This document shows positions 1 through 64,000 of a stretch of 64,000 bases of DNA, one piece after another. The position numbers and the translations under genes are program-made. The DNA comes from Methylobacterium sp. AMS5 (GTDB lineage Bacteria > Pseudomonadota > Alphaproteobacteria > Rhizobiales > Beijerinckiaceae): contig NZ_CP006992.1 in NCBI RefSeq assembly GCF_001542815.1, positions 1,098,001-1,162,000 on the forward strand. The letters are read 5' to 3'. The stretch's first letter is position 1. The number at the start of each line of letters is the position of its first letter. The notes under the pieces are model-generated. The model saw nothing but the letters and a program-made list of their open reading frames with translations. It made no database searches and was not told the DNA's origin.

Positions 1-382
1 CCCGGCGCCCGTCCTTGCACAGCCGCTCGACCGCGCGCGTCACCGGCGGCACGGCGAACGACGCGCCCGTATCGGCAAAATAGCCGTCCCGCTCCGCCGA
101 GACGTCGATATTGACCAAGTCCCCCGGCGCGATACGGCGCTCGCCGGGGATGCCGTGGGCGATCTCCTCGTTGACGCTGATGCAGGTCGCGCCCGGAAAG
201 GCGTAGACCGCCTCCGGCGCCGAGCGCGCGCCGGCCGCCTCCAGGAAGGCCCGCCCGACGTCATCGAGTTCGCGCGTGGTCATGCCGGGCTCGATCGCCC
301 GGCCCATCACGGCCAGCGTATCGGCCACGATGCGGCCGATCTGCTTCAGCCCCGCCAACTCGTCGTCGTTCGACACCGTCAT
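1..382 (-). CDS. map: Type I methionine aminopeptidase (partial)
   Basis: This gene runs off the left edge, so only about the first 127 residues are present. Starting from ATG at 382 the reverse strand reads MTVSNDDELAGLKQIGRIVA, followed by FPGATCISVNEEIAHGIPGE and VNIDVSAERDGYFADTG. These are the conserved segments of M24A methionine aminopeptidases, including the SVNEEIAHGIP block with the His beside the active site and the first metal-binding Asp in the DGYFADTG strand. The enzyme removes the initiator Met from nascent proteins in the cytoplasm. The remaining metal ligands lie outside the window. Confidence in the family is high. Confidence 0.93.
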   Translation of the reverse strand, partial: MTVSNDDELAGLKQIGRIVADTLAVMGRAIEPGMTTRELDDVGRAFLEAAGARSAPEAVYAFPGATCISVNEEIAHGIPGERRIAPGDLVNIDVSAERDGYFADTGASFAVPPVTRAVERLCKDGRR

Positions 383-984
383 GTCGCGTCCTTTCGCAGG
401 CTCGGGGTCCGGCATTCCCGTCCCGGCCTTCGCAGAGAGCCGTGGGCTTCTCGAGCCGAGGCGCCCGCCGGACGGTTCTGCCATCTTCGGGCGATCCCGC
501 GAAGCCATCGGCGTGGCGCGGGCCGTGGCAATGCCTGCATGAGAGCGGGCGGTTCCTCGTCGAAATTCGAGAGGGCACGCCGCGTCGGTCGCACCGGGAC
601 ACGCCAAGCCCTTCGATCACGCATGGGGCCGCTAGAAACGCCGCGAAAGGTTCCCGGCGCAGAATCCGAGAAACCCTCGGATGTCTCTTGCCACATCCAA
701 ACTTGATGCCGGGGTCCGCGAGTTCAGGATCGAGCAAGCGGCATCTCGAACAGCGGATCTGCCGTAGTTGATCCCCACCGAAGCGGATCGGATACGCTTC
801 GCCTCCGCCGGAAACCCAACCGTCCTGAGTACGGGCACTTGCGAATTGGCTTCGTCATCCGGCCCTATCGGGAGGCGGGGGAACAGGCAGCTTTAAGTTG
901 CGTTGCACAACCGATGGGACGCGCGTGCCCGGTCCGATCCGGCCGCAGCGCCGACCTTGCCCAACCTTCCCGGAGGAGTGTGAG
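383..984. other. Non-coding interval between divergent map and hdeD-like genes
   Basis: About 600 bases separate the start of map from the start of the HdeD-like gene. Several short open frames cross it on both strands, but none has a good ribosome site or a recognisable product. The promoters of both divergent neighbours must lie here. No convincing operator or RNA element was seen. Confidence 0.5.
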
Positions 985-1644
985 ATGGCTGGAACGTCCG
1001 AGACATCCGGTGCAACGCATCCGTCCGGCTTGCCACCGACCGGATCGGCCCGCCTCGACGCGATGAGTGCCGTCCTGGCCCGCAACTGGTGGCTCGTGGC
1101 CCTGCGCGGGGCGCTCGCCATCCTGTTCGGAGCGATCGCCTTCGTGGCGCCGGGGGCCTTCGTGCTCTCCCTGGTGCTGTTCTTCTCGGCCTACATGCTG
1201 GTCGACGGCTTCTTCGGCATCGCCGCAGCGGTGCGGGCGGCACGCCAACACGAGCGCTGGGGGTTCCTGCTACTCGAGGGGCTGCTCGACCTCGTGGTCG
1301 GCGTCGCAGCGTTTCTCGTGCCGGCCGCCGCCGTCTGGGCCTTCGTGCTTCTCGTGGCCGCCTGGGCCCTGCTCTCGGGCGGCCTGATGATCGCGGCGGC
1401 CTTCCGCCTCCACCCGCATTACGGCCGCTGGTGGCTGGGCCTCGGCGGGGTGATCTCGGTGCTGTTCGGGATCGCGCTTCTGATCAATCCCGGCATGTCG
1501 GCTTTGGTGCTGACGTGGTGGCTGGGCGCCTACGCGGTGGCCTTCGGCGTGATGCTGCTGATCCTCGGCTTTCGTCTGCGCTCCCATCACACGGGGCAGG
1601 CGCAGCCGCTCTCGGGGAGCGACCACGCCCGAACCTCGGGCTGA
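985..1644 (+). CDS. HdeD/DUF308 family integral membrane protein
   Basis: This 219-residue protein has six closely packed hydrophobic helices from about residue 33 to 205, for example LRGALAILFGAIAFVAPGAF. The repeated pattern of small residues is typical of the HdeD/DUF308 family. E. coli HdeD is linked to acid resistance at high cell density, but most homologues have no proven role. ATG 985 was chosen because GGAGG stands about nine bases upstream; a longer frame begins at 898 without a ribosome site. The polar N-terminal 25 residues are an extension beyond the usual family length. It is followed at once by a strong hairpin. Confidence 0.8.
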   Translation: MAGTSETSGATHPSGLPPTGSARLDAMSAVLARNWWLVALRGALAILFGAIAFVAPGAFVLSLVLFFSAYMLVDGFFGIAAAVRAARQHERWGFLLLEGLLDLVVGVAAFLVPAAAVWAFVLLVAAWALLSGGLMIAAAFRLHPHYGRWWLGLGGVISVLFGIALLINPGMSALVLTWWLGAYAVAFGVMLLILGFRLRSHHTGQAQPLSGSDHARTSG

Positions 1645-1651
1645 ACGCTGC

Positions 1652-1674
1652 CCGGCCCGCCTGAGGCGGGCCGG
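1652..1674. terminator. Bidirectional hairpin terminator
   Basis: A perfect 10-bp stem (CCGGCCCGCC, loop TGA, GGCGGGCCGG) sits in the 34-base gap between two convergent genes. There is only a short T run, so it may work as a shared, partly Rho-assisted terminator. Confidence 0.7.
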
Positions 1675-1678
1675 TTCG

Positions 1679-2596
1679 TCACTCGCCGCCCCCCCCCGGC
1701 CCCGCGGCGCTGTTGCGCCGAACGAGGACGCGGTTCGGAACCTGATCTGCCTTCTCCGGCCGCCAGAGCGGCACGAGGAAGCGCAGCCAAGCGCGTGTCT
1801 CTTCGCCGCCCAGGTTGCGCTGTGCGATGTCGCGGGTGACGAAGGACTGGACCGTGAACGTATCGAACGCGTAGGCGACGAGGGGACCCATGGCGACCTG
1901 TCCGACAGGCCGGTAGCCCTGCCGGTTCGTCGGCAGGTCGGTCGAGCCGAAGGCGACGGCACCGAACGACCATTTGCCGAACCGCTTGGTCGCGGTCAGG
2001 TCGAGGTTGAGGTAGTCGGAATAGTGCACGTTGGTGGGCGAATTGTCCGCCAGCATCGTGCCGTAATGGAGGTTGGCCGTCACGTTCCAGCCATCGCCGA
2101 CATAGCTGATCGCGAAGCGCTGGGCGATCGAGGCCGAGCGCAGGGCAAACAGCGTGTCGGTCGGCCAGAAGCCGCCGATGAAGTAGCTCACGCCGAGGTT
2201 GTCCGCGACCTTCCAGGCGATCTGGGCCGTCGTCAGCGACTGGGCGAGGCCGGCCTGCCAGGGGCCTTCCTGCGGGCTGACCGCATTGAACGGGAAGGAC
2301 TGAAGGAACCGCAGTTGCCCGCCCAGTACCTTCCAGGGCGTTGACCAGAGGAAGACGGCGAGGTTGTTGTTGCCCTGGCTGTCCCGCGGCTGCGTGCTGC
2401 GCTCGGCGAAGCTCGTCGTGATCCCCAATTGCACGCCTTCCGGGACCTGCCAGCCCGTCGGAAGACCGACGGTGATACCGGGCAATGCGGCGGAGCGGGC
2501 CAGAGCCGAGGAAGACGCCCCGGCCAGGCAAGCGCCCGCTACGCAAACAGACGTGACGACCTGCGCGGCGCGCCGCACTTTCTGTCCGAATTTCAA
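1679..2596 (-). CDS. Outer-membrane beta-barrel protein, MetA-pathway-like (SphA family) transporter
   Basis: The 305-residue product starts with a Sec signal peptide (about residues 1-34, ending ASSSALARSA). It continues as alternating amphipathic strands such as VSYFIGGFWPTD, WNVTANLHYGTMLADNS and YLNLDLTATKRFGKWSFGAV, separated by turns rich in Asn, Gly and Asp. This resembles the 'MetA-pathway of phenol degradation' outer-membrane barrels, which are putative channels for hydrophobic substrates. The last dozen residues are unusually Gly/Arg-rich and end in GGGGE rather than the aromatic residue of a typical porin. The family call is moderate; the substrate is unknown. Confidence 0.55.
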   Translation of the reverse strand: MKFGQKVRRAAQVVTSVCVAGACLAGASSSALARSAALPGITVGLPTGWQVPEGVQLGITTSFAERSTQPRDSQGNNNLAVFLWSTPWKVLGGQLRFLQSFPFNAVSPQEGPWQAGLAQSLTTAQIAWKVADNLGVSYFIGGFWPTDTLFALRSASIAQRFAISYVGDGWNVTANLHYGTMLADNSPTNVHYSDYLNLDLTATKRFGKWSFGAVAFGSTDLPTNRQGYRPVGQVAMGPLVAYAFDTFTVQSFVTRDIAQRNLGGEETRAWLRFLVPLWRPEKADQVPNRVLVRRNSAAGPGGGGE

Positions 2597-2970
2597 GTCG
2601 ATTCCCCTGGAACTTGCGCCTGAACCGCCATCCTCGACTCGGCACGCCTTGCTCGTTGAGCCTCCTTCTAGGAGGGTCGGCCCAGGGGGGAGAAGCCGAG
2701 CTTCGGCCGATCAATTGATAAATTTCGAGACTTGTTACAATTTTAATCCAAAAACAACAGACTAAAAATATCTGCGCGATTTCAAAAAAAGGGGGATTAA
2801 AAATCGTCCTGGCACAAAGCCACATGTGAAGCCGTTTGGGAGCGCCACCGCCGAAGTAGATGCCGGCCCGGTATCAAGCACAGCCTCACGGACCGGATCG
2901 CAAAGTGCCGCCGATACGAACCGGCCCAGCGCCAGCGCCGGATCGGGCGTCCGGGGAGGCCCGGAGCGGG
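2597..2970. promoter_or_regulatory. AT-rich upstream region of the barrel gene
   Basis: The 374-base gap contains a markedly AT-rich block at about 2705-2815, with A and T tracts, in an otherwise roughly 70 percent GC setting. It lies upstream of the reverse-strand barrel gene and most likely carries its promoter. No single promoter box stood out enough to name. Confidence 0.4.
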
Positions 2971-3801
2971 TCAAGCCATCAGCGCCCGCGCGGTGTCGGC
3001 ATCGGCCAGCGGGCGCCCGAGCAGGCGGGCGCCCTCCGCGGCGCGACGGATCTGGGCGGCATTGCTCTCGGCCGGGTGGCCGTCGGGCGCGAGCAGGCTG
3101 TTCTCGAAGCCGACGCGCACGTGACCGCCGAGGCCCGCCGCAACGAGGGCGCAGGCATTCTCCCGCGGGCCGAAGGCGCAGATCGCCCAGAGCGGCACCC
3201 CCTCCCCGCCTGCTGCGAGGAAGGGCAGCAGGTCGGCGGGCCGCGAAACCTGTCCGGGCGTATAGCGGCCCAGCACGAAGAGCGGGAAATCCCCGCCCTC
3301 GCCGAGCACGCCGCGGCTTTTGAGATCGGCGTAACGGGCCACCTCGGCCGGTTCGTACAGAATGATCTGGAGGAGGACGCGCTCGCGCCGCGCCCAGGCG
3401 AAGAACGCTGCCGCCGCGGTCTCGGCCCCGGCATCCGGCACGATCTCGCGCAGCGCCAGCGACACCGCCTCGGGGCGCGTGGCACGCACCACCGCCATCT
3501 GCTCCGGGGCTTCGTAGCGCCCGGCGGCCTCCGAGGTGATCTGGACGACGAGGCGATCCCCGGCCTCGGCGCGGATCGCGGCGGTGACCGCGCGATAGGC
3601 CTGCGCGTCGAGGAGGTGGCGGCCTTGTCCGTCGCGGACATGGACGTGGATCAGGGCGGCACCGGCTTCCGCGATCTCGGCGGCGGTGCGGGCGATCTCG
3701 CTCTCCGTGATCGGCAGGGCGGGATGGTCGGCCTTGCTGCGGGTGGCGCCGTTCGGGGCGTTGGCGAGGATGAGCGGCGGCCAGCCGGCGTCGTGCGTCA
3801 C
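2971..3801 (-). CDS. BKACE family beta-keto acid cleavage enzyme (DUF849)
   Basis: This 276-residue TIM-barrel protein carries the family hallmark LIHVHVRDGQGRH near residue 50, whose paired His residues bind Zn. It also has VQITSEAAG, the EAVSLALREIVPDAG strand and the C-terminal GGHVRVGFENSLL segment. BKACE enzymes condense a beta-keto acid with acetyl-CoA to give a new CoA ester plus acetoacetate or a homologue. The best known member cleaves 3-keto-5-aminohexanoate in lysine fermentation, but the substrate range is wide and cannot be read here. It lies 27 bases downstream of the response regulator gene on the same strand and may be the last gene of that operon. Confidence 0.85.
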   Translation of the reverse strand: MTHDAGWPPLILANAPNGATRSKADHPALPITESEIARTAAEIAEAGAALIHVHVRDGQGRHLLDAQAYRAVTAAIRAEAGDRLVVQITSEAAGRYEAPEQMAVVRATRPEAVSLALREIVPDAGAETAAAAFFAWARRERVLLQIILYEPAEVARYADLKSRGVLGEGGDFPLFVLGRYTPGQVSRPADLLPFLAAGGEGVPLWAICAFGPRENACALVAAGLGGHVRVGFENSLLAPDGHPAESNAAQIRRAAEGARLLGRPLADADTARALMA

Positions 3802-3828
3802 GGGTTCGGTCTCGCGTTCGAGAAGAAG

Positions 3829-5184
3829 TCAGTCGCTGGCGCCCAGGCCCAGGCGCCGCATGCGGTCGGAGAGCGTCTTGCGCGGCAGGCCGAGCGTCCG
3901 CGCCGCCTCGGCGATGCGCTGGCCGGAGGCCTTGAGCGCGTCCTCGATCACGAGGCGCTCCACCCGGTCGAGGAGGGCGTCGAGGCTCGGCGCCGCGCCG
4001 GGGCCGCCGGCGAGGTCCGGGCTGAGGAAGCCGAGGACATAGCGCTCGGCGGCGTTCTTGAGTTCGCGCACGTTGCCCGGCCAATCGGCGAGCATCAGCG
4101 AGCGGCGCAGGGACGGCGGCACCTCGATCACCGGGCGCTGATACTTCACCGCCGCCTGGACGAGAAAGCGCTCGAACAGCAGCGGGATGTCCTCGCGGCG
4201 CTCGCGCAAGGGGGGCAGGGTCAGCGTCACCACGTTGAGGCGGAAGAACAGGTCGCGGCGGAAGCGGCCCGCCTCCGAGAGTGCGTCGAGATCCTCCTTC
4301 GTGGCCGCCACCACCCGGAGATCCACCGGCACGCTGGTGTTGGAGCCGAGCCGTTCCACGCGCCGCTCCTGCAGCACGCGCAGCAGCTTTACTTGAAGCC
4401 CCAGCGGCATGCTCTCGACCTCGTCGAGGAACAGCGTGCCGCCGCTCGCGTGCTCGACCTTGCCGATGCGACGCTTGCCCGCCCCGGTGAAGGCACCGGC
4501 CTCGTGGCCGAACATCTCGCTCTCGAACATGCTCTCGGGGATGGCGCCGCAATTGATCGCCACGAAGGGTTTCGCCGCCCGCGCGCCGCCCTCGTGCAGG
4601 GCGCGGGCGACCTGCTCCTTGCCCGCCCCGGTCTCGCCGAGCACCAGCACGTCGGCGGCGGCCGAACTGAGCGAGGCGATGTCGTCGCGCAGCCGCCGCA
4701 GGGCCGGCGACTGGCCGACGAGGCAGCGCTCCATCGCGCTGCCGAGCGCGTCGCCGCGATCGAGGGCATCGCGCAGTCGGCGATTCTCCATCACCAGCGC
4801 CCGCTTTTCCAGGGCGCGGCGGACCACCTCGACGAAGGCATCGTTGACGAACGGCTTCTCGATGAAGTGGTAGGCGCCCTCGCGCATGGCGGCGACCGCC
4901 ATGGCGATGTCGCCGTGGCCGGTGACGAGCACCACCGGCAATTCCGGGTCGCGGCGGCGGATGTCGGCGAGGAGTTCGAGCCCATCGCGGCCGGGAAGGC
5001 GCACGTCGCTCACGACGATGCCGGAAAAACCGCGCCCGATGGCCGGCAACGCCGCCTCGGCGCTGGAAAAAGCCTCGACCGCGAGGCCGGCGAGTTGCAG
5101 CGCCTGCTCCATGGCAAGCCGAACCATCTCCTCGTCGTCGATCAGCACGACCCGCGCGGCGGCTGGCTCGGCCTCAGGAAACAT
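3829..5184 (-). CDS. dctD: Sigma-54-dependent response regulator, DctD type
   Basis: The 451-residue protein has three parts. An N-terminal receiver (about 10-130) holds the acidic pair in VVLIDDEEMVR, the phospho-acceptor Asp in VVSDVRLPGRDG and Lys in FIEKPF. A central AAA+ domain has Walker A GETGAGKE, the sigma-54 contact loop GAFTGA and Walker B GTLFLDEVE. A C-terminal Fis-type helix-turn-helix carries EAARTLGLPRKTLSDRMRRL. It would open sigma-54 promoters on phosphorylation. The gene starts 11 bases inside the end of the kinase gene, so the two are translationally coupled. DctD usually controls C4-dicarboxylate uptake, but no dctA lies nearby, so the symbol describes family rather than proven target. 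Confidence 0.88.
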   Translation of the reverse strand: MFPEAEPAAARVVLIDDEEMVRLAMEQALQLAGLAVEAFSSAEAALPAIGRGFSGIVVSDVRLPGRDGLELLADIRRRDPELPVVLVTGHGDIAMAVAAMREGAYHFIEKPFVNDAFVEVVRRALEKRALVMENRRLRDALDRGDALGSAMERCLVGQSPALRRLRDDIASLSSAAADVLVLGETGAGKEQVARALHEGGARAAKPFVAINCGAIPESMFESEMFGHEAGAFTGAGKRRIGKVEHASGGTLFLDEVESMPLGLQVKLLRVLQERRVERLGSNTSVPVDLRVVAATKEDLDALSEAGRFRRDLFFRLNVVTLTLPPLRERREDIPLLFERFLVQAAVKYQRPVIEVPPSLRRSLMLADWPGNVRELKNAAERYVLGFLSPDLAGGPGAAPSLDALLDRVERLVIEDALKASGQRIAEAARTLGLPRKTLSDRMRRLGLGASD

Positions 5185-7048
5185 GTCGCATCCTCTCCGA
5201 CGGGGGCGTGTCCGCGGCCTCCTCGATCGCGTCCTTGGCTACCTCCATCACGAGGTCGAAGGCGAGGCCGCCGCCGGGCATCGGCCGGGGCTGAAGGCTC
5301 GCTCCGAATTCGCGGGCGATGGCGAGCGAGATCGGCAGACCGAGGCCGAGCCCCTCCCCCGCCGGCTTGGTGGTGAAGAACGGCTCGAAGAGGCGCGCCA
5401 GCGCCGCCGCGTCGAGGCCCGGCCCATTATCCTCGACGCTGAGCACGACCTGCCCCTCCCCGGCCCAGGCGCGCACCGCGACCTCCGCACCGGGGCGCCC
5501 CTTCACCGCATCGAGGGCGTTGCCGACAAGATTCACCAGCACCTGCGACAGGCGGATCGGCTCGAACACCACCCATCGCGCCGCCGGGTCGAGATCGGTC
5601 GTCACCCGCGCGCCCGCGTCGCGGATGCGGGAGGATAGGATCGCGAGGCTCTCCGAGACCGCCACGCCGACATCGACCGCGACCCGCTCCGTCCCCGACC
5701 GGCGGGAGAAGCTGCGCAACTGTCCGGTGATCTTGCCGAGCCGGTCCACCAGGGAGACGATACGGGTGAGATTCGCCGCAGCCTCCGCCTCCCGGCCCTG
5801 GCGCAGGAAGGCGGAGGCATTGTCGGCCAAGCCCCGCATGGCGGCGAGCGGCTGGTTGAGCTCGTGGGTGATGCCCGCCGCCATCTGGCCGAGGGTCGCC
5901 ATCTTGGCCGCCTGGACCAGCTCCCCTTGTGCCTCGCGCAGGTCGCCCTCGGCGCGGGTCCGCTCCTCGATCTCACCCGCGAGCTTGAGGTTGGCCGCGC
6001 TGAGATCGGCGGTCCGGGCCGCGACCGCGGCCTCCAGCGCCCGCTGCGCCGCGCGGTTCTCGCGCATCCGCCGCAGATGCTGGCGCCCGTAGAGGCCGAT
6101 CAGGCCGAGCACGACCAGGGCCAGAACCGCGCCGATCCGGGCGCTGCGCCCGGCGATGGCCACCGGCGCGGCGTCGGCGAAGAGCAGCAGCCTCCAGCCA
6201 TAGGCCGGCAGGCTCGCCTCTTCGAACAGGGCGCGGGTCTGCGGCGCGGCCTGCGACCGGCTGACCAGGGGCACGCCGCCGACCATATCCGTCCGGCCGA
6301 GATCGATCGGGGCATAATCGTCGCGCCCATACTGGCGCGTCCGTTCCATGCCGGCACGGGCAGCGGCATCGAGCGGCTTCGTCGCGCGGAACTTGAGAGC
6401 CGGATCGGAGGCAAGGAAGACGATGCCGTTCTCGTCGGCCACCAGCACGCGGTCGGTGCCCTCGCGCCAGATCGTCTCCAGCGGGTCGAGGCTGACCTTG
6501 GTCGCCACCACGCCGCGCACCGTGCCATCGATGACGACGGGCGCGCTGATGAAGTAGCCGGGCACGCCGGTCAGCGTGCCGATGGCGTAGAAGCGGCCGG
6601 TGCGCCCGCCGCGCGCTTCCGTGAAATAGGGACGATAGGAGAAGTCCTGGCCGACATAGGTCTGGGGCGTATCCCAGTTCGAGGCGGCGATGGTCAGGCC
6701 GGACGGGATCAGCAGGTAGACGACACCCGCCCCTGCCTCGCGGCTCAGCCGCTGGAGATAGGCGTTGACGGTGGCGACCTGCGCCGGATCGTCGGGGGCG
6801 GCGAGCAACGACCGCACCCGCGGATCGAGGGCGGCGGCGGCGGGCAGGAAGCCGAACCGCTCGATGGTGCCCTCCAGGCTGCGGGCGTAGATTTCCGCCC
6901 GCTGGCGCGCATCGCCCGCGAGGCTTTCCGCCACGCGGGCCTCCGTCACCTCCCCCGCCTTGAGAACGGCGAAGACAGCCGCCGCCGCCAGCGCGGCGAG
7001 GATGAGGACACGCGCGGCCGTGGCGCGGGGGAAAGGCATCACTCTCAT
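5174..7048 (-). CDS. dctB: Membrane sensor histidine kinase, DctB type
   Basis: Read from ATG 7048 the protein has 624 residues. A transmembrane helix (about 8-28) is followed by a periplasmic double-Cache-like sensor (FSYRPYFTEARGG, GRFYAIGTLTGVPGYFIS) and a second helix near 295-315. A coiled linker leads to the phosphorylation helix GITHELNQPLAAMRGLADNA and an ATPase domain with LVNLVGNALDA and SVEDNGPGLD. The layout matches DctB kinases that read C4-dicarboxylates outside the membrane. An in-frame upstream extension reaches 7381, but it crosses a palindromic repeat and looks non-coding. The partner response regulator follows with overlapping frames. Confidence 0.85.
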   Translation of the reverse strand: MRVMPFPRATAARVLILAALAAAAVFAVLKAGEVTEARVAESLAGDARQRAEIYARSLEGTIERFGFLPAAAALDPRVRSLLAAPDDPAQVATVNAYLQRLSREAGAGVVYLLIPSGLTIAASNWDTPQTYVGQDFSYRPYFTEARGGRTGRFYAIGTLTGVPGYFISAPVVIDGTVRGVVATKVSLDPLETIWREGTDRVLVADENGIVFLASDPALKFRATKPLDAAARAGMERTRQYGRDDYAPIDLGRTDMVGGVPLVSRSQAAPQTRALFEEASLPAYGWRLLLFADAAPVAIAGRSARIGAVLALVVLGLIGLYGRQHLRRMRENRAAQRALEAAVAARTADLSAANLKLAGEIEERTRAEGDLREAQGELVQAAKMATLGQMAAGITHELNQPLAAMRGLADNASAFLRQGREAEAAANLTRIVSLVDRLGKITGQLRSFSRRSGTERVAVDVGVAVSESLAILSSRIRDAGARVTTDLDPAARWVVFEPIRLSQVLVNLVGNALDAVKGRPGAEVAVRAWAGEGQVVLSVEDNGPGLDAAALARLFEPFFTTKPAGEGLGLGLPISLAIAREFGASLQPRPMPGGGLAFDLVMEVAKDAIEEAADTPPSERMRHVS

Positions 7049-7134
7049 GGTCCGGAGGAGGCTTCCGTCACCGCCATCGTATGCGGTGAGCGATCCGATG
7101 CGATGTCCGGTGATGACGGGCGCCGCAGCTTCCC

Positions 7135-7330
7135 CCTCTCCCTGCTGTGCGGGGAGAGGCCCGCAGGCACCCTGCCGTGACGGCGGGAAGCGGAGGCGAG
7201 AGCCGGAGCGGTGGTGAGGGGGCTTGGACGGAAGGGGCCCATCCGTCCAAGCCCCCTCACCCTCGCCTGCCGGCTCGCTCAGCCGACGACACGGTCGGCC
7301 GAGCCCTCTCCCCGGGCGGCGGGGAGAGGG
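7135..7330. repeat. Cluster of three palindromes (REP-like intergenic element)
   Basis: Between the dctB start and the ABC operon lie three inverted repeats in tandem. A CCTCTCC/GGAGAGG stem occupies 7135-7159. A perfect 20-bp inverted repeat follows, with arms 7213-7232 and 7242-7261 and a 9-base loop. A perfect CCCTCTCCCC/GGGGAGAGGG stem lies at 7304-7330. The outer stems share the same core and flank the central hairpin, which gives a cruciform-like element about 200 bases long. It probably separates the two transcription units and is likely one of a dispersed family. Confidence 0.7.
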
Positions 7331-7420
7331 GATCCGCGATCTCCGAAGTGATGATCCGGAAGCGATACGAGAACCTAACATGGGAGCGCCGTGGCTCGAA
7401 GAAAGCCGTGGCGGCGATCC

Positions 7421-8284
7421 TCAATCCGTCGTCAGCCCCTTCATCTCCACCTGCTCGAACCGGTGCTGCTCCGCGGTGACGAGGGCGGAGAGGTCGCGCT
7501 TCAGGGCGTTGAAGGCGGCCGAGGCGCTGTCGCGCGGGCGCGGCAGCTCGACCCGCAGGTCGCGCTTGATCGTGCCGGGGCGGTAGGTGAGCACGACGAT
7601 GCGGTCGGCGAGATAGATCGATTCCTCGATCGAGTGGGTGACGAACACGATGGTCTTGCCCGTCGCCGCCCAGATCCGCAGCAACTCGTCCTGCAGCGAG
7701 CGGCGGGTCAGGGCGTCGAGCGCGCCGAACGGCTCGTCCATGAGCATGACCGGGCTGTCCAGCGCCAGAACGCGGGCGATCGCCACGCGCTGGCGCATAC
7801 CGCCGGACAAGTCCTTGGGGAAACGGTCGCGGAACTCGGCGAGCTTGAGCATGTCGAGGAGCTCGGCCACCCGCGCCTGGATCGCCCCGCGGGACATGCC
7901 CTTGATCTCCAGACCGAAGGCGATGTTCTGCGCCACCGTCATCCAGGGAAACAGGGCGTATTCCTGGAACACCATGCCCCGGTCGGGACCGGGCGCGGCG
8001 ACCTTGCGGCCCTCGACGTCGATGCCGCCGCGGGTCGGATGGGAGAAGCCGGCGATGGCGTTGAGCAGCGTCGACTTCCCGCAGCCGGACGGGCCGAGCA
8101 GGCAGACGAACTCACCGCGGTTGATGGTGAGGTCGATGTCCTTGAGGGCGACGACCTCGCCGCCGGTGACGGGGAAGATCTTGTCGACGCCCGCGACGAC
8201 GATGTGGGGCGAGGCGGCCAGCGGCGCAACGACCGGCACGGCGTCCTGCGTGACGGAGGCGATGGGATGCGGTTGCACGGACAT
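7421..8284 (-). CDS. NitT/TauT-type ABC transporter ATP-binding protein
   Basis: This 287-residue ATPase has Walker A GPSGCGKST, the Q loop MVFQEYALFPW, signature LSGGMRQRV, Walker B VMLMDEPFGALD and the switch His in FVTHSIEES. These are classic features of SsuB/TauB/NrtD subunits that energise uptake of sulfonates, taurine, nitrate or related small anions. A GTG four codons upstream (8296) is possible, but ATG 8284 has GAGG six bases away and is preferred. It overlaps the permease gene end by a few bases only if the longer start is used. It is the last gene of a binding protein-permease-ATPase operon. Confidence 0.88.
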   Translation of the reverse strand: MSVQPHPIASVTQDAVPVVAPLAASPHIVVAGVDKIFPVTGGEVVALKDIDLTINRGEFVCLLGPSGCGKSTLLNAIAGFSHPTRGGIDVEGRKVAAPGPDRGMVFQEYALFPWMTVAQNIAFGLEIKGMSRGAIQARVAELLDMLKLAEFRDRFPKDLSGGMRQRVAIARVLALDSPVMLMDEPFGALDALTRRSLQDELLRIWAATGKTIVFVTHSIEESIYLADRIVVLTYRPGTIKRDLRVELPRPRDSASAAFNALKRDLSALVTAEQHRFEQVEMKGLTTD

Positions 8285-8292
8285 GGGAGACC

Positions 8293-9114
8293 TCACGATT
8301 CCAGGCCGCGATGCCAGCGGAGCAGGTGGTTGTTCAGGCGGCTCACCGCCATGTCGATGACGAGCCCGAGGGCGCCGATGGTCAGCATCCCGGCGATGAT
8401 CTTGTCGGACCAGAAGTATTCGCGCGCCTCCAGGATGCGGAAGCCGAGGCCGTTATTGACCGCGATCATCTCGGCCACGATCACCACGATGAAGGCGGTG
8501 CCGATGCCGATCCGCGCCCCCGACAGGATGTAAGGGGTGGCCGCCGGCAGGATGACCCGCCGGAAGATCGTCATCCGGCTGGCGCCGAGGCTACGGGCGG
8601 CGCGGATGTAGATCCCGTCCACATGGCGCACGCCGGCGATGGTGTTCATCAGCACGGGGAAGAAGGCGCCGATGGCGATGAGGAACACGGCCGGCGCATT
8701 GCCGAGGCCGAACCACAGGATCGAGAGCGGGATGTAGGCGATCGGCGGGATCGGCCGCAGCACCTGCATCAACGGGTTGATATGCCGGTAGATCAGGTCG
8801 CTGGAGCCCATGAACAGGCCGAGCGGCAGGGCGAGTCCCGCGCCGACGGCGAAGCCGACGACGACGCGGTAGAGCGAGGCCACCGCATCGTGCAGCATCT
8901 CGCCGGAGAAGAGCCACGCAAACCATGATCCGTGCTCGGGATCATAGGCTTCGAGCGGCGCGAGATAGGCCCACCAGCGCACCGCGACTGCGGCGGGCGA
9001 GGGCAGCACCATCGGGTTGACGAGCCCGGCCGTGCAGGCGAGTTGCCAGATCACGAGAATGGCGACGGGAACCGCCAGCCCCTCGGCCAGGGGTTTGAGA
9101 CGTAAGGCGTTCAC
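8293..9114 (-). CDS. NitT/TauT-type ABC transporter permease
   Basis: The 273-residue membrane protein has about six helices and the permease EAA loop near residue 180 (ARSLGASRMTIFRRVILPAA), which docks with the ATPase. It belongs to the SsuC/TauC group. Translation probably begins at GTG 9114, since GGAGG stands seven bases upstream. It lies 12 bases after the binding-protein gene, so the three genes form one operon. The C-terminal region is rich in Arg and His, as is common at the cytoplasmic end. Confidence 0.87.
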   Translation of the reverse strand: MNALRLKPLAEGLAVPVAILVIWQLACTAGLVNPMVLPSPAAVAVRWWAYLAPLEAYDPEHGSWFAWLFSGEMLHDAVASLYRVVVGFAVGAGLALPLGLFMGSSDLIYRHINPLMQVLRPIPPIAYIPLSILWFGLGNAPAVFLIAIGAFFPVLMNTIAGVRHVDGIYIRAARSLGASRMTIFRRVILPAATPYILSGARIGIGTAFIVVIVAEMIAVNNGLGFRILEAREYFWSDKIIAGMLTIGALGLVIDMAVSRLNNHLLRWHRGLES

Positions 9115-9126
9115 GGGAAGCCCTCC

Positions 9127-10107
9127 TCAGTTCGTGCCGGCTGAGGCCTTGGCGGCCTCCAGCAGGTCGAGCTTCACCCACTCGGCGGCCTTGGCGGGCT
9201 TCGACATCTTGCCGATGCCGTGCTCGGCCATGACGTCGGTGGTGCTCTGGATGTGGCCGGCGCTCATCTCCAGGGTGTAGGGCGAGTTGGCGAGCGCCTC
9301 CTGGAACTCGGCGGCCGTGACCTGGCCCTTGAACACGTCCTGCGTGACGAAGGTCTCGGCGGCCTTCGGGTTTTCCATGAAGGTCTTCTGCGCCTTCACG
9401 AAGCACTCCATGAACTTGGTCGCGACCGGCTTCTTTTCGCCGTAGAACTTCTCCGTCATCACCAGCGTGCGGATCGGCGACCCGACCGGGGTGTCGTAGG
9501 GCTTGATCACCTCGACGCCGAAGCCGCGGGCGATGGCCTGGGCCGATTGCGGCTCGGTCTGCATGATCGCATCGACCTGCTTCTGCAGCAGCGCCTGGTT
9601 GAGATCCGGATAGCCGAGATAGATCAGGTTGACGTCGCGGGCCTTGAGGCCGTGCTTGGCCATCTCGGCGCCGAGCAGCACCTCCTGGATGGAGCCGCGG
9701 GTGACGCCGACCTTCTTCCCCTTGAGGTCGGCCGCCGACTTGATGCCGGATTCGGGCGTGGCGAGCAGGCGCGCGCCGCCCTTGGCGAAGCCGCCGACGA
9801 TGAAGACGGGGGCGCCGTTGCCGCGCGCCGAGATTGCGGCCTCGGACGCGGTGGCGCCGACATCGAGTTCGCCGGCGAGCATCGCCTGCATGATGTCGGG
9901 CCCCTTGGCGAAGATCTTGAGATCGATGGTCAGGCCGCAGGTCTTCGCGATCTCCTTGACGTAGGAGACGCCGGCGAAGTGAGCGAGCTTGAGGTTGCCG
10001 ACGCGCACCACTTCCTGCGCGGAAAGCGGAAGCGGGGCGAGCGATGCGGCGGTCGCGGCCGCGAGCATGGCAAGGCTGCGACGCGTGAAACGAAGGCGTT
10101 CGAGCAA
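9127..10107 (-). CDS. NitT/TauT-type ABC transporter substrate-binding protein
   Basis: The 326-residue protein has a signal peptide (about residues 1-30, ending LPLSAQE), then the periplasmic-binding fold of the NMT1/OpuAC-like group. Recognisable blocks are VRVGNLKLAHFAG, the PDIMQAMLAGELDVGATASE hinge, DLKGKKVGVTRGS and a lobe II stretch beginning NLIYLGYPDLNQALLQK. Such proteins bind sulfonates, nitrate, thiamin precursors or aromatic acids. The ligand cannot be told from sequence, and no sulfonate monooxygenase or nitrate reductase is nearby to hint at it. The promoter should lie in the 261-base gap to the next gene. Confidence 0.85.
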   Translation of the reverse strand: MLERLRFTRRSLAMLAAATAASLAPLPLSAQEVVRVGNLKLAHFAGVSYVKEIAKTCGLTIDLKIFAKGPDIMQAMLAGELDVGATASEAAISARGNGAPVFIVGGFAKGGARLLATPESGIKSAADLKGKKVGVTRGSIQEVLLGAEMAKHGLKARDVNLIYLGYPDLNQALLQKQVDAIMQTEPQSAQAIARGFGVEVIKPYDTPVGSPIRTLVMTEKFYGEKKPVATKFMECFVKAQKTFMENPKAAETFVTQDVFKGQVTAAEFQEALANSPYTLEMSAGHIQSTTDVMAEHGIGKMSKPAKAAEWVKLDLLEAAKASAGTN

Positions 10108-10368
10108 GGGGCTTCTCCCGGATGGCCCGGCTCTGCGGCCGGTGCGGATGGTCCGGCCCTCTTTGCAGAGCGCATGCCAGCCATGCAGGAAGTGCTAACC
10201 TTCGCGCAATCGCCTGTGCGGAAAGGGTTTTTTCTGAATACTTCGGATCATGTCCGAACGACGGGCGGCGGATTTCCGCCACCTGCGCCGTCGTGGCGGC
10301 GGATGGCCGCCACCCACACGCCATTGTGATGGACGGACCTCGACGGCTGGCGCGTGCCCAAGACGTTG

Positions 10369-11100
10369 TCAGTCGAGCGGCACGAGGACGATGGCGTCGC
10401 CTTCGAGCCGCGCCTGGACCGACTGGCCCCAGCGGGCGCCGCCGAGATCGTCGGCCGTCTTGTAAAGACCGTCGATGGCGACGAGTTCCGGCTCGAACTT
10501 ACGGGTGAGGATGCGGGCGCCCGGATCACCCACCGCTCCCGCGATCGCCCGTCCGCGCAGGGCGCCGTAGATGTGGATCGAGCCCCCCGCGATCACCTCC
10601 GCCCCCGAGGCGACCGAACCCATCACGGTCACGTCGCCGTCGAGATGCTGGATCACCTGCCCCGAGCGCACCGGCGCGTCGAGCACGAAGGAGCGCGTCC
10701 GAGCCGGCGCCGCGGACGCCACCAAAGCCGGGGCCGACGGGTGGTCCGCCGCCGTGGGTGCCTCGGCGGCGCCGGGCTCGGGGGGGGCGATGTCCTCGAC
10801 CGGCTTGCCGCCCACCAGCGGCGGCGGGAAACCGGGCCCGAGCGAGGTCGGTCCGATGCCCTCGATGCCGAGGATGGTGATGGAGCGCCGGTTCAATTCC
10901 TCGCAGAGATGGGCGAGGTCCGAACGCTCGAAGCGCAGGCCGGTCACGTCGAGAATGATCGCCCGCACCGAGAAGAAGGCGGGCGCGCGCCGCTTGAGCG
11001 CGTCGAGTTCGGCGAGCCACTGATCGATCGGCGGCACGGGGGCCAGCACCATCGCCAGGAAGGAGCGGCCGCGGAAGCGGATCGGGGGACGGTCGGTCAC
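10369..11100 (-). CDS. MinC-family septum site-determining protein, stand-alone paralogue
   Basis: The 243-residue protein has the MinC C-terminal beta-helix motifs APVRSGQVIQHLDGDVTVMG, GAEVIAGGSIHIYGALRGRA and ARILTRKFEPELVAIDG. Its N-terminal domain begins with FRGRSFLAMVLAP and includes IILDVTGL. It is clearly homologous to the minC of the minCDE operon about 5 kb away, but it has no minD or minE beside it. A Pro/Ala-rich linker of about 40 residues joins the domains and is longer than in the operon copy. MinC blocks FtsZ ring assembly. The paralogue may regulate division under other conditions or act without MinD. Confidence 0.85.
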   Translation of the reverse strand: MTDRPPIRFRGRSFLAMVLAPVPPIDQWLAELDALKRRAPAFFSVRAIILDVTGLRFERSDLAHLCEELNRRSITILGIEGIGPTSLGPGFPPPLVGGKPVEDIAPPEPGAAEAPTAADHPSAPALVASAAPARTRSFVLDAPVRSGQVIQHLDGDVTVMGSVASGAEVIAGGSIHIYGALRGRAIAGAVGDPGARILTRKFEPELVAIDGLYKTADDLGGARWGQSVQARLEGDAIVLVPLD

Positions 11101-11238
11101 GGGAAATTTCGCGGCGAAGGGATCATGCCTCGAAGCTTATGGCAGATCCCCGACCCGTCCGGCCAGGAGCCGGCGCTCCTCAACAGCAAAGTGGCGCGCG
11201 GGGCGCCGACTGCCGAGGCGCAGGCCGGCTCCCGTCGC

Positions 11239-11706
11239 TCAGGCCGGGCAGGCGCCGACACGGGCGAGCACGCCGTCGGCGACCTGCGCATCGTAGAGCG
11301 CCTGGACGTCGGCGATGCCGAGCGGCTGGTCCGGTCCACCGTCCGCGCCCAGGAACAGGTAGATCGTGCCCTCGACCCCGCGATGGCCGAAGAAGACGAT
11401 CGCTTCGCTCTCGCCCGCCCCTTCGAAATGCGGCTCGCCGTTGACGACGCCTTCGACGTAGCTGCCCGTGGGCCGTATCTCCTTCAGCGTGCCGTCCGGG
11501 CGGTAGAAGCGCAGTTCACCCTGCAGCACCAGGGTGAAGTACGGGCAGGTGTGGCGGTGGAGCGGCTGTCGCGTCCACGGCGCGAACTTGTAGACGATAT
11601 CGACGATCCCGCTCGCCGCATCGCACTTGTAGATGAAGAAGGCGACGTCATCGAAGCCGTCCAGTCTGCGCCAGGGGATGTTGCTGTCGTCGAAGGTGCT
11701 CGGCAT
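11239..11706 (-). CDS. Cupin domain protein (ChrR/dihydroxyacetophenone dioxygenase-like)
   Basis: This 155-residue single-domain cupin starts at ATG 11706 with GAGGAA seven bases upstream. The first cupin motif reads PLHRHTCPYFTLVLQGEL, giving two His and a possible Glu for metal binding. The second motif is less clear (GEPHFEGAGESEAIVFFGHR), with His at two positions. Similar proteins are described as 2,4'-dihydroxyacetophenone dioxygenase-like or anti-sigma ChrR cupin domains. No substrate can be assigned. It lies on the same strand as the MinC paralogue with a 138-base gap, and the two need not share a transcript. Confidence 0.6.
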   Translation of the reverse strand: MPSTFDDSNIPWRRLDGFDDVAFFIYKCDAASGIVDIVYKFAPWTRQPLHRHTCPYFTLVLQGELRFYRPDGTLKEIRPTGSYVEGVVNGEPHFEGAGESEAIVFFGHRGVEGTIYLFLGADGGPDQPLGIADVQALYDAQVADGVLARVGACPA

Positions 11707-12056
11707 GGCGTTTCCTCGCGATTGGGTTCCTCTCCGGTCCGGGCGTCGTGGCCCGGCACCCGACTCTCCAGTTGCCCGAACGGACAACGGAGCCGGGAGC
11801 CCGCATCATAGCGCAGCGGGCGAGCCGGACTTGCCGGAAGGTGACAGGACCTTCGACCGGCCCCCGCTCGGGGAGGCCGAGCCCGGCGTACCCCGCGCAG
11901 CAGCCCCCGCACGGGTGGAATACCCACCGGCTTGCAGGATCACCCCGGTTTCCTCTATTGCAGCGCGACACTGCCCGATTCCCGTGAGCCCGCCGCGACG
12001 GTCGCCTCAGAGCGTTCCGCCACGTGACGGGCTCGCCATGCTTCCGAGACCCTCCG

Positions 12057-13883
12057 ATGAAGCTGCGCAACATCGCCATCATCGCCCACGTCGATCACGG
12101 CAAAACGACGCTGGTCGACAAGCTGCTTCAGCAGTCCGGCACCTTCCGCGAAAACCAGCGGGTCGAGGAGCGGGCGATGGATTCCAACGACCTCGAGAAG
12201 GAGCGTGGCATCACGATCCTGGCCAAGGCGACCTCGGTCGTCTGGCAGGATACTCGGGTCAACATCGTCGACACCCCCGGCCACGCCGATTTCGGCGGCG
12301 AGGTCGAGCGCATCCTCTCGATGGTCGATGGCGTGATCGTGCTGGTCGATGCCGCGGAGGGCCCGATGCCGCAGACCAAGTTCGTGGTCGGCAAGGCGCT
12401 CAAGATCGGCCTTCGCCCGATCGTCGCGATCAACAAGGTCGACCGGCCGGATGCGCGCATCAACGAGGTCGTGAACGAGGTGTTCGACCTGTTCGCGGCG
12501 CTTGACGCCACCGACGAGCAGCTCGACTTCCCGATCCTCTACGGCTCGGGCCGCAACGGCTGGATGGCCGATTCGCCGGACGCCTCGCCGGATGTCGGCC
12601 TCGCGCCGCTGTTCGATCTCGTGCTCAAGCACGTGCCGCAGGCGCGCGTCGAAGAGGGCCCGTTCCGGATGCTCGGCACGCTGCTCGAAGCCAACCCGTT
12701 CCTCGGCCGCATCATCACCGGGCGCATCGCCTCGGGCACGGTGAAGCCGAACCAGTCGATCAAGGTTCTCGATCGCACCGGCAAGGTCGTGGAGACCGGC
12801 CGCGTCTCGAAGATCCTCGCCTTCCGCGGCCTGGAGCGCGCGCCGATCGAGGTCGGTGAGGCGGGCGACATCGTCTCCATCGCCGGTCTGGTGAAGGGCA
12901 CGGTGGCCGACACCTTCTGCGACCCGCAGGTCGAGACGCCGATCCAGGCCCAGCCGATCGATCCGCCGACCGTCACCATGTCGTTCATCGTCAACGATTC
13001 GCCGCTCGCCGGCACCGAGGGCGACAAGGTCACGAGCCGGATGATCCGCGACCGCCTGTTCAAGGAGGCCGAGGGCAACGTCACGCTCAAGATCGAGGAA
13101 GCCGCCGACAAGGATTCGTTCTACGTCTCCGGCCGCGGCGAGCTGCAGCTCTCGATCCTGATCGAGACCATGCGCCGCGAGGGCTTCGAAGTGGCCGTGT
13201 CGCGTCCGCGCGTCGTCCTGGAGAAGGACGAGGCCGGCGAGATCCTGGAGCCCGTCGAAGAGGTCGTGGTCGACGTCGACGAGGAGTATTCGGGCGTCGT
13301 CGTACAGAAGATGTCCGAGCGCAAGGCCGAGATGATCGAGATGCGGCCCTCGGGCGGCAACCGTCTCCGGCTCGTCTTCCACGCTCCGACCCGCGGCCTC
13401 ATCGGCTACCAGGGCGAGCTGATGACCGACACCCGCGGCACCGCGATCATGAACCGCCTGTTCAAGGCCTACGAGCCCTACAAGGGCGAGATCGCCGGCC
13501 GCCGCAACGGCGTGCTGATCTCGAACGACAAGGGTGAGGCCGTGGCCTACGCCATGTGGAACCTCGAAGACCGCGGCCCGATGATGATCGAGCCCGGCGC
13601 CAAGGTCTATCAGGGCATGATCGTCGGCGAGCACAACCGCGAGAACGACCTCGAGGTGAACGTGCTCAAGGGCAAGAAGCTCACCAACATCCGCACCACC
13701 TCGAAGGACGAGGCCGTGCGCCTGACGCCGCCGATCCGGATGACGCTGGAGAAGTCGCTGGCCTGGATTCAGGACGACGAGCTGATGGAAGTCACGCCGA
13801 AGTCGATCCGCCTGCGCAAGATCCACCTCGACCCGAACGACCGCAAGCGCTTCGAGCGTTCGAAGGAAGCGATGACGGGCTAA
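12057..13883 (+). CDS. typA: Ribosome-associated GTPase TypA/BipA
   Basis: The 608-residue protein has the translational GTPase signature: G1 AHVDHGKT, G2 region ERGITI, G3 [16 protein letters not shown], and G4 [10 protein letters not shown]. It continues with the EF-G-like domains and the TypA-specific C-terminal region ([33 protein letters not shown]). Length and order match TypA/BipA, which acts in 50S subunit assembly and stress or cold adaptation. The start was set at MKLRNIAII (12057); an in-frame extension of 11 codons lacks conservation. A strong terminator follows 26 bases after the stop. Confidence 0.97.
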
Positions 13884-13908
13884 ACGCCCCGCTTCATTCG
13901 CCAAACCG

Positions 13909-13945
13909 AAAAGGCCCCGATGCGGCGAACGCATCGGGGCCTTTT
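13909..13945 (+). terminator. Rho-independent terminator of typA
   Basis: A 16-bp perfect stem with arms 13909-13924 and 13930-13945 encloses a five-base loop (GCGAA) and ends in five Ts. The A run opposite makes it bidirectional, so it may also serve the convergent chemoreceptor gene. Confidence 0.92.
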
Positions 13946-14077
13946 TCATTCGGCGTCCCTCACGAACGGGAACTTCGGATCACGCTCCCCCTATCCCGCG
14001 AAACGAAGAGAGGGGGGGGACGACGCGTCCGAGCCGATCACTCCGGTCAGCCGCGGAGATCGAGTTCCCAACTCGCC

Positions 14078-15766
14078 TCAGGCCGCCCGCACCGTGTGAA
14101 GGAACTGGCGGACCTGGCCATCGAGATGCTCGGACTGACGCGACAGTTCGGAGGCCGAGATCAGCACTTGGCTCGCCGCTGCTCCCGTCTCCTGGGCCGC
14201 CACCGCGACGCTCGCGACGTTGCCCGTCACGGCACCGGTGCCGGCGGACGCTTCGGAGACGTTGCGCACGATCTCCTGGGTCGCCGCACCCTGCTCCTCG
14301 ACCGCCGCAGCGATCGAACTGGCCAGCCCGTCGATCTCGCGGATGCGGGCGGCGATGTCGCCGATGGCCGTGACCGCCTGCCCGGTGATGGTCTGAACCT
14401 GTCCGATCTGCCCCGAGATCTCGTCGGTGGCCCGCGCGGTCTGGTTGGCGAGTTCCTTGACCTCGGCCGCGACCACCGCGAAGCCGCGGCCCGCTTCGCC
14501 CGCGCGCGCCGCCTCGATGGTGGCGTTGAGCGCGAGCAGGTTGGTCTGACCGGCGATGGTAGAGATCAGCCCCACAACGTCGCCAATCTTGGCGGCGGCG
14601 ACGCTGAGATCCTGTACGAGCTGCGCGGTGCCCTCGGCCTCGACCACCGCCTTCTGCGCGAGGGTCGTCGAGCCAGTAACCTGCCGGGCGATCTCTTGCA
14701 CCGAGGCGCCAAGCTCCTCGGCCGCCGCGGCGACCGTGCCGACATTGGTGGCGGCCTCTTCCGCGGCGGCGGCGGCGGCGTTCGATTGGTCGGCCGTCTG
14801 CGAGGCGGTGCCGGCCATGCCCTGCGCGGTCACTTGCAACTCCGTGGCGGCAGCGGAGACGGTGCCGACGATGCCGCTCACCGCGCGCTCGAAATTATCG
14901 GCCATGTCGCGCATCGCCGCCTTGCGCTGCGCCTCGGCACCGGCCCGCGCCAGGGCGGTCTCTTCTTCCAGGGCGCGGGTGCGGATCAGGTTGTCCTTGA
15001 ACACCTGCACCGCGCCCGCCATGGCCCCAACCTCCTCGCGGCGCTCCCGGAAGGGGATCTCGACGCTGGCGTCTCCTTCCGCGAGGCGGCTCATCAGCCC
15101 GGTCATCCGGCGGACCGGGCGGGAGACAAAGCCGTTCAGCAGCATGATGCCGAGCCCGGCCACGACGAGGAGCGCAACGAAGCCGGCGCCGACGGCGAAG
15201 CGGGACGATGCGGCCGCGTCCTTCACGGTGTCGGCACGGACTTCCAGCAAGCCGGTCTCGGAACTCGCGATCTCGGCGGCGACCTTGCGCACGGCATCCA
15301 TGGCGCTCTTGCCCGCGCCGGAGGCCTCGATCTGACGCGCCTGCGCCTGGGTCGCCTCGTTGCGCATGAGGGCGATCTCGCGCTCCGCGACGGTCCCGAT
15401 CCACTGCCGGGTGGCCGCATCGAGCGCGTCGAGCCGGCTCACCTGCTGCGGGTTGTCGGCCACGAGGCCGCGCAGCCGCTTCAGCGTCTCGCCATAGATC
15501 TTGGTGCCCGAATTGTACGGTTCGAGGAAAGAGGGATCGGCCGAGATCAGATAGCCGCGCAGACCGGTCTCCTGGTCCACCAGGGCGCCGGTGAGCCGGT
15601 CGAGTTGAAGCAGAACCTCGTAGCTGTGATCGCGCCAGCGGTTCGAGTCCTCGATCGTGCCGAGGCTGCGCCATGTCGTGAACGAGGCGCCCGAAACGGC
15701 AGCGATGACGAAGGCGAAAACCAGGACGAGTTTGGCGACGATGGGAAGGTTGGCAAAGGCCCGCAT
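14078..15766 (-). CDS. Methyl-accepting chemotaxis protein with CHASE3 sensor
   Basis: Read from ATG 15766 the receptor has 562 residues. A first membrane helix (about 9-29) is followed by a helical CHASE3-type periplasmic sensor with [21 protein letters not shown] second helix near 190-208 leads to a HAMP domain ([18 protein letters not shown]). The long cytoplasmic signalling coiled coil has the hairpin tip [20 protein letters not shown] and ends with [10 protein letters not shown]. It would pass a signal to CheA/CheW and affect flagellar motion. No che genes lie beside it. The promoter falls in the 369-base gap shared with the minC operon on the other strand. Confidence 0.9.
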
Positions 15767-16135
15767 GGACTTGACTCGAAATGCGAATGCGCCGCACGAC
15801 GGCCGCGCTTGCAACATTTGATGACTTTCGAGCTGCTAAGAGCGGGTTAATCCCGAGGCGTACGAGTAAATTGTGCGCAGATGTGATCGATGATCCGACC
15901 TTGCGTGATTCGCACCGATCACAGGATCCGGCGATCCGGGAGGCACAGGCCGGCTTAAGGATTGTTTCCGTCCGCACGTTTCGGCCAAGCGGCTGAAGTA
16001 TCTGGCTTTCTCAGCCTGGACTGGCGTGATGGGAAAATCTTGCCCGGCAATTCTTGCCCGGTGCGCGTAAAAATTAACTCCCCGGTAACCATCCGGGCGG
16101 TCAATGGGCGTGTCGGTAAGGAAACGTCAACGCCC

Positions 16136-16822
16136 GTGACCAGCCCCGCTCCCACCCGCCCCTCACTGCCCCTGCGAGGCCGCGTGTTCCGCGCCGTCTC
16201 ATTGGCGCCGGAAGCCCCCCTCGCCGAATGGCTCGCCCTCTTGGACGCAGCCCTGAAGCGATCGGCCACGCTGTTCGACGACAGGGCCGTGATCCTCGAC
16301 GTCGCCGGCCTCAAAGCCGCGCCGTCCGAGTTGGAGACCCTGATCGCCGAGCTGTCGGCCCGGCAGCTCCGTATCCTCGGCATCGAGGGCGCGGAGGCTC
16401 CGCTGCCCTCGCTCTTGCCGCCGCGGCTCGTCGGCGGTCGCCCCGCCGGCGACGTCGTCGAGGCGCCGGCGTTCGAGGAAGAGAAGCCGGGCGTGTCGTC
16501 CCTCACCATCGAGGGCTCGGTGCGTTCGGGCCAAAGCATCGTCCACCGCGAGGGGGACGTGACCGTGATGGGCTCGGTGTCCTCGGGCGCCGAGATCCTC
16601 GCGGGCGGCTCCATCCACGTCTACGGCGCCCTGCGCGGGCGGGCCATCGCGGGCGCCGCCCGCAACCCTCGCGCACGCATCTACTGCCGCAAGTTCGAGC
16701 CCGAGCTTCTCGGCATCGACCGCCTCGTCCGCACGGCCGAGGACATGGGCACTCACCTGCGCGGTCAAGCGGTCCAGATCTGGTCCGACGGCGGCGCGAT
16801 CAAAATTGCAGCCTTGGGTTAA
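16136..16822 (+). CDS. minC: Septum site-determining protein MinC
   Basis: The 228-residue protein heads the minCDE operon. It has an N-terminal FtsZ-inhibiting domain (LPLRGRVFRAVSLAPEAP, AVILDVAGL) and a C-terminal beta-helix (GSVRSGQSIVHREGDVTVMG, AGGSIHVYGALRGRAIAGAA) that dimerises and binds MinD. GTG 16136 is the likely start, since the paralogue at 10369-11100 begins at the matching place. The frame is open for 58 more codons upstream but has no ATG with a ribosome site. minD follows after 12 bases. The upstream gap (15767-16135) shared with the chemoreceptor must carry the operon promoter. Confidence 0.92.
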   Translation: MTSPAPTRPSLPLRGRVFRAVSLAPEAPLAEWLALLDAALKRSATLFDDRAVILDVAGLKAAPSELETLIAELSARQLRILGIEGAEAPLPSLLPPRLVGGRPAGDVVEAPAFEEEKPGVSSLTIEGSVRSGQSIVHREGDVTVMGSVSSGAEILAGGSIHVYGALRGRAIAGAARNPRARIYCRKFEPELLGIDRLVRTAEDMGTHLRGQAVQIWSDGGAIKIAALG

Positions 16823-16834
16823 GGGGAAACGAGA

Positions 16835-17650
16835 ATGGCCAAGGTTCTTTGTGTCACGTCCGGTAAGGGCGGCGTCGGCAAGACCACCACGACGGCAGCG
16901 CTCGGTGCGGCGCTGGCGCAGGCCGGCGAGAAGGTCTGCGTGGTCGATTTCGACGTCGGCCTGCGCAACCTCGACCTGATCATGGGCGCCGAACGCCGCG
17001 TGGTCTACGACCTGATCAACGTCACCAACGGCGATGCCAAGCTGCCGCAGGCGCTGATCCGCGACAAGCGCCTGGAAAACCTCTCCCTGCTGCCCGCCTC
17101 CCAGACCCGCGACAAGGACGCGCTCACCGACGAGGGCGTCGAGCGGGTGATGGGCGAGCTTCGCGAGAAGTTCGACTGGATCGTCTGCGACAGCCCCGCC
17201 GGCATCGAGCGCGGCGCCCAGCTCGCCATGCGCCACGCCGACGTGGCCGTGGTGGTGACGAACCCCGAGGTCTCCTCGGTGCGCGACTCGGACCGGATCA
17301 TCGGCCTGCTCGACTCCAAGACGGTGCGCGCCGAGCGCGGCGACACGATCGAGAAGCACCTGATCCTGACCCGCTTCGACCCGGCCCGCGCCGACCGTGG
17401 CGACATGCTCAAGGTCGACGACGTGCTCGAGATCCTCTCGATCCCGCTGCTGGCCATCATCCCGGAAAGCCTCGAAGTGCTGCGCGCCTCGAATGTCGGC
17501 TGCCCGGTGACGCTCAACAACCCGCTCTGCGCGCCCTCCCGCGCCTACATCGATGCCGTGCGTCGCCTGAAGGGCGAGACCGTGCCGATGGCGATCCCCT
17601 CCGACCGCAAATCCCTGATCAACAAGCTGTTCACACGGAGGGCCGCATGA
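16835..17650 (+). CDS. minD: Septum site-determining ATPase MinD
   Basis: The 271-residue ATPase has the deviant Walker A SGKGGVGKTTT at residues 9-19, switch I/II regions VVDFDVGLRNLDLIMG and VCDSPAGIE, and a C-terminal amphipathic helix (SLINKLFTRRAA) for membrane binding. MinD recruits MinC to the membrane and oscillates with MinE to place the division site at midcell. A GGGGAAACGAG ribosome site precedes the ATG. It overlaps minE by four bases (ATGA), so the two are coupled. Confidence 0.97.
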   Translation: MAKVLCVTSGKGGVGKTTTTAALGAALAQAGEKVCVVDFDVGLRNLDLIMGAERRVVYDLINVTNGDAKLPQALIRDKRLENLSLLPASQTRDKDALTDEGVERVMGELREKFDWIVCDSPAGIERGAQLAMRHADVAVVVTNPEVSSVRDSDRIIGLLDSKTVRAERGDTIEKHLILTRFDPARADRGDMLKVDDVLEILSIPLLAIIPESLEVLRASNVGCPVTLNNPLCAPSRAYIDAVRRLKGETVPMAIPSDRKSLINKLFTRRAA

Positions 17651-17934
17651 GTGTCCTGACCTTCCTCAAGCCGCGTGGCTCCGGTTCGGTCGCACGCGAA
17701 CGCCTTCAGCTCATCCTCGCGCACGAGCGCGTGGAGAATGGGCGACCCGACCTGATCATCACGTTGCGCGAAGAGATCCTGAACGTGATCGCCAAGCACG
17801 TCACGGTCGAGCGCGACAAGGTGCAGATCAAGCTGGAACGGGGCGAAGGCGTCTCGACCCTCGGCGTGGACATCGAATTCCCCGTCGATGCGGTGATCAA
17901 GCCGAAGGCGAAGGCCAAGCGCGCCATCGCCTGA
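17647..17934 (+). CDS. minE: Cell division topological specificity factor MinE
   Basis: The 95-residue protein starts in the ATGA overlap with minD. The N-terminal anti-MinCD helix region (ARERLQLILAHERVENGRPD) and the C-terminal dimer domain ending in a Lys-rich tail (IKPKAKAKRAIA) match MinE in position and length. It stimulates MinD ATPase and drives the pole-to-pole wave. It ends the operon and is followed by a clear terminator. Confidence 0.96.
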   Translation: MSVLTFLKPRGSGSVARERLQLILAHERVENGRPDLIITLREEILNVIAKHVTVERDKVQIKLERGEGVSTLGVDIEFPVDAVIKPKAKAKRAIA

Positions 17935-17958
17935 CCCGCGGTCCTCCGGACGAATCAC

Positions 17959-17994
17959 GACCTGCGGCTCCGAACGGGCGCCGCAGGTCTTTTC
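17959..17994 (+). terminator. Rho-independent terminator of minCDE
   Basis: Arms GACCTGCGGC (17959-17968) and GCCGCAGGTC (17980-17989) form a 10-bp stem with an 11-base loop, followed at once by TTTT and a further T-rich stretch. Confidence 0.88.
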
Positions 17995-18136
17995 ATTTCA
18001 AGGCGCTGTCCGGAGCCGCGTCGCGACTGACGGTATTGTCCCTGGAGGTGGCGTAGCTCGCCGGTCGCGGGAGAGCCCGCCTTGGGCCCTTCACAGCGCT
18101 GAAGCAGGCGGGATCTCGCGGGGTGGTCATCGGCGG

Positions 18137-18649
18137 TTGCCGGGTCGGGTTGCGAGCACCACTGTCGCGCCGCGCTCGACGATCGGCCTGTCGAAGGCGA
18201 CGCCGCGCACGTCGAGCCGGTTCGATCGCAGCATCGCCATCGCCGACACGATGTCGCTCTTCGACGAGCGGATGCTGCTCACGGTCGGCGGCCGATGGCA
18301 GAGCCTCGACGTGAATTCCTACAATCCCGTCACGGGCTTTCGCAGCGGTGCGAGCGAGAGCGGCGCCTTCTCGCCCGGCATCGGCCTGTCGCCGGGCCTC
18401 AGCCTGACGGGCCGGGTGATCTACACCGCGGCGCAGTATTGCGATCTGGCCAACAGCCAGAAGATCCCCGACCGGGCGACGCTCGATCTCGGCCTGCGCT
18501 ACGCCACCCTGTTCCGGGACAGGCCGCTGACGCGCCGGGCCAACGTCGTCAACGTGACGGGCAACAACGATTGGGCGACGACGGGGCGCGGCATCCTCGC
18601 CCAAGGAACGCCGCGAACGGTGCTGCTCTCCGCCTCGGTGGACTTTTGA
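18137..18649 (+). pseudogene. Remnant of a TonB-dependent siderophore receptor (C-terminal part)
   Basis: The 170-codon frame resembles only the last beta strands of a TonB-dependent receptor: SIAIADTMSLFDERMLLTVGG, GRVIYTAAQYCDLANSQK, RATLDLGLRYAT and the terminal VLLSASVDF with the usual final Phe. The plug domain, TonB box and most barrel strands are missing, so about three quarters of a normal 700-residue receptor has been lost. Between GGRWQSLDVNSYNPVTGF and the CDLANSQK segment several strands also seem deleted. It cannot work as a receptor. It lies 4 bases from the convergent P450 gene. Confidence 0.8.
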
Positions 18650-18653
18650 GGGC

Positions 18654-20021
18654 TCAGGCCCGCCGCGTCAGCCGGAAGGCGGGGGCGTGATCGGGCTGGG
18701 TCGTCACCACGGCCGCCGGGAGCACCGGGCGCGTGTCCGCCCGCTCGATCCGGAAATGCCCGACGATCCGGCTCAACGCGAGCGTCGCCTCGGTGAGCGC
18801 GAAGGCCGCGCCGATGCAGACCCGCGGCCCCGCCCCGAAGGGCAGGTAGGCGAAGCGCGGCACCGGCGGCGCGCCGGGCAAGAAGCGGCCCGGATCGAAG
18901 GCGTCGGGGTCGCGCCACAGCGTACGGTGCCGGTGCAGCAGCCAGGGCGAGATCGTCACGCTGTCGCCGGGCCGGATCGCCTCGCCGGCCAGCTCGTCCG
19001 GACCGAGCGCGCGGCGGGCCAGCACGAAGGCGGGCGGGTAGAGCCGCATCGTCTCCTCGATCACCGCGCGGGTGAACGGTTTGTCCACGCTCCCCGATTC
19101 CGCCGCCACGGCTCCTTGCGTTTCCGGTGCGAGCGCGAGGAGGGTGCACGCCCAGAGCAGGGTCACCGCCGTGGTCTCGTGCCCGGCCAGGATCATGGTG
19201 GCGACCTGATCGCGCAACTCCTCGTGCGAGAAGCCCCGGCCGGTCTCGGGATCGCGGGCGGCCCGCAGCAGGTCGAGCAGGTCCCGCGCCTCGCCTCCGA
19301 CGTGACGCCCACTCTGGCCCTCGTCGCGGTCGGCGATGACCTCATCGAGGAAGCCGACCCAGTCGCGGCGGAAGCGGGCGCGGGCCCGGTCGAGCGGCGT
19401 GGCGAAGCGCAAGGGCACCAGCAGATCGGTCAGGTGCGGGCGCCCGAGCCGCGCGGCGTAGGCTTCGAGGAAGCCGCGCAGGCGGTCGCCGTGGCGGGCC
19501 ATGCCGACAGAGAACATGGTGCGCCCGGCGATCTCCAGGGCGAGCCGCTGGAGCGCGGCGAACAGATCGACCGGTCCGCGTGCCGCCGGGCCTTCGAGGG
19601 CCGCGACCGCCTCGTCGCTCGCCGACAGGATGTGGGGCACCAGCGTCTCCACCGCCCGCGGGGTGAAGGCAGGCGCCAGCGCGCGCCGCTGGTGGCGCCA
19701 CGCCGTCCCCTCGCTGATGAGCAGGCCGTCGCCGAGCATCGGCCGCAGCAGGCGGATGGTGATCGGGGTGCGGGCGTAGTTGGCGGCGTTGTCCACCAGC
19801 ACGCGCCGCACCAGGTCCGGATCGCTGACGGTGAAGCGCGCGCGCCCGAACAGCCGGCGGCGGCGCAAGGGCGACTCGTAGGCGGAGGCCGGCCAGCACG
19901 CGATGCCGTTGACCCGCATCGCCGCGATGAAGCGCAGGGTCGGCAATTCCTCTTCCGGCGGCACCGGCACCGGCGGCACCAAGCGCGGCGCCGCGTGGCC
20001 GGGCGGAGCCTGCATGTCCAT
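18654..20021 (-). CDS. Cytochrome P450
   Basis: The 455-residue protein has the I-helix oxygen-activation motif ILAGHETTAVTLLWA, the ExxR salt bridge in VIEETMRLYPP, the meander region DPGRFLPG, and the heme loop FGAGPRVCIGAAFA with its axial Cys. No membrane anchor is seen, so it is a soluble bacterial type needing a separate ferredoxin and reductase, none of which lies next to it. The N-terminal 20 residues are Pro-rich. Substrate is unknown; the general look is closest to bacterial CYPs related to the fatty-acid/CYP102-like and CYP4-like clades. It is divergent from the SMP-30 gene. Confidence 0.93.
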   Translation of the reverse strand: MDMQAPPGHAAPRLVPPVPVPPEEELPTLRFIAAMRVNGIACWPASAYESPLRRRRLFGRARFTVSDPDLVRRVLVDNAANYARTPITIRLLRPMLGDGLLISEGTAWRHQRRALAPAFTPRAVETLVPHILSASDEAVAALEGPAARGPVDLFAALQRLALEIAGRTMFSVGMARHGDRLRGFLEAYAARLGRPHLTDLLVPLRFATPLDRARARFRRDWVGFLDEVIADRDEGQSGRHVGGEARDLLDLLRAARDPETGRGFSHEELRDQVATMILAGHETTAVTLLWACTLLALAPETQGAVAAESGSVDKPFTRAVIEETMRLYPPAFVLARRALGPDELAGEAIRPGDSVTISPWLLHRHRTLWRDPDAFDPGRFLPGAPPVPRFAYLPFGAGPRVCIGAAFALTEATLALSRIVGHFRIERADTRPVLPAAVVTTQPDHAPAFRLTRRA

Positions 20022-20278
20022 TCCGTCAGTTCCTCTCGCGCCCGTGAGCGGGCGCTCGCGAAGCGTTCTAGGCGCTGAGGCCCGCCGGGGCGAGTGCCAT
20101 GGCGGACGGGCCCGGCGATGGGCTGCGAAGCCTCAACCGCACGACGAGAGCGGATGAAAATTTCGCCCCGGACGTAGCACAGGCAAGCTCAGATCACGGG
20201 CCAAGTCTTCGGAAAACCCTCGGAACTTCTCTTTTCGACAGACGTCAACGGTCGTTGATTGCAAGGGAATCTCTCGAT

Positions 20279-21172
20279 TTGACCGCATCTCCGTCGATCC
20301 GCGTCCTCGATCCGTCCCGCTGCCATCTCGGCGAGGGGCCGAGCTACGATCCGGCGACCGACACCGCGTGGTGGGTCGATATCCTGGAGAACCGCCTGTT
20401 CGAATTGCCCCTGAGCGAGGGTGCCGGCCCGGCGAAGGTGCACGCCCTGCCGTTCATGGCGAGCGACGTCGCCGCCATCGACGCCGAGCGGCAACTGCTC
20501 TCGGCGGAGGACGGGCTCTACCTCCGCACGCTCCGCGACGGGAGCCTGAGCCTGTTCTGCCCGCTGGAAGCGGAGGATGCCGGCACCCGCTCCAATGACG
20601 GCCGGGTCCATCCGAGCGGCGCGCTCTGGATCGGCACCATGGGCCGGGACGCCGAGACCGGGCGCGGCGCGATCTACCACGTCGCCGGCACGCGCGTGAC
20701 GCGACTGTTCTCCGGCCTCTCGATCCCCAACGGGATCGCCTTCTCGCCGGACGGCGCGACCGGCTACTTCGTCGATACCGACGAGGGTGTGCTGCGCCGC
20801 GTCACGCTCGACCCCGCCACCGGCCTGCCCGTGGGCGAGCCCGAGACCCATTACGACCACAGCGGCGGCGAGGGCGGAATCGATGGCGCGGCGGTGGACG
20901 CCGAGGGGCTGATCTGGACCGCGCGCTTCGGCGGCGCCTGCCTCGACGCCTACAGCCCGGCGGGCGAGCGGGTGCGCACCGTGTCCGTCCCGGCGCGCCA
21001 GCCCACCTGCCCGACCTTCGCCGGCCGCGACCTCGACCGGCTCCTCCTCACCACGGCCTACGAAGGCATGGACGAGGCCGCCCGGGCGGAGGACCCCGAG
21101 CACGGGCGCACCCTGCTCGTGGACATCGGCGTCCGTGGCCTGTTGGAGCCGGCCTTCCGCCTCAAGGCCTGA
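20279..21172 (+). CDS. SMP-30/gluconolactonase family lactonase
   Basis: This six-bladed beta-propeller of about 297 residues has the conserved blocks CHLGEGPSYDPATDTAWWVD with the metal Glu, SNDGRVHPSGALWIGTMG with the metal Asn and Asp region, and GLSIPNGIAFSPDG. Such Ca/Zn enzymes open sugar lactones such as gluconolactone or arabinonolactone. The frame is open well upstream, but conservation begins near residue 5 of the proposed TTG start at 20279, which has AAGGGA ten bases before it. That start is uncertain. The gene is divergent from the P450 and 66 bases before the glucoamylase gene on the same strand. Confidence 0.82.
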   Translation: MTASPSIRVLDPSRCHLGEGPSYDPATDTAWWVDILENRLFELPLSEGAGPAKVHALPFMASDVAAIDAERQLLSAEDGLYLRTLRDGSLSLFCPLEAEDAGTRSNDGRVHPSGALWIGTMGRDAETGRGAIYHVAGTRVTRLFSGLSIPNGIAFSPDGATGYFVDTDEGVLRRVTLDPATGLPVGEPETHYDHSGGEGGIDGAAVDAEGLIWTARFGGACLDAYSPAGERVRTVSVPARQPTCPTFAGRDLDRLLLTTAYEGMDEAARAEDPEHGRTLLVDIGVRGLLEPAFRLKA

Positions 21173-21238
21173 TCGGCCGGGCCGAGCCTCACCCTCCACG
21201 AAACCGGGCAGCCAGCCTGCGGCGCCCCAGGAACGACC

Positions 21239-23089
21239 ATGTCCGAGACGATGTCCGATCCGCAGACCCGCCCCTATCAGCCGATCGAGGCTTACGCGCT
21301 CCTCAGCAATTGCGAGGGCTGCGCACTCGTGGCGCGCGATGGCGGGATCGACTGGGCCTGCCTCGAGCGCTTCGACGCCGACCCCTCCTTCTCGCGCCTG
21401 CTCGATAAGACTCGCGGCGGCCATTTCACCATCCGGCCGACCGAGCGCTTCGAGACCGCGCGGCAATATCTGAGCCGCAGCAACATCATCGAGACCACCT
21501 TCACCACGCAGACCGGCTTCGTGACGCTCCACGACTTCATGGTCGGGCCGGAGGGCGGCGAGGGCCGGCCGCGATTGGTGCGCCTCGTCACCGGCGTCTC
21601 GGGCTGCGTCTCGATGATCGCCGAGTACCGCCCGCTCGCAGGCTTCGCGGAGGACTTCGCGCCGCTCGCCGTCGAGGGCCACCGCGTCACCGCGCCGGGT
21701 TGCCCCGGCCTCGTCTCGGAGGCCGCGTTCTCGACGGAGGGCGAGTTGGCCGCCGCGCGATTCACCCTGGAGGGCGGGCAGGCCTGCGGCTTCGCCCTCT
21801 ATCGCGACACCCCACCCGAGACCTGCCCGGACGTCCGCTTTCTCATGGAGGAGACGCGCCGGGCCTGGGTGCTTTGGACGGAGGGCGCGGCCTATGCCGG
21901 CCCGCTCGCGGACGAGCTGATGCGCTCGGCGCTGGTGCTGAAGGCACTGACCTACGAGCCCACTGGGGCGATCGTGGCCGCGGCCACCACCTCCCTGCCG
22001 GAGGAGATCGGCGGCATCCGCAACTGGGACTATCGCTTCTGCTGGATTCGCGACGCCTGCCTGTCCTTCTACGTGCTCAAGAAGTTCGGGATGACCCGCG
22101 AGGCGGAATCCTTCTTCGGCTTCGTCACCGAGCTGTGCGAGCGGGAAGAGAGCCGCCTGAAGCCGCTCTACAGCATTTCGGGCGAGGCCGACCTCAAGGA
22201 GATCCAGATCGATCATTTCGAGGGCTGGCGCGGCAGCACCCCGGTGCGCCACGGCAACGAGGCGGCCGAGCAGCATCAGGCCGACGCCTACGGCCAAGTG
22301 CTCGACCTGCTCTACCTCTACGAGCGCCTGGGCGGCACGATGCCGGAGGCGATGCGCAAGCACGGGGCGCGGCTCGCCGACGTCTCGGCGGCGCATTGGC
22401 ACGAGCCCGATGCCGGCCTGTGGGAGCCGCGCAAGCCCGAGGAGCGCTACCTGCACGCGGCGATCATGAACTGGGTCGCCCTCGACCGGGCGATCCGCCT
22501 GTTCGGCGAGCGTGAGGAATGGTGCCGCGAGCGCGACCGGATCGTCGCCTGCATCAACGGCGAGGCGATCCACCGCGACGGATACTACCCGCAATATATC
22601 GGCGGCGACGACGTCGATGCCGCGCTTCTGATCGCGCCGATGGTCGGCTTCCCCGTGGACGAAGCGGCTTTCGCCCGCACCGTCGACGTGGTGATCGAGC
22701 GCCTCGGCCACGGCCCCCTCGTCTACCGCTACAAGAACGACGACGGGCTGCCCGGCCACGAGGGCACCTTCCTGCTCTGCGCCTTCTGGCTCGTGGATGC
22801 CCTGCTCTGGCTCGGGCGGGACGAGGAGGCGCGTACCCGCTTCCAGGCGCTGCGCGCGCTGCAGAACGATGTCGGCCTCTACGCTGAGGAGGTCGCGGAG
22901 GACGACACCTTCCTCGGGAACTTCCCGCAGGCTTTCAGCCATCTCGGCTTCATCCACAGCGCGCTGATGCTCGACCTCTCCGAGCATGGCGGCCGCGAAG
23001 CGGTGCAGGGCACCTACGCCGACCGCTCCCTGCGCGAGACGGATTCGCGCCGGGCGCCCCGTATCCACGGGGCCGAAGCGGGGGCGTGA
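21239..23089 (+). CDS. Glycoside hydrolase family 15 glucoamylase/trehalase-like protein
   Basis: The 616-residue protein has the bacterial GH15 two-domain layout. An N-terminal beta-sandwich (IEAYALLSNCEGCALVARDG) precedes an (alpha/alpha)6 barrel with IRNWDYRFCWIRDACLS near residue 260, the catalytic-site segment GWRGSTPVRHGNEAAEQHQA, and GLPGHEGTFLLCAFWLVDAL near residue 505. These enzymes release glucose from alpha-glucans or trehalose; in proteobacteria many act on trehalose. AGGAA lies six bases before ATG 21239. No signal peptide is seen, so it acts in the cytoplasm. The stop overlaps a GTG at the start of the next reading frame. Confidence 0.92.
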   Translation: MSETMSDPQTRPYQPIEAYALLSNCEGCALVARDGGIDWACLERFDADPSFSRLLDKTRGGHFTIRPTERFETARQYLSRSNIIETTFTTQTGFVTLHDFMVGPEGGEGRPRLVRLVTGVSGCVSMIAEYRPLAGFAEDFAPLAVEGHRVTAPGCPGLVSEAAFSTEGELAAARFTLEGGQACGFALYRDTPPETCPDVRFLMEETRRAWVLWTEGAAYAGPLADELMRSALVLKALTYEPTGAIVAAATTSLPEEIGGIRNWDYRFCWIRDACLSFYVLKKFGMTREAESFFGFVTELCEREESRLKPLYSISGEADLKEIQIDHFEGWRGSTPVRHGNEAAEQHQADAYGQVLDLLYLYERLGGTMPEAMRKHGARLADVSAAHWHEPDAGLWEPRKPEERYLHAAIMNWVALDRAIRLFGEREEWCRERDRIVACINGEAIHRDGYYPQYIGGDDVDAALLIAPMVGFPVDEAAFARTVDVVIERLGHGPLVYRYKNDDGLPGHEGTFLLCAFWLVDALLWLGRDEEARTRFQALRALQNDVGLYAEEVAEDDTFLGNFPQAFSHLGFIHSALMLDLSEHGGREAVQGTYADRSLRETDSRRAPRIHGAEAGA

Positions 23090-23097
23090 GAGCCGGC

Positions 23098-24059
23098 ATG
23101 ACCCGCATCGGCTACCACGCCTCGCACGAGCAGCACGCCCCCTCCGCCCTCCTGCACCACGTGCGGGCAGCGGACGAAGCGGGGTTCGCCTGTGCCATGT
23201 CCTCGGAGCACTTCAAGTCGTGGAGCCGCGCGCAGGGGCATTCGGGCCATGCCCGGTCCTGGCTCGGAGCGGCGATGGCGACGACGCGGCTTCCGTTCGG
23301 CATCATCACCGCGCCGGGCGAGCGCCACCATCGGCCGTGCTCGCGCAATCGGCGGCGACGCTCGCCGAGATGTTTCTCGAGCGCCTGTGGCTGGCGCTCG
23401 GCAGCGGCCAGCGCCTCAACGAGGACATCACCGGCCTGCCCTGGCCGGAGAAGTCCGAGCGCAACGCGCGGCTCACCGAATGCGCCGCGGTCATCCGGGC
23501 GCTGCTGGCCGGGCAGACCGTGACCCATCGCGGCCGCGTCACGGTGATCGACGCACGGCTCTACTCGCGGCCCAAGTCCCCGCCGCTCCTGATCGGCGGG
23601 GCCGCCACCGCGGCGACCGCCCGCGCCCTCGGCGCCTGGGCCGACGGCCTCGTCACCGTCGGCATCGAGCCGGACACGCTGCGCCCGGTGGTCGAGGCTT
23701 TCCGCGAGGGCGGCGGTGCGGGCAAGCCGGTCTTCCTCCAGACCAAGGTCTGCTGGGCCCCCGACCCGGCCCGTGCGCTCGCCGAGGCGCATGCGCAATG
23801 GTCGAGCAACGCCATCGAAGGCGAGGCGAACTGGGAGCTGCGCCGCCCGGAGGATTTCGAGACGGCGACCCGCTTCGTCCGCCCCGAGGACATGCATGCC
23901 AGCGTGCGCATCTCGCACGATCTCGGGCAGCACGCCGCCTGGCTCGCCGAGTTGGCGGAGATGGGCTTTGCCGAGATCATCGTCCATCAGGTCGGCGCCC
24001 GTCAGGCGGCTTTCATCGACGCCTTCGGCCGCAGCGTGCTGCCCCAGTTCGGCGGCTGA
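23098..24059 (+). pseudogene. LLM-class flavin oxidoreductase (TIGR03885-like), frameshifted
   Basis: From ATG 23098 the frame reads MTRIGYHASHEQHAPS through LPFGIITAPGERHH, the start of a luciferase-like monooxygenase. It then shifts near 23332. The next frame resumes with AVLAQSAATLAEMFLERLWL and continues to IIVHQVGARQAAFIDAFGRS and the stop at 24059. Adding one C in CCATCGGCC restores a continuous protein of about 320 residues. The family uses FMN and is often adjacent to GH15 genes. Either the gene has been inactivated recently or the base is a sequencing error. The normal residues on both sides argue for a very young lesion. Confidence 0.8.
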
Positions 24060-24071
24060 CGCCGCTCGGGA

Positions 24072-24395
24072 TCAAAACCGCGTGCGGGCAACGCGCCCAC
24101 GGCTGCCGGCCCCGAACACGCTCTCGATCACGGCCCAGGTCGAGGGGCTGAGACCGTGGTCGCTCCGCAGCCGGCGCGGGTCCGCCCGTTCGAGCCGGTC
24201 CATCTCGGCGGCGCATCTCCGGAGTGCGAACCCTGGCGTGCCGGTCATCGGCACGGAGCGCTGCCCCTTCGCCCCGTCCGCCTCGAAGCGCAGGCAGGCC
24301 GAGAGATCGTCCTTCAGATCGTCGAACGGGGCCGCCTCGGCACCGGCGGAGAGGGTCACGAGCAGGGGGATGAGGAGAGCGGTACGAAGGAACAT
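24072..24395 (-). CDS. Small secreted protein of unknown function
   Basis: Read from ATG 24395 the product has 107 residues with a clear signal peptide (MFLRTALLIPLLVTLSAGAEAA). The mature part is charged and contains two Cys (SACLRFEADG and ALRRCAAEMD) that could pair in the periplasm. No family is recognised. It is the last gene of the reverse-strand cluster downstream of the Rieske-like gene, after a gap of 106 bases, and may be co-transcribed. The 13-base gap to the convergent oxidoreductase end leaves no room for a terminator. Confidence 0.6.
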   Translation of the reverse strand: MFLRTALLIPLLVTLSAGAEAAPFDDLKDDLSACLRFEADGAKGQRSVPMTGTPGFALRRCAAEMDRLERADPRRLRSDHGLSPSTWAVIESVFGAGSRGRVARTRF

Positions 24396-24501
24396 CAAGG
24401 CGCTCCGGTCACGGTCGGCTGACGACAACGCATGGGCCGGCGATTCGCCGCACGTGAGAGGCCGCACTTTGGGAGACCGGTTCGGCGGCGGCGCCGCACG
24501 C

Positions 24502-24807
24502 CTACGCCACGGCCGGGGCTCCACTCGCCGGTCCGCGCCGGAACAGGAAGACCTGACGCCCCTCCCCCGCCAGCGCGGCGGCGCCCTGGCGGGTGCAGAT
24601 CCAGTCGCGCACCATCGCGGCGGCAACGGGCGAGACCGCCGGCTTCCACAGCCAGATGTCGCGGGCCTCGTCGATCCCGTGCTCGTGAAACAGGGCGGCG
24701 GACGCATCCTCGGCCACGCCCACCGACCAGGCGGAGAAATCGGCGCCGAACTCCTTCACGTAGCTGATGAACTCGAACTTGATCTGCTGCACGCTGTAGG
24801 CGGTCAT
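24502..24807 (-). CDS. Conserved small protein of unknown function
   Basis: The 101-residue protein has no signal peptide or membrane helix. A central block IKFEFISYVKEFGADFSAWSV is followed by GVAEDASAALFHEHGID, then a Gly-rich C-terminus (GEGRQVFLFRRGP). The W-x-VG-x-A-x-D pattern resembles a widespread small conserved hypothetical family, but I cannot name it. It starts 10 bases after the Sel1 gene, so it is very likely part of that operon. Confidence 0.6.
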   Translation of the reverse strand: MTAYSVQQIKFEFISYVKEFGADFSAWSVGVAEDASAALFHEHGIDEARDIWLWKPAVSPVAAAMVRDWICTRQGAAALAGEGRQVFLFRRGPASGAPAVA

Positions 24808-24817
24808 CGGATGCCCC

Positions 24818-25507
24818 TCACGCGGGAATCGGCGCGATGCGGCCGGGCTCCGTGCGGCGGCCCTGCGCCCGGGCGGCGCCCTCGCGCTTCTCCTCGGCCG
24901 ACATCTCCTTGCAGATCACCTCAAGCGCGTTCAGCGCCGTGCCGACCCCGTGCCCGGCAGCAAGCGAGAGCCAGGCGAAGGCTTCGACGCGGTCGCGCTC
25001 CACCCCGATCCCCTGGGCGTAGAGATGGCCGAGTCGGGCCTGGGACGGGTAGTGCCCGGCCTGCGCCGCGCTTCGGTAGAGGTCGGCGGCGCGGGCGGGG
25101 TCGGCGGGCAGGCCGTCGCCTTTCGCCAGCAGGGTGGCGAGGTTGTAGGCCGCCATCACGTCGCCGCTCGCCGCCGCCCGTTCCAGCCAGCGGGCGCCCT
25201 CGGCCCGGTCCTGCGCCACGCCCTGGCCCATCGCCAGCATCGCCCCGACATTGGTCGCGGCCGGGCCGTGGCCCTGCTCGGCGGCGCGGCGATACCATTC
25301 GAAAGCCTGCGTCAGCGAGGCGGGCACGCCGGCCCCGCCGGCATGGAGCGCACCGAGCCACGCTTGCGCCTCCGGGTCGCCCGCCTCGGCGAGCGGCCGG
25401 AACACGGCGAGCGCCCGGTCGTAGGCGCCGGACTGGAAGGCGGCGACGCCCTCAGCGAGGACGGGCGGCGCAAGGGTCTGGACGGCAAGGGGCACAGCAA
25501 AGCTCAT
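24818..25507 (-). CDS. Sel1-like repeat (tetratricopeptide) protein
   Basis: The protein of about 229 residues holds four to five Sel1 repeats from about residue 40 to 190, each with the pattern A-x2-LG-x-L-(5-7)-G-V-x-(6)-A-x2-W-(4)-AA-x-QG. Examples are AFEWYRRAAEQGHGPAATNV and ADLYRSAAQAGHYPSQARLG. Such solenoids act as adaptors for protein complexes. Starts at 25525, 25513 and 25507 are all in frame; ATG 25507 has GGGAG six bases away and is preferred. The Rieske-like gene stop overlaps the 25525 ATG, so the two genes are coupled. A hydrophobic N-terminus may be a weak signal peptide. Confidence 0.85.
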   Translation of the reverse strand: MSFAVPLAVQTLAPPVLAEGVAAFQSGAYDRALAVFRPLAEAGDPEAQAWLGALHAGGAGVPASLTQAFEWYRRAAEQGHGPAATNVGAMLAMGQGVAQDRAEGARWLERAAASGDVMAAYNLATLLAKGDGLPADPARAADLYRSAAQAGHYPSQARLGHLYAQGIGVERDRVEAFAWLSLAAGHGVGTALNALEVICKEMSAEEKREGAARAQGRRTEPGRIAPIPA

Positions 25508-25524
25508 CGACATCTCCCGAGACA

Positions 25525-26616
25525 TCAGCAGCCGCGGCCCTGGGCCGTGGCGTAGAGGGGTTGGCTGTCCGTGGCGGCGGGCCGCGCCCGCACGCGGGCG
25601 GCGATGTTTTGCTGGAGCCAGAGACCGGCGGCTTTGGTCGGCAGGGCCTCGCCGGCGTCCGGACGCGAGAGCGCCGCCTGCGCGGTAACGGCCGGCGCCA
25701 TCCGGGCGGCGATCTCGGCGAGCCATGCATCCCATGAGGCTTCAAGGTCGGGCGCCGCCCTCCCCTTCGGACCGAGCAGCCCGATCCGCAGCAGCGTCCG
25801 GCCCAACGCCGTCGGCTGCAGCATCACGGCGCAGGTCTCACCCCGCGCCTCGATCAGGACGAGGTTGGGGAAGTGGGCGGCAATGGCAGCGGCCTCTCCG
25901 GTCGCAAGCCGCCCGGTCAGGTGCAGGCTGTCCGGCGCTTCCGCGAACCGGTCGCCCTCGGCCAGCGCCTGCGCCGCGAGCTTCCAATTGGCGGCGAACT
26001 CCGCCCGCCGGGTCTCGCCGGTCAGCGCGGCCAGCCCCTCGGGTGGCGCTTCGGGCGCTGCGGCAGCGTGATCGAGATTGATCCGCAGCATTGGCCCCCA
26101 GGCGCGGGCGGCGACCGGCAGCAGACGCTCCGGGCGCAGGCCGAGATACTGGTGCATCGCCGGGGTCGGCCCCTCGGTCCCCGCCGGAAGCACGGCGCCG
26201 TCGCGGCTGTAGCCGCAGGCGGTGAAGGAGCAGCGGGTCTTGGTGCCGGTTCGGCATTGCAGGGGCACCGCGCGGCAGCCGCCGTGCTGGGCCTTGTTGA
26301 AGCGTCCGACGAGACCGCCGTCGCGCGTGCGCTGGACATGGAGGCCGTGATGGCCGGCCGTGAAGGGCAGGAGGTCGTCGGGCGCCGGGATCTCGGCGCC
26401 GAGGCCGATCGCGAGCCAGGAGCGGGTCCAGACCGCGTCGTCCTCCAGTTCGGCGAAGGCGAGCGCCCGGTAGGCGGCCGGCGGCAGAAGGCGCGGCGCG
26501 GCGGGGTCGAGGCTGCCGGCGAAGAAGGCCGGGTCGGCGAGGTCGAGCCCCTCGGCGCGGTGGCCGAGATCGGGGCGGTCCGGCACGAAGCCGGCGGACG
26601 CGGCGGCGAGGGCCAT
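25525..26616 (-). CDS. Rieske ring-hydroxylating oxygenase homologue with lost metal ligands
   Basis: The 363-residue protein follows the alpha-subunit layout of Rieske oxygenases: an N-terminal YRALAFAELEDDAVWTRSW segment, a Rieske-like domain (about 75-150), then the catalytic helix region NWKLAAQALAEGDRFAEAPD. The cluster motif is altered. Where C-x-H is expected the protein has NKAQHGGC (Ala for Cys), and where C-x2-H is expected it has CSFTACG (Thr for His). The catalytic iron site, normally His-x4-His after NWK, lacks both His. It keeps four Cys in 30 residues, which could bind another metal. It looks like a pseudo-enzyme kept with a Sel1 protein and small partners in one operon. Confidence 0.65.
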   Translation of the reverse strand: MALAAASAGFVPDRPDLGHRAEGLDLADPAFFAGSLDPAAPRLLPPAAYRALAFAELEDDAVWTRSWLAIGLGAEIPAPDDLLPFTAGHHGLHVQRTRDGGLVGRFNKAQHGGCRAVPLQCRTGTKTRCSFTACGYSRDGAVLPAGTEGPTPAMHQYLGLRPERLLPVAARAWGPMLRINLDHAAAAPEAPPEGLAALTGETRRAEFAANWKLAAQALAEGDRFAEAPDSLHLTGRLATGEAAAIAAHFPNLVLIEARGETCAVMLQPTALGRTLLRIGLLGPKGRAAPDLEASWDAWLAEIAARMAPAVTAQAALSRPDAGEALPTKAAGLWLQQNIAARVRARPAATDSQPLYATAQGRGC

Positions 26617-26649
26617 GAACTCCTCTCCTCTAAGGGCATCTCTGCAAAG

Positions 26650-26844
26650 TCATGTGAGCCAGCGCCTGGTCATGCCGAGGGTGACCATGACGAGGTCGTT
26701 AGCCGCCCGCTTATCGTAGCGGGTGGCAGTGCGGCGGTACTGCTTGAATCGGTTAATCAGTTGCTCGACCCGATTGCGCTCACGGTGGACGGCCTTGTCG
26801 GGCTGGCGCAGCTGGTCCTTTTGGGTGGGGATCAGCGCGCGCCA
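26650..26844 (-). pseudogene. IS5-family transposase remnant (C-terminal end)
   Basis: The reverse strand encodes RALIPTQKDQLRQPDKAVHR and then NRVEQLINRFKQYRRTATRY, DKRAAND and VMVTLGMTRRWL. This is the C-terminus of IS5/IS427-group DDE transposases, with the catalytic Glu in the NRVEQ motif. The catalytic Asp-bearing two thirds is missing and the frame loses homology upstream of about 26844. It is a scar rather than a working element. It marks the boundary between the Rieske-like operon and the AT-richer stretch before the dimethylformamidase cassette. Confidence 0.75.
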
Positions 26845-26963
26845 AGGCACCATCGCGTTTGGACAACGCGTCAACGAACTGCTCGAGAAGGACATCGCGC
26901 TCATCGAGGCAACGAGGAAATCCCAGACATAGTAACGCCCTCGCGAGGTAGACGTCGGAGCGG

Positions 26964-27347
26964 TCAGTAGTTCTGCAGCTCCGCCTCAACGGCCAGCCTC
27001 AAATCATCCACCGAAGGCGTGACCCCTTTGCCTGCCGGCGTAAAGAGTACGCCTGGCAAGACACCATCCAGTTTCAGTTTAGGCAACAGCACCTCCATGA
27101 ATTCAACCAAATCGATCGAGCGCGGCTCATATCCGGCCCACTCGTTGACAGCACAAACCTGCGCGTATTCCTTGGCAGGCCATAGTGGAAAGACTGGCGC
27201 CCCCTCATCTGCCGCTGCAAGAGCCCATTCCTCTTGATACAGCCCCCAGACCTCTTCCCAGTCAACAATGATTTTGATGAAGTGTTCGAAGCGCTTGATA
27301 TCCGGCAATGCAAATATTGCTTCAATTTTCTTCGGACTCACTTTCAT
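26964..27347 (-). CDS. DUF2750 family protein
   Basis: The 127-residue protein has the DUF2750 pattern: FEHFIKIIVDWEEVWGLYQE, WALAAADEGAPVFPLWPAKE, YAQVCAV, EWAGYEPRSIDLVEFME and a C-terminal LRLAVEAELQNY. The function of the family is unknown; members are often found in accessory DNA beside toxin or immunity genes. ATG 27347 has GGGAG eight bases upstream; a GTG at 27356 is less likely. The base composition is visibly lower in GC than its neighbours, which suggests recent transfer. It lies between an IS5 scar and the dmf genes. Confidence 0.8.
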   Translation of the reverse strand: MKVSPKKIEAIFALPDIKRFEHFIKIIVDWEEVWGLYQEEWALAAADEGAPVFPLWPAKEYAQVCAVNEWAGYEPRSIDLVEFMEVLLPKLKLDGVLPGVLFTPAGKGVTPSVDDLRLAVEAELQNY

Positions 27348-27841
27348 GAATTGCACTCCCTCAGGCCACGGCCGCCAGGCACTTGCTCGATCGAACTCGC
27401 CATACTTGCGCCACGAGTGATGCAGGTCTCAATTTTGCAAATTCGAGTGACTGCAGTTGTGACCCTGCCCTGCCTCTCGACACACTCGCGGACAAGATCC
27501 ATGCCTGGAGGATTACGATTTTTTGAAAGTTAGCCCCCCCGTCGATTAATCACAAATTCTGCTTGACCACGCCGCGAGCAGCGAACTCAAATTGTCATCA
27601 TTTGCAATCCCGCGCCAGAGCCCCACCCGACCTGACTACATCAGGTCGGCGTCTCTATGTCTTTGTCTCGAAGCGCATTCTTTCGACGAACCGGTTTCTA
27701 CTTCGTCGCCATGCGCTCCGAGCCGTAAAGGGACCGGTGGCAGCGCACGGGGGGCTGACGGCGCTGCCACCGGGGCTCCGCCCGAGGAAGGCGAGGACGG
27801 AGCGTCGAAGCGGTCCCCGCCATGGCGGGGACCAACAGGTC
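27348..27841. other. AT-richer spacer between DUF2750 gene and dmfA2
   Basis: This stretch of nearly 500 bases holds no convincing gene. Its left two thirds are low in GC, like the DUF2750 gene. The right third carries two hairpins near the end of dmfA2: a 13-bp stem with arms 27734-27746 and 27761-27773, and the palindrome listed separately at 27812-27833. The composition break near 27720 may be the edge of the acquired piece. Confidence 0.5.
27812..27833 (-). terminator. Palindrome downstream of dmfA2, probable terminator
   Basis: A perfect 22-base palindrome (GGTCCCCGCCA and its complement) begins eight bases past the dmfA2 stop on the reverse strand. A second 13-bp stem lies 40-80 bases further on. 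T runs are short, so termination may need Rho. Confidence 0.5.
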
Positions 27842-30274
27842 TCAGGCCGGCAGCGGCTCGCCGCGCTCCTTGCGGCTGCGGTGCTCCATCGGCGTCGGGT
27901 CGTAATCGGCCCGGCCGCGGTGCTTGATCGCGCTCGAAGGTGGGGCCGGCAGGGGGCCGTCCATCGCGAAGCGATCGAGGACGTTCTTGGTCAACCGCGA
28001 GATGTTGTTGTCGCAGTTGTTCCAGGGCAGCGAGCCGCAATAGGCGATCGAGGAGAAGGCGAAGCAGGCCCCCCCGTTCGGGGTCTCGTGATAGGCGATG
28101 TCGCCGCGCACCCGCGGATGGGTGGTACCGTCCAGCCCCTGCTGGTTGAAGCCGAAATCCTCCATGACGAGGAGGTAGGCCTCGGTGTGCCGCCCGGCCG
28201 AAGTCGCCACCGTGAGGGTGTGCGGGGGCGAGCCCAGCATCGTGTCGACGATGTCGAGTTCGAGACCCGCCGCGCCGCCACCGACCAGACCGAAATTGCC
28301 GAGCTTCTCGTCGTAGTCGATGCCCTCGAAGGCCCAGGCGACGCGCTGGTCCAGGCTATCTGGCGTGCGCGAAAAGTAGCTCGACACGTCGAAACCTTCC
28401 GAGGACATGCCGACACCGGCCACCGCGTGCAGGTAGCGCCCGCGGAAGCGCCACATCCCGCCAAGTTCGCCCGTGCCCTGGTGGTAGTATTCGCCCGGAT
28501 CGGCCCGCCAGGTGCGGATGCCGGATTCGCAGCGGCGCATCTCGGTGACGATGCCGCGGCCCTTGTCCTCGTAGCCCGGGTGGAACGAGTGGACCCAGTA
28601 CCACGCGTCGGCGCCCATATACATGAGCCGGCCGCCGCGCTGCGTGTAGTTGTGGAGCGCGTCGAGCTGGGTTCCCGTATTGTGCTCCGGGTGCGAGCCG
28701 GTGATGATGACGTTGTAGTTCTCGATGCGCGCCAGCCCGTCGTAGGTGATGTCCTCGTCGGTGAAGACGTCGTACTCGTAGCCCATCGTCTCCAGCCAGT
28801 AGATAAGGTGGAGGTCGGCTGGGTATTGCCACGGCGCCTGGGCGAGGAAGTGGTCGTATTTCGGTCGGATCGACAGGATCGGCCGCAGGCGCGACGAGAT
28901 CGAGATACCCGTGCCGTCGGTGTGGGTGTCGTAGATCGAGCCGCCGTATTCGCGGTGCTCGGACAGGAACATGTTCTGCTGCTGCATGATCGGCACGCGG
29001 TAGACGAACAGTTCCGCCCCGCCCGCATTGCAGGCCACGTGCTCGTTGGCATAGGCCATGTAGCTGATCGTCGGCACCATCACCGCGATCTTGGCGGTCT
29101 CCTGGCCGATGCGCGGCACCACCCAGAACGGGATGAACTCCTCGTCGCCCTCGGCCGTCGTCAGCTTGGCGGCGTAGAACCGGCTCTTCACGCCGGTCTC
29201 CGGCACGGCCCAGGCGAAGTCGGAGACCCAGCGGGCGTCGTCCACGTCGTCGTCGTGGAAGCTGATGGCGCCGTATTCCTGCGGCGCGTGCTTCCAGTCG
29301 AAGTTCTGGCCCGACCAGTTGTAGCCGGTCATCGCGCGGTTGGGGCAGTTCACCAGGGTCGCGTCGAAGCGGTAGGGCCCCTCGTCCTTCGCCGTCAGCG
29401 TGTCGATGCCGACGGAGAAGTTCCAGGCGGCGACGATGCACTCGGAGAGCTTTCCGGTCGGGCCGGCATTGCGCCGCTCGGTCAGGCCGGGCTGGGCGCC
29501 GGCCTTCATCATTTCGATCTCGGCGCGCGAGAGCGCCCGGTTACAGATGCGCGGGCTGTCGATCTTGCCGTTATACTTGCCGGCAAAGACCACGCCGGCC
29601 GGCTTCGAGGAGGCGGCGAGCGGATCCTCCGGCGCCAGCCGCTCGACATAGGCGCCGAGCGCCACCGGGACGGGGGCGTGGGCGATCGCGACCTTCAGGC
29701 TCGCCTCGACCGGGGCGATCTCGGGATCGAGGGCGTAGACCACCTGCGGCTCGTGGATCAGCGTGACGGTGCCGGTGGCCGCGTCGAAGGTCGCGGCGCA
29801 GAAATGCCAAGCATGGTCGCGCAGCGGCACGCCGGTCGTGATCCGGTGCTCGTTGATGCGAAGCTCCAGGCAGCCCTCCTCGTTGATGAAGAGGCCGTAG
29901 CCGCACTCGTTCGACCACTTCGTCACGAGCCCCTGCGGCCCGTGCTTCCAGTAGCGCGGATGGGTCTTGGGCGCGGTCGGCCAGATCCAGCACTGGAGCG
30001 TGAAGCTCTCGACGTGGAAGGGCTTGGCGTCCGGCACGTAGCCGTAGGAGCCGCCGTGGATGATCTGCTTCTTGCCCGCATAGGTGCCGTTGACCGCCGC
30101 CTCGACCGGCTTGTCGATGTAGCCGGGGCCGCGCGGATTGGTGTCGCCGTTGATCATCTGGACGATCTCGACCTTGTACTCGGACGGACCGTCGCAATTG
30201 ACGTAGAACTGGATCGTATCGCCGGGATGCACGCCGAATTTATCAGCGTAGCCGGTCAGCCTCATGGTGGTCAT
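27842..30274 (-). CDS. dmfA2: N,N-dimethylformamidase large (beta) subunit
   Basis: The 810-residue protein hydrolyses N,N-dimethylformamide to dimethylamine and formate together with the small subunit. The N-terminal part (YADKFGVHPGDTIQFYVNCD) leads into a LamG/concanavalin-like jelly roll at about 85-260 (FTLQCWIWPTAPKTHPRYWK, GYGLFINEEGCLELRINEH). The C-terminal half has the amidohydrolase core with NVIITGSHPEHNTGTQLDAL, GGRLMYMGADAWYWVHSFHP and many Tyr; in studied homologues an iron is held by two Tyr and one Glu. Known large subunits have about 760 residues, so this one is slightly long. It lies 126 bases after dmfA1. Products fit C1 and nitrogen nutrition of a methylotroph. Confidence 0.9.
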   Translation of the reverse strand: MTTMRLTGYADKFGVHPGDTIQFYVNCDGPSEYKVEIVQMINGDTNPRGPGYIDKPVEAAVNGTYAGKKQIIHGGSYGYVPDAKPFHVESFTLQCWIWPTAPKTHPRYWKHGPQGLVTKWSNECGYGLFINEEGCLELRINEHRITTGVPLRDHAWHFCAATFDAATGTVTLIHEPQVVYALDPEIAPVEASLKVAIAHAPVPVALGAYVERLAPEDPLAASSKPAGVVFAGKYNGKIDSPRICNRALSRAEIEMMKAGAQPGLTERRNAGPTGKLSECIVAAWNFSVGIDTLTAKDEGPYRFDATLVNCPNRAMTGYNWSGQNFDWKHAPQEYGAISFHDDDVDDARWVSDFAWAVPETGVKSRFYAAKLTTAEGDEEFIPFWVVPRIGQETAKIAVMVPTISYMAYANEHVACNAGGAELFVYRVPIMQQQNMFLSEHREYGGSIYDTHTDGTGISISSRLRPILSIRPKYDHFLAQAPWQYPADLHLIYWLETMGYEYDVFTDEDITYDGLARIENYNVIITGSHPEHNTGTQLDALHNYTQRGGRLMYMGADAWYWVHSFHPGYEDKGRGIVTEMRRCESGIRTWRADPGEYYHQGTGELGGMWRFRGRYLHAVAGVGMSSEGFDVSSYFSRTPDSLDQRVAWAFEGIDYDEKLGNFGLVGGGAAGLELDIVDTMLGSPPHTLTVATSAGRHTEAYLLVMEDFGFNQQGLDGTTHPRVRGDIAYHETPNGGACFAFSSIAYCGSLPWNNCDNNISRLTKNVLDRFAMDGPLPAPPSSAIKHRGRADYDPTPMEHRSRKERGEPLPA

Positions 30275-30400
30275 CGGGTCAATCCTTTGGGGAGCGTCTC
30301 TGGTCCACGCCCCGACGGGTCCGCGCGTCCTTGCGCGAGGGGGCGCTGGGAGGCGCCTGCGGCCTCCCGCTGATCGACGGTCTGGCGAAGGTTCGGCCGC

Positions 30401-30841
30401 TCAGGTGACCGGCCAGTTGTCGTCCTTACGCTTCCAGCCCTCGTGATAGTCTTCCGGGAAGCCGAAGCTCTCGGAGAGCTCGTCGAGGCGCATCAGGAAG
30501 ATGGCGTGCTGGATTTCCTGCTCGTCGGTGTAGATCTTGTCGCCGACGAATTCGGGGGGCACGCCGCGAATGCCGGAGAGCCGGGCGATCCGCCATTCGG
30601 CATCGACCTGGGTACAGATCACGATCAGCTTGCCCTTCGGGCTCGCGCCGCGCATGCGCAGCAGCACCCGCTTGAGCACCGGGTCGGTGTGGACGCCGCC
30701 GGTCACCACGGTGGTGTCTCCGGGCGTCTCGCACAGCACCACCGAATTGCCGGCCACGCCCTTCATCGAATCCATGCAGGCCTTGTGGGCCGCGATCAGG
30801 CGCTCGCGCTCGGGCGTGCCCTTCTTCGGGATCAGTTCCAT
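30401..30841 (-). CDS. dmfA1: N,N-dimethylformamidase small (alpha) subunit
   Basis: The 146-residue protein matches the small subunit that packs against DmfA2 in the heteromer. Typical segments are PERERLIAAHKACMDSMKGV, VVTGGVHTDPVLKRVLLRMR, KLIVICTQVDAEWRIARLSG and the acidic YTDEQEIQHAIFLMRLDELS. GAGGAG lies 9-14 bases before ATG 30841. It precedes dmfA2 in the same order as in known dmf loci. The 126-base gap to dmfA2 is larger than usual for tightly coupled subunits and might hold a second ribosome-loading or processing site, but no clear hairpin was found in it. Confidence 0.88.
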   Translation of the reverse strand: MELIPKKGTPERERLIAAHKACMDSMKGVAGNSVVLCETPGDTTVVTGGVHTDPVLKRVLLRMRGASPKGKLIVICTQVDAEWRIARLSGIRGVPPEFVGDKIYTDEQEIQHAIFLMRLDELSESFGFPEDYHEGWKRKDDNWPVT

Positions 30842-31076
30842 CGTCGTCGCTCCTCGTGGGTCCCGGCCGCGCCGTTGCGGCGGGAGATAGTTGCGGGCCC
30901 GCACGCGCTGCCGGTGCAATCCGGCGGGCGGCCCGTTCCGGCGGAGCATTGGCGCTCCGTTGAGAAGTTGAGATGCGGGCCATTCGACCCAGACTATTCG
31001 GAAAACTCATCCGAATACGTCGATATTCTCTACATTTCGGATTTAAGACCGTTCCGGCTCAAGGGTCAAGCGCATA

Positions 31077-31091
31077 TTTCTTGCAGAGAAA
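31077..31091. promoter_or_regulatory. Putative operator upstream of dmfA1
   Basis: The 15-base dyad TTTCTTGCAGAGAAA (TTTCT-N5-AGAAA, perfect arms) lies about 235 bases upstream of the dmfA1 start in an AT-rich pocket. The same dyad in weaker form recurs at 36275-36289 and 36326-36340 upstream of urtA. Over 25 bases (31075-31099 against 36324-36348) about 20 positions match, including the T tract on the right. It may be the site of a shared regulator. Inference only. Confidence 0.45.
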
Positions 31092-31159
31092 CGTTTTTTA
31101 CGCAGGATATGAAAGGTCTCAGGCCATCACGAGCGTCAGCGAAGCGATATCGCCGCATA

Positions 31160-31238
31160 AGTGTCTCTCACAAAACTCCCGCCGCGATGTCATCGCCCGA
31201 GTGAGAACGATCAGAGACCGGGAGTTTTGCGAGGCACT
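31160..31238. repeat. 79-bp MITE-like element, copy 1
   Basis: The ends are imperfect inverted repeats of about 20 bases: AGTGTCTCTCACAAAACTCC on the left and GGAGTTTTGCGAGGCACT on the right. A near-identical 79-bp element lies in opposite orientation at 42224-42302. It has no coding capacity and would have to be moved by a transposase encoded elsewhere. It sits between dmfA1 and the urtE end. Confidence 0.75.
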
Positions 31239-31292
31239 CTCAGCACAGCGCCCTGGATGGCTCCGCCTCGCCACGATGAGGCGGGACGCGGA

Positions 31293-31991
31293 TCAGATCG
31301 TCATGTGCCGCTCGATCAGTTCGTCGGTCATCTCGCCGATCGGTCCGCGGGCGACGATGCGGCCGTTCTCCATCATCAGGAAGGCGTCGCCGAGCTTGCG
31401 CGCGACCTTGATGTGCTGCTCGGTGAGGATCAGCGTGATGCCGAACTCCTTGTTGAGCCGCCCCAGCGTTTGGCCGATCTCGGCGACGATATTGGGCTGG
31501 ATGCCCTCGGTCGGCTCGTCGAGGAGCAGGATGCGCGGGTTGGTGGCGAGCGCCCGGGCGATGGCGAGCTGCTGCTGCTGCCCGCCCGAGAGCAGGCCGG
31601 CCTTCCGGTGCAGGTTCTGCGCGAGATAGGGGAACAGGGTGAGGCAGAGCTCCGGCACGTCCTGGCGCCCGTCGGTGCGGGCGAAGGTGCCGAGCAGGAT
31701 GTTCTCCTTGACCGTGAAGTGCGGCAGGATCTGGCGCCCCTGCGGGATGTAGCCGAGGCCGTACTTGGCGCGCACATGCGTCGGCGCCTTGGTGATGGCG
31801 TCGCCCGCGATCCGGATCTCGCCGGAGGTGCGGTCGGTCAGGCCCATGATGGTGCGAAGCAGCGTGGTCTTGCCCACCCCGTTGCGCCCGAGCACGCACA
31901 GGCACTGCCCCTCGGGCAGGCCGAGGCCGATCTCCTTCAAGATCGGCGTCTTGCCGTAATAGGAGGTCACGCGGTCGAGATCGAGCAGCAT
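31293..31991 (-). CDS. urtE: Urea/short-chain amide ABC transporter ATPase UrtE
   Basis: The 232-residue LivF-type ATPase has Walker A GRNGVGKTT, Q-loop YIPQGRQILPHFTV, signature LLSGGQQQQLAIARAL, Walker B ILLLDEPTEGIQPN and switch His in LTEQHIKVA. The IQPN and GRQILPHFTV wording is the UrtE/FmdF subtype rather than branched-chain amino acid LivF. It starts three bases after urtD ends and is the last gene of a five-gene operon in standard urt order. Given the neighbouring dimethylformamidase the transporter probably imports formamides or urea; the ligand is inferred. Confidence 0.88.
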   Translation of the reverse strand: MLLDLDRVTSYYGKTPILKEIGLGLPEGQCLCVLGRNGVGKTTLLRTIMGLTDRTSGEIRIAGDAITKAPTHVRAKYGLGYIPQGRQILPHFTVKENILLGTFARTDGRQDVPELCLTLFPYLAQNLHRKAGLLSGGQQQQLAIARALATNPRILLLDEPTEGIQPNIVAEIGQTLGRLNKEFGITLILTEQHIKVARKLGDAFLMMENGRIVARGPIGEMTDELIERHMTI

Positions 31992-31993
31992 CG

Positions 31994-32734
<741 letters not shown>

Positions 32735-32745
32735 CATCCCCTCCC

Positions 32746-33867
32746 TTACTCGCCCGCCGCCGGGGCACCGGAGATGGCGTGCGGCAGGTCGGGCCGCGCG
32801 TGCTTGCCGGGCTGGCGCGCGAGCGCGCCGAGCACCTTCTCGAGGAGGCCCGCCAGCCCCTTGGGCAGGAAGCGCACGACGACGATGAAGAAGGCGCCGA
32901 GCATCAAGAGCCAAGTCGCCAGGAACTGGTCGCCGAGATAGCTCTGGCCGCCCTGGATCAGGAAGGCGCCGAGGATCGCGCCGAGCAGCGACAGGCGCCC
33001 GCCGATCCCGGCCCAGATCACCGTGCCGATGCTGAAGGTGGTGTCGAGCTGAGCCGGCGAGACGTACTGGATCAGCATCACCCAGAGGCAGCCGGCGAGC
33101 GCGGCGATGAAGCCGGAGATCGCGTAGATGCAGGTCTCGTAAAGGGCGACGTTGTAGCCGAGGAAGCGCACCCGCTCGGGGTCGCCGCGCAGGGCCTGGA
33201 TGACGAGGCCGAACTTGCTCTGCGTCAGCAGCTTTGCGCCGACCGTGACGGCGATGAGCCCCCCGCAGACGATCCAGTAGGCGGTCGGGCCGTAGGGGTC
33301 GATGTCGGTGCCGAACAGGCTGAGCGGTGCGGGCGGCGAGATGCCGTTGGCGCCGTTGGTGTAGGGCTGCATATCGAGGATCAGCGTGGCGAAGGCCGAG
33401 AGCATCGCCAGCGACATGATCGCGAAGAATGGCCCCGAGACGCGGGCGCGGAACATCAGAGTGCCGAACACGACGTAGAACAGCGTCGGCACGATCAGCG
33501 CCAGCAGGATGCCGCCGCCGGTGCTCCAGAACGGCTGCCAGAACCAGGGCAGGTGCTCCAGGCTGTTGTTGAGCATGAAGGGCGGGATCGGGTTCGACTC
33601 CGGATCCTGCGACTGCATCTGCATGGTCATGGCCATGCCGTAGGCAGCGAGCCCGAAGGCGATGCCCTGGCCGAGATTGAGGATGCCGCCGAAGCCCCAG
33701 CACAGGCTGATCGAGAGGGCGAGCATTCCGTAGATGCCGTAGACGGCGAACTGGTTGAGCAGGAAGCCGTCGGAGACGAAGGCCGGGATCAGGGCGATGC
33801 TGACGAAGAACAGTCCGTAGACCGCCCATTGCGCCGGCTTGCTGTGATAGAGATTGCGCGTCGTCAT
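32746..33867 (-). CDS. urtC: Urea/short-chain amide ABC transporter permease UrtC
   Basis: This 373-residue LivM-type permease has about ten hydrophobic segments. Conserved pieces are LSISLCWGFGGILNLGQGIA, where the G-x-LNLGQ motif is usual, MSLAMLSAFATLILDMQP, the cytoplasmic loop QALRGDPERVRFLGYN and the C-terminal VRFLPKGLAGLLEKV. A UrtC-type insertion (SQDPESNPIPPFMLNNSLEH) lies in a periplasmic loop. The tail after LLEK is charged and Ala/Pro-rich. It follows urtB by 68 bases and works as a heterodimer with UrtB. Confidence 0.9.
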   Translation of the reverse strand: MTTRNLYHSKPAQWAVYGLFFVSIALIPAFVSDGFLLNQFAVYGIYGMLALSISLCWGFGGILNLGQGIAFGLAAYGMAMTMQMQSQDPESNPIPPFMLNNSLEHLPWFWQPFWSTGGGILLALIVPTLFYVVFGTLMFRARVSGPFFAIMSLAMLSAFATLILDMQPYTNGANGISPPAPLSLFGTDIDPYGPTAYWIVCGGLIAVTVGAKLLTQSKFGLVIQALRGDPERVRFLGYNVALYETCIYAISGFIAALAGCLWVMLIQYVSPAQLDTTFSIGTVIWAGIGGRLSLLGAILGAFLIQGGQSYLGDQFLATWLLMLGAFFIVVVRFLPKGLAGLLEKVLGALARQPGKHARPDLPHAISGAPAAGE

Positions 33868-33935
33868 CTGCGGGTGAGACTCTTCATGACGGGCGGGAAG
33901 AAGGGAGAGGCCGGCGGGCCTCCCGGAGCGGCGTT

Positions 33936-34820
33936 TCATCGGCGGCCCTTGGCGACGGCGAAGAGGCCGCGTGGGCGGAAGCGCAGGAACACGACGATCA
34001 GCACGTAGAGGAGGAAGCGCGCGAAGGTGTCGTTGGTGACGAAGGCGAAGACCGACTGGAGTTCGCCCGTCAGCCCCGCTGCCGCGACGCTGCCCATCAG
34101 CGTGCCGCCACCGACCACCACGACGAGGAAGGCCTGCACCACATAGGCCGTGCCCATGGTCGGCAGCACGATCGCCAGCACGCCGAACAGCGAGCCCGCG
34201 ATGCCGGCAAGCCCCGCACCGAGGGCGAAGGTCGTCATGTAGACCCGGTCGGCATTGATGCCGAAGGAGGCGGCCATCTCCTTGTTCTGCATCACCGCCC
34301 GCACCTGCATGCCGAAGCGGGTGCGGTAGAACAGGTAGGCGGTCGCGGCGACGATGAGCGCGGTGATGCCGAGCACCACGAGGCGGAAGGCCGACAGGCT
34401 GGCAAAGCCCAATTCGACGTTGCTCTGGAAGATCTCCGGCACGGCGATGTATTTCGGGTCGGAGCCGAAGATCAGCCGCACGCCCTGCATCAGCACGAGC
34501 GAGACGCCCCAGGTGGCGAGCAACGTGTCGAGCGGGCGGTTGTAGAGGTAGCGGATCAACCCGCGCTCGATCACGAGCCCGATCAGCCCGACCACGACGA
34601 ACGAGGCGGGCAGGCAGAGCAGGAACGGCAGGCCGAGGGAGGATTGCAGGGCGTAGGAGGTGTAGGCGCCCAGCATGATGAACTCGCCATGGGCCATGTT
34701 GATGACCCCGACGGTGCCGTAGATGATCGTCAGCCCGATCGCGGCGATGAGCCAGATGCTGGCGATGCTGAGCCCCAGCACCAGGGCGTTGGCAAAGGGT
34801 GCGATGTCGAGGGACGTCAC
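33936..34820 (-). CDS. urtB: Urea/short-chain amide ABC transporter permease UrtB
   Basis: The 294-residue LivH-type permease has around eight helices. Recognisable parts are IYGTVGVINMAHGEFIMLGA (the NMAHGEF motif), ATWGVSLVLMQGVRLIFGSD, MQVRAVMQNKEMAASFGINA and VVVGGGTLMGSVAAAGLTGE. The start is GTG 34820 with GGAGG six bases before it. It follows urtA by 66 bases. Shorter than many UrtB proteins, which carry an extra N-terminal periplasmic domain of about 200 residues; that domain is absent here, so this copy is closer to FmdE-like amide permeases. Confidence 0.88.
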   Translation of the reverse strand: MTSLDIAPFANALVLGLSIASIWLIAAIGLTIIYGTVGVINMAHGEFIMLGAYTSYALQSSLGLPFLLCLPASFVVVGLIGLVIERGLIRYLYNRPLDTLLATWGVSLVLMQGVRLIFGSDPKYIAVPEIFQSNVELGFASLSAFRLVVLGITALIVAATAYLFYRTRFGMQVRAVMQNKEMAASFGINADRVYMTTFALGAGLAGIAGSLFGVLAIVLPTMGTAYVVQAFLVVVVGGGTLMGSVAAAGLTGELQSVFAFVTNDTFARFLLYVLIVVFLRFRPRGLFAVAKGRR

Positions 34821-34886
34821 GGGACCTCCGTGAATGCGAAGGCCCGGCCGCGAAGAAACGCGGCCGGAGCGGTTGCGCGGAACGCG

Positions 34887-36197
34887 TCAGATGACGTTCT
34901 TGCGGCTCTTGCCGTCGGGGGCGACGAGACCCGCGGCGGTGCATTTCCCGGCATTCGGGTAGATCGAGTACGGATCGGGCGCGACGTGCTCTTTGGCTTC
35001 CGAGACGATCTTGAAGCTGCCATCCGCCTGACACTGGCCGATCTTCGGCTTGAGCCAGGAATTGAAGTTGTCGCCGTCGATCCAGATCAGGCCTTCCGGC
35101 GAGATGTCGTCCTCGACCCGCACGCCGCCGCTGACGTCGCGGATCATGCGCGAGGTGACCTCCTCGACATTGCCGGTCTTCTTGATCGCGGCCTCAAGGC
35201 CGGCCTTGAACACGTAGGCCGAGAGATAGGTCTCTTCCATATTGTAATGGGTGGAGCCGTTCTTGCCGTACTTGCTCTTGAGGAAGTTCTCGACGAACTT
35301 CTGGTTGGTCGGGTTGTCGAGCGACTGAAAATAGGGTGCCGACAGGAAGTGCCCGGCGCCGAATTCCGGCCCCATCGCCTTGGTCTCGATCTCACCCGTG
35401 GTGAGCGAGGCGATCGGCATGGAATCGACCTTGAAGCCTTCCTGCTTGAACTGCTTGTGGAAGGCGATGTCGGAGGCGCCGACGACGGTCGAGAAGATGA
35501 AGTTCGGCTTGGCATCGCGGATCTTGCCGAGGACAGGGCCGAACTCCGAGCTGCCGAGTGGGATGTACTCCTCGCCCACCAGCTCGCCACCGGCCTCTTG
35601 GAGCCAGATCTTGGCGTTCTTGTTCGACTCCTTCGGCCACACGTAGTTCGAGCCGACGAAGAAGACCTTCTTGCCGAAGTTCTTGACCATGTACGGGATC
35701 AGGTCCTTCGAGTGCTGATTGGCCAGCGGACCCGTGCAGATCGTGTTCTGGGTGCATTCGGCACCCTCGTAGCAGGTCGGATAGTAGAGCAGGCTGTTCT
35801 GCGACATCACCACCGGCAGGATCGCCTTGCGGCTCGCCGAGGTGTAGCAGCCGAACAGCGCGATCACCTTCTCGCGGATGATGAGTTCCTTGGCCTTCTC
35901 CGAGTAGACGTTGAAGTCCGACTTGGCATCGACGATCACCGGCTGGATCGGATGCCCGGCGATCCCGCCGTTCTTGTTGATCTCGTCGATGGCGTACTGC
36001 ATCACCAGGGTCGAGTCCTCCTCCGGAACCGCGAGCTGGCCGGACAGGGAAAACAGGAGGCCGACCTTGATCGGCTCGCCCTTCTTCAAGGTGGCGCCCC
36101 AGGCTTCGCGGGCCGTCGGCAGCCAAAGGTGCGGGGCGGCAATCGCTGCGGCGGCGAGCGAAGACTGCTTTAATAGCTTCCGACGTGTCAGATCCAT
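34887..36197 (-). CDS. urtA: Urea/short-chain amide ABC transporter substrate-binding protein
   Basis: Read from ATG 36197 the protein has 436 residues. It has a twin-arginine signal (MDLTRRKLLKQSSLAAAAIA) and a type I periplasmic binding fold of the UrtA/AmiC/FmdD class. Typical blocks are IKVGLLFSLSGQLAVPEEDS, ALFGCYTSASRKAILPVVMS, LLYYPTCYEGAECTQNTICT and FFVGSNYVWPKESNKNAKIW. In Methylophilus the related FmdD binds short amides and urea. Export in folded form through Tat is common for this class. AAGGGG precedes the start. The gene is divergent from the porin, with 550 bases between them that carry repeated dyads. Confidence 0.9.
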   Translation of the reverse strand: MDLTRRKLLKQSSLAAAAIAAPHLWLPTAREAWGATLKKGEPIKVGLLFSLSGQLAVPEEDSTLVMQYAIDEINKNGGIAGHPIQPVIVDAKSDFNVYSEKAKELIIREKVIALFGCYTSASRKAILPVVMSQNSLLYYPTCYEGAECTQNTICTGPLANQHSKDLIPYMVKNFGKKVFFVGSNYVWPKESNKNAKIWLQEAGGELVGEEYIPLGSSEFGPVLGKIRDAKPNFIFSTVVGASDIAFHKQFKQEGFKVDSMPIASLTTGEIETKAMGPEFGAGHFLSAPYFQSLDNPTNQKFVENFLKSKYGKNGSTHYNMEETYLSAYVFKAGLEAAIKKTGNVEEVTSRMIRDVSGGVRVEDDISPEGLIWIDGDNFNSWLKPKIGQCQADGSFKIVSEAKEHVAPDPYSIYPNAGKCTAAGLVAPDGKSRKNVI

Positions 36198-36274
36198 CTC
36201 GTTCCCCTTAAATATTGTGCAGTTGCCTCGTTTTTGAGCGGACACTTGTCTCAACGCTCAATAAGTAAAAATTA

Positions 36275-36340
36275 TATCCTGCAGAGAAACGCTACGGCGG
36301 CGCCTTGCACTGCGTCAAGAGTGTATTTCTTGGTGAGACA
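36275..36340. promoter_or_regulatory. Two dyads upstream of urtA resembling the dmfA1 operator
   Basis: TATCCTGCAGAGAAA (36275-36289) and TTTCTTGGTGAGACA (36326-36340) match the dmfA1 dyad TTTCT-N5-AGAAA with one to three changes. The 12-mer TGCAGAGAAACG is identical at 31082-31093 and 36280-36291. Both copies are 80-145 bases upstream of the urtA start. A T8 tract follows the second one, as a T6 tract follows the dmfA1 dyad. Shared control of transport and hydrolysis is inferred. Confidence 0.45.
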
Positions 36341-36493
36341 TTTTTTTTCTCCCGGGCAAAGGCGGCAGGCTCGGCGGGCCCTCGCGCCCCGGCCGTGGCC
36401 TCCGTGCAAGCAAGATGCCGCAAAATCCAAAAAGACCAAATTGGGAGTTGACCGTATAGGCTCTCCAGTGTCAGCGTAGTAGAACCAGACGGA

Positions 36494-36533
36494 TATGATC
36501 AAAAAATACGCAAAAGCGCGGGTTTTGATCATA
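36494..36533. promoter_or_regulatory. Paired TGATCA inverted repeat in the urtA-porin gap
   Basis: TATGATCAAAA (36494-36504) and TTTTGATCATA (36523-36533) form a perfect 11-bp inverted repeat with an 18-base spacer. Each arm holds the 6-base palindrome TGATCA, so the two centres are 29 bp apart, close to three helical turns. This suits two dimer sites for one regulator, or an RNA hairpin. It lies about 215 bases before the porin start. Confidence 0.45.
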
Positions 36534-36747
36534 CTACAAGAGAATCGGACGGCGCCGCGGCCAATGCCTCCGGCAGCCAGACAGCCGACCAAACCCAGAA
36601 ACCGGTCATCGGCTGTGGAACGGCTCTTGCGGATCGTTCGGCAGTCATGCCGGACCCAGAAGCGGCAGGGTTGTGCAACGCACAATCCAACAACCTCAAA
36701 GACCAGCGAAGTCTTGGCCGCAATCAGCACAGCAAGGGGAATGTAGG

Positions 36748-38214
36748 ATGCGACGCGGCGGATACGGAATGGAACCAGGATCGGCTCGGCCCGGACGAGT
36801 GGCACGGGCGGCCGGCACGCTCCTCGGCGCCCTGGCGTTCGGCCTGCCTGTGAGCGCCCTTGCGCAGCAGGCCTCTCCGGTGGGTCAGTTCAACGACCAG
36901 ACCCAGCCGCGCACCGATCCGGCCATCGCCGAGAAGGCCACCGATCCCGTCCGCGTCGGCCCGCTCGCCCCCTGGGCCACCCACATGGCCGAGCGCGGGC
37001 TCACCTTCGACATCAACATCTACAACTTCTACCAGGCCAACCCCTCGGCCGGCCTGCGCACCGGAGAGCAGTCGAACTCGACCTACTTCGTCCTCTCCAT
37101 GACCGCCGACATGCAGCGCATCGCCAACATCAGTGGCGGCACCATCAAGTTCACCCAGACCTTCTTCGGCAACGTCCGCAATCTCAACATGGCCGCCGAT
37201 ATCGGCGACACCACGGTGGGCTACCAGCCGCCGTTCAACCCCAACAACAACCGCCTCTCGCTGCTCACCTACCAGCAGAAGCTGCTCGACGACCGCCTCG
37301 TCATCGAGGTCGGCCGCACCCACCCCGACCGCTACTACGGCCTGCCGCCGTGCAACTCGATCAATTCCTGCTTCCAGGACCTGTTCTACATCAACGCCGG
37401 CTTCACCTCGCCGCTCTACGCCGTCTGGGGGGCGAATGCCGCCTACCAGCTCTCGCCCACGAGCTACGTCCAGGCCGGCGCCTTCTCGGTGAACCCCGGC
37501 ACCAACGCGCTCTCGGGCTACGATTTCGGCTACGAGCGGCTCTCGGGCGCGCTGGTGATGACCGAGATCGGCACCAAGACCGACTACACCATGACCGCCT
37601 ATCCCGGCCGCGCCTCGCTCACCGGCTTCTTCAACACGGCCGATCACGACGACAACTTCAAGACGGTGTTCGGCACCTCCAAGGGCCTGAACCCCGGCGC
37701 CCCGGTGCTGCAGAAGAACGGCACCTCCGGCATCGTGCTCACCGGCACGCAGACGGTCTGGCGCGCCGATGGCGGCCTCGTCGCCAACCCGCACCCGACG
37801 TCAATCTCGCTCTACACCGGCACGGGCTATTCCTTCGACCCGACGGTGCCGATCCGCTTCAACTCGTTCGTCGGCGTGCGCCTCGACGCGCCCGACCAGA
37901 GCCGGCCCAACGACAGCTACGGGCTGAAGATGAACTGGCAGCGTTTGTCGGAGAACTACACGCAGTTCTTGTCTGACGCGAACTTCATCTCGGGCGGCTC
38001 GGGCGCCCCGTATTCGCGCGACAAGTTCGTGTTCGAGGCCAACGCGCACTTCGATGTCGGCGCGGGCGTGATCATCGAGCCGGTGGTTCAGTACGTGGTC
38101 AACCCGAACACGTTCTGGAACCCCTTCACCGCGCGGCGCGCCAAGGACGGCTTCTACGCCGGCGCAACCCTCGTCGTCCCGCTCGGCACCCTCCTCGGCC
38201 TCGCACCGGGCTAG
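36748..38214 (+). CDS. OprB-type carbohydrate-selective porin family protein
   Basis: The 488-residue protein has a long signal region (residues 1 to about 41, ending PVSALAQQA), then a 16-strand style barrel with segments such as TFDINIYNFYQANPSAGLRT, RLVIEVGRTHPDRYYGLPPC and YSFDPTVPIRFNSFVGVRLD. A final strand reads GFYAGATLVVPLGTL. PCNSINSC gives a loop disulfide candidate. The OprB family admits sugars and small solutes; here the neighbour is an amide transporter, so it may admit amides. AAGGGGAATGTAGG before ATG 36748 sets the start. It is divergent from urtA and ends at a strong hairpin. Confidence 0.75.
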   Translation: MRRGGYGMEPGSARPGRVARAAGTLLGALAFGLPVSALAQQASPVGQFNDQTQPRTDPAIAEKATDPVRVGPLAPWATHMAERGLTFDINIYNFYQANPSAGLRTGEQSNSTYFVLSMTADMQRIANISGGTIKFTQTFFGNVRNLNMAADIGDTTVGYQPPFNPNNNRLSLLTYQQKLLDDRLVIEVGRTHPDRYYGLPPCNSINSCFQDLFYINAGFTSPLYAVWGANAAYQLSPTSYVQAGAFSVNPGTNALSGYDFGYERLSGALVMTEIGTKTDYTMTAYPGRASLTGFFNTADHDDNFKTVFGTSKGLNPGAPVLQKNGTSGIVLTGTQTVWRADGGLVANPHPTSISLYTGTGYSFDPTVPIRFNSFVGVRLDAPDQSRPNDSYGLKMNWQRLSENYTQFLSDANFISGGSGAPYSRDKFVFEANAHFDVGAGVIIEPVVQYVVNPNTFWNPFTARRAKDGFYAGATLVVPLGTLLGLAPG

Positions 38215-38250
38215 CCCTCGTTCCGAACACGCGGCCTCCCCCGCCTCGTA

Positions 38251-38278
38251 CCCTCCCGGTTTTCGGTAACCGGGAGGG
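38251..38278 (+). terminator. Hairpin terminator after the porin gene
   Basis: An 11-bp perfect stem (CCCTCCCGGTT, loop TTCGGT, AACCGGGAGGG) lies between the convergent porin and helicase genes. The loop is of the stable UUCG type. There is no T run after it, so it is only moderately sure as an intrinsic terminator. Confidence 0.65.
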
Positions 38279-38301
38279 CTTGCCGTTCATGCCATCACCG
38301 A

Positions 38302-41300
38302 TCAACCACGCCGGTCGCGGGCTTCATGGAGACGGCGCAGGAAAACGGCGGCGCGTGCGCCGCGCTCGACCGGGTCGTCGCAGCCCCCACGGATGACGAT
38401 ACGCCGATCCCGAACCGTGATCTCGTCGGAGACCGGGATCACCGGTGCCTGCCTGTCCGGATGGAAGTCGGCCGCGATCCCCTGCGGACCGCCGCTGAGG
38501 CGGACGATGCCGAGGGCGAGGCATCCGATCCGCAGGCGCGCCAGGGTGAACAACGCGTCCACCGATTCCGGCAGGGGCCCGAAGCGGTCCTCGATCTCGT
38601 CGCGCAGCGCGTCGATCTCGGCCTCGGCGCGCAGGCGCAGGAGGCGCGTGTAGAGGCTCAGGCGGATTTCGGGTTCGGGGATGTAGTCGGCGGGCACACG
38701 GCCGTTCAGACCGATCCGCACCTCCGGGCTCCAATCCTCGGCCGCCTCGCCCTTGGCCGCGCGCAGGGCCAGTTGCAGCAGGTGCTGGTAGAGGCCGAGC
38801 CCCACGAGTTTGACGTGGCCAGATTGGTCGTCGCCGACGAGGTCGCCCGCCCCGCGCAGGTCGAGGTCGCGGGCGGAGATGGCAAAGCCCGCCCCGAGCC
38901 GGTCGAGCGCCTCCAGCGTGCGCAACCGCTTCTCCGTCGAGGGGCTGAGCGGCTTGTCGGGATGCCCGAACAGGTACACCACCCCGCGCCGCTGCCCGCG
39001 CCCGACGCGACCGCGCAACTGGTGCAACTGCGCGAGGCCGAACCGCTCCGCGTCCCAGACCAGCATGGTGTTGGCGCGCGGCACGTCGAGCCCGCTCTCG
39101 ATGATGCTGGTGGCGAGCAGCACATCGCCCTCGCCGTCGGCGAAGCGAACCATCGCGTCGTCCATCTCGGCGGGCTTCATCTCGCCATGCGCCGTCACCA
39201 CGTCGAGCCCCGGCACGAGCGCACGCAGGCGCTTGGCCATCGGCGCGATGTCCTCGATGCGCGGGCAGACCACGAAGCTCTGCCCACCGCGGCGGTGCTC
39301 ACGCCGCAGCGCCGCGGCCAGCGTCGTCTCCTCGAAAGCGGCAATCACCGTGCGGATCGGCTGGCGCACCGCCGGGGGCGTAGCGATCACGCTGAGGCTC
39401 TGCAGGCCGACCATCGCCGCCTGGAGCGTGCGCGGGATCGGCGTCGCGCTCAACGTGAGGATGTGGGCGTCGCCCGCCGCCTTGCGCAGACTCGCCTTGG
39501 TCTTGGCCCCGAAGCGCTGTTCCTCGTCGATGATGGCAAGGCCGAGATCGTGGAACGACACGCCGCGCCCGGCGAGCGCCTGGGTGCCGACGACGAGGCG
39601 GACGCTGCCATCGGCCAAGCCCTGCTTCACCCGCCTTGCCTCGGCGGGGGACACGAGGCGCGAAAGATGCGCCACTTCGATGCCGAACCGGGCAAACCGG
39701 CGCCGGAACGTCTCGACATGCTGGCGGACCAGCACCGTCGTCGGCGCCATGACGGCGACCTGCCGTCCGGCAAAGATCGCCGCCGCCGCGGCGCGCAGGG
39801 CCACCTCGGTCTTGCCGAAGCCGACATCGCCGCAGACGAGCCGGTCCATCGGCGTCTCGCGGGCGAGATCGGCCAGCGTCTCCTCCACCGCCCCGGCCTG
39901 ATCGTCGGTGAGCGGATAGCCGAAACCGGCTGCGAACCGTTCCATCTCGCGCTCGGGCGGCACGATCTGCGGGGCGTGGGCCTCCCGGCGCTCCTGCGCG
40001 GCCTTCAGCATCGCCCGCGCCGCCTTGGCGAGCGTCGCCTCCGTCTCCAGCCGCCGCCGGGCCCAGGTGCCGCCGTCGAGCCGGTCGAGGGTCACGGCTT
40101 CGGCCTCAGAGCCGTAGCGCCAGATCCGGTCCGCCTGGCTCACCGGCACCATGAGGATGGCGTCATCAGCAAAACGCAGACGCAGCGCGTCCTCCTCGTC
40201 CTCCTGACCGGCGCGGATCGCCTCCAGCCCCTCGAAGAGGCACAGGCCGTGATCGCGATCGATCGCTACATCGCCGACCCGCAGCTCGACCTCGCCGATC
40301 GGCAGCACGGCGGCCCGCCGCCCCGCGCCTGCGGCCAGCGGCCCGAACAGATCCGCCGCGGCGATCACCGTCGCACCGGCCTCCGGCACGCGAAACCCCG
40401 CCTCGACCGGCATTTCGATCGCCAGCATCGCGCCGGGCTCCGCCGTCTCGACGTCGGCCCAGGCATCGATCAGGCGCACGGTTCGCTCGTCGGCCGCGGC
40501 GGCCGCGCGCACGAGGCGGCGCAGCGGCGCCTTGGGGCCGGCAAGCACGACGCGATCGCCCGCTTTCAGCGCAGCGCGCAGGGCTTTGGCGAAGGAGACC
40601 TCGGGGCGGCGCTCGCGGGCAAAAACCGGCCCTGCGATCCGCTCCGCCTCGGCGGTCGTGGCCGCCGCGAGGCTGCGTGCCTCGACCCGTTCCGCCCATT
40701 CCTCGGAGGCGAGATAGAGATCCGGTGCGGGCTTCTGTTGGGATCGGTCGTCCCGCCGGCTCCCGGAAGGTGACACCGCCCCGTCCGACTCGCGGCCCTC
40801 GGCGATCTGCTCGAAGAACGCGGCGGCACGCTCCTCCACCCCGGCCTCGACCACGAGGCGCGCCTTGGGCACGTAATCGAGCATCGTCACGAGCGCGGGA
40901 TAGAACCGGGCAAGCCGGTGCTCCTGTCCGGTGAACGGCTCCAGGGCGAAGCGCGAATCCGGGTCCAGGATGATTTCGGTGGCCGGATCGATCACCAGCC
41001 GCCCGGTTTCGACGCGGGAGCGCTGCGACACCGGATCGTAGGAGCGGATCGCAGTGATGCGCGCGCCGTCATGCTCGACCCGGCAGGGAAGCGGTGCGGC
41101 GGCCGGGAACACGTCGATGGTCCGTCCCCGGACCGCCACCTCGCCGGGCTCATCGACGCGATCGTCGAGGATATAGCCGAGCCGTGCCAGTTGCGCCGTC
41201 AGCTGCTCCGAATCGAGCGGCTCGCCGACGCGCAGCTCGATATGGGCCGATTCCCACGTTTCCGGCGGAGGCACGCGCTGCAGCAGCGCGGGGGCGGTGG

Positions 41301-41637
41301 TCAGGACGATGTCCGGTTGTGCCCGGTCGTCGGTCAACCAGCGCAGCACGCCGGTGCGCGCGCCCATGACACCGCGCGAGGGCGAAGCGCGGTCGAAGGG
41401 CAGGCAATCCCATTCGGGATAGACAGCCACCCTCCGCTCCGGCGCCAGCGCGCGCAGGACCGCGGCGATCTCGTCGAGGCGGCGGCCATCGCGGGCCACG
41501 TGGATCAACGGCCGCGCGGCTTGCGCGAAACCGAGCAGAGCCACCGCCAGGGCTCCCGTCGGAACGAGCGGAGCGACGCCCCCATCCGGGCTCGCATCCT
41601 GGTCGTCTCGGGGCTTGGCGGTCCTGGACTGTGCCAT
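38302..41637 (-). CDS. Mfd-like transcription-repair coupling helicase
   Basis: The 1111-residue protein follows the Mfd plan. A UvrB-like N-terminal region (VAVYPEWDCLPFDRASPS, EPGEVAVRGRTIDVFPAAAP) leads through a CarD-like interaction domain (VGDVAIDRDHGLCLFEGLEA) to a RecG-like translocase. The translocase has Walker A GDVGFGKTEVALRAA near residue 625, DEEQRFG for the DEAD box, LSATPIPRTLQAAM and QLHQLRGRVGRGQRRGVVYL. The C-terminal TRCF domain (YIPEPEIRLSLYTRLLRLRA) is present. It is shorter than usual Mfd (about 1150-1200) and unusually Ala/Arg-rich, so it may be a second, divergent copy rather than the main mfd. Whether another copy exists cannot be seen here. Confidence 0.85.
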   Translation of the reverse strand: MAQSRTAKPRDDQDASPDGGVAPLVPTGALAVALLGFAQAARPLIHVARDGRRLDEIAAVLRALAPERRVAVYPEWDCLPFDRASPSRGVMGARTGVLRWLTDDRAQPDIVLTTAPALLQRVPPPETWESAHIELRVGEPLDSEQLTAQLARLGYILDDRVDEPGEVAVRGRTIDVFPAAAPLPCRVEHDGARITAIRSYDPVSQRSRVETGRLVIDPATEIILDPDSRFALEPFTGQEHRLARFYPALVTMLDYVPKARLVVEAGVEERAAAFFEQIAEGRESDGAVSPSGSRRDDRSQQKPAPDLYLASEEWAERVEARSLAAATTAEAERIAGPVFARERRPEVSFAKALRAALKAGDRVVLAGPKAPLRRLVRAAAAADERTVRLIDAWADVETAEPGAMLAIEMPVEAGFRVPEAGATVIAAADLFGPLAAGAGRRAAVLPIGEVELRVGDVAIDRDHGLCLFEGLEAIRAGQEDEEDALRLRFADDAILMVPVSQADRIWRYGSEAEAVTLDRLDGGTWARRRLETEATLAKAARAMLKAAQERREAHAPQIVPPEREMERFAAGFGYPLTDDQAGAVEETLADLARETPMDRLVCGDVGFGKTEVALRAAAAAIFAGRQVAVMAPTTVLVRQHVETFRRRFARFGIEVAHLSRLVSPAEARRVKQGLADGSVRLVVGTQALAGRGVSFHDLGLAIIDEEQRFGAKTKASLRKAAGDAHILTLSATPIPRTLQAAMVGLQSLSVIATPPAVRQPIRTVIAAFEETTLAAALRREHRRGGQSFVVCPRIEDIAPMAKRLRALVPGLDVVTAHGEMKPAEMDDAMVRFADGEGDVLLATSIIESGLDVPRANTMLVWDAERFGLAQLHQLRGRVGRGQRRGVVYLFGHPDKPLSPSTEKRLRTLEALDRLGAGFAISARDLDLRGAGDLVGDDQSGHVKLVGLGLYQHLLQLALRAAKGEAAEDWSPEVRIGLNGRVPADYIPEPEIRLSLYTRLLRLRAEAEIDALRDEIEDRFGPLPESVDALFTLARLRIGCLALGIVRLSGGPQGIAADFHPDRQAPVIPVSDEITVRDRRIVIRGGCDDPVERGARAAVFLRRLHEARDRRG

Positions 41638-41868
41638 TTCTGTTCCATCGAACGACTTCCGGGGTCGGCTCCCAGGAACGCCGCACGGCCGGCCAGCGGT
41701 TCCTATTCTGCGTCACCATCCCCGGTTTCCACCGCACTTCCCTGGGGACCACCGGGCCAACCGGCGCAGGACGGCCCGGCCGCACGTCCGGCCATCACGC
41801 GGCTCGACACTGCCGCGCAGCGCCGTTGCGGCTGCCGCCGAGTTGGGACTACTCACGAGCCACGGTCA

Positions 41869-41908
41869 GCACCCGTAGCTCAGCTGGATTGAGCGTTGCC
41901 CTCCGAAG
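41869..41908 (+). pseudogene. 5' half of a tRNA-Arg(CCG) gene
   Basis: The 40 bases fit the first half of a tRNA: acceptor strand GCACCCG, TA, D arm GCTC-AGCTGGATT-GAGC, G, anticodon 5' stem TTGCC, and loop CTCCGAA with anticodon CCG. The expected 3' stem GGCAA is replaced by unrelated DNA right after the loop, and no T arm or acceptor partner follows. This is the break that an integrase using the anticodon loop would leave. It marks the likely left border of the accessory region. Confidence 0.7.
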
Positions 41909-42223
41909 TTGGGGGACCCGGCTCTCCAGTTCGCTAAACCCCTCCTGGAACATCAGAAACTTAGCTCGCTGAGCACCGGCGATCCAAGAGCGACGAGCGC
42001 GGCACAAGTGGGCCACATCTGCGAGCGCTCGGGAGCAGAATCCAAGAACCCGACCTCGGCACTCCAGAGTCGTATGCGAACGGGGAGGCGTGCGGTGGCA
42101 AAGGCCTGATCCGCTTCTTCGCTCCATCGAGGGCCTTGAACATTGGCAGACAGCACGGCGGAGCCGATATGGATCCAGCAACCTCGGACCACTGTCGCAA
42201 GGAAATTTGGGACACGCTTTAAG

Positions 42224-42302
42224 AGTGCCTCACAAGACTGCCGGTCTCTGACCGTTCTCGTGCTGGCGATGACAGCGCGGCGGGAGTTTTGTGAGAGACA
42301 CT
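42224..42302. repeat. 79-bp MITE-like element, copy 2 (inverted)
   Basis: The reverse complement of this stretch matches 31160-31238 over its whole 79 bases with only about ten differences. The left end reads AGTGCCTCACAAGACTGCCG and the right end CGGGAGTTTTGTGAGAGACA followed by CT, so the terminal inverted repeats are kept. It lies just inside the putative island border, 315 bases after the tRNA half-gene. Confidence 0.75.
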
Positions 42303-42429
42303 AACGACCATTCAAACTGCCATTGATCCGGTTCTCCGCCGCGGCCCTCGTGTGACGAGACGCGAGCGGAACCCCTCGCGGTCGGCCGCTGGCTGAAGTA
42401 GCTTCGGGCTCACCGCAGGAGTGTTCGAG

Positions 42430-42696
42430 ATGGCCCTACTCGTCCGCGAGCTTCAACGATCGGCCAAAGGCCCTGTCGAAAACAATGAGGATTGGTGGCG
42501 TTTGGTCTTCGACACGGACACGAAGCGCCTCTACGTCGAGCACGAATGGGAGCATACGGACGTGCGTGGGGCTGGCCACTCAGACCACGGTAAGGAGCAG
42601 CTGGAAATCCCGGAGTATCTCTTGCAGGCGGGGCAAACGACCGGGCACCGCGAGCTCTGGCGGCTGATCCGAACACTCTTTGCTGAGGCGCACTGA
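42430..42696 (+). CDS. Small protein of unknown function
   Basis: The 88-residue protein starts at ATG 42430 with AGGAG seven to nine bases upstream; a GTG nine bases earlier overlaps that site and is unlikely. It begins MALLVRELQRSAKGP, has a Trp-rich middle (NNEDWWRLVFDTDTKRLYVE, HEWEH) and ends with a helix (HRELWRLIRTLFAEAH). No signal peptide or membrane helix. No family was recognised, although the layout resembles short conserved proteins of rhizobial accessory DNA. Confidence 0.6.
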   Translation: MALLVRELQRSAKGPVENNEDWWRLVFDTDTKRLYVEHEWEHTDVRGAGHSDHGKEQLEIPEYLLQAGQTTGHRELWRLIRTLFAEAH

Positions 42697-42940
42697 CCTC
42701 CGCCCTTGCCGGCCTACAGACCCTGTCCCGGCATCGCTGCCGATCTGCACCACCGCGAGATCCCAACCGCGCAGGGGCTGCCGAAGCAGCTTTGGCAACA
42801 CTGCACCGGTCTCCTCGGCCTGCCGCGAGCCGCTCTTGATGGCACGCTAGAGGCAACCAATCTTGAAGGCATGGTTCGAAGTTCGCCCGCCGATTGGGTG
42901 GTGTCGCCGATCACTGTGTGGTGGGTAAACGGCTATCGCG

Positions 42941-43102
42941 ATGGAGGAACTGATGGCGCGCCTGACGGAGTCGCTACGCTTGTTCTATGACCATCTGTGC
43001 TCACAGATCCGAGCATCTGCTGTGAGGCACGAAGCCGAGGCGGAACGCCTTCGCGCTGAGCTCGCCAAGCACTCCGGAAGACCGCCTGAAACTGCCCGTT
43101 GA
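42941..43102 (+). CDS. Possible short helical protein
   Basis: A 53-codon frame encodes MEELMARLTESLRLFYDHLC and then SAVRHEAEAERLRAELAKHS, a strongly amphipathic, coiled-coil-like helix pair. The charge pattern is that of real protein rather than antisense noise. The ribosome site is poor and no homologue is recalled. It may be an intact small gene or the tail of a lost one. Confidence 0.3.
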   Translation: MEELMARLTESLRLFYDHLCSQIRASAVRHEAEAERLRAELAKHSGRPPETAR

Positions 43103-44007
43103 GGCCCTATCCGCAGGCATTTGGAACACAGCCGGTGCTCGGGACCTGCCGCACCGGCGGGACCGCGAACCAGTGCAGTGTGCCCGCGACGAGCTTCTCG
43201 ATGTCAGGCAACCGGAGCCGTCTCTTTCTGGCGGGTCACCTCGATCAAGGCCTCGTTCTTCGCATGTCCACGCCTGCCGTGGTGGATCGCGGGATGGCAA
43301 GCTTGTCAGCAAGAGCGATGCCGGACACCGGACCCCGCTTGGACGCCGATTGAGACCGGCTGCGCCGCACGCACCTGACGACGAGGCGGCCGATCACAGC
43401 ATACATTGCTGTTGCATTCATGGATTGCACTTATTCCTTATTAAGCAGCGATCACGATTTCGCACAAAAATAACAAGAAAAAGCCTTGAAATTTTTTTGG
43501 AACCACTTTTGCGGCGGCGCCGTTTATTGGCCCGAAATCAGCGAGGCGTCATCTCATAGGGCAACAATGTGTCCAGGCTCGCAACCGTTCGGATATAAAT
43601 TGCCGATCGCGGATCGTTATCAGTCAAACAATGAAATGCCGGCCTCATATGGTGGCGAAATAAATCAGATCAGCAGCAAATATCAAACCCGGGGAGCAAC
43701 GATATCCTAGCTGCCGAAGCATGCTTTCGGCTCTCGATAATTACCCAAGTTAACTTACTTTGCTTTCTGCACATTTGTCGCAGGTTGCCAATTGGCTAAC
43801 ATGATCTTAGCGTCAGCCTAGATCCGAGCGGCCTCACGTCAGGCAACGTTCAGACACAAGACATCCCCGCTATTGGCCAGTTGTCGCCTGCCGCACCTCG
43901 CGAGGCACTCTTCCGCTGTCCTGTGCGAAGCGACGAATCGACGTCGCCAATCCGTCTTCCAGCTCATCGTGTCCGTCGACGATGATTTGCGTCATTATGA
44001 GAGTCCT
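43103..44007. other. Gene-poor region upstream of the polysaccharide operon
   Basis: About 900 bases hold no gene I can support. The part from about 43400 to 43860 is clearly AT-rich with A and T tracts, unlike the rest of the window, and most likely holds the promoter and control sites of the exopolysaccharide operon. Short frames within it have neither ribosome sites nor homology. Confidence 0.5.
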
Positions 44008-45582
44008 ATGCAGCGCCCCTTGCCGGCCTCCACGTCACAGCCGAACCAGAAGCCGAGCCATACGCGGGTGGTCCGGGTCTCAGCCTATTCGGTGGCAACA
44101 GTTCTTGCCCTCCTCATGACCACGGCGACGCTCCCTCCTCTCCTCGCCGATCAGTCAGACCGCGCGGTGATGAATGCGCCGATCAGCTTGCTGACTGCGC
44201 CGATTGCCGGAGAAATGACCGAAGTCTCCGCCTCAATCGGAAAACGCCTTAGAATGGGCGACTCGGTGGCACGCATCCATAACGGGCGCATCGACCGCAC
44301 GACCTTGATCACCTTGGACGGCAAAGTCGACGAGTTGCGCGGCTCCCTCTTGGCGGCACGCCAGAAGAAAGAATCGGATCAGGCATACGTCGCAGCCCTT
44401 GATGCCGAGATCCGTCGACAAGTTGAGCAGACAGTCGCTAAACTCGACGGAGAGGTTGCGGAGGCTCGCGCCCGGGTCGGGTCAGCCGATGCTGAGGGTC
44501 AGTCCACCAAGGCGGTGGTGGATCGGCAGCAAGCTATGGTTGACCGCAACACAGCCAGTCTCGATCTTCTGCGTCCAACGCAGCACAAGCTCGAGGCTGC
44601 CCGGTTTGATAAGGATGCCGAGACGGCCAAGCTGAACCAGAAGCTGGCTGAACTGACTGCCGTCAAGAAGAGCGTCTTCGTGGGCAACCAATCCAACAGC
44701 TTGGCGGTGCTGACGCAGAAGCGACGGGATCTGGCCTTCGATGCTCAGCGACTGGCCATCGAAGAAGTGCAGCTCGCCGCCAGTCTCAAGGCACAAGAAT
44801 CCCTATTGGTTGCAGAACGAAATCGTCTCGACAGCCTCGCAGATGCGGAAATGAGAGCGATGAACGGCGGCATGGTTCTCAGCCTCGGCGTCACCGAAGG
44901 GCGCCACGTCAATCCTGGGGACTCTGTGGCAACGCTGGTCGACTGCGAGCAATCCTTCGCAGTCGGGATTTTCTCTTATCGGCAGGCGCAGGAACTCGCG
45001 GTCGGAACCCCCGTGCGAATTTCGGCGGCAGGAAATGTTATTCCTCAACGCGGTTGGGTCAGCGAGATCTTGCCCAAGACCAGCGACAAGACCGATCAGC
45101 AATATGCGGTGCCATTTCCACAGACCGAGCGGCGGGAGATGTATGTCCTCGTCAGCCTTGATCGCGGCTCAGCACCGGAAATAGTCGAGAGCGTACTGCC
45201 TTCCCAAACAACGCGTCGCACCACGCCTTGCTCTGTAGGCCAATGGGTCACGATCACCCGGGAGAATGGTTGGATTCCATCGGCTTCCGTAGCCTGGAAA
45301 GCCGTCGCCTCCGGTTTCAGTGGGCCGGAAGCAAAGGCAGCATGGGGCGTTTTCGCCTCTGCGGCGACCAACACGACCGCAAGAGCTTCCGACCTCATCG
45401 CCCGTGGCGTCAACGGACCGGAAGCGAAGCAAGCCTGGGTCTTGGTTTCGAACAGTGCGACCCGTGCCGCGGATACAATCTCGACGACGATCCGTGAGTT
45501 GGCGGCACGAGTTCCAGGTCGCAGCACGAGCGATCCGGTAACCCAACCTGAGCGGCAGCACGCTGCCGAAAACACGCATTGA
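44008..45582 (+). CDS. Membrane fusion (HlyD/BgsB-like) protein of the polysaccharide operon
   Basis: The 524-residue protein has an N-terminal membrane anchor (about 24-46) and a lipoyl-like half (LLTAPIAGEMTEVSASIGKR). A long alpha-helical hairpin spans about 110-290, followed by the second lipoyl half (MVLSLGVTEGRHVNPGDSVA) and a beta-barrel piece (FAVGIFSYRQAQELAVGTPV). This is the layout of BgsB, the partner of the mixed-linkage beta-glucan synthase BgsA in Sinorhizobium. It has an extra C-terminal part with two copies of a GPEAK-x-AW-containing repeat of about 30 residues (about 439-505). The stop overlaps the next start, so translation is coupled. It would link the synthase to the cell envelope. 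Confidence 0.65.
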   Translation: MQRPLPASTSQPNQKPSHTRVVRVSAYSVATVLALLMTTATLPPLLADQSDRAVMNAPISLLTAPIAGEMTEVSASIGKRLRMGDSVARIHNGRIDRTTLITLDGKVDELRGSLLAARQKKESDQAYVAALDAEIRRQVEQTVAKLDGEVAEARARVGSADAEGQSTKAVVDRQQAMVDRNTASLDLLRPTQHKLEAARFDKDAETAKLNQKLAELTAVKKSVFVGNQSNSLAVLTQKRRDLAFDAQRLAIEEVQLAASLKAQESLLVAERNRLDSLADAEMRAMNGGMVLSLGVTEGRHVNPGDSVATLVDCEQSFAVGIFSYRQAQELAVGTPVRISAAGNVIPQRGWVSEILPKTSDKTDQQYAVPFPQTERREMYVLVSLDRGSAPEIVESVLPSQTTRRTTPCSVGQWVTITRENGWIPSASVAWKAVASGFSGPEAKAAWGVFASAATNTTARASDLIARGVNGPEAKQAWVLVSNSATRAADTISTTIRELAARVPGRSTSDPVTQPERQHAAENTH

Positions 45583-46871
45583 TCCGGGGCTGTGCACGGA
45601 TCCGGCGCCTCTTGAGTGTGACAGCGGTCGCAGCGCTCATGGTCTCGCCGCTGAGCGCTAAGCCCGAGCAGCCCGCGTCGTCACCGGAAGCGGCGCTGGA
45701 ACCCTCGTCGCCTCTCGCTCAAACCCTGTGCCGCGCTCTCTCTGGAGCGATAGACGCGACCGGACCGGGACCGGCTTTTGTGGCGAGCTACCGACCGGGG
45801 CCCAGCGAGTCCGAATTGCCCGCCCCCCTGCGAAGCTCAGCTTTCACCTATGACAACGCCTTGGCGGCAATTGCGCTGGTCGCCTGCGGCGAAATCAGCC
45901 GCGCCCGTCGCATCGGTGATGCCCTACTCCGCGCGCTGGCCCGGGATCGCACCTTCTCGGACGGCCGCGTCCGTAACGCCTATCGCGCTGGTCCCATCGG
46001 CGCTGGACCGCTCGATTTGCCTGGCTGGTGGGATGCGAAGCAGAACCTCTGGGCCGAGGACCCTTACCAAGACGGCACCGCGACCGGGAACGTGGCCTGG
46101 GCAGCCCTTGCCCTCCTCACCGTTGATGCGGTCGCACCGGAAGGCGGCTACAGGGCAGGTGCTCGGCGGATGCTGGCCTGGATCTCGGACCAGACCACCG
46201 ATCGACGAGATCCGGAGGGTTATTCAGGCGGCGTCGATGGCTTCGATCCAAGCCAGGCGCGGCTGACGTGGAAATCCACCGAACACAACCTCGACGTCCA
46301 TGCGGTTGCGGCTTGGCTTCATCGCCTCGACGGGAGGCCGGAGGAGGCGCGTATCGCAGGGATCGCGCGGGGCTTTCTCGGTGCGGCCTTCGCCCGAGCC
46401 CCAGGGGTGTTTCGCCTTGGCACGACGCCGGAGGGGCAGCTTCAGCCCACGACCCACATTGCTCTCGATACCCAGCTTTGGCCGCTGATCGGAGTAACGG
46501 CTGCGCCCGAAGACTGGCGGCGGGCGCTGGGTTTTGCCGAGACGCACCTCGCAACTCGGGAGGGCTTCGACTTCAACGAGGATCGGGACGGTCTCTGGGT
46601 TGAGGGCACTGCGCAGGCCGCCTTGACCTTTCGCGCGCTCGGCCGACGCTCCGAGGCCGAACGCCTGCTCTCCACGATCGGTCGACACGTCTCACCCTCC
46701 GGTTTCCTCTTCGCCACCGATGTCGATCGCCTGACGACAGGAATTGCAATCGGTCCGGCGAGCACGGGGGCGGACTTCTATTATTTCCGCCGGCCTCACT
46801 TGGGCGCCACCGCCTGGGGCGTGCTTGCGGCGACGGGCTGGAATCCATTCACCGGACGGCGCGTGGAGTAA
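45579..46871 (+). CDS. Putative secreted (alpha/alpha)6 glycosidase of the polysaccharide operon
   Basis: The 430-residue protein has a signal peptide (about 1-28, LLSVTAVAALMVSPLSAKP), then a six-hairpin toroid with repeated Ala/Trp-rich helices. Likely active-site stretches are SSAFTYDNALAAIALVACGE, GWWDAKQNLWAEDPYQDGTA, TWKSTEHNLDVHAVAAWLHR and FDFNEDRDGLWVEGTAQAAL. The Asp/Glu in these lie where glycosidases place catalytic acids. It starts at TTG 45579 inside the end of the previous gene. Polysaccharide synthase operons often carry such a periplasmic hydrolase to trim the nascent chain (as BcsZ does in cellulose operons), but the family here is not one I can name with certainty. Confidence 0.6.
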   Translation: MIRGCARIRRLLSVTAVAALMVSPLSAKPEQPASSPEAALEPSSPLAQTLCRALSGAIDATGPGPAFVASYRPGPSESELPAPLRSSAFTYDNALAAIALVACGEISRARRIGDALLRALARDRTFSDGRVRNAYRAGPIGAGPLDLPGWWDAKQNLWAEDPYQDGTATGNVAWAALALLTVDAVAPEGGYRAGARRMLAWISDQTTDRRDPEGYSGGVDGFDPSQARLTWKSTEHNLDVHAVAAWLHRLDGRPEEARIAGIARGFLGAAFARAPGVFRLGTTPEGQLQPTTHIALDTQLWPLIGVTAAPEDWRRALGFAETHLATREGFDFNEDRDGLWVEGTAQAALTFRALGRRSEAERLLSTIGRHVSPSGFLFATDVDRLTTGIAIGPASTGADFYYFRRPHLGATAWGVLAATGWNPFTGRRVE

Positions 46872-46879
46872 GCCCGATC

Positions 46880-48853
46880 ATGTTCGAAGCACCTCAGGAC
46901 GTCCTGTCCGTTCTCACCATCGATTCCGGCATTCTCATCAGTCTGCTCCTGATGGCGAGCCTACTCGACCGCACGAGCGCCCCTGCCCGCGTCCTGTTCG
47001 GCCTGACCACGGCGGTGTTCATTCTCTGCTACGCCGCTTGGCGCTGGCACGACACGCTACCGCGTCTGGAGCCGGAGCCCGATAAGCTTTGGCCCTACTT
47101 GTTCTTCGCCTTCGAGATGGTGGCGATTCTCTACACGCTGATGTCCATCGTCATCCTGTTTCGGTTCAAGGACCGGTCCGCCGAGGCTGATCGCGAGGAA
47201 ACGCGGCTAAGCGAGAGTGGTGCGTGGCCGGCCGTCGATATTTTCATCTGCACCTACAACGAACCCCTGGATGTGGTCGAGAAATCGATCATCCCGGCCC
47301 TCGCGGTCGACTACCCGAACGCTACGGTGTGGGTCTGCGACGACACCCGCCGTGCGTGGCTGCGGGACTATTGCGAGGAAGTGGGCGCCAACTACGTCAC
47401 GCGCCCCGATAACGAGGGGGCCAAGGCGGGCAATCTCAACAACGCGCTCCACCACACGGCCGGTCGCACCAACGCACCGATTATCCTCGTGCTCGACGCC
47501 GATTTCGCGGTGGCGCCCAATATCCTGCGCCGCAGCGTCGGGCTGTTCCACGACGAGCGGGCGGCCGTGGTCCAGACGCCACAATTCTTCTTCAACGCCG
47601 ACCCGATCCAGCACAACCTAATGGCATCCGAGGCCTGGGTCGACGATCAGCGCATCTTCTTCGATGTGTTCCAGCCGGCCAAGGATGCCTGGGGCTGCGC
47701 CTTCTGCGTGGGCACTTCGTTTCTCGTGCGACGCGACCGCGTGACGGAGATGGGTGGGTTCCCGCACGATGCCATCTGCGAGGACATCAACCTAACCTAC
47801 TCGCTGATGCGCCGCGGTTACCGGACTCACTGGCTGAATGAGCGTCTGAGTGCCGGGCTCTCGGCCGAAGGCCTGCCGGAATACATCACGCAGCGCACCC
47901 GCTGGTGCCTCGGCACCATGCAAGTCGCCCTGCTCAAGGCCGGTCCCTTCCGTGGCAGTGACTACACGCCGCTGCAGCGGCTGCACTATCTGCACGGCGT
48001 TTTGAACTGGCTGTGCAAGCCTTTCATCGTCCTGATGCTGGTGGCTCCGTCGATCTACTGGTTTTTCGATATGCCGGCCTTCTACGCCGACTATCTCTCT
48101 TTCCTCCGCTACGGCCTGCCGACGCTCTTCGCGCTCTGGACCTATAGCGGCTGGGTCTCCGGCCGACGCACGCTCCCGCTGTTCATGGAGGTGACGCACA
48201 TCATGACGGCGCTTGCCATCAGCATCACCCTGGTCTCGGCAGCGGTTCGCCCGTTCGGTCGCCCCTTCAAGGTCACCGACAAGGGGGGCGACCGCTCTGC
48301 CTCGCTGGTGCGCTGGCGGATGGCCACCGGCTTCGGGGCGATTTGCCTGCTCTCGGCCGGCGCCATCATCTGGTCCTTCGTGTCGCCCTCGGGCGCGACC
48401 GAGATTTCGCCGCTCGATTATTTCAATTTGGTTTGGGCCGGCGTCGCGATGCTGTTCTGCTTCGTGGCCTTTCTTGTCTGTTTCGAGCGCCCACGTGGAG
48501 CGGAGGAGTTCCTTGTCGAGGAGCCAGTGCACGTCCGGTTCCGCGGGATCGCCTACGACGCCGTGCTGGCGAGTCTCGGGATGGGGACAGCCCAGCTGCG
48601 GATACCAGCTCTACCCCATACCATCGCGGCTGGAGACGCGGTGGAGGTGCTTCTTGAGCCGACCGGTTGGATCCCCGCTCGCCTCACGGGGGCCGAAGCA
48701 GGCGCCTGTGCGGTCGCACTCGCACCGGACCACCTGCAGCGGCAAACCCTCATCCTGCGCCTGTTCACGCGGGCCGCAGACCCAATCGCCCGCACCGCAA
48801 GCCTACGCTTGGCGTTGCGCGGCCTGATCACCCGCTGTTTCCAAGCAGCCTGA
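46880..48853 (+). CDS. Processive family 2 glycosyltransferase, BgsA/cellulose-synthase-like, with PilZ-like tail
   Basis: The 657-residue membrane protein has two or three N-terminal helices. The GT2 core follows with VDIFICTYNEPLDVVEKSII, the UDP-binding Asp in VWVCDDTRRAW, DxD in VLDADFAVAPN, the acceptor-site ED in AICEDINLTYS and Q-R-T-R-W in ITQRTRWCLGTMQ. At least four further helices form the export channel. The C-terminal 100 residues fold like a PilZ barrel but lack a clear RxxxR and (D/N)xSxxG. BgsA is also described as binding c-di-GMP without these motifs. It makes a beta-glucan-type polymer; linkage cannot be read. Curdlan synthase is an alternative. Confidence 0.78.
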   Translation: MFEAPQDVLSVLTIDSGILISLLLMASLLDRTSAPARVLFGLTTAVFILCYAAWRWHDTLPRLEPEPDKLWPYLFFAFEMVAILYTLMSIVILFRFKDRSAEADREETRLSESGAWPAVDIFICTYNEPLDVVEKSIIPALAVDYPNATVWVCDDTRRAWLRDYCEEVGANYVTRPDNEGAKAGNLNNALHHTAGRTNAPIILVLDADFAVAPNILRRSVGLFHDERAAVVQTPQFFFNADPIQHNLMASEAWVDDQRIFFDVFQPAKDAWGCAFCVGTSFLVRRDRVTEMGGFPHDAICEDINLTYSLMRRGYRTHWLNERLSAGLSAEGLPEYITQRTRWCLGTMQVALLKAGPFRGSDYTPLQRLHYLHGVLNWLCKPFIVLMLVAPSIYWFFDMPAFYADYLSFLRYGLPTLFALWTYSGWVSGRRTLPLFMEVTHIMTALAISITLVSAAVRPFGRPFKVTDKGGDRSASLVRWRMATGFGAICLLSAGAIIWSFVSPSGATEISPLDYFNLVWAGVAMLFCFVAFLVCFERPRGAEEFLVEEPVHVRFRGIAYDAVLASLGMGTAQLRIPALPHTIAAGDAVEVLLEPTGWIPARLTGAEAGACAVALAPDHLQRQTLILRLFTRAADPIARTASLRLALRGLITRCFQAA

Positions 48854-49364
48854 CGCAAAATCTGACTGCATGACTTGCAGATCCTTGCGTTGGAGTAGCT
48901 GAAGGCCTGCCCGTGCGGCAGGATCAGATCCACGCTGCGATGGCCGTCAGATTACGCATTGCTATGGCTCTCCCGGATGGAGGCGAGAAAGCGGCGCCGA
49001 TAGAATCCAAAACCTGCGGGATGATATAATTTTGTGAGTCGCCCAATGAATCTCCGCTTATCCCGCATCACGATTCATGATTTCAAATCGTTGGAACAAG
49101 TAACGGCTGGCAGCCTTATCATAGCATAGCTCGGCACGCTTCGATGAAGATGGAGCGCGCAGTTCGCACGACGGCGTTCTGATCCGATCTTGCCTGCTCA
49201 TTCGTATTGGACGAGCGCCCAGCAGCAATGTCGTCGGAGAATTCGCCCGGTCCGCGCGTTTCGCTTCGCGCGCTCAGGATGAACCTCTCGATCTCGTTCG
49301 CACCGCGGCGCCCAAGTCAGTCTTGGGCTACCGCCCCGTTTTGTCCGATCAGAGGAGATCGATT
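48854..49364. other. Non-coding gap after the polysaccharide operon
   Basis: A weak hairpin (CCTGCC-CGTGC-GGCAGG, 48906-48922) follows the synthase stop and might end the operon. The rest contains AT-richer patches and no gene with a ribosome site. The promoter of the next gene should be near its right end. Confidence 0.45.
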
Positions 49365-49946
49365 ATGCGGATCGTGAGAATGCTGATGCTGGCCGTGCCG
49401 GTCTGCGTCCTCGCCCACGCCTCCGCGGCTCAAACACACGATGCTCCGACACTGGCGGCCGGGAGGCCGGCGAACCTCTGCCAGGAACTCGTTGCCTTTG
49501 TGCGTCAGCCCGCGGCCGGCGCTCAGGCTGCCGACACACCGCCGCGCTTGGCAACGGCTGTTTCGGCGAAGAATAACAGCGATGCGTCGGCAAAGCCTGC
49601 GGCGGAGACGACCCCACAGAGCAGCTCGGGACAGAGTGCTCAGATCACCGCGTCAGGCCCGGGCGCTGCCGGCCCGCAGGGGCAAGCGCAGAACCTAGCA
49701 GCGCCTGCGGGCTCCACCGCGACCGCCTCGGGACCCGAGCGGAGCGGGTCGTCCACTCAGCCGGACACGTCGAAGCCGTCGGCAGAGAACGTGACGCAAA
49801 TCGAGGCTGCCGCCCGGACCAACGATCTCCCCGCTTGCCGGGCAGCCGCGCAGTCCATGCGTCGTGCCGGCGTTGTCATGCCGGCGCCACTCCTGGCCCT
49901 CGCGGCAATGACGCCAAAGCTGCTGGAAGGCGCCTCTTCTCCGTAA
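49365..49946 (+). CDS. Secreted low-complexity protein of unknown function
   Basis: The 193-residue product begins with a signal peptide (MRIVRMLMLAVPVCVLAHAS, then AAQ), with GAGGAGATC before ATG 49365. The mature protein has an N-terminal block with one Cys (LCQELVAFVRQPA), a long Ser/Ala/Pro/Gln-rich spacer (about 65-135), and a C-terminal helical block with a second Cys (TNDLPACRAAAQSMRRAGVV). The two Cys could pair across the spacer. No family is recognised. Position next to the polysaccharide operon would fit an envelope role, but that is a guess. Confidence 0.65.
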   Translation: MRIVRMLMLAVPVCVLAHASAAQTHDAPTLAAGRPANLCQELVAFVRQPAAGAQAADTPPRLATAVSAKNNSDASAKPAAETTPQSSSGQSAQITASGPGAAGPQGQAQNLAAPAGSTATASGPERSGSSTQPDTSKPSAENVTQIEAAARTNDLPACRAAAQSMRRAGVVMPAPLLALAAMTPKLLEGASSP

Positions 49947-50019
49947 CGGGGGTCGCGGCTGCTCCTGATCTGCCTTCCCTGGACCAGCCGGTCCGCCTGA
50001 TCACGCAGGATCATCTCCA

Positions 50020-50991
50020 ATGAAACACCGCCTACAAACATCTTGGTTAGTTCCGACCCTGCTCGGCTCCGCGGCCGCTCTGGGAGCCTCTGCACTGTAT
50101 GCTGTCTACAATGCACGCGAGGCCGAGCGACGGACGCCGCCGGCAGGCGAGTTCATCACAGTGAATGGCGTGCGCCTGCACTACGTCGAGCGCGGGCGTG
50201 GCGAGGCACTGGTGCTCATCCACGGCAACGGCACTATGATCCAAGACTTCCTGAGCAGCGGCATCGTCGACGCTCTCGCGAAGCGCTTCCGCGTGATCAT
50301 CTTCGACCGCCCTGGATACGGCTACAGCGACCGGCCTCGGGGTGTATGGACGCCGCGCGCGCACGCGACGCTTTACCAGAAAGCCTTGCAGCAGCTCGGT
50401 GTCACGCAGGCCGTGGTGCTTGGACACTCCTGGGGCGCGCTGGTCGCGGTCGCCCTCGCTCTGCAAGCCCCGCAGCTCGTGCGCAGCCTCGTCCTGGCAT
50501 CGGGCTACTACTACCCGACGCTGCGCGCCGACGTGGTTCTCGCCTCGCCCGCCGCGATCCCGATCATCGGCGATGTCCTACGCTACTCCGTTTCGCCGCT
50601 GGTCGGGCGCGCGCTCCTTCCCGCCATGATCAAAGGCATGTTCGCGCCGGCCGACATTCCCGAGCGCTTCGATCGAGAGTTCCCGACCGACATGATGCTG
50701 CGCCCGTTGCAGTTGCGGGCATCTGCGGAGGATGCGGCGATGATGACGCCGGTCACGGTCGAGCTTCAGCAGCACTACCATGACCTCGACCTCCCCGTCA
50801 TCATCATCGCCGGTGGCGCCGACCAGATCGCCGATGTCGGCCGTCAATCACAGCGGCTACACGATGAATTGCCGAACAGCACGCTCATCGTGGTTCCCGG
50901 GATGGGGCACATGATCCACCATCTCGCGCCGGAGAAGGTCGTCGAGGCCGTGGAGCTCGCCTCGAAGCAGTCCCAGGCGACCGCCGCGTAG
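50020..50991 (+). CDS. Alpha/beta hydrolase with N-terminal membrane anchor
   Basis: The 323-residue protein has one N-terminal hydrophobic helix (about 8-28), then a classic alpha/beta hydrolase fold: oxyanion region LVLIHGNGTMIQDFLSSGIV, FDRPGYGYSDRPRG, nucleophile elbow VVLGHSWGALVAV, acid Asp in IIIAGGADQIAD and catalytic His in VVPGMGHMIHHLAP. All three catalytic residues are present. It would be an esterase, lactonase or epoxide-hydrolase-like enzyme held on the periplasmic face. Substrate unknown. It starts 73 bases after the secreted protein gene and may share its transcript. Confidence 0.85.
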   Translation: MKHRLQTSWLVPTLLGSAAALGASALYAVYNAREAERRTPPAGEFITVNGVRLHYVERGRGEALVLIHGNGTMIQDFLSSGIVDALAKRFRVIIFDRPGYGYSDRPRGVWTPRAHATLYQKALQQLGVTQAVVLGHSWGALVAVALALQAPQLVRSLVLASGYYYPTLRADVVLASPAAIPIIGDVLRYSVSPLVGRALLPAMIKGMFAPADIPERFDREFPTDMMLRPLQLRASAEDAAMMTPVTVELQQHYHDLDLPVIIIAGGADQIADVGRQSQRLHDELPNSTLIVVPGMGHMIHHLAPEKVVEAVELASKQSQATAA

Positions 50992-51445
50992 GGAAGGCAG
51001 CGATGCGCATCGGAAGTGATCTGAGGCGTGGCGAACGTCGGCGCCGCGTTTCACCGACGTTTCCGCTTGGGGCGGATCGACCGGACTCCGGGCTTGCAGG
51101 ATGGGGCGTGGTGGCCCTCTCCCACGCTCGCCGCTGCCTCGGATTGGCTCGGGAGGGTGCCCCCCAACGCGCCGCTGCGTCCCGGTATGGCGCCCACTCC
51201 GGACGCCTCCAGCCTCGACGCCTGACCGGCTGGGCACCCCTCGCTGGGCAGGACCGCTTCCAGCCTGCCTCCGGTCGGCCCCGCTTCCGTGCAAACCCGG
51301 CTTCCCCGACATGCTCACCGGACGTCGAGGATCCCTTCCTGCGGCCTATCCAAGAGACCGGGCCGCCTGGCACTCGGGTCGCGTCGAGTTGGGAGCTGTT
51401 CATTCGCAGGCCCCTTATCCGAGCCTGCCCGCACCCTACTGCCCA
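50992..51445. other. Non-coding interval
   Basis: About 450 bases lie between the hydrolase gene and the toxin gene, which converge. Open frames on the plus strand cross it, but they run antisense into the toxin gene, have no ribosome site and show codon use of noise. No hairpin or repeat stood out. Confidence 0.4.
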
Positions 51446-51853
51446 CTATCGTCTCGGGACGCTACGTGCCTTGCCGGCTCTGATGGCACCGGCGGCTGCG
51501 GCGGCGATCCGCGACATGAATTTCTTCGAGAACCGGCCGAGCGGCTTGGCGTCCTCGAGCGCCCAAGACGTAGTGGGATCGTCGGTGTTGAACTCGTCCA
51601 CGATGACCCAGGCTGGCGTGGAGAGCTTCGCACGGCGTGCCTCGGTCTCGGGAACCTCTACGAAGTGATTGGACGACCCTGGCGGCTGGCTGGTGATCGG
51701 GAACAGGAGGGGTTTGGAACGACCGTCCTTGCCGACGACGATGAGCATGACGCAGGTTGGGCGTGCCTTCCGGCCGGTCTCTTCGCCGCGATCGTGCTCC
51801 CGTGCCCAGAGGTAGGAGTAGAGGATGATCTCGCCGTGCTGGGGCTCAGTCAT
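51446..51853 (-). CDS. PemK/MazF-like growth inhibitor toxin
   Basis: The 135-residue protein starts at ATG 51853, eight bases inside the end of the antitoxin gene. It has the beta-barrel opening EIILYSYLWAREHDRG, then KARPTCVMLIVVG and PLLFPITSQPPGSSNHFVEV, matching proteins described as PemK-like growth inhibitors; the R-P-x-x-V pattern is the usual MazF/PemK sign. Its C-terminal tail is basic. The family acts as an mRNA interferase, held inactive by the antitoxin. The catalytic details are less clear than in typical MazF, so the call is moderate. Confidence 0.65.
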   Translation of the reverse strand: MTEPQHGEIILYSYLWAREHDRGEETGRKARPTCVMLIVVGKDGRSKPLLFPITSQPPGSSNHFVEVPETEARRAKLSTPAWVIVDEFNTDDPTTSWALEDAKPLGRFSKKFMSRIAAAAAGAIRAGKARSVPRR

Positions 51854-52097
51854 CGCGTCCCTCGTCCTGCGCGACGGCATCGAGCCCGGCCAGGATCTCG
51901 TCGCGCTCCGGAGCCGTCAGGTCTTCGGCACGGTACGCGCGCTGCGAGCCTGTGCCGGTCAGGCGATCGAACTGCTCGGCGGTCATCAGAACGAACTTGC
52001 GCTTTCCGCGCTTGGTGATGTCCACGGGGCCACGGAAGGCTGCCTCGACCACCTCGCCCGACTTGTTGCCGAGGTCCGTCAGGGTGAAGCTTGCCAT
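51846..52097 (-). CDS. Phd/YefM-like antitoxin
   Basis: The 83-residue protein has the Phd/YefM N-terminus (MASFTLTDLGNKSGEVVEAA) with the helix that pairs two monomers on DNA, then VDITKRGKRKFVLMTAEQFD, the usual second strand block. The acidic C-terminus (DAVAQDEGRDD) would wrap the toxin. GAGGG lies seven bases before the ATG. It precedes and overlaps the toxin gene. Phd-type antitoxins repress their own operon; an AT-rich stretch with repeated TAGCTGAA-type motifs at about 52120-52150 is a candidate operator. Confidence 0.75.
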   Translation of the reverse strand: MASFTLTDLGNKSGEVVEAAFRGPVDITKRGKRKFVLMTAEQFDRLTGTGSQRAYRAEDLTAPERDEILAGLDAVAQDEGRDD

Positions 52098-52168
52098 CGG
52101 TACATCCCTCGATATCCATGAAATAGCTGAATTAGCTGCTTTAGCTGAAATCGCAAGGGGGCCGGCGC

Positions 52169-53095
52169 TCATGCGCCGGCCTTCACCCCCCGCCGGACGG
52201 GGATGCCCTTCGCGATCGCCTTGTCGGCGAGGTTGTCGGAGATCCCGCCGCCGGGGAAGTGCACGATCCCGATCGGATCCTGCTCGAGGAGAAGGTCGTT
52301 GCGCCGGAAGGGCGCGGCCCGCTTGTGGCGCTTCCAGTCGGGCTTGAACACGACCTGCTGGACCCGGCGGTTCTCGGCCCACTTCGCGGCGATCAGCTCG
52401 GCGCCTTCCCCGCCACCGTGCATCAGCACCATGTCGGCGTGCTTGGCCCGGACCTTGTCGAGGGTGTCCCAGATCACCGTGACGTTCTGGTATTCCTTGC
52501 CGCCGGTGAAGGCGATCCGGGTGCCCTGCGGCAGGTGGATTTCGGTCTCCGCCCGGCGCCGCGCGTTGACGAAGTCCCGGCTGTCGATCATCGCCGCGAT
52601 CATCGTGGCCCGGTTCACCTGCGAGCCGGAGCGCGGGCGCCACAGCGACCGGGTGGTTCGGGTGAAGAGGTGGGCGGCGGCGTCGCGGGCGTACTCGAAG
52701 CTGTTGCGGCGCTCCGACAGGGTGAGCCCGAGGGCGGTGAGGCGCTCCAGCTCGACCGAGAGCACCTCGCTGCCATCCTGATCGCGCTGGCTCATGCGCT
52801 GCGCCTGCTCGTTCTCGTCGAGCTTGCGATCGATCTGCTCGACCCGGCGGTGGAAGACGTTCACGAACCCCCACAGCACGTCCTCGAGGTCGTCCTCCAG
52901 GCGGGTGCCGGCGAAGGCTCCCTCGAGGGCGGTGATCGCCACGGTCAGGGCCCCATCCATCGCGCGCTTGGCCGGTAGCGGCCGGGGATCGTCGTGCTCC
53001 TCGAACGGGCGGTAGCCGGTCAGCGCCAGCTCCTCGAGCAGGGTGGGGTCGGCGGGCAGGTCCTCGTCGAGGTCGTGGGTCAGGTGGTCGAGCAT
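52169..53095 (-). CDS. SLOG-family (DUF2493, YspA-like) protein of mobile elements
   Basis: The 308-residue protein has a helical N-terminal half (DDLEDVLWGFVNVFHRRVEQ, IDRKLDENEQAQRM) and a C-terminal Rossmann-like SLOG domain. The latter begins with GTRIAFTGGKEYQNVTVIWD, goes on with DMVLMHGGGEGAELIAAKWA and ends with IVHFPGGGISDNLADKAIAK. The two Gly-rich loops suit nucleotide or nucleotide-sugar binding. Genes of this kind are frequent on alphaproteobacterial plasmids and integrative elements beside the Toprim protein, as here. The exact activity is not known. Confidence 0.8.
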   Translation of the reverse strand: MLDHLTHDLDEDLPADPTLLEELALTGYRPFEEHDDPRPLPAKRAMDGALTVAITALEGAFAGTRLEDDLEDVLWGFVNVFHRRVEQIDRKLDENEQAQRMSQRDQDGSEVLSVELERLTALGLTLSERRNSFEYARDAAAHLFTRTTRSLWRPRSGSQVNRATMIAAMIDSRDFVNARRRAETEIHLPQGTRIAFTGGKEYQNVTVIWDTLDKVRAKHADMVLMHGGGEGAELIAAKWAENRRVQQVVFKPDWKRHKRAAPFRRNDLLLEQDPIGIVHFPGGGISDNLADKAIAKGIPVRRGVKAGA

Positions 53096-53434
53096 CGCGG
53101 TGGTCCTTCGGGTCCGGCAGGCCAGCGTCCATCGTGGCCTTCGTGGCGACCAAAGGCCGGGCCGGGGGGCCTGGCGCACCCGCGCGAGGGTCCGCATCGC
53201 ACCGTCAGGCGATGCGGCCGCGCGGGCCGGAGCGAAGCGGAGGACGGCCCTGGCCGTCGATTTTGCCTCGCGATGCAAAGCCGCCGTCAGGCGGCGGCGG
53301 AAAATCGTCGGACAGGGCCGTTGCGCCTAAGGCCCCCGACCCGGCACCCGTCGCCCTCTCAAGAAGGCCGTGGACGCAAAGGCCCTCTCACGGGCCCGGA
53401 CAGCCTGCGGCTCGACCCTCCCCGAAGGCCCCGG
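53096..53434. other. GC-rich non-coding gap with hairpins
   Basis: About 340 bases without a supported gene separate the Toprim and SLOG genes. A hairpin GCCGCC-GTCA-GGCGGC lies near 53280-53297, and a GCATCGC/GCGATGC stem lies near 53204-53219. They could process or end the transcript from the Toprim gene. Confidence 0.4.
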
Positions 53435-54505
53435 TCAGGCTGCGATCGACTCCGCTGCCTCCTCGAACCGGAGGTGCGCCACCGCGTCGTTCGGGTCGAG
53501 CTGGGGCGCCAAATGCAGGGCGAGATCCTGCGGGCCGAGGTGGCGCAGGTCGGTGTTGAAGTCGTCCTCCCGAGGATCCAGGTCGGTCACCAGGATGCCC
53601 TCGGCCTCGGCGCGCCGGCGCAGGATCGCCGCTCCCCGCTCGCCGGCTGGATCGGCGTCGCGGGCGATGTAGAGGTGGCGCAGGCCGGGAGGAAGGATCA
53701 GGGCGGCGAGGTGCGCCCCCGACAGGGCGGCGACGTGCGGAACGCCCGGCAGGACGCGCTGGACCGACTGCACGGTCTCGACCCCTTCGCCGGCCACCAT
53801 CAGATCGGACACCGTGCCGGGAAAGCGCACGCCATGGCCGAGCTGGTTGCCGAGGGCCCGTCGCGGGTTGCGCAAGGCGGCCTTGTCACGCCCGTCCGCA
53901 GCGAGCCACGTCCGGCTGACGGCCATGACGGCGCCCGAGAGATCGGTGACCGTGGCAAGCAGGGCCGGATGATAGGTGTCCGGGCCGGCCGGGTCCTTGC
54001 GGGAGAGCCGGTACAGGCAGCGCGGGTGGAAGCGTAACGCGGGCTGGGTGACGGCGTGCTCGAGCCCGCGCGAGCGCAGGTAGGCCTCCGCCACGGTGCC
54101 GGCGATCGGGCGGCCGTAGCGCAGCATCCGCCGGGCCGAATCGGTGGTGTCGCGCGCCTCCGGGAGCGGGCGGGCCCGCTCCGACACGGGCGGCTGGGGC
54201 AGGCTCAGGAACCCCCGCGCCTCCTCCAGGGCATCGCGCCAACTCTCGCTGTGCTGGATCCGGAGCACGTCGAGCAGGTCGCCGTGCTCGCCGGTCGCCG
54301 CGTCCGTCCACTTGCCGCGGGCGCCCTTGCCGCTCCTCGGGCCGGTGAGCCGTACGTACAGCGACTCGCCTTGCGTGTTGTGGACGTCGCCGACACACCA
54401 CCACCGGCCGTTCCGGTGGCCGTTCGAGAGGTAGCGCCGGCAGAACGCCTCGACGTTGTCGGCGAGCTGGCGGGAGAGATCAGCGGCGGTGGGATGGGTC
54501 GACAT
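53435..54505 (-). CDS. Toprim-domain primase-like protein (TraC/DUF7146 type)
   Basis: The 356-residue protein has an N-terminal region typical of plasmid primase-like proteins (CRRYLSNGHRNGRWWCVGDV, GKWTDAATGEHGDLLDVLRI), a middle part with LRFHPRCLYR, and a C-terminal Toprim domain. The Toprim Glu is in LMVAGEGVETVQSVQRVLPG and the D-x-D in LYIARDADPAGE. It would help to prime or process DNA during conjugation or replication of a mobile element. No zinc finger is seen, so a partner helicase may be needed. It is upstream of the SLOG gene on the same strand, a common pairing. Confidence 0.82.
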   Translation of the reverse strand: MSTHPTAADLSRQLADNVEAFCRRYLSNGHRNGRWWCVGDVHNTQGESLYVRLTGPRSGKGARGKWTDAATGEHGDLLDVLRIQHSESWRDALEEARGFLSLPQPPVSERARPLPEARDTTDSARRMLRYGRPIAGTVAEAYLRSRGLEHAVTQPALRFHPRCLYRLSRKDPAGPDTYHPALLATVTDLSGAVMAVSRTWLAADGRDKAALRNPRRALGNQLGHGVRFPGTVSDLMVAGEGVETVQSVQRVLPGVPHVAALSGAHLAALILPPGLRHLYIARDADPAGERGAAILRRRAEAEGILVTDLDPREDDFNTDLRHLGPQDLALHLAPQLDPNDAVAHLRFEEAAESIAA

Positions 54506-54529
54506 GTCGGCCTCCGTCGGGTCCGGATA

Positions 54530-55185
54530 TTAAGCGCGGCCGTTGACGGCGACGCAACGTAACAGGGCATGACGTTCGAGCACGGCCGTCAGGACTGCCT
54601 CCCCGCGCTCGCCGGTGGGAATGAACAGGCGGGTGCGCCAGGCGATCACCTCCGAGAACAGACCGATCGCCTTCAGGCCCGCCCGGGCGCTGTCACTGGA
54701 GCCGATCAGTTCGATCCGGTCCTCGCCCATCACGCGCGCGCCTGATCTGGAGCCCGCCGGCGAGCTGCAGGCTAGCGCGCCCGCCGAGCACGGCCGCGAA
54801 GGCGTCGGCCGGGGCCATGGCGGTACCGGCGCCGAGTTTCAGCCGCTCGCGGGTGACGTAGAGGTCCTCCGGATCGACGACGCGCCCGACGATGCGCTCG
54901 CCCTCGTCGGTCACGAGCCGGAACACCCGCATGTCGATGCCCGGCAGGCGGTCCCAGATCGGCAGCAGCAACCCGGTGACCACGTACAGGGTGCGCTCCT
55001 CGAACTCCGGCAGGTTGGCGAGCTCCGTGCTCCAAGGCGGCCCGGAAGGTCTCAAGCGTGGCCTCGCCGAAGTGCGAGCGCGCGTACTGATCACGGTCGA
55101 GGATCTGGCGCTGGAGCGGGCGCACGAGGCGCACCCGGGCCACCACCGAGCCGTCCTCGCGGGTTTCGCTGGCCGCCTTCCCCAT
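54530..55185 (-). pseudogene. Remnant of a strawberry-notch-type methylase/helicase (C-terminal end, two frameshifts)
   Basis: Three reading frames in a row make one homologous protein tail. From ATG 55185 it reads MGKAASETREDGSVVARVRL to FRAALEH. It continues after a shift near 55025 with ELANLPEFEERTLYVVTGLL, LPGIDMRVFRLVTDEGERIV and GGRASLQLAGG. After a shift in a CGCGCGCG run near 54735 it continues with VMGEDRIELIGSSDSARAGL and TRLFIPTGERGEAVLTAVLE. This resembles the C-terminus of the very large helicase/methyltransferase found on alphaproteobacterial plasmids. The helicase motifs are absent. The call rests on the LPIWDRLPG and EGERIVGRVV segments and is moderate. Confidence 0.55.
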
Positions 55186-55421
55186 CAGCGCCGGCCGGAC
55201 TTCGCGTTGACGACGGGCTCGTAGCCGTCGGCGATCAGGTCGAGCGCCGCGTCGAATTCGAGCGGCCGGAGCCGGCGCCGCTCGGCGATGGTCAACAGAT
55301 GGGTGCGCGCGCCACTCTGGGGATGGGTGTAGGCCACCTCGCGGTCCGTGACGGTGAGCACCCGCACCGGGTTCTGGACCGCGAGGTCGAGCGCCATCGT
55401 GTAGGACTGGGCGTCGGTCAT
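55185..55421 (-). CDS. Small plasmid-type protein of unknown function
   Basis: The 78-residue protein (MTDAQSYTMALDLAVQNPVR onwards) has one compact mixed domain with YTHPQSGARTHLLTIAERRR and DLIADGYEPVVNAKSGRR. It has no signal peptide or helix-turn-helix motif I can see. The stop overlaps the start of the helicase remnant (TGATG). Such short proteins are common in the replication/transfer block of mobile elements; its role is unknown. Confidence 0.5.
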   Translation of the reverse strand: MTDAQSYTMALDLAVQNPVRVLTVTDREVAYTHPQSGARTHLLTIAERRRLRPLEFDAALDLIADGYEPVVNAKSGRR

Positions 55422-55519
55422 GCGCTCTCGCTTGGGTACGAGGGGCCGAGAGGCTCTCTCTCAGCTTTGCTGATCCCTCGATAGGGCGTTGCCGCCCCTC
55501 TCGTCTCGTTCGGCCCGGC

Positions 55520-56260
55520 TCACGGCCGCCGGACGACGATGGGTCGGGTATCCATCGCCTGGGCGAGCTGGCGGATCAGGGCGAGGTCGGCATCCGAGCA
55601 GGTGCCTCGCACCGCGATGTCGATCCAGTGCCCGCCGCGACCGACATGGCTGTCGCGCAGGCGGTGGTTCGACGAGGTGTAGAAGCTCTCGTTCGGCTCG
55701 CACAGGCGCACGCGCGAGGTCAGGAACACGATCCCCGAGCCGAGATTGCCGCAGAACAGGCGCTCGTCGGCGCCGGTGGTCTTCGGGCCGCCGCCGACCG
55801 TGCGCTGGCCGATCTGCCGGAAGGCCTCGGCGAAGCTCGCCGGGTTCGGCGTCGTCCGGGGGGTGAATGTGTGCCGACCGCCCCACGGAGGCCGAGCCGG
55901 ATCGATCCGGCCGGTGGCGATCTCGTGCAGCAGGGTCCCGAGGTAGCTCGGATCGGCCGGATATGGGCAGACCCGCCACAGCGCCCGGATCGCCAAGCGC
56001 TGGGCGGTCGGGTGCGCGAAGAGACGGGCGCGGGTCCGGCGCCAGCCGTCGGCCCGCTGCCGGCGGCTCTCCTGCTGCTGGCGCTCCCATTGGCCGGTAC
56101 GCCGCACCATCTCGACGTCGACGTCGAGCTGGCGCTCGGCGAGCGCTACGGCGAACAGGGGAAGCGCCCCCTGCTCGCGGACTTGTTTGCGCCGGTACGC
56201 CGCGCGTTTGCGCGACGTGTCCTCGAACGGCGTCGGACGCGGCCAGCGCTTGAAGCGCAT
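55520..56260 (-). CDS. Conserved mobile-element protein of unknown function
   Basis: The 246-residue protein starts at ATG 56260, overlapping the stop of the ArdC remnant. The N-terminal part is very basic (MRFKRWPRPTPFEDTSRKRA, RRKQVREQGALPLFA), with a coiled segment and then a folded C-terminal half (GGRHTFTPRTTPNPASFAEA, TGADERLFCGNLGSGIVFLT, GHWIDIAVRGTCSDADLALI). The basic part could bind nucleic acid. No named family was recognised. Linkage to ArdC, Toprim and SLOG genes suggests a plasmid or integrative-element core function. Confidence 0.55.
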   Translation of the reverse strand: MRFKRWPRPTPFEDTSRKRAAYRRKQVREQGALPLFAVALAERQLDVDVEMVRRTGQWERQQQESRRQRADGWRRTRARLFAHPTAQRLAIRALWRVCPYPADPSYLGTLLHEIATGRIDPARPPWGGRHTFTPRTTPNPASFAEAFRQIGQRTVGGGPKTTGADERLFCGNLGSGIVFLTSRVRLCEPNESFYTSSNHRLRDSHVGRGGHWIDIAVRGTCSDADLALIRQLAQAMDTRPIVVRRP

Positions 56261-56523
56261 CACGCCGCCTCCCGCAGGGGCGCCGTCTCGTCCTCCGGCC
56301 CATCCTCCTCGATCTGTTCGCCGACACCGGCCGGGGCGAACTCGGGCGGCAGGCGGCCGAGCAGCCAGTCGGCCGAGCGGCTGGCAAGCCCCGCCGCCTG
56401 CACGATGGCGCGGGGATCGGAGCGCAGCACCTCGAGCCAGGACGCGATGTAGTCGGCGTGGCGCACGGTGGGTACGATGCCGAGGCTGGCGCAGACGTAG
56501 GCCGCCGAGATCTCGGCCACATA
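56260..56523 (-). pseudogene. ArdC-like antirestriction protein remnant 1 (C-terminal)
   Basis: The last 87 codons (YVAEISAAYVCASLGIVPTV, RHADYIASWLEVLRSDPRAI, LASRSADWLL) match the C-terminal region of ArdC/DUF1738 zincin-like antirestriction proteins. Homology stops sharply near 56524, and the HExxH metalloprotease motif, which should lie just upstream, is gone. The frame continues without similarity to about 56715. A tail of about 25 acidic residues follows the family domain. The break suggests an old insertion or deletion. Confidence 0.7.
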
Positions 56524-57016
56524 TCCTGACAGTCCAGCGGAAAATGGCGGTTGGAAGGTGAAAACTATCGGTGCCTCCAGCACTGCCCAAAATCCCATGG
56601 CTCCCCCGAGGCGGGGGTGGGCGGCGAGACCGACCGGGGAGGCCCGCAAGCGGTGGGGCGCAACCGGAGGGGCGAAATGAAATGGAGCAGCTCGGCGAAG
56701 CCGGGCTTGCGGCACGCCGTGGCGGGCCTAGCAGGGAGCGCCGACCAGACCCGCATCGAGGGAGGCCCAACGACAGCGCCGCCGCGCCAGCGGCGTCCGC
56801 ATCAAGATATGCGTGATCGATGCCCGTCGGCTACGAGCTGAAGCTTGCCTTCTTAATTCTGCGATTTTAGGATCGCCGGGAAGGCATGGCCCGTGCCTCC
56901 TCCCTCCGATTTGGGGAAGCATTCGACATGCGGGGTAACTTACTCAATCGAACGCACTCTGTTCGAGCGAATGCATAAGGAGGGGTTGCAGAAACTGCTC
57001 GAAAAGGAGGCTTTCG
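56524..57016. other. Junction region between ArdC remnant and DnaB-like gene
   Basis: The sequence left of about 56860 is GC-rich and codes for nothing recognisable. To its right it turns AT-richer, and this composition continues into the DnaB-like gene. It looks like a recombination junction that replaced the ArdC N-terminal part. The promoter for the DnaB-like gene may lie near 56930-56990. Confidence 0.45.
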
Positions 57017-57730
57017 ATGAAGTTGTCTGCTCCGATTTTCCGCCTGAAAAGACAGGCGAAGCTGCTTTCCCGCGAAACCAATGCGCCGTTGCACGCGTCT
57101 CTTGATGAGGTCGCGAAACGAGAGGGGTATCGAGGCTGGAGTCATCTCGCGAGTTCCAGTTCGCATGATCGGCCAGCGCCTAAACTACTGGCTCACTTTG
57201 TGCCTGGCGATCTCGTGCTGCTCGGTGCGCGCCCCGGTCACGGCAAAACCCTGCTTGGCGTCGAACTGGCCGTAGAAGCGGCGCGAGCGGGTCACCGCAG
57301 CTTCTTCTTCAGCCTGGAGGAAACCGAATCGAGCATCTCCAACCGTCTTCAAGGCCTCGGCTTCGACATGGACGAAACCGGAAACGCACTGGTGATCGAT
57401 ACGTCAGACGCCATTTGCGCCGATTATATTATCGAACGCGTAGGACATGGTCAGGACGACAGCGTGGTAGTGGTCGACTATCTTCAACTACTGGATCAAA
57501 GGCGACGAAATCCCGAACTCGCAGTTCAGGTCAAAACGCTCGCGGGCTTCGCCTGTACAGCGTCAACGATCATCGTTGCGATCTCTCAGATCAATCGCTC
57601 GTTCGACATGGAAGGCAAACCTCTTCCGAACCTATCGAACGTTCGACTGCCCAATCCCGTCGACTTGGCTCTTTTCACGAAGACTTGCTTCCTGCACAAT
57701 GGAGAGATGCGGGTCGATGCGGTGAACTGA
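57017..57730 (+). CDS. DnaB-like helicase-domain ATPase
   Basis: The 237-residue protein starts at ATG 57017 with a strong AAGGAGG site six bases upstream. An N-terminal basic segment (FRLKRQAKLLSRETNAPLHA, then SLDEVAKREGYRGWSHLAS) precedes a RecA-like fold. That fold has Walker A LLGARPGHGKTLLGVELAVE, FFFSLEETESSI with the catalytic Glu, Walker B VVVVDYLQLLDQ and the sensor IIVAISQINRSFD. This is the C-terminal domain of DnaB-type helicases without the usual N-terminal dimer domain, as in stand-alone proteins on mobile elements. The gene's composition is less GC-rich than its neighbours. Confidence 0.8.
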   Translation: MKLSAPIFRLKRQAKLLSRETNAPLHASLDEVAKREGYRGWSHLASSSSHDRPAPKLLAHFVPGDLVLLGARPGHGKTLLGVELAVEAARAGHRSFFFSLEETESSISNRLQGLGFDMDETGNALVIDTSDAICADYIIERVGHGQDDSVVVVDYLQLLDQRRRNPELAVQVKTLAGFACTASTIIVAISQINRSFDMEGKPLPNLSNVRLPNPVDLALFTKTCFLHNGEMRVDAVN

Positions 57731-57793
57731 GATAATATAGGGAAGCGGCCGAGCCCGCGAGGGATCGGCCGCTCAGCCTTGGTCGCTGCTGGG

Positions 57794-58113
57794 TCATGGC
57801 TGCTGGGCGTGCATCCAGTCGGCTGCCGCCTGCGCCTTGCTCGCCGCGGTAAAGATCGCCCGAGGCTCGTCCTTGAGAAGTTGTAGCCACGAGGTGATGT
57901 AGGCCGCGTGGTCGCCTCGCGGTTCGTGCGCGATCCCGAGGTCGGCGAGCAGGAACGATGCGGTCTGTTCGGCGGTCGCTTCCTCCATGCCGAGTGCGTG
58001 CCTGATCCACTTGGCGCCGAAATCCCGGTCGAGCCGATGGGCTGCGCCGCTGGCATGAGCTGCCTCGTGAATATGGGTGGCGTAGAATCCGTGGGCATCG
58101 TGAGAGGCGCTAG
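57794..58113 (-). pseudogene. ArdC-like antirestriction protein remnant 2, cut by IS630
   Basis: The fragment encodes AHGFYATHIHEAAHASGAAH, with the zincin HEAAH motif intact, then RLDRDFGAKWIRHALGMEEA, DLGIAHEPRGDHAAYITSWL and ending AAADWMHAQQP. This is the C-terminal third of an ArdC/DUF1738 protein. Just upstream of SASHDAHG the frame meets the end of the IS630 element at 58114. No N-terminal part is seen past the far side of the IS near 59124, so more DNA than the IS target was lost. It differs in sequence from the remnant at 56260-56523, so the two are separate homologues. Confidence 0.75.
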
Positions 58114-58125
58114 AGCGGCGACCTT

Positions 58126-58728
58126 TTAATCGGACGCATATCCCTTGTCCTTGAGGAAGTTCCAGCACTCCTGCGGCTCGAACAGCCCGCAGATGTCGCC
58201 GATGGCACGCCAGAGGGCGTCGAAGGTGCGCGCCTTGGCCTTGCGCAGGTGAGCTTTGAGCTTGGCGAAGGCCTGCTCGATCGGGTTGAGGTCGGGCGAG
58301 TAGGGCGGCAGGAACAGGAACCAGGCGCCGTGCTGCTTCAGGCAGGCGGCGGCCTTGGGGCTCTTGTGGACGGCGAGGTTGTCGAGGATGACGACGTCAC
58401 CCTTGTTCAGGGTCGGGGCGAGTTGGGTCTCGACATAGGCCTCAAAGGCGGCCCGGTTCATCGCCTTGTCGATCACCCAGGGCGCACTCAGGCGGTCGCA
58501 GCGCAGCCCGGCGATGAAGGTCTGCGTCCCCCAATGGCCAAAGGGCGCCTTGGCGTGCAGCCGCGTGCCCTTGCGGCTGCGCCCGCGCAGGCGGGTCATC
58601 TTGGTGGTGACGGAGGTCTCGTCGAGGAAGACGAGGCGATGGCAGGCCTTCCGCATCAACGGCTGGCGCTTTGTGCGCCATTCATGACGATCCTCAGGGA
58701 TGGGTGCGCGACCGCGTTCGGCGGCCAT
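58126..58728 (-). CDS. IS630 transposase, catalytic part (orfB)
   Basis: This 200-residue frame carries the DDE catalytic domain: first Asp in [15 protein letters not shown], second Asp in [14 protein letters not shown] and Glu in [20 protein letters not shown], the IS630 signature spacing. [20 protein letters not shown] lies between. It may start alone at ATG 58728, but it is normally made as a fusion with orfA by -1 frameshift on the A7 run. All catalytic residues are intact, so the IS could still be active. Confidence 0.88.
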
Positions 58729-59084
58729 CAGGGCATTTTTTTATACGTGAAGCCGCGCTGGCAGAGGAAGCGTGACAGCGCCCCCGGCGTGACCGTCACG
58801 CCGTGCTCGGCCAACAGCCGCTCGGCCAGTTCCGGCATCGTGATGTCGGGCGTGGCCTCAACCGTCGCGATCAGAAAGCCTGCCACCGGTGCTCGCTTGC
58901 CGCTGCCCTTGGGCCGCCCTCGTGCCGCGGGTGCGACCGACCCGGTTCGGGCTCGGCGTTGCGCCAGCTTGACCGCACAACTGGGGCTGACGGCGAAGCG
59001 ACGGGCCGCGCCACGGCGCGAGTGCCCTTCCTCAACCCAACGGCTGATCCGCTCACGAAGGTCCAGCGAGTAGCATTCGCCCAT
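58728..59084 (-). CDS. IS630 transposase, DNA-binding part (orfA)
   Basis: From ATG 59084, with GGAGG seven bases upstream, the 118-residue frame reads [20 protein letters not shown]. It has helix-turn-helix elements ([20 protein letters not shown]) and a second winged part ([20 protein letters not shown]). It ends with [10 protein letters not shown] at a TGA that overlaps the orfB ATG. TATAAAAAAATG at the end supplies the slippery codons. This is the usual N-terminal half of IS630 transposases. Confidence 0.88.
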
Positions 59085-59193
59085 GATCCACCTCCAAGCA
59101 GAAGGGAATGATACGGTTTCCGCTTGATCAGTTCGGGGGGATTCCGGCTGGTGCGGTGTGGGGTTAGCCTGTGCGCCTTTGGCGGAGGCGGAC

Positions 59194-59613
59194 ATGGCTC
59201 ACATCGCCGACCATCTGAGCGTGGAGGAACTAGGCCGGCGGGCTCGCACCAGCGCGGACGCCTGCGCGGCGCGGCGCTATCAGGCGATCTGGCTTCTGGC
59301 CCATGGGCGGGTCATCGTCTGCGTCGATGACGGAAACTGGTACGACGCCGACGGCGGCGTCTGGCGCTCGGGCCGGGGCCGGGTTCTCCGGCGCACGCCC
59401 GACCTGGCGAGCGTCCGGTTGAACCGGCCGATCCTGGCCACCTGCCACCGCGCCCACGACACGAGCCTCCACGGCCCCACCGATCTCGCCGCCTGGTGCC
59501 AGCGCTGCCACCTGGACCACGATCGGCCGGAGCACGTCCGGCGGCGGCGCCTGACCTTTCTGCGCCGCCGGGCGCTGGGAGACCTGTTCCTCGGGCCGTA
59601 TCCGGTGCTCTGA
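59194..59613 (+). CDS. Chimeric ORF: transposase N-terminus fused to HNH-like zinc protein
   Basis: The 139-codon frame begins at ATG 59194 after GGCGGAGG. Residues 1-40 (MAHIADHLSVEELGRRARTS, YQAIWLLAHGR) match the N-terminus of another IS630-type transposase. From about residue 41 the protein changes to VIVCVDDGNWYDADGGVWRS and then ATCHRAHDTSLHGPTDLAAW, CQRCHLDHDRPEHVRRRRLT and RRRALGDLFLG. That is the pattern of short HNH/zinc-ribbon proteins with paired Cys and His. The join seems to be at about 59312. It is translated as one frame on paper; the transposase promoter region may drive it. Confidence 0.6.
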   Translation: MAHIADHLSVEELGRRARTSADACAARRYQAIWLLAHGRVIVCVDDGNWYDADGGVWRSGRGRVLRRTPDLASVRLNRPILATCHRAHDTSLHGPTDLAAWCQRCHLDHDRPEHVRRRRLTFLRRRALGDLFLGPYPVL

Positions 59614-60066
59614 ATGCTGGTCGCATCCGACAGGTCCCGTCTGGCCGGGCTGATCGATGGGAAGGATCGCGCCCTGCTCGCGGCGTTCCTGCGCGACGAG
59701 GGGACGGCGTTCGGTCTGAACCCGTTCCCGTCGACCACGGCCGGCGCCGCGCACCTGACCTGTGCGGGTCTGGCGTTCGAATATCCGATCCTCGGCATCC
59801 ACTCGGCCGGCCTACCGTGCCTGCTGGAGGCGCTGGCCGCGTTGCCGAAGGCGACGCCGCTCACGCGCTGCATCCTGAAATCCACGGGGCATACCTGTAA
59901 CGTGTTCATCACCGCCGAGGGGGCCTGTGTCGGCGCGTACTTTTACGGGAAGGCCGGGGTGCCTCTTCCGGTATTCGCGCCGGCTGCGCCCAAGCCGGCG
60001 CCGCGCAAGGGCCGGACGCGCCAGACGAAGGCCGAGCAGATCGATCTCTTCTTCGACGTTGCCTGA
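59614..60066 (+). CDS. Conserved protein of unknown function
   Basis: The 150-residue protein follows the HNH-like frame with no gap. It starts MLVASDRSRLAGLIDGKDRA and has a compact domain containing GTAFGLNPFPSTTAGAAHLT, AFEYPILGIHSAGLPCLLEA and FITAEGACVGAYFYGKAGVP. It ends in a basic Pro-rich linker and the sequence AEQIDLFFDVA. No domain is recognised. The tight link to the HNH-like gene suggests co-translation. The C-terminal QIDLFFD resembles a sliding-clamp-binding peptide (Q-x2-L/I-x2-F-F), which would fit a DNA-linked role; this is inference. Confidence 0.55.
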   Translation: MLVASDRSRLAGLIDGKDRALLAAFLRDEGTAFGLNPFPSTTAGAAHLTCAGLAFEYPILGIHSAGLPCLLEALAALPKATPLTRCILKSTGHTCNVFITAEGACVGAYFYGKAGVPLPVFAPAAPKPAPRKGRTRQTKAEQIDLFFDVA

Positions 60067-60273
60067 AGCCGCCCAAGTCATTCCTAAAATACTCGATCCG
60101 CGCCAAATCGACGGATACGGAAAGCCGCCCAACCCTGTACTGTCTTGTCTTATCAGTCGATCATGGGCCGTAGCGCGCCTAGATCATTCGGCAGATGGCT
60201 ACAATAGGAGTGTATCTGTCACGGCAATTGTAGATCATTAATTTTATTCAGCTAAGTCCGGATTTTAGGAAAT

Positions 60274-60838
60274 ATGATGCGGTCTAGCACCATGACCCGT
60301 GTTGCGCCAAATGCCGTTGGACCTGAGGGAAGTTCCGCGCTCCTGCAAAGTCATCTGGCCGCGATATCGACGGTGATCGAGCGGATGCGGCAGGAAATCG
60401 CCGAGCTGCGGCATGAGCAGGAGACCGGCCGCACCTGCGACGAGTTGAACGCGGTGGTTCAGGGGACCGAGCGGGCCACCAACACCATCCTGTCGACCGC
60501 GGAAGCCGTCGATGCCCCGACCCGCGGGATCGCCAAGCGGAGCCGCGACGAGGGGACCCGGGCGGACGTGATGGCGATCCAGGATCACGTGCAGACGATC
60601 TTCGAGGCCTGCAACTTCCAGGATCTCACCGGCCAGCGCCATCGCGAAGGTGGTGAGGACGATCGAGTTCGTCGAGGAGCGGATCGTCGAGATGGTGCGC
60701 CTGTGGTCCGGTTCGAGCGCGGCGGCTCCGACGCTGGCGCTCCGCGAGCGGACCGGCAAGTCCGCGCTCCTGAACGGTCCGGCGCTGCCCGGTGCGGTCA
60801 GCGTGTCCCAGGATGCCATCGACGCGATGTTCCCTTAG
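60274..60838 (+). pseudogene. cheZ: CheZ-like chemotaxis phosphatase, frameshifted
   Basis: The first frame (from ATG 60274) has SAVIERM-type helices: LAAISTVIERMRQEIAELRH, TERATNTILSTAEAVDAPTR and the CheZ hallmark VQTIFEACNFQDLTGQR. It then leaves frame near 60640, where an extra C sits in CAGCGCCATCGCG. The correct frame resumes as AKVVRTIEFVEERIVEMVRL and ends DAIDAMFP at 60838, with the C-terminal CheY-binding helix. Removing one C restores a protein of about 187 residues. CheZ dephosphorylates CheY. Either a new inactivation or a sequence error. It heads a c-di-GMP gene set. Confidence 0.8.
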
Positions 60839-60858
60839 GCCAACCGGGAGCGAGATCC

Positions 60859-61917
60859 ATGATGGGACAGACGCTTCTGATCACCGACGATCCGGGTCGG
60901 AGCGCGGATCTCGTGGGCGGTCTCGATCCCGGCTTGGCGTACCGGGTCCACGACCTGCGTGACGAGGCGGATCCAGCCGAGGCCGCGGCGGTGCTGGTCA
61001 CGGATGTGGCCGATCTCGGGGCGGCCAACGTCGAGCGCCTGCGCCAGCTTCTGGCACGGACGCGCCGCGGTACTCCGCTGGTCGTGCTGCAGCGCCAGGA
61101 CACGCTGCAAGCCCGCCTTCAGGCACTGGCGCTCGGGGCGAGCCGGACGGTGAGGGCTCCCTTCGACCTGGGCCGGCTCCGGCGCGCGCTGGGCGCGGCG
61201 GAGGATCGGGCGGAGACCGTGCCGGCCGAGGCCCGGCGACGGGCCGAGGCGGTGCGCGCCTTCTACGGGTCGGTCTTCGTGGCCGGCGGGCCGGTGACGC
61301 CGGTCGTGGTCGACAACGGCACCGACCTCGTCGCGCAGGCGGTCCAAGAAACCGGCATCCGCGACTGGATCCGGGCGGTGCGCCGCTTCGACGATGCTAC
61401 GCACCAGCACTGCCTACTGGTGGCCGGGCTGGCCGCTGCCTTCGCGGCGAGCCTTAGCCTCGGACCTTGCGAGCGCCATCGGCTGACCAAGGCGGCGTTG
61501 CTGCACGATGTCGGCAAGATCCACGTCCCGGCCGCGATCCTCAACAAGCCGGGCAAGCTCGATGCAGCGGAGAAGGCAGTGATGCGCCTGCATCCGGCGC
61601 AGGGCGAGGCCATGCTGGCCAACCAGGGCTTCGAGCCGGAGTTCCTCGGCGTGGTACGCTCGCATCACGAGATGCTCGACGGCTCCGGCTACCCGGACGG
61701 GCTCGTGGGGAGGGCGATACCCGATCTCGTGCGTGTGGTGACGGTGTGCGACATCTACGGCGCCCTGATCGAGCGCCGGTCCTACAAGCCGCCGATGGCG
61801 AGCGAGGCCGCCTACGCGATCCTCCAGGGGATGATGGGCCGCCTCGATCCTGCGCTGGTGAAGGCCTTTCATCCCATCGCGACGGCTTTCACGCCAAGCT
61901 TCCCCCTCGACACCTGA
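60859..61917 (+). CDS. HD-GYP domain cyclic-di-GMP phosphodiesterase
   Basis: The 352-residue protein has an N-terminal receiver-like domain (LLITDDPGRSADLVGGLDPG) in which the phospho-acceptor pattern is not conserved. The HD-GYP catalytic domain covers about 190-340: RRFDDATHQHCLLVAGLAAA, HD in LLHDVGKIHVPAAILNKPGK, the two-His region VRSHHEMLDGSGYPDGLVGR with GYP intact, and VVTVCDIYGALIERRSYKPP. HD-GYP enzymes break c-di-GMP to pGpG or GMP. GGAG lies eight bases before ATG 60859. It follows cheZ by 20 bases and precedes the GGDEF gene, so opposite activities are encoded side by side. Confidence 0.88.
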   Translation: MMGQTLLITDDPGRSADLVGGLDPGLAYRVHDLRDEADPAEAAAVLVTDVADLGAANVERLRQLLARTRRGTPLVVLQRQDTLQARLQALALGASRTVRAPFDLGRLRRALGAAEDRAETVPAEARRRAEAVRAFYGSVFVAGGPVTPVVVDNGTDLVAQAVQETGIRDWIRAVRRFDDATHQHCLLVAGLAAAFAASLSLGPCERHRLTKAALLHDVGKIHVPAAILNKPGKLDAAEKAVMRLHPAQGEAMLANQGFEPEFLGVVRSHHEMLDGSGYPDGLVGRAIPDLVRVVTVCDIYGALIERRSYKPPMASEAAYAILQGMMGRLDPALVKAFHPIATAFTPSFPLDT

Positions 61918-61938
61918 CCTCGGTTTAATGGGCGTACC

Positions 61939-62838
61939 ATGCACATCGTCCTCGTCGATCCCAGCGGCGTGATCCGCAAGACAATCTCGGGAATGCTCAT
62001 CGCGGCCGGACACACCGTGGTGGCGTTCTCGGACTCGGCCGCGGCGCTGGCGCAGGTCGCTGCCGATCCGTCGGTGACCTGCGTGCTCACCAGCCTTGAG
62101 GTTCAACCGCTCGACGGGCTGGAGCTGTGCTGGTCGCTGCGGGCTCTGGCCGACGATCGGCGCCCCCTGACGATCCTGGTGATGTCCTCCGCACGGGAAA
62201 GGCGGCCGCTGGACGAGGTGCTCGATGCCGGCGCGGACGACTTCCTGATGAAGCCGCCGGAGGCGCAGGAGTTGCGCGGGCGCCTACGCTCGGCCGAGCG
62301 GGTGCTGAAGCTGCAGCAGGCGCTGATCCGGCAGGCCGACACCGACCACCTGACGCAACTCCTGAACCGCGGTGCCTTCATGCGTCAGGCCCAAGCGGCG
62401 GTCGAGAGCGCGGCGGTGAGCCGCCCCCTGGCGGTGATGCAGCTCGACATCGACCATTTCAAGAAGATCAACGACCGCCATGGCCACGACGTGGGGGATC
62501 TGGTGATCCGGCACATCGCTCAGATCCTACGGGAGACCGGTGCGATCGCCGGACGGCTGGGCGGGGAGGAGTACGCACTGCTCCTCCTGGACCACAGCCT
62601 GGGCGCCGCGGCGGTGGTGGCCCACCGCGTCCGCAGTCAGTGCGCCGGCTCGGCGCTTCTGCAGCGAAGCTGTCCGCTTCGGTTCACGGTCAGCATCGGG
62701 CTGAGCGAGTGGTCCGAGGGGGACAGCGTCGGCACGCTGCTCAAGCGAGCGGACGTATCGCTGTACGCGGCCAAGGAGGGCGGCCGCAACCGCGTGGCGA
62801 TGACAAGCTCCACGTTGAAGACCGAGTTCGTGAGCTAG
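61939..62838 (+). CDS. Diguanylate cyclase with degenerate receiver domain (PleD-like)
   Basis: The 299-residue protein has an N-terminal receiver and a C-terminal GGDEF domain. In the receiver the acidic start LVDPSG and Lys in DDFLMKPPEAQ are kept, but the phospho-acceptor Asp is replaced by Ser in CVLTSLEVQPLDG. The cyclase part has DTDHLTQLLNRGAFM, DIDHFKKINDRHGHDVGD and an active GGEEY motif. The RxxD inhibitory site that should lie just before it is absent (RETGAIAGRLGGEEY). It should make c-di-GMP without phosphorylation control or feedback inhibition. It is 21 bases after the HD-GYP gene. Confidence 0.9.
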   Translation: MHIVLVDPSGVIRKTISGMLIAAGHTVVAFSDSAAALAQVAADPSVTCVLTSLEVQPLDGLELCWSLRALADDRRPLTILVMSSARERRPLDEVLDAGADDFLMKPPEAQELRGRLRSAERVLKLQQALIRQADTDHLTQLLNRGAFMRQAQAAVESAAVSRPLAVMQLDIDHFKKINDRHGHDVGDLVIRHIAQILRETGAIAGRLGGEEYALLLLDHSLGAAAVVAHRVRSQCAGSALLQRSCPLRFTVSIGLSEWSEGDSVGTLLKRADVSLYAAKEGGRNRVAMTSSTLKTEFVS

Positions 62839-62851
62839 GAGTGCAAACCCG

Positions 62852-63148
62852 ATGAACTTGACTAGGCGGGGAACTGCTTGCGACGCGAGCCCGCGCGATT
62901 ATCTTTCGACTCCACCTGAAGCCGCGCGGTTCATGCCTCAACGGCAGGATCGCCGGCATACGGACTTTCCGCGACCCGGCTGCGGATCGAAGCTTGAGGA
63001 GCCTGCATCATCAGCAGTGGTCAAGCGATCAATCTTTGAGAAATGCGCTCGCGTTGCAGATCTCATTGACCCCAATGACTGTCTTCTGGGTGTGCACGCT
63101 GCCGGTCGCGAGCGGATCCCTGCGGCAGGTATCGGGCGTGTGAGCTGA
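62852..63148 (+). CDS. Doubtful small ORF
   Basis: A 98-codon frame starts at ATG 62852 with AGGAG eight bases upstream, just 13 bases after the GGDEF gene. The product (MNLTRRGTACDASPRDYLST onwards) is Arg/Pro-rich with four Cys and no recognised domain. The good ribosome site is its main support; composition is near noise. It may be the last cistron of the c-di-GMP set. Confidence 0.3.
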   Translation: MNLTRRGTACDASPRDYLSTPPEAARFMPQRQDRRHTDFPRPGCGSKLEEPASSAVVKRSIFEKCARVADLIDPNDCLLGVHAAGRERIPAAGIGRVS

Positions 63149-63158
63149 AAGGCCGTCG

Positions 63159-63506
63159 ATGAGTCGATACGAGTTCGATGAACCGGGCGTCAGTCTCGCG
63201 ATCGGCTGGGATGCCCCGCTCTCCACTTTCTACCTCCAGATCCGGAACGCGGCGCTGCACACCGCCGAAATGGATGAGGAGGAGCGCGCCTCACCACAGA
63301 TCTGGTTCGGAACGGAGTACGCAAAACACCTCACTCCAGGCCTCCTCACGCTCGCACGCCAGCATCTTCCGAGCCTCCCCGAGAACATCGAGGTGTGTCT
63401 GATGCGCGATATGACCGAGGAGCCGGCCCGGCCGCTCTCCCCCGATCACGTTGAGATCCGCCAGATGATCGAGACATTGCTAGGCGAGCTTTCTCCTGTC
63501 CCGTAG
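63159..63506 (+). CDS. Conserved small protein of unknown function
   Basis: The 115-residue protein starts at ATG 63159 (MSRYEFDEPGVSLAIGWDAP). It has a mixed alpha/beta look with STFYLQIRNAALHTAEMDEE, IWFGTEYAKHLTPGLLTLAR and a C-terminal helix (VEIRQMIETLLGELSPVP). It is acidic with no membrane segment. Codon use is normal for the region. No family can be named; similar short proteins are common on plasmids of this group. Confidence 0.6.
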   Translation: MSRYEFDEPGVSLAIGWDAPLSTFYLQIRNAALHTAEMDEEERASPQIWFGTEYAKHLTPGLLTLARQHLPSLPENIEVCLMRDMTEEPARPLSPDHVEIRQMIETLLGELSPVP

Positions 63507-63960
63507 GCCCCACAGCGCTCCTCCGCCGAGCAGGCGCGTGTGGACACTGAGGCGCTCTTCAAAGGGAGCACCTCGCATCCGGGTCCCAGGCAGTCAGAGT
63601 GAAGCTGCTGCACGGTCGCGGATCGCCCTGATCCTCCACGCGAGCCCGCGCGATGTGGTCGTCACCCGCAGGGCCGAAACCCGAAGGGGTTCGGGGAGCG
63701 AAGCGAGTAGGGCACGGTTCCGCAGGAACGCGCCCACTCTTCGTCTATTAGCATAACCCTGGATTGCCGTGCCCATGATCGATGGAGCGATCCAAATCAT
63801 CATGAGCATTCCGTCTATGATTACGATCCATATCTCGAAGCGGACAGTCAGGCGCCAGGACCGCATATTATAGAAAGTCAATTGAATGGTATATTTTAGA
63901 TTTAGCTGACATCGGTTTTATCCGCCGCCTTCGATGTTGGTAACATGGTTTGCTGTGTGA
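63507..63960. other. Non-coding right end with composition change
   Basis: The left half is GC-rich and includes a CCGAACCCC/GGGGTTCGG-type hairpin near 63675-63700. From about 63750 the sequence is AT-rich, with a reverse-strand frame (63594-63881) whose first 40 residues are hydrophobic; it lacks a clear ribosome site and is not called. A TATATTTTAG-type box lies near 63881-63897. Confidence 0.4.
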
Positions 63961-63963
63961 GAT

Positions 63964-63985
63964 CCCGCGGTCGCGCGGGGTTTTT
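63964..63985 (+). terminator. Rho-independent terminator near the right edge
   Basis: CCCGCG-GTCG-CGCGGG followed by G and TTTTT makes a compact intrinsic terminator reading rightwards. No protein gene ends just before it, so it may end a short untranslated transcript that starts within the AT-rich stretch from about 63880. Confidence 0.75.
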
Positions 63986-64000
63986 CTCATCGAGTACGCG

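What the first reader, a model, noticed from the sequence alone, without database searches (positions are those of the whole stretch)
24072..26616. Operon around a Rieske-oxygenase homologue without its metal ligands
The 363-residue protein keeps the Rieske-oxygenase frame (NWK helix, AVWTRSW region), but the cluster motif has Ala for the first Cys and Thr for the second His. The two catalytic iron His after NWK are also missing. Four Cys in about 30 residues remain. Its gene is coupled to a Sel1 adaptor protein, followed by a 101-residue protein 10 bases later and a small secreted protein. A metal-poor pseudo-oxygenase maintained with partners suggests a regulatory, scaffold or new cofactor role.
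Basis: partly seen in the sequence, partly recalled or inferred. Interest (0 to 1): 0.72.

Follow-up and report, generated by a model that had tools for sequence, protein, structure and literature searches.

The report
Repurposed oxygenase-fold helper of iron amidase
A protein built like a ring-cutting oxygenase has lost that chemistry, carries a different strictly kept set of metal-type residues, and travels with a little-studied iron-type amide-splitting enzyme and its importer in many bacteria, so it is probably a helper that gets that enzyme working.

Summary
The 363-aa protein (window 25525-26616, minus strand) has the Rieske-oxygenase fold but lacks Rieske Cys1 and His2 and the catalytic iron histidines. 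It is not a metal-poor relic: all 120 homologues listed keep another motif, H-x2-C-x6-C-x7-C-x4-C, and none has the Rieske motif. 21 of 21 copies sampled through the neighbouring gene also have it.

The gene is the tail of an amide/urea-type operon: UrtABCDE-like importer, DMFase-like small and large subunits, this protein, Sel1, p101. Of 81 loci, 81 have the large subunit, 81 Sel1 and 80 p101. In 397 genomes of the order, the 22 with this amidase clade (at least 74% identity) are exactly the 22 with the protein beside it. DMFase iron residues are kept in 80 of 80 amidases, which also carry clade-specific Cys.

Best explanation: a repurposed Rieske fold acting as a metal- or cluster-carrying maturation or activation factor of a distinct iron amidohydrolase. 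The association is shown; metal binding, maturation and substrate are inferred. The 107-aa secreted protein is not a conserved part.

The parts
25525..26616 (-). 363-aa Rieske-oxygenase-fold protein without Rieske or catalytic iron ligands (here 'A363')
26215..26292 (-). codons 109-134: A109, H111, C114, C121, C129, T132, C134, the alternative ligand motif
   Evidence: H111 and the four Cys in 82 of 82 aligned orthologues; A109 and T132 each 81 of 82; 120 of 120 listed homologues by pattern
24818..25507 (-). Sel1-repeat protein (229 aa; an in-frame upstream ATG overlaps the A363 stop)
   Evidence: PF08238 E 4e-34; homologue in 81 of 81 loci
24502..24807 (-). p101, conserved small alpha/beta protein of unknown family
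   Evidence: 80 of 81 loci (the one miss, L062, is a contig end); AF2 pLDDT 92.1; no confident fold or family match
24072..24395 (-). 107-aa protein with a secretion-signal-like start (by eye); lineage-specific, probably not part of the system
   Evidence: match in 4 of 81 loci, window included
27842..30274 (-). DMFase-like large subunit (810 aa; 'DmfA2-like')
   Evidence: E 2.5e-154 to 6lvb_A; PF20254 286.6 bits; iron ligands Y408, Y448, E530 and catalytic H528 in 80 of 80
30401..30841 (-). DMFase-like small subunit (146 aa; 'DmfA1-like')
   Evidence: weak match to 6lvb_B, E 0.0045 for one sequence, 0.051 for the profile; position; C22, C37, C76 in 80 of 80
31293..31991 (-). UrtE-like ATPase
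   Evidence: TIGR03410 294.8 bits, cut-off 285.8
31994..32737 (-). UrtD-like ATPase
   Evidence: TIGR03411 308.3 bits, cut-off 304.1
32746..33867 (-). UrtC-like permease
   Evidence: TIGR03408 303.8 bits, cut-off 296.2
33936..34820 (-). UrtB-like permease
   Evidence: TIGR03409 314.8 bits, cut-off 250.3
34887..36254 (-). UrtA-like substrate-binding protein, divergent
   Evidence: TIGR03407 341.6 bits, below the cut-off of 492.75
26650..27356 (-). insertion between DmfA2-like gene and A363: transposase remnant (26650-26904) and DUF2750 gene (26964-27356); not part of the system
   Evidence: DUF2750 87.3 bits (cut-off 27); DDE_Tnp_1_2 24.9 bits, below its cut-off of 29.2; DmfA2-A363 gap 1228 nt here, 152 nt in L031

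Best explanation
The 363-aa protein is a Rieske-oxygenase fold repurposed as an accessory (maturation or activation) protein of a distinct clade of DMFase-like iron amidohydrolase. SHOWN by sequence, in every genome sampled here: it accompanies that amidase clade and no other, as the next gene of the module; it lacks the Rieske and oxygenase ligands; and it carries an invariant His plus four Cys in the old cluster loops. INFERRED: these residues bind a metal or an iron-sulfur cluster; together with Sel1 (adaptor) and p101 it loads or activates the amidase, as UreD, UreE and UreF do for urease; and the operon imports and hydrolyses a small amide or urea-like compound as a nitrogen (or C1) source, with DMF unlikely as the substrate. 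My rough probabilities: accessory to the amidase 0.85; binds a metal or cluster at the His-Cys4 site 0.7; maturation or activation rather than a holoenzyme subunit 0.5.
For: Linkage: 81 of 81 loci have the DmfA2-like gene immediately before A363 among the mapped genes. In 397 genomes of the order, 22 have DmfA2 at 74% identity or more and exactly those 22 have A363 beside it; of the other 53 genomes with DmfA2 homologues (best at most 47%), none has a strong A363 match and two have weak ones read as ordinary oxygenases. In one family 9 of 18 genomes have both and 9 neither; the 5 genomes there with further, 38-44% identical DmfA2 copies have A363 only beside the first kind. tblastn finds no A363 in the fetched stretches (11-14 kb) of the canonical dmf loci L112 (pAMI2) and L113 or of L114, while pAMI5 (L111), a plasmid of the same strain as pAMI2, has the clade's amidase with A363 and p101. 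Motif. Clade-specific amidase Cys: C22, C37, C76 (small subunit) and C582, C746 (large) are absent from the canonical enzymes compared. Yardstick in the 18 loci that also hold urease: median identities UreC 0.82, UreAB 0.68, UreG 0.70, UreE 0.47, UreF 0.40, UreD 0.36 against DmfA2 0.80, DmfA1 0.75, A363 0.42, Sel1 0.53, p101 0.46 (first run), so the three genes diverge like UreD, UreE and UreF. Substrate class: urea-type importer; AmiS/UreI channel at pAMI5; urease in 20 of 81 loci; aliphatic amidase in 6 of 81.
Against: No biochemistry. Canonical DMFase expressed in E. coli has kinetics similar to the native enzyme (PMC7686228, parts 1 and 2 of 3 read), so a DMFase as such needs no helper. 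Faster divergence also fits a peripheral subunit, and the maturation GTPase UreG (0.70) does not follow the pattern. AF2 confidence is low (block means 56-66) at residues 111-140, so ligand geometry is untested. DmfA1 and DmfA2 are so conserved (54 of 146 and 417 of 810 columns at 97% or more) that invariant Cys there mean less. tblastn finds no Sel1 in the 20-kb pAMI5 stretch, so Sel1 is not strictly part of the unit. The linkage test scored at most 2 (DmfA2) and 5 (A363) candidates per genome in the order set; it scored all in the 18-genome family set.
Confidence: 0.5

Rival explanations
1. A363 is a permanent structural or electron-transfer subunit of the amidase complex; its His-Cys4 site holds a cluster or a structural metal inside the holoenzyme.
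For: One-to-one genetic linkage; both amidase subunits of the clade carry their own extra Cys; Sel1 proteins are adaptors (general knowledge).
Against: It diverges far more than the amidase subunits (0.42 against 0.80 and 0.75 median identity in 18 loci); hydrolysis needs no electrons (general knowledge).
Confidence: 0.25
2. A363 is itself an enzyme with a new cofactor that processes the substrate or product of the amidase.
Against: The catalytic-domain half has few invariant polar residues and no iron triad; the pattern D-x2-H-x4-H within 40 residues after WK occurs in 1 of 120 homologues (P0105) and 0 of 82 orthologues.
Confidence: 0.12
3. A363 is a metal-free scaffold or regulator; the Cys form a zinc-like structural knuckle or disulfides only.
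For: Precedent of a Rieske-like domain without ligands acting in assembly: TEF5/PSB33 (PMC12164590, passages).
Against: TEF5/PSB33 lack the ligand residues (passage), whereas here five are invariant over a median identity of 42%; a reducing cytosol disfavours disulfides (general knowledge).
Confidence: 0.1
4. A363 is an ordinary Rieske oxygenase whose ligands were misaligned or mutated in this strain.
For: Database names call several homologues 'ring-hydroxylating oxygenase subunit alpha'.
Against: 0 of 120 listed homologues and 0 of 82 orthologues contain C-x-H-x(15-17)-C-x2-H.
Confidence: 0.02

Closest known systems
Rieske non-haem iron oxygenase alpha subunits (biphenyl dioxygenase 1uli, CntA 6y8s)
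   Same: overall two-domain fold and N-half sequence similarity; NWK kept (N 77, W 82 and K 82 of 82)
   Different: Rieske Cys1 and His2 replaced; no catalytic iron triad; new invariant H/C4 set; genetic partner is an amidohydrolase
Paracoccus N,N-dimethylformamidase (6lvb; DmfA1-DmfA2)
   Same: large subunit of this operon is a homologue with the 2-Tyr-1-carboxylate iron ligands and catalytic His
   Different: 37-39% identity to the pAMI2 and DM1 enzymes, extra Cys, N547 replaced by Asp in 80 of 80, linked helper genes; the pAMI5 relative is reported as not linked to DMF use (PMC4543880, passages)
Urease and its UreDEFG maturation factors
   Same: divergence of A363, Sel1 and p101 resembles that of UreD, UreE and UreF; urea-type importer; sometimes adjacent
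   Different: no sequence relation seen; no GTPase of the UreG kind among the conserved genes of the module
TEF5/PSB33 of plants and algae
   Same: Rieske-like domain without canonical ligands, in an assembly role (PMC12164590, passages)
   Different: membrane protein of photosystem II without metal ligands; A363 keeps five candidate ligands

Membership tests
Rieske non-haem iron oxygenase (alpha subunit) | Rieske cluster motif C-x-H...C-x2-H | tested here: not met
   0 of 120 listed homologues and 0 of 82 orthologues
Rieske non-haem iron oxygenase (alpha subunit) | catalytic iron triad (D-x2-H-x4-H after NWK; motif recalled) | tested here: not met
   pattern in 1 of 120 homologues and 0 of 82 orthologues; no conserved His or Asp there
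Rieske non-haem iron oxygenase (alpha subunit) | Rieske plus catalytic-domain fold | tested here: met
Rieske non-haem iron oxygenase (alpha subunit) | oxygenase activity with reductase partner | not testable with these tools
   -
N,N-dimethylformamidase (for the partner gene products) | large-subunit homology and Fe ligands Y399, Y440, E521 with H519 | tested here: met
   E 2.5e-154; conserved in 80 of 80 as Y408, Y448, E530, H528
N,N-dimethylformamidase (for the partner gene products) | N547 near the active site | tested here: not met
   Asp in 80 of 80
N,N-dimethylformamidase (for the partner gene products) | small subunit homologous to DmfA1 | tested here: inconclusive
   E 0.0045 single, 0.051 profile
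N,N-dimethylformamidase (for the partner gene products) | hydrolysis of DMF | not testable with these tools
   PMC4543880 passage: a strain deprived of pAMI2 cannot use DMF, and the pAMI5 relative was not linked to DMF use
Urea ABC transporter UrtABCDE | UrtB, C, D, E curated models | tested here: met
   all four above the cut-off
Urea ABC transporter UrtABCDE | UrtA substrate-binding model TIGR03407 | tested here: not met
   341.6 bits against 492.75
GIY-YIG fold (considered for p101 by eye) | fold similarity | tested here: inconclusive

The most novel reading that the evidence does not exclude
The Rieske-oxygenase fold has been rebuilt into a dedicated metallochaperone or cluster donor with a new His-Cys4 ligand set, part of a three-protein maturation apparatus (A363, Sel1, p101) for a widespread, uncharacterised class of 2-Tyr-1-carboxylate iron amidohydrolase that may carry a second metal or cluster on its extra cysteines.
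Probability: 0.35. Interest if true: 0.82.

Novelty: new variant of a known kind. Interest (0 to 1): 0.66.

Why it matters
It would show an oxygenase fold turned into a helper for a hydrolase, with a new metal-ligand arrangement in the Rieske loops, and would raise the question of how a class of iron amidohydrolases gets its metal. It also corrects annotation: homologues named 'ring-hydroxylating oxygenase subunit alpha' lack oxygenase ligands, and the operon probably feeds many methylotrophs and other Proteobacteria with nitrogen from a small amide or urea-like compound. In the paper searches made here (listings seen, and passages or parts of five papers) nothing describing the linkage came up; the library lacks most subscription papers, so this is no proof of novelty.

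Tried and rejected
Ordinary oxygenase with a local mutation: rejected. Decayed gene: rejected, since the motif is invariant at 42% median identity. Selection bias: the genome scan used peptide patterns taken from the motif (102 relatives found, the best 80 kept), so its 80 loci cannot by themselves prove motif invariance. Therefore 21 stretches were taken next to the amidase gene in all 21 other genomes with DmfA2 at 74% identity or more; 21 of 21 have the motif, Sel1 and p101. 14 of these 21 turned out to hold DNA already among the 80 loci and 7 were new. The pAMI5 copy, found through the amidase, keeps H111 and the four Cys but has V109 and L132. The converse test (amidase clade without A363) was made in samples of the order, the phylum and one family only; a Pseudomonas-family test failed. 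In the phylum set (398 genomes) only 2 genomes had the clade, both of the own genus, and both had A363. Three genomes have weak A363-profile hits (4.6e-26 to 5.9e-22), read as ordinary oxygenases and not counted; two of them also hold distant DmfA2 homologues. The Urt counts include a few loci (L094, L100, L104, L105, L110) whose importer genes are only 35-44% identical, one 30% UrtB-like hit in L086, and loci cut by contig ends.
Full report

THE MOTIF. Rieske Cys1 is A109, His1 is H111, Cys2 is C129, His2 is T132. Around these lie C114, C121 and C134. All 120 listed homologues (of 430 with E up to 0.001) carry H-x2-C-x6-C-x7-C-x4-C and none has the Rieske pattern; of 23 loci of weak hits (read as ordinary oxygenase relatives) 19 have the Rieske pattern in some frame and none the new one. 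In 82 orthologues with median pairwise identity 0.42 (minimum 0.27), H90, H93, H111, C114, C121, C129 and C134 are invariant, while A109 and T132 each vary once. So the lost Rieske positions can vary and the new set does not. Because the genome scan used motif patterns, I checked the motif in copies chosen by the amidase neighbour: 21 of 21 have it, 7 of them new.

THE OPERON. Mapping of the 80 fetched loci plus the window (ORF clustering) gives: DMFase-like large subunit 81, A363 81, Sel1 81, p101 80, DMFase-like small subunit 79 of 81 loci; the missing ones lie at contig ends (L062 for p101, L069 and L072 for the small subunit). UrtA to UrtE-like genes are found in 65 to 74 of 81, a few of them only 30-44% identical, and UreC in 20 of 81. 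Two gene orders occur, A363-Sel1-p101 and A363-p101-Sel1. The 107-aa protein of the finding matches in only 4 of 81 loci. In the window the DmfA2-like gene and A363 are separated by a DUF2750 gene and a probable transposase remnant; in L031 the gap is 152 nt.

ONE-TO-ONE LINKAGE. Of 397 genomes of the order, 75 have a DmfA2 homologue at E up to 1e-20; 22 have one of at least 74% identity and the other 53 at most 47%. The A363 profile finds 22 strong matches (E up to 3.8e-102), in exactly the same 22 genomes and beside that gene, and 3 weak ones. These two searches scored at most 2 and 5 candidates per genome. In the phylum sample 2 of 398 genomes have the clade and both have A363; the 9 with distant homologues only have none. 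In one family, with all candidates scored, 9 of 18 have both and 9 neither, and the further DmfA2 copies (38-44%) in 5 of these genomes have no A363 beside them. In Paracoccus aminophilus the fetched pAMI2 dmf stretch has no A363 by annotation or tblastn, whereas pAMI5 has small subunit, large subunit (70% identity), A363 (named 'biphenyl 2,3-dioxygenase'), p101 and an AmiS/UreI channel, with a UrtA-like protein and a two-component system beside them, and no Sel1 in the fetched 20 kb. A paper on this strain says that DMF use needs pAMI2 and that the pAMI5 dmf-like locus has not been linked to DMF use (PMC4543880, passages).

THE PARTNER ENZYME. The large subunit matches Paracoccus DMFase at E 2.5e-154. 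The iron ligands (Y399, Y440, E521) and catalytic H519 described for DMFase (PMC7686228, parts 1 and 2 of 3 read) are conserved in 80 of 80 as Y408, Y448, E530 and H528, whereas N547 is Asp in 80 of 80. C582 and C746 of the large subunit (79 of 79 loci and pAMI5) and C22, C37 and C76 of the small subunit (80 of 80) are invariant in the clade and absent from the canonical enzymes compared; since 54 of 146 and 417 of 810 columns are about that conserved, this is only suggestive. The small subunit's homology to DmfA1 is weak.

HOW IT MAY WORK. A363, Sel1 and p101 diverge much faster than the enzyme: in the 18 loci that also hold urease genes, median identities are DmfA2 0.80, DmfA1 0.75, A363 0.42, Sel1 0.53, p101 0.46, against UreC 0.82, UreAB 0.68, UreG 0.70, UreE 0.47, UreF 0.40, UreD 0.36 (queries checked; first run). 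The importer genes are at 0.68-0.75 in 13 to 16 of these loci. Three of the four urease maturation factors thus behave like A363, Sel1 and p101; UreG does not. Together with the strict linkage and the invariant His/Cys set, the best reading is a metal- or cluster-carrying maturation or activation factor. Recombinant canonical DMFase works from E. coli, so the need for a helper would be specific to this clade, which fits its extra cysteines and altered active site but is not shown.

SUBSTRATE. The importer meets the curated urea models for UrtB, C, D and E but the binding protein does not; an AmiS/UreI channel follows the module at pAMI5; urease is nearby in 20 of 81 and aliphatic amidase in 6 of 81 loci (Stutzerimonas amidase above its cut-off). 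I infer a small amide or urea-like compound.

LIMITS. No coordinates of the models were available, so ligand distances are untested. The literature library lacks most subscription journals. Function, metal and substrate are inferences.

Noticed in passing
window 26650-27356: A probable transposase remnant and a DUF2750 gene sit between the DmfA2-like gene and A363; L031 has a 152-nt gap there.
   Followed up: partly
window 24502-24807 and its homologues: p101 is a family with 340 homologues at E up to 0.001 (120 listed), no Pfam match in the members scanned, and a confident model without a clear fold match.
   Followed up: partly
L111 (pAMI5) 12470-13331: An AmiS/UreI channel directly follows p101; the fetched stretch has a UrtA-like gene but no UrtB-E match.
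   Followed up: partly
L067 12191-14465: In Stutzerimonas the module is followed by an aliphatic amidase and an AAA ATPase of the ClpB type.
   Followed up: no
L037-L042, L046, L047, L049, L050, L052-L059, L061-L064, L091: A NarL-type response regulator (27-34% identical to that of pAMI5) lies within the fetched stretch in 23 of 81 loci and may be the regulator.
   Followed up: no
window 18654-20021: A cytochrome P450 gene (PF00067, 229.3 bits) lies beyond the finding.
   Followed up: no
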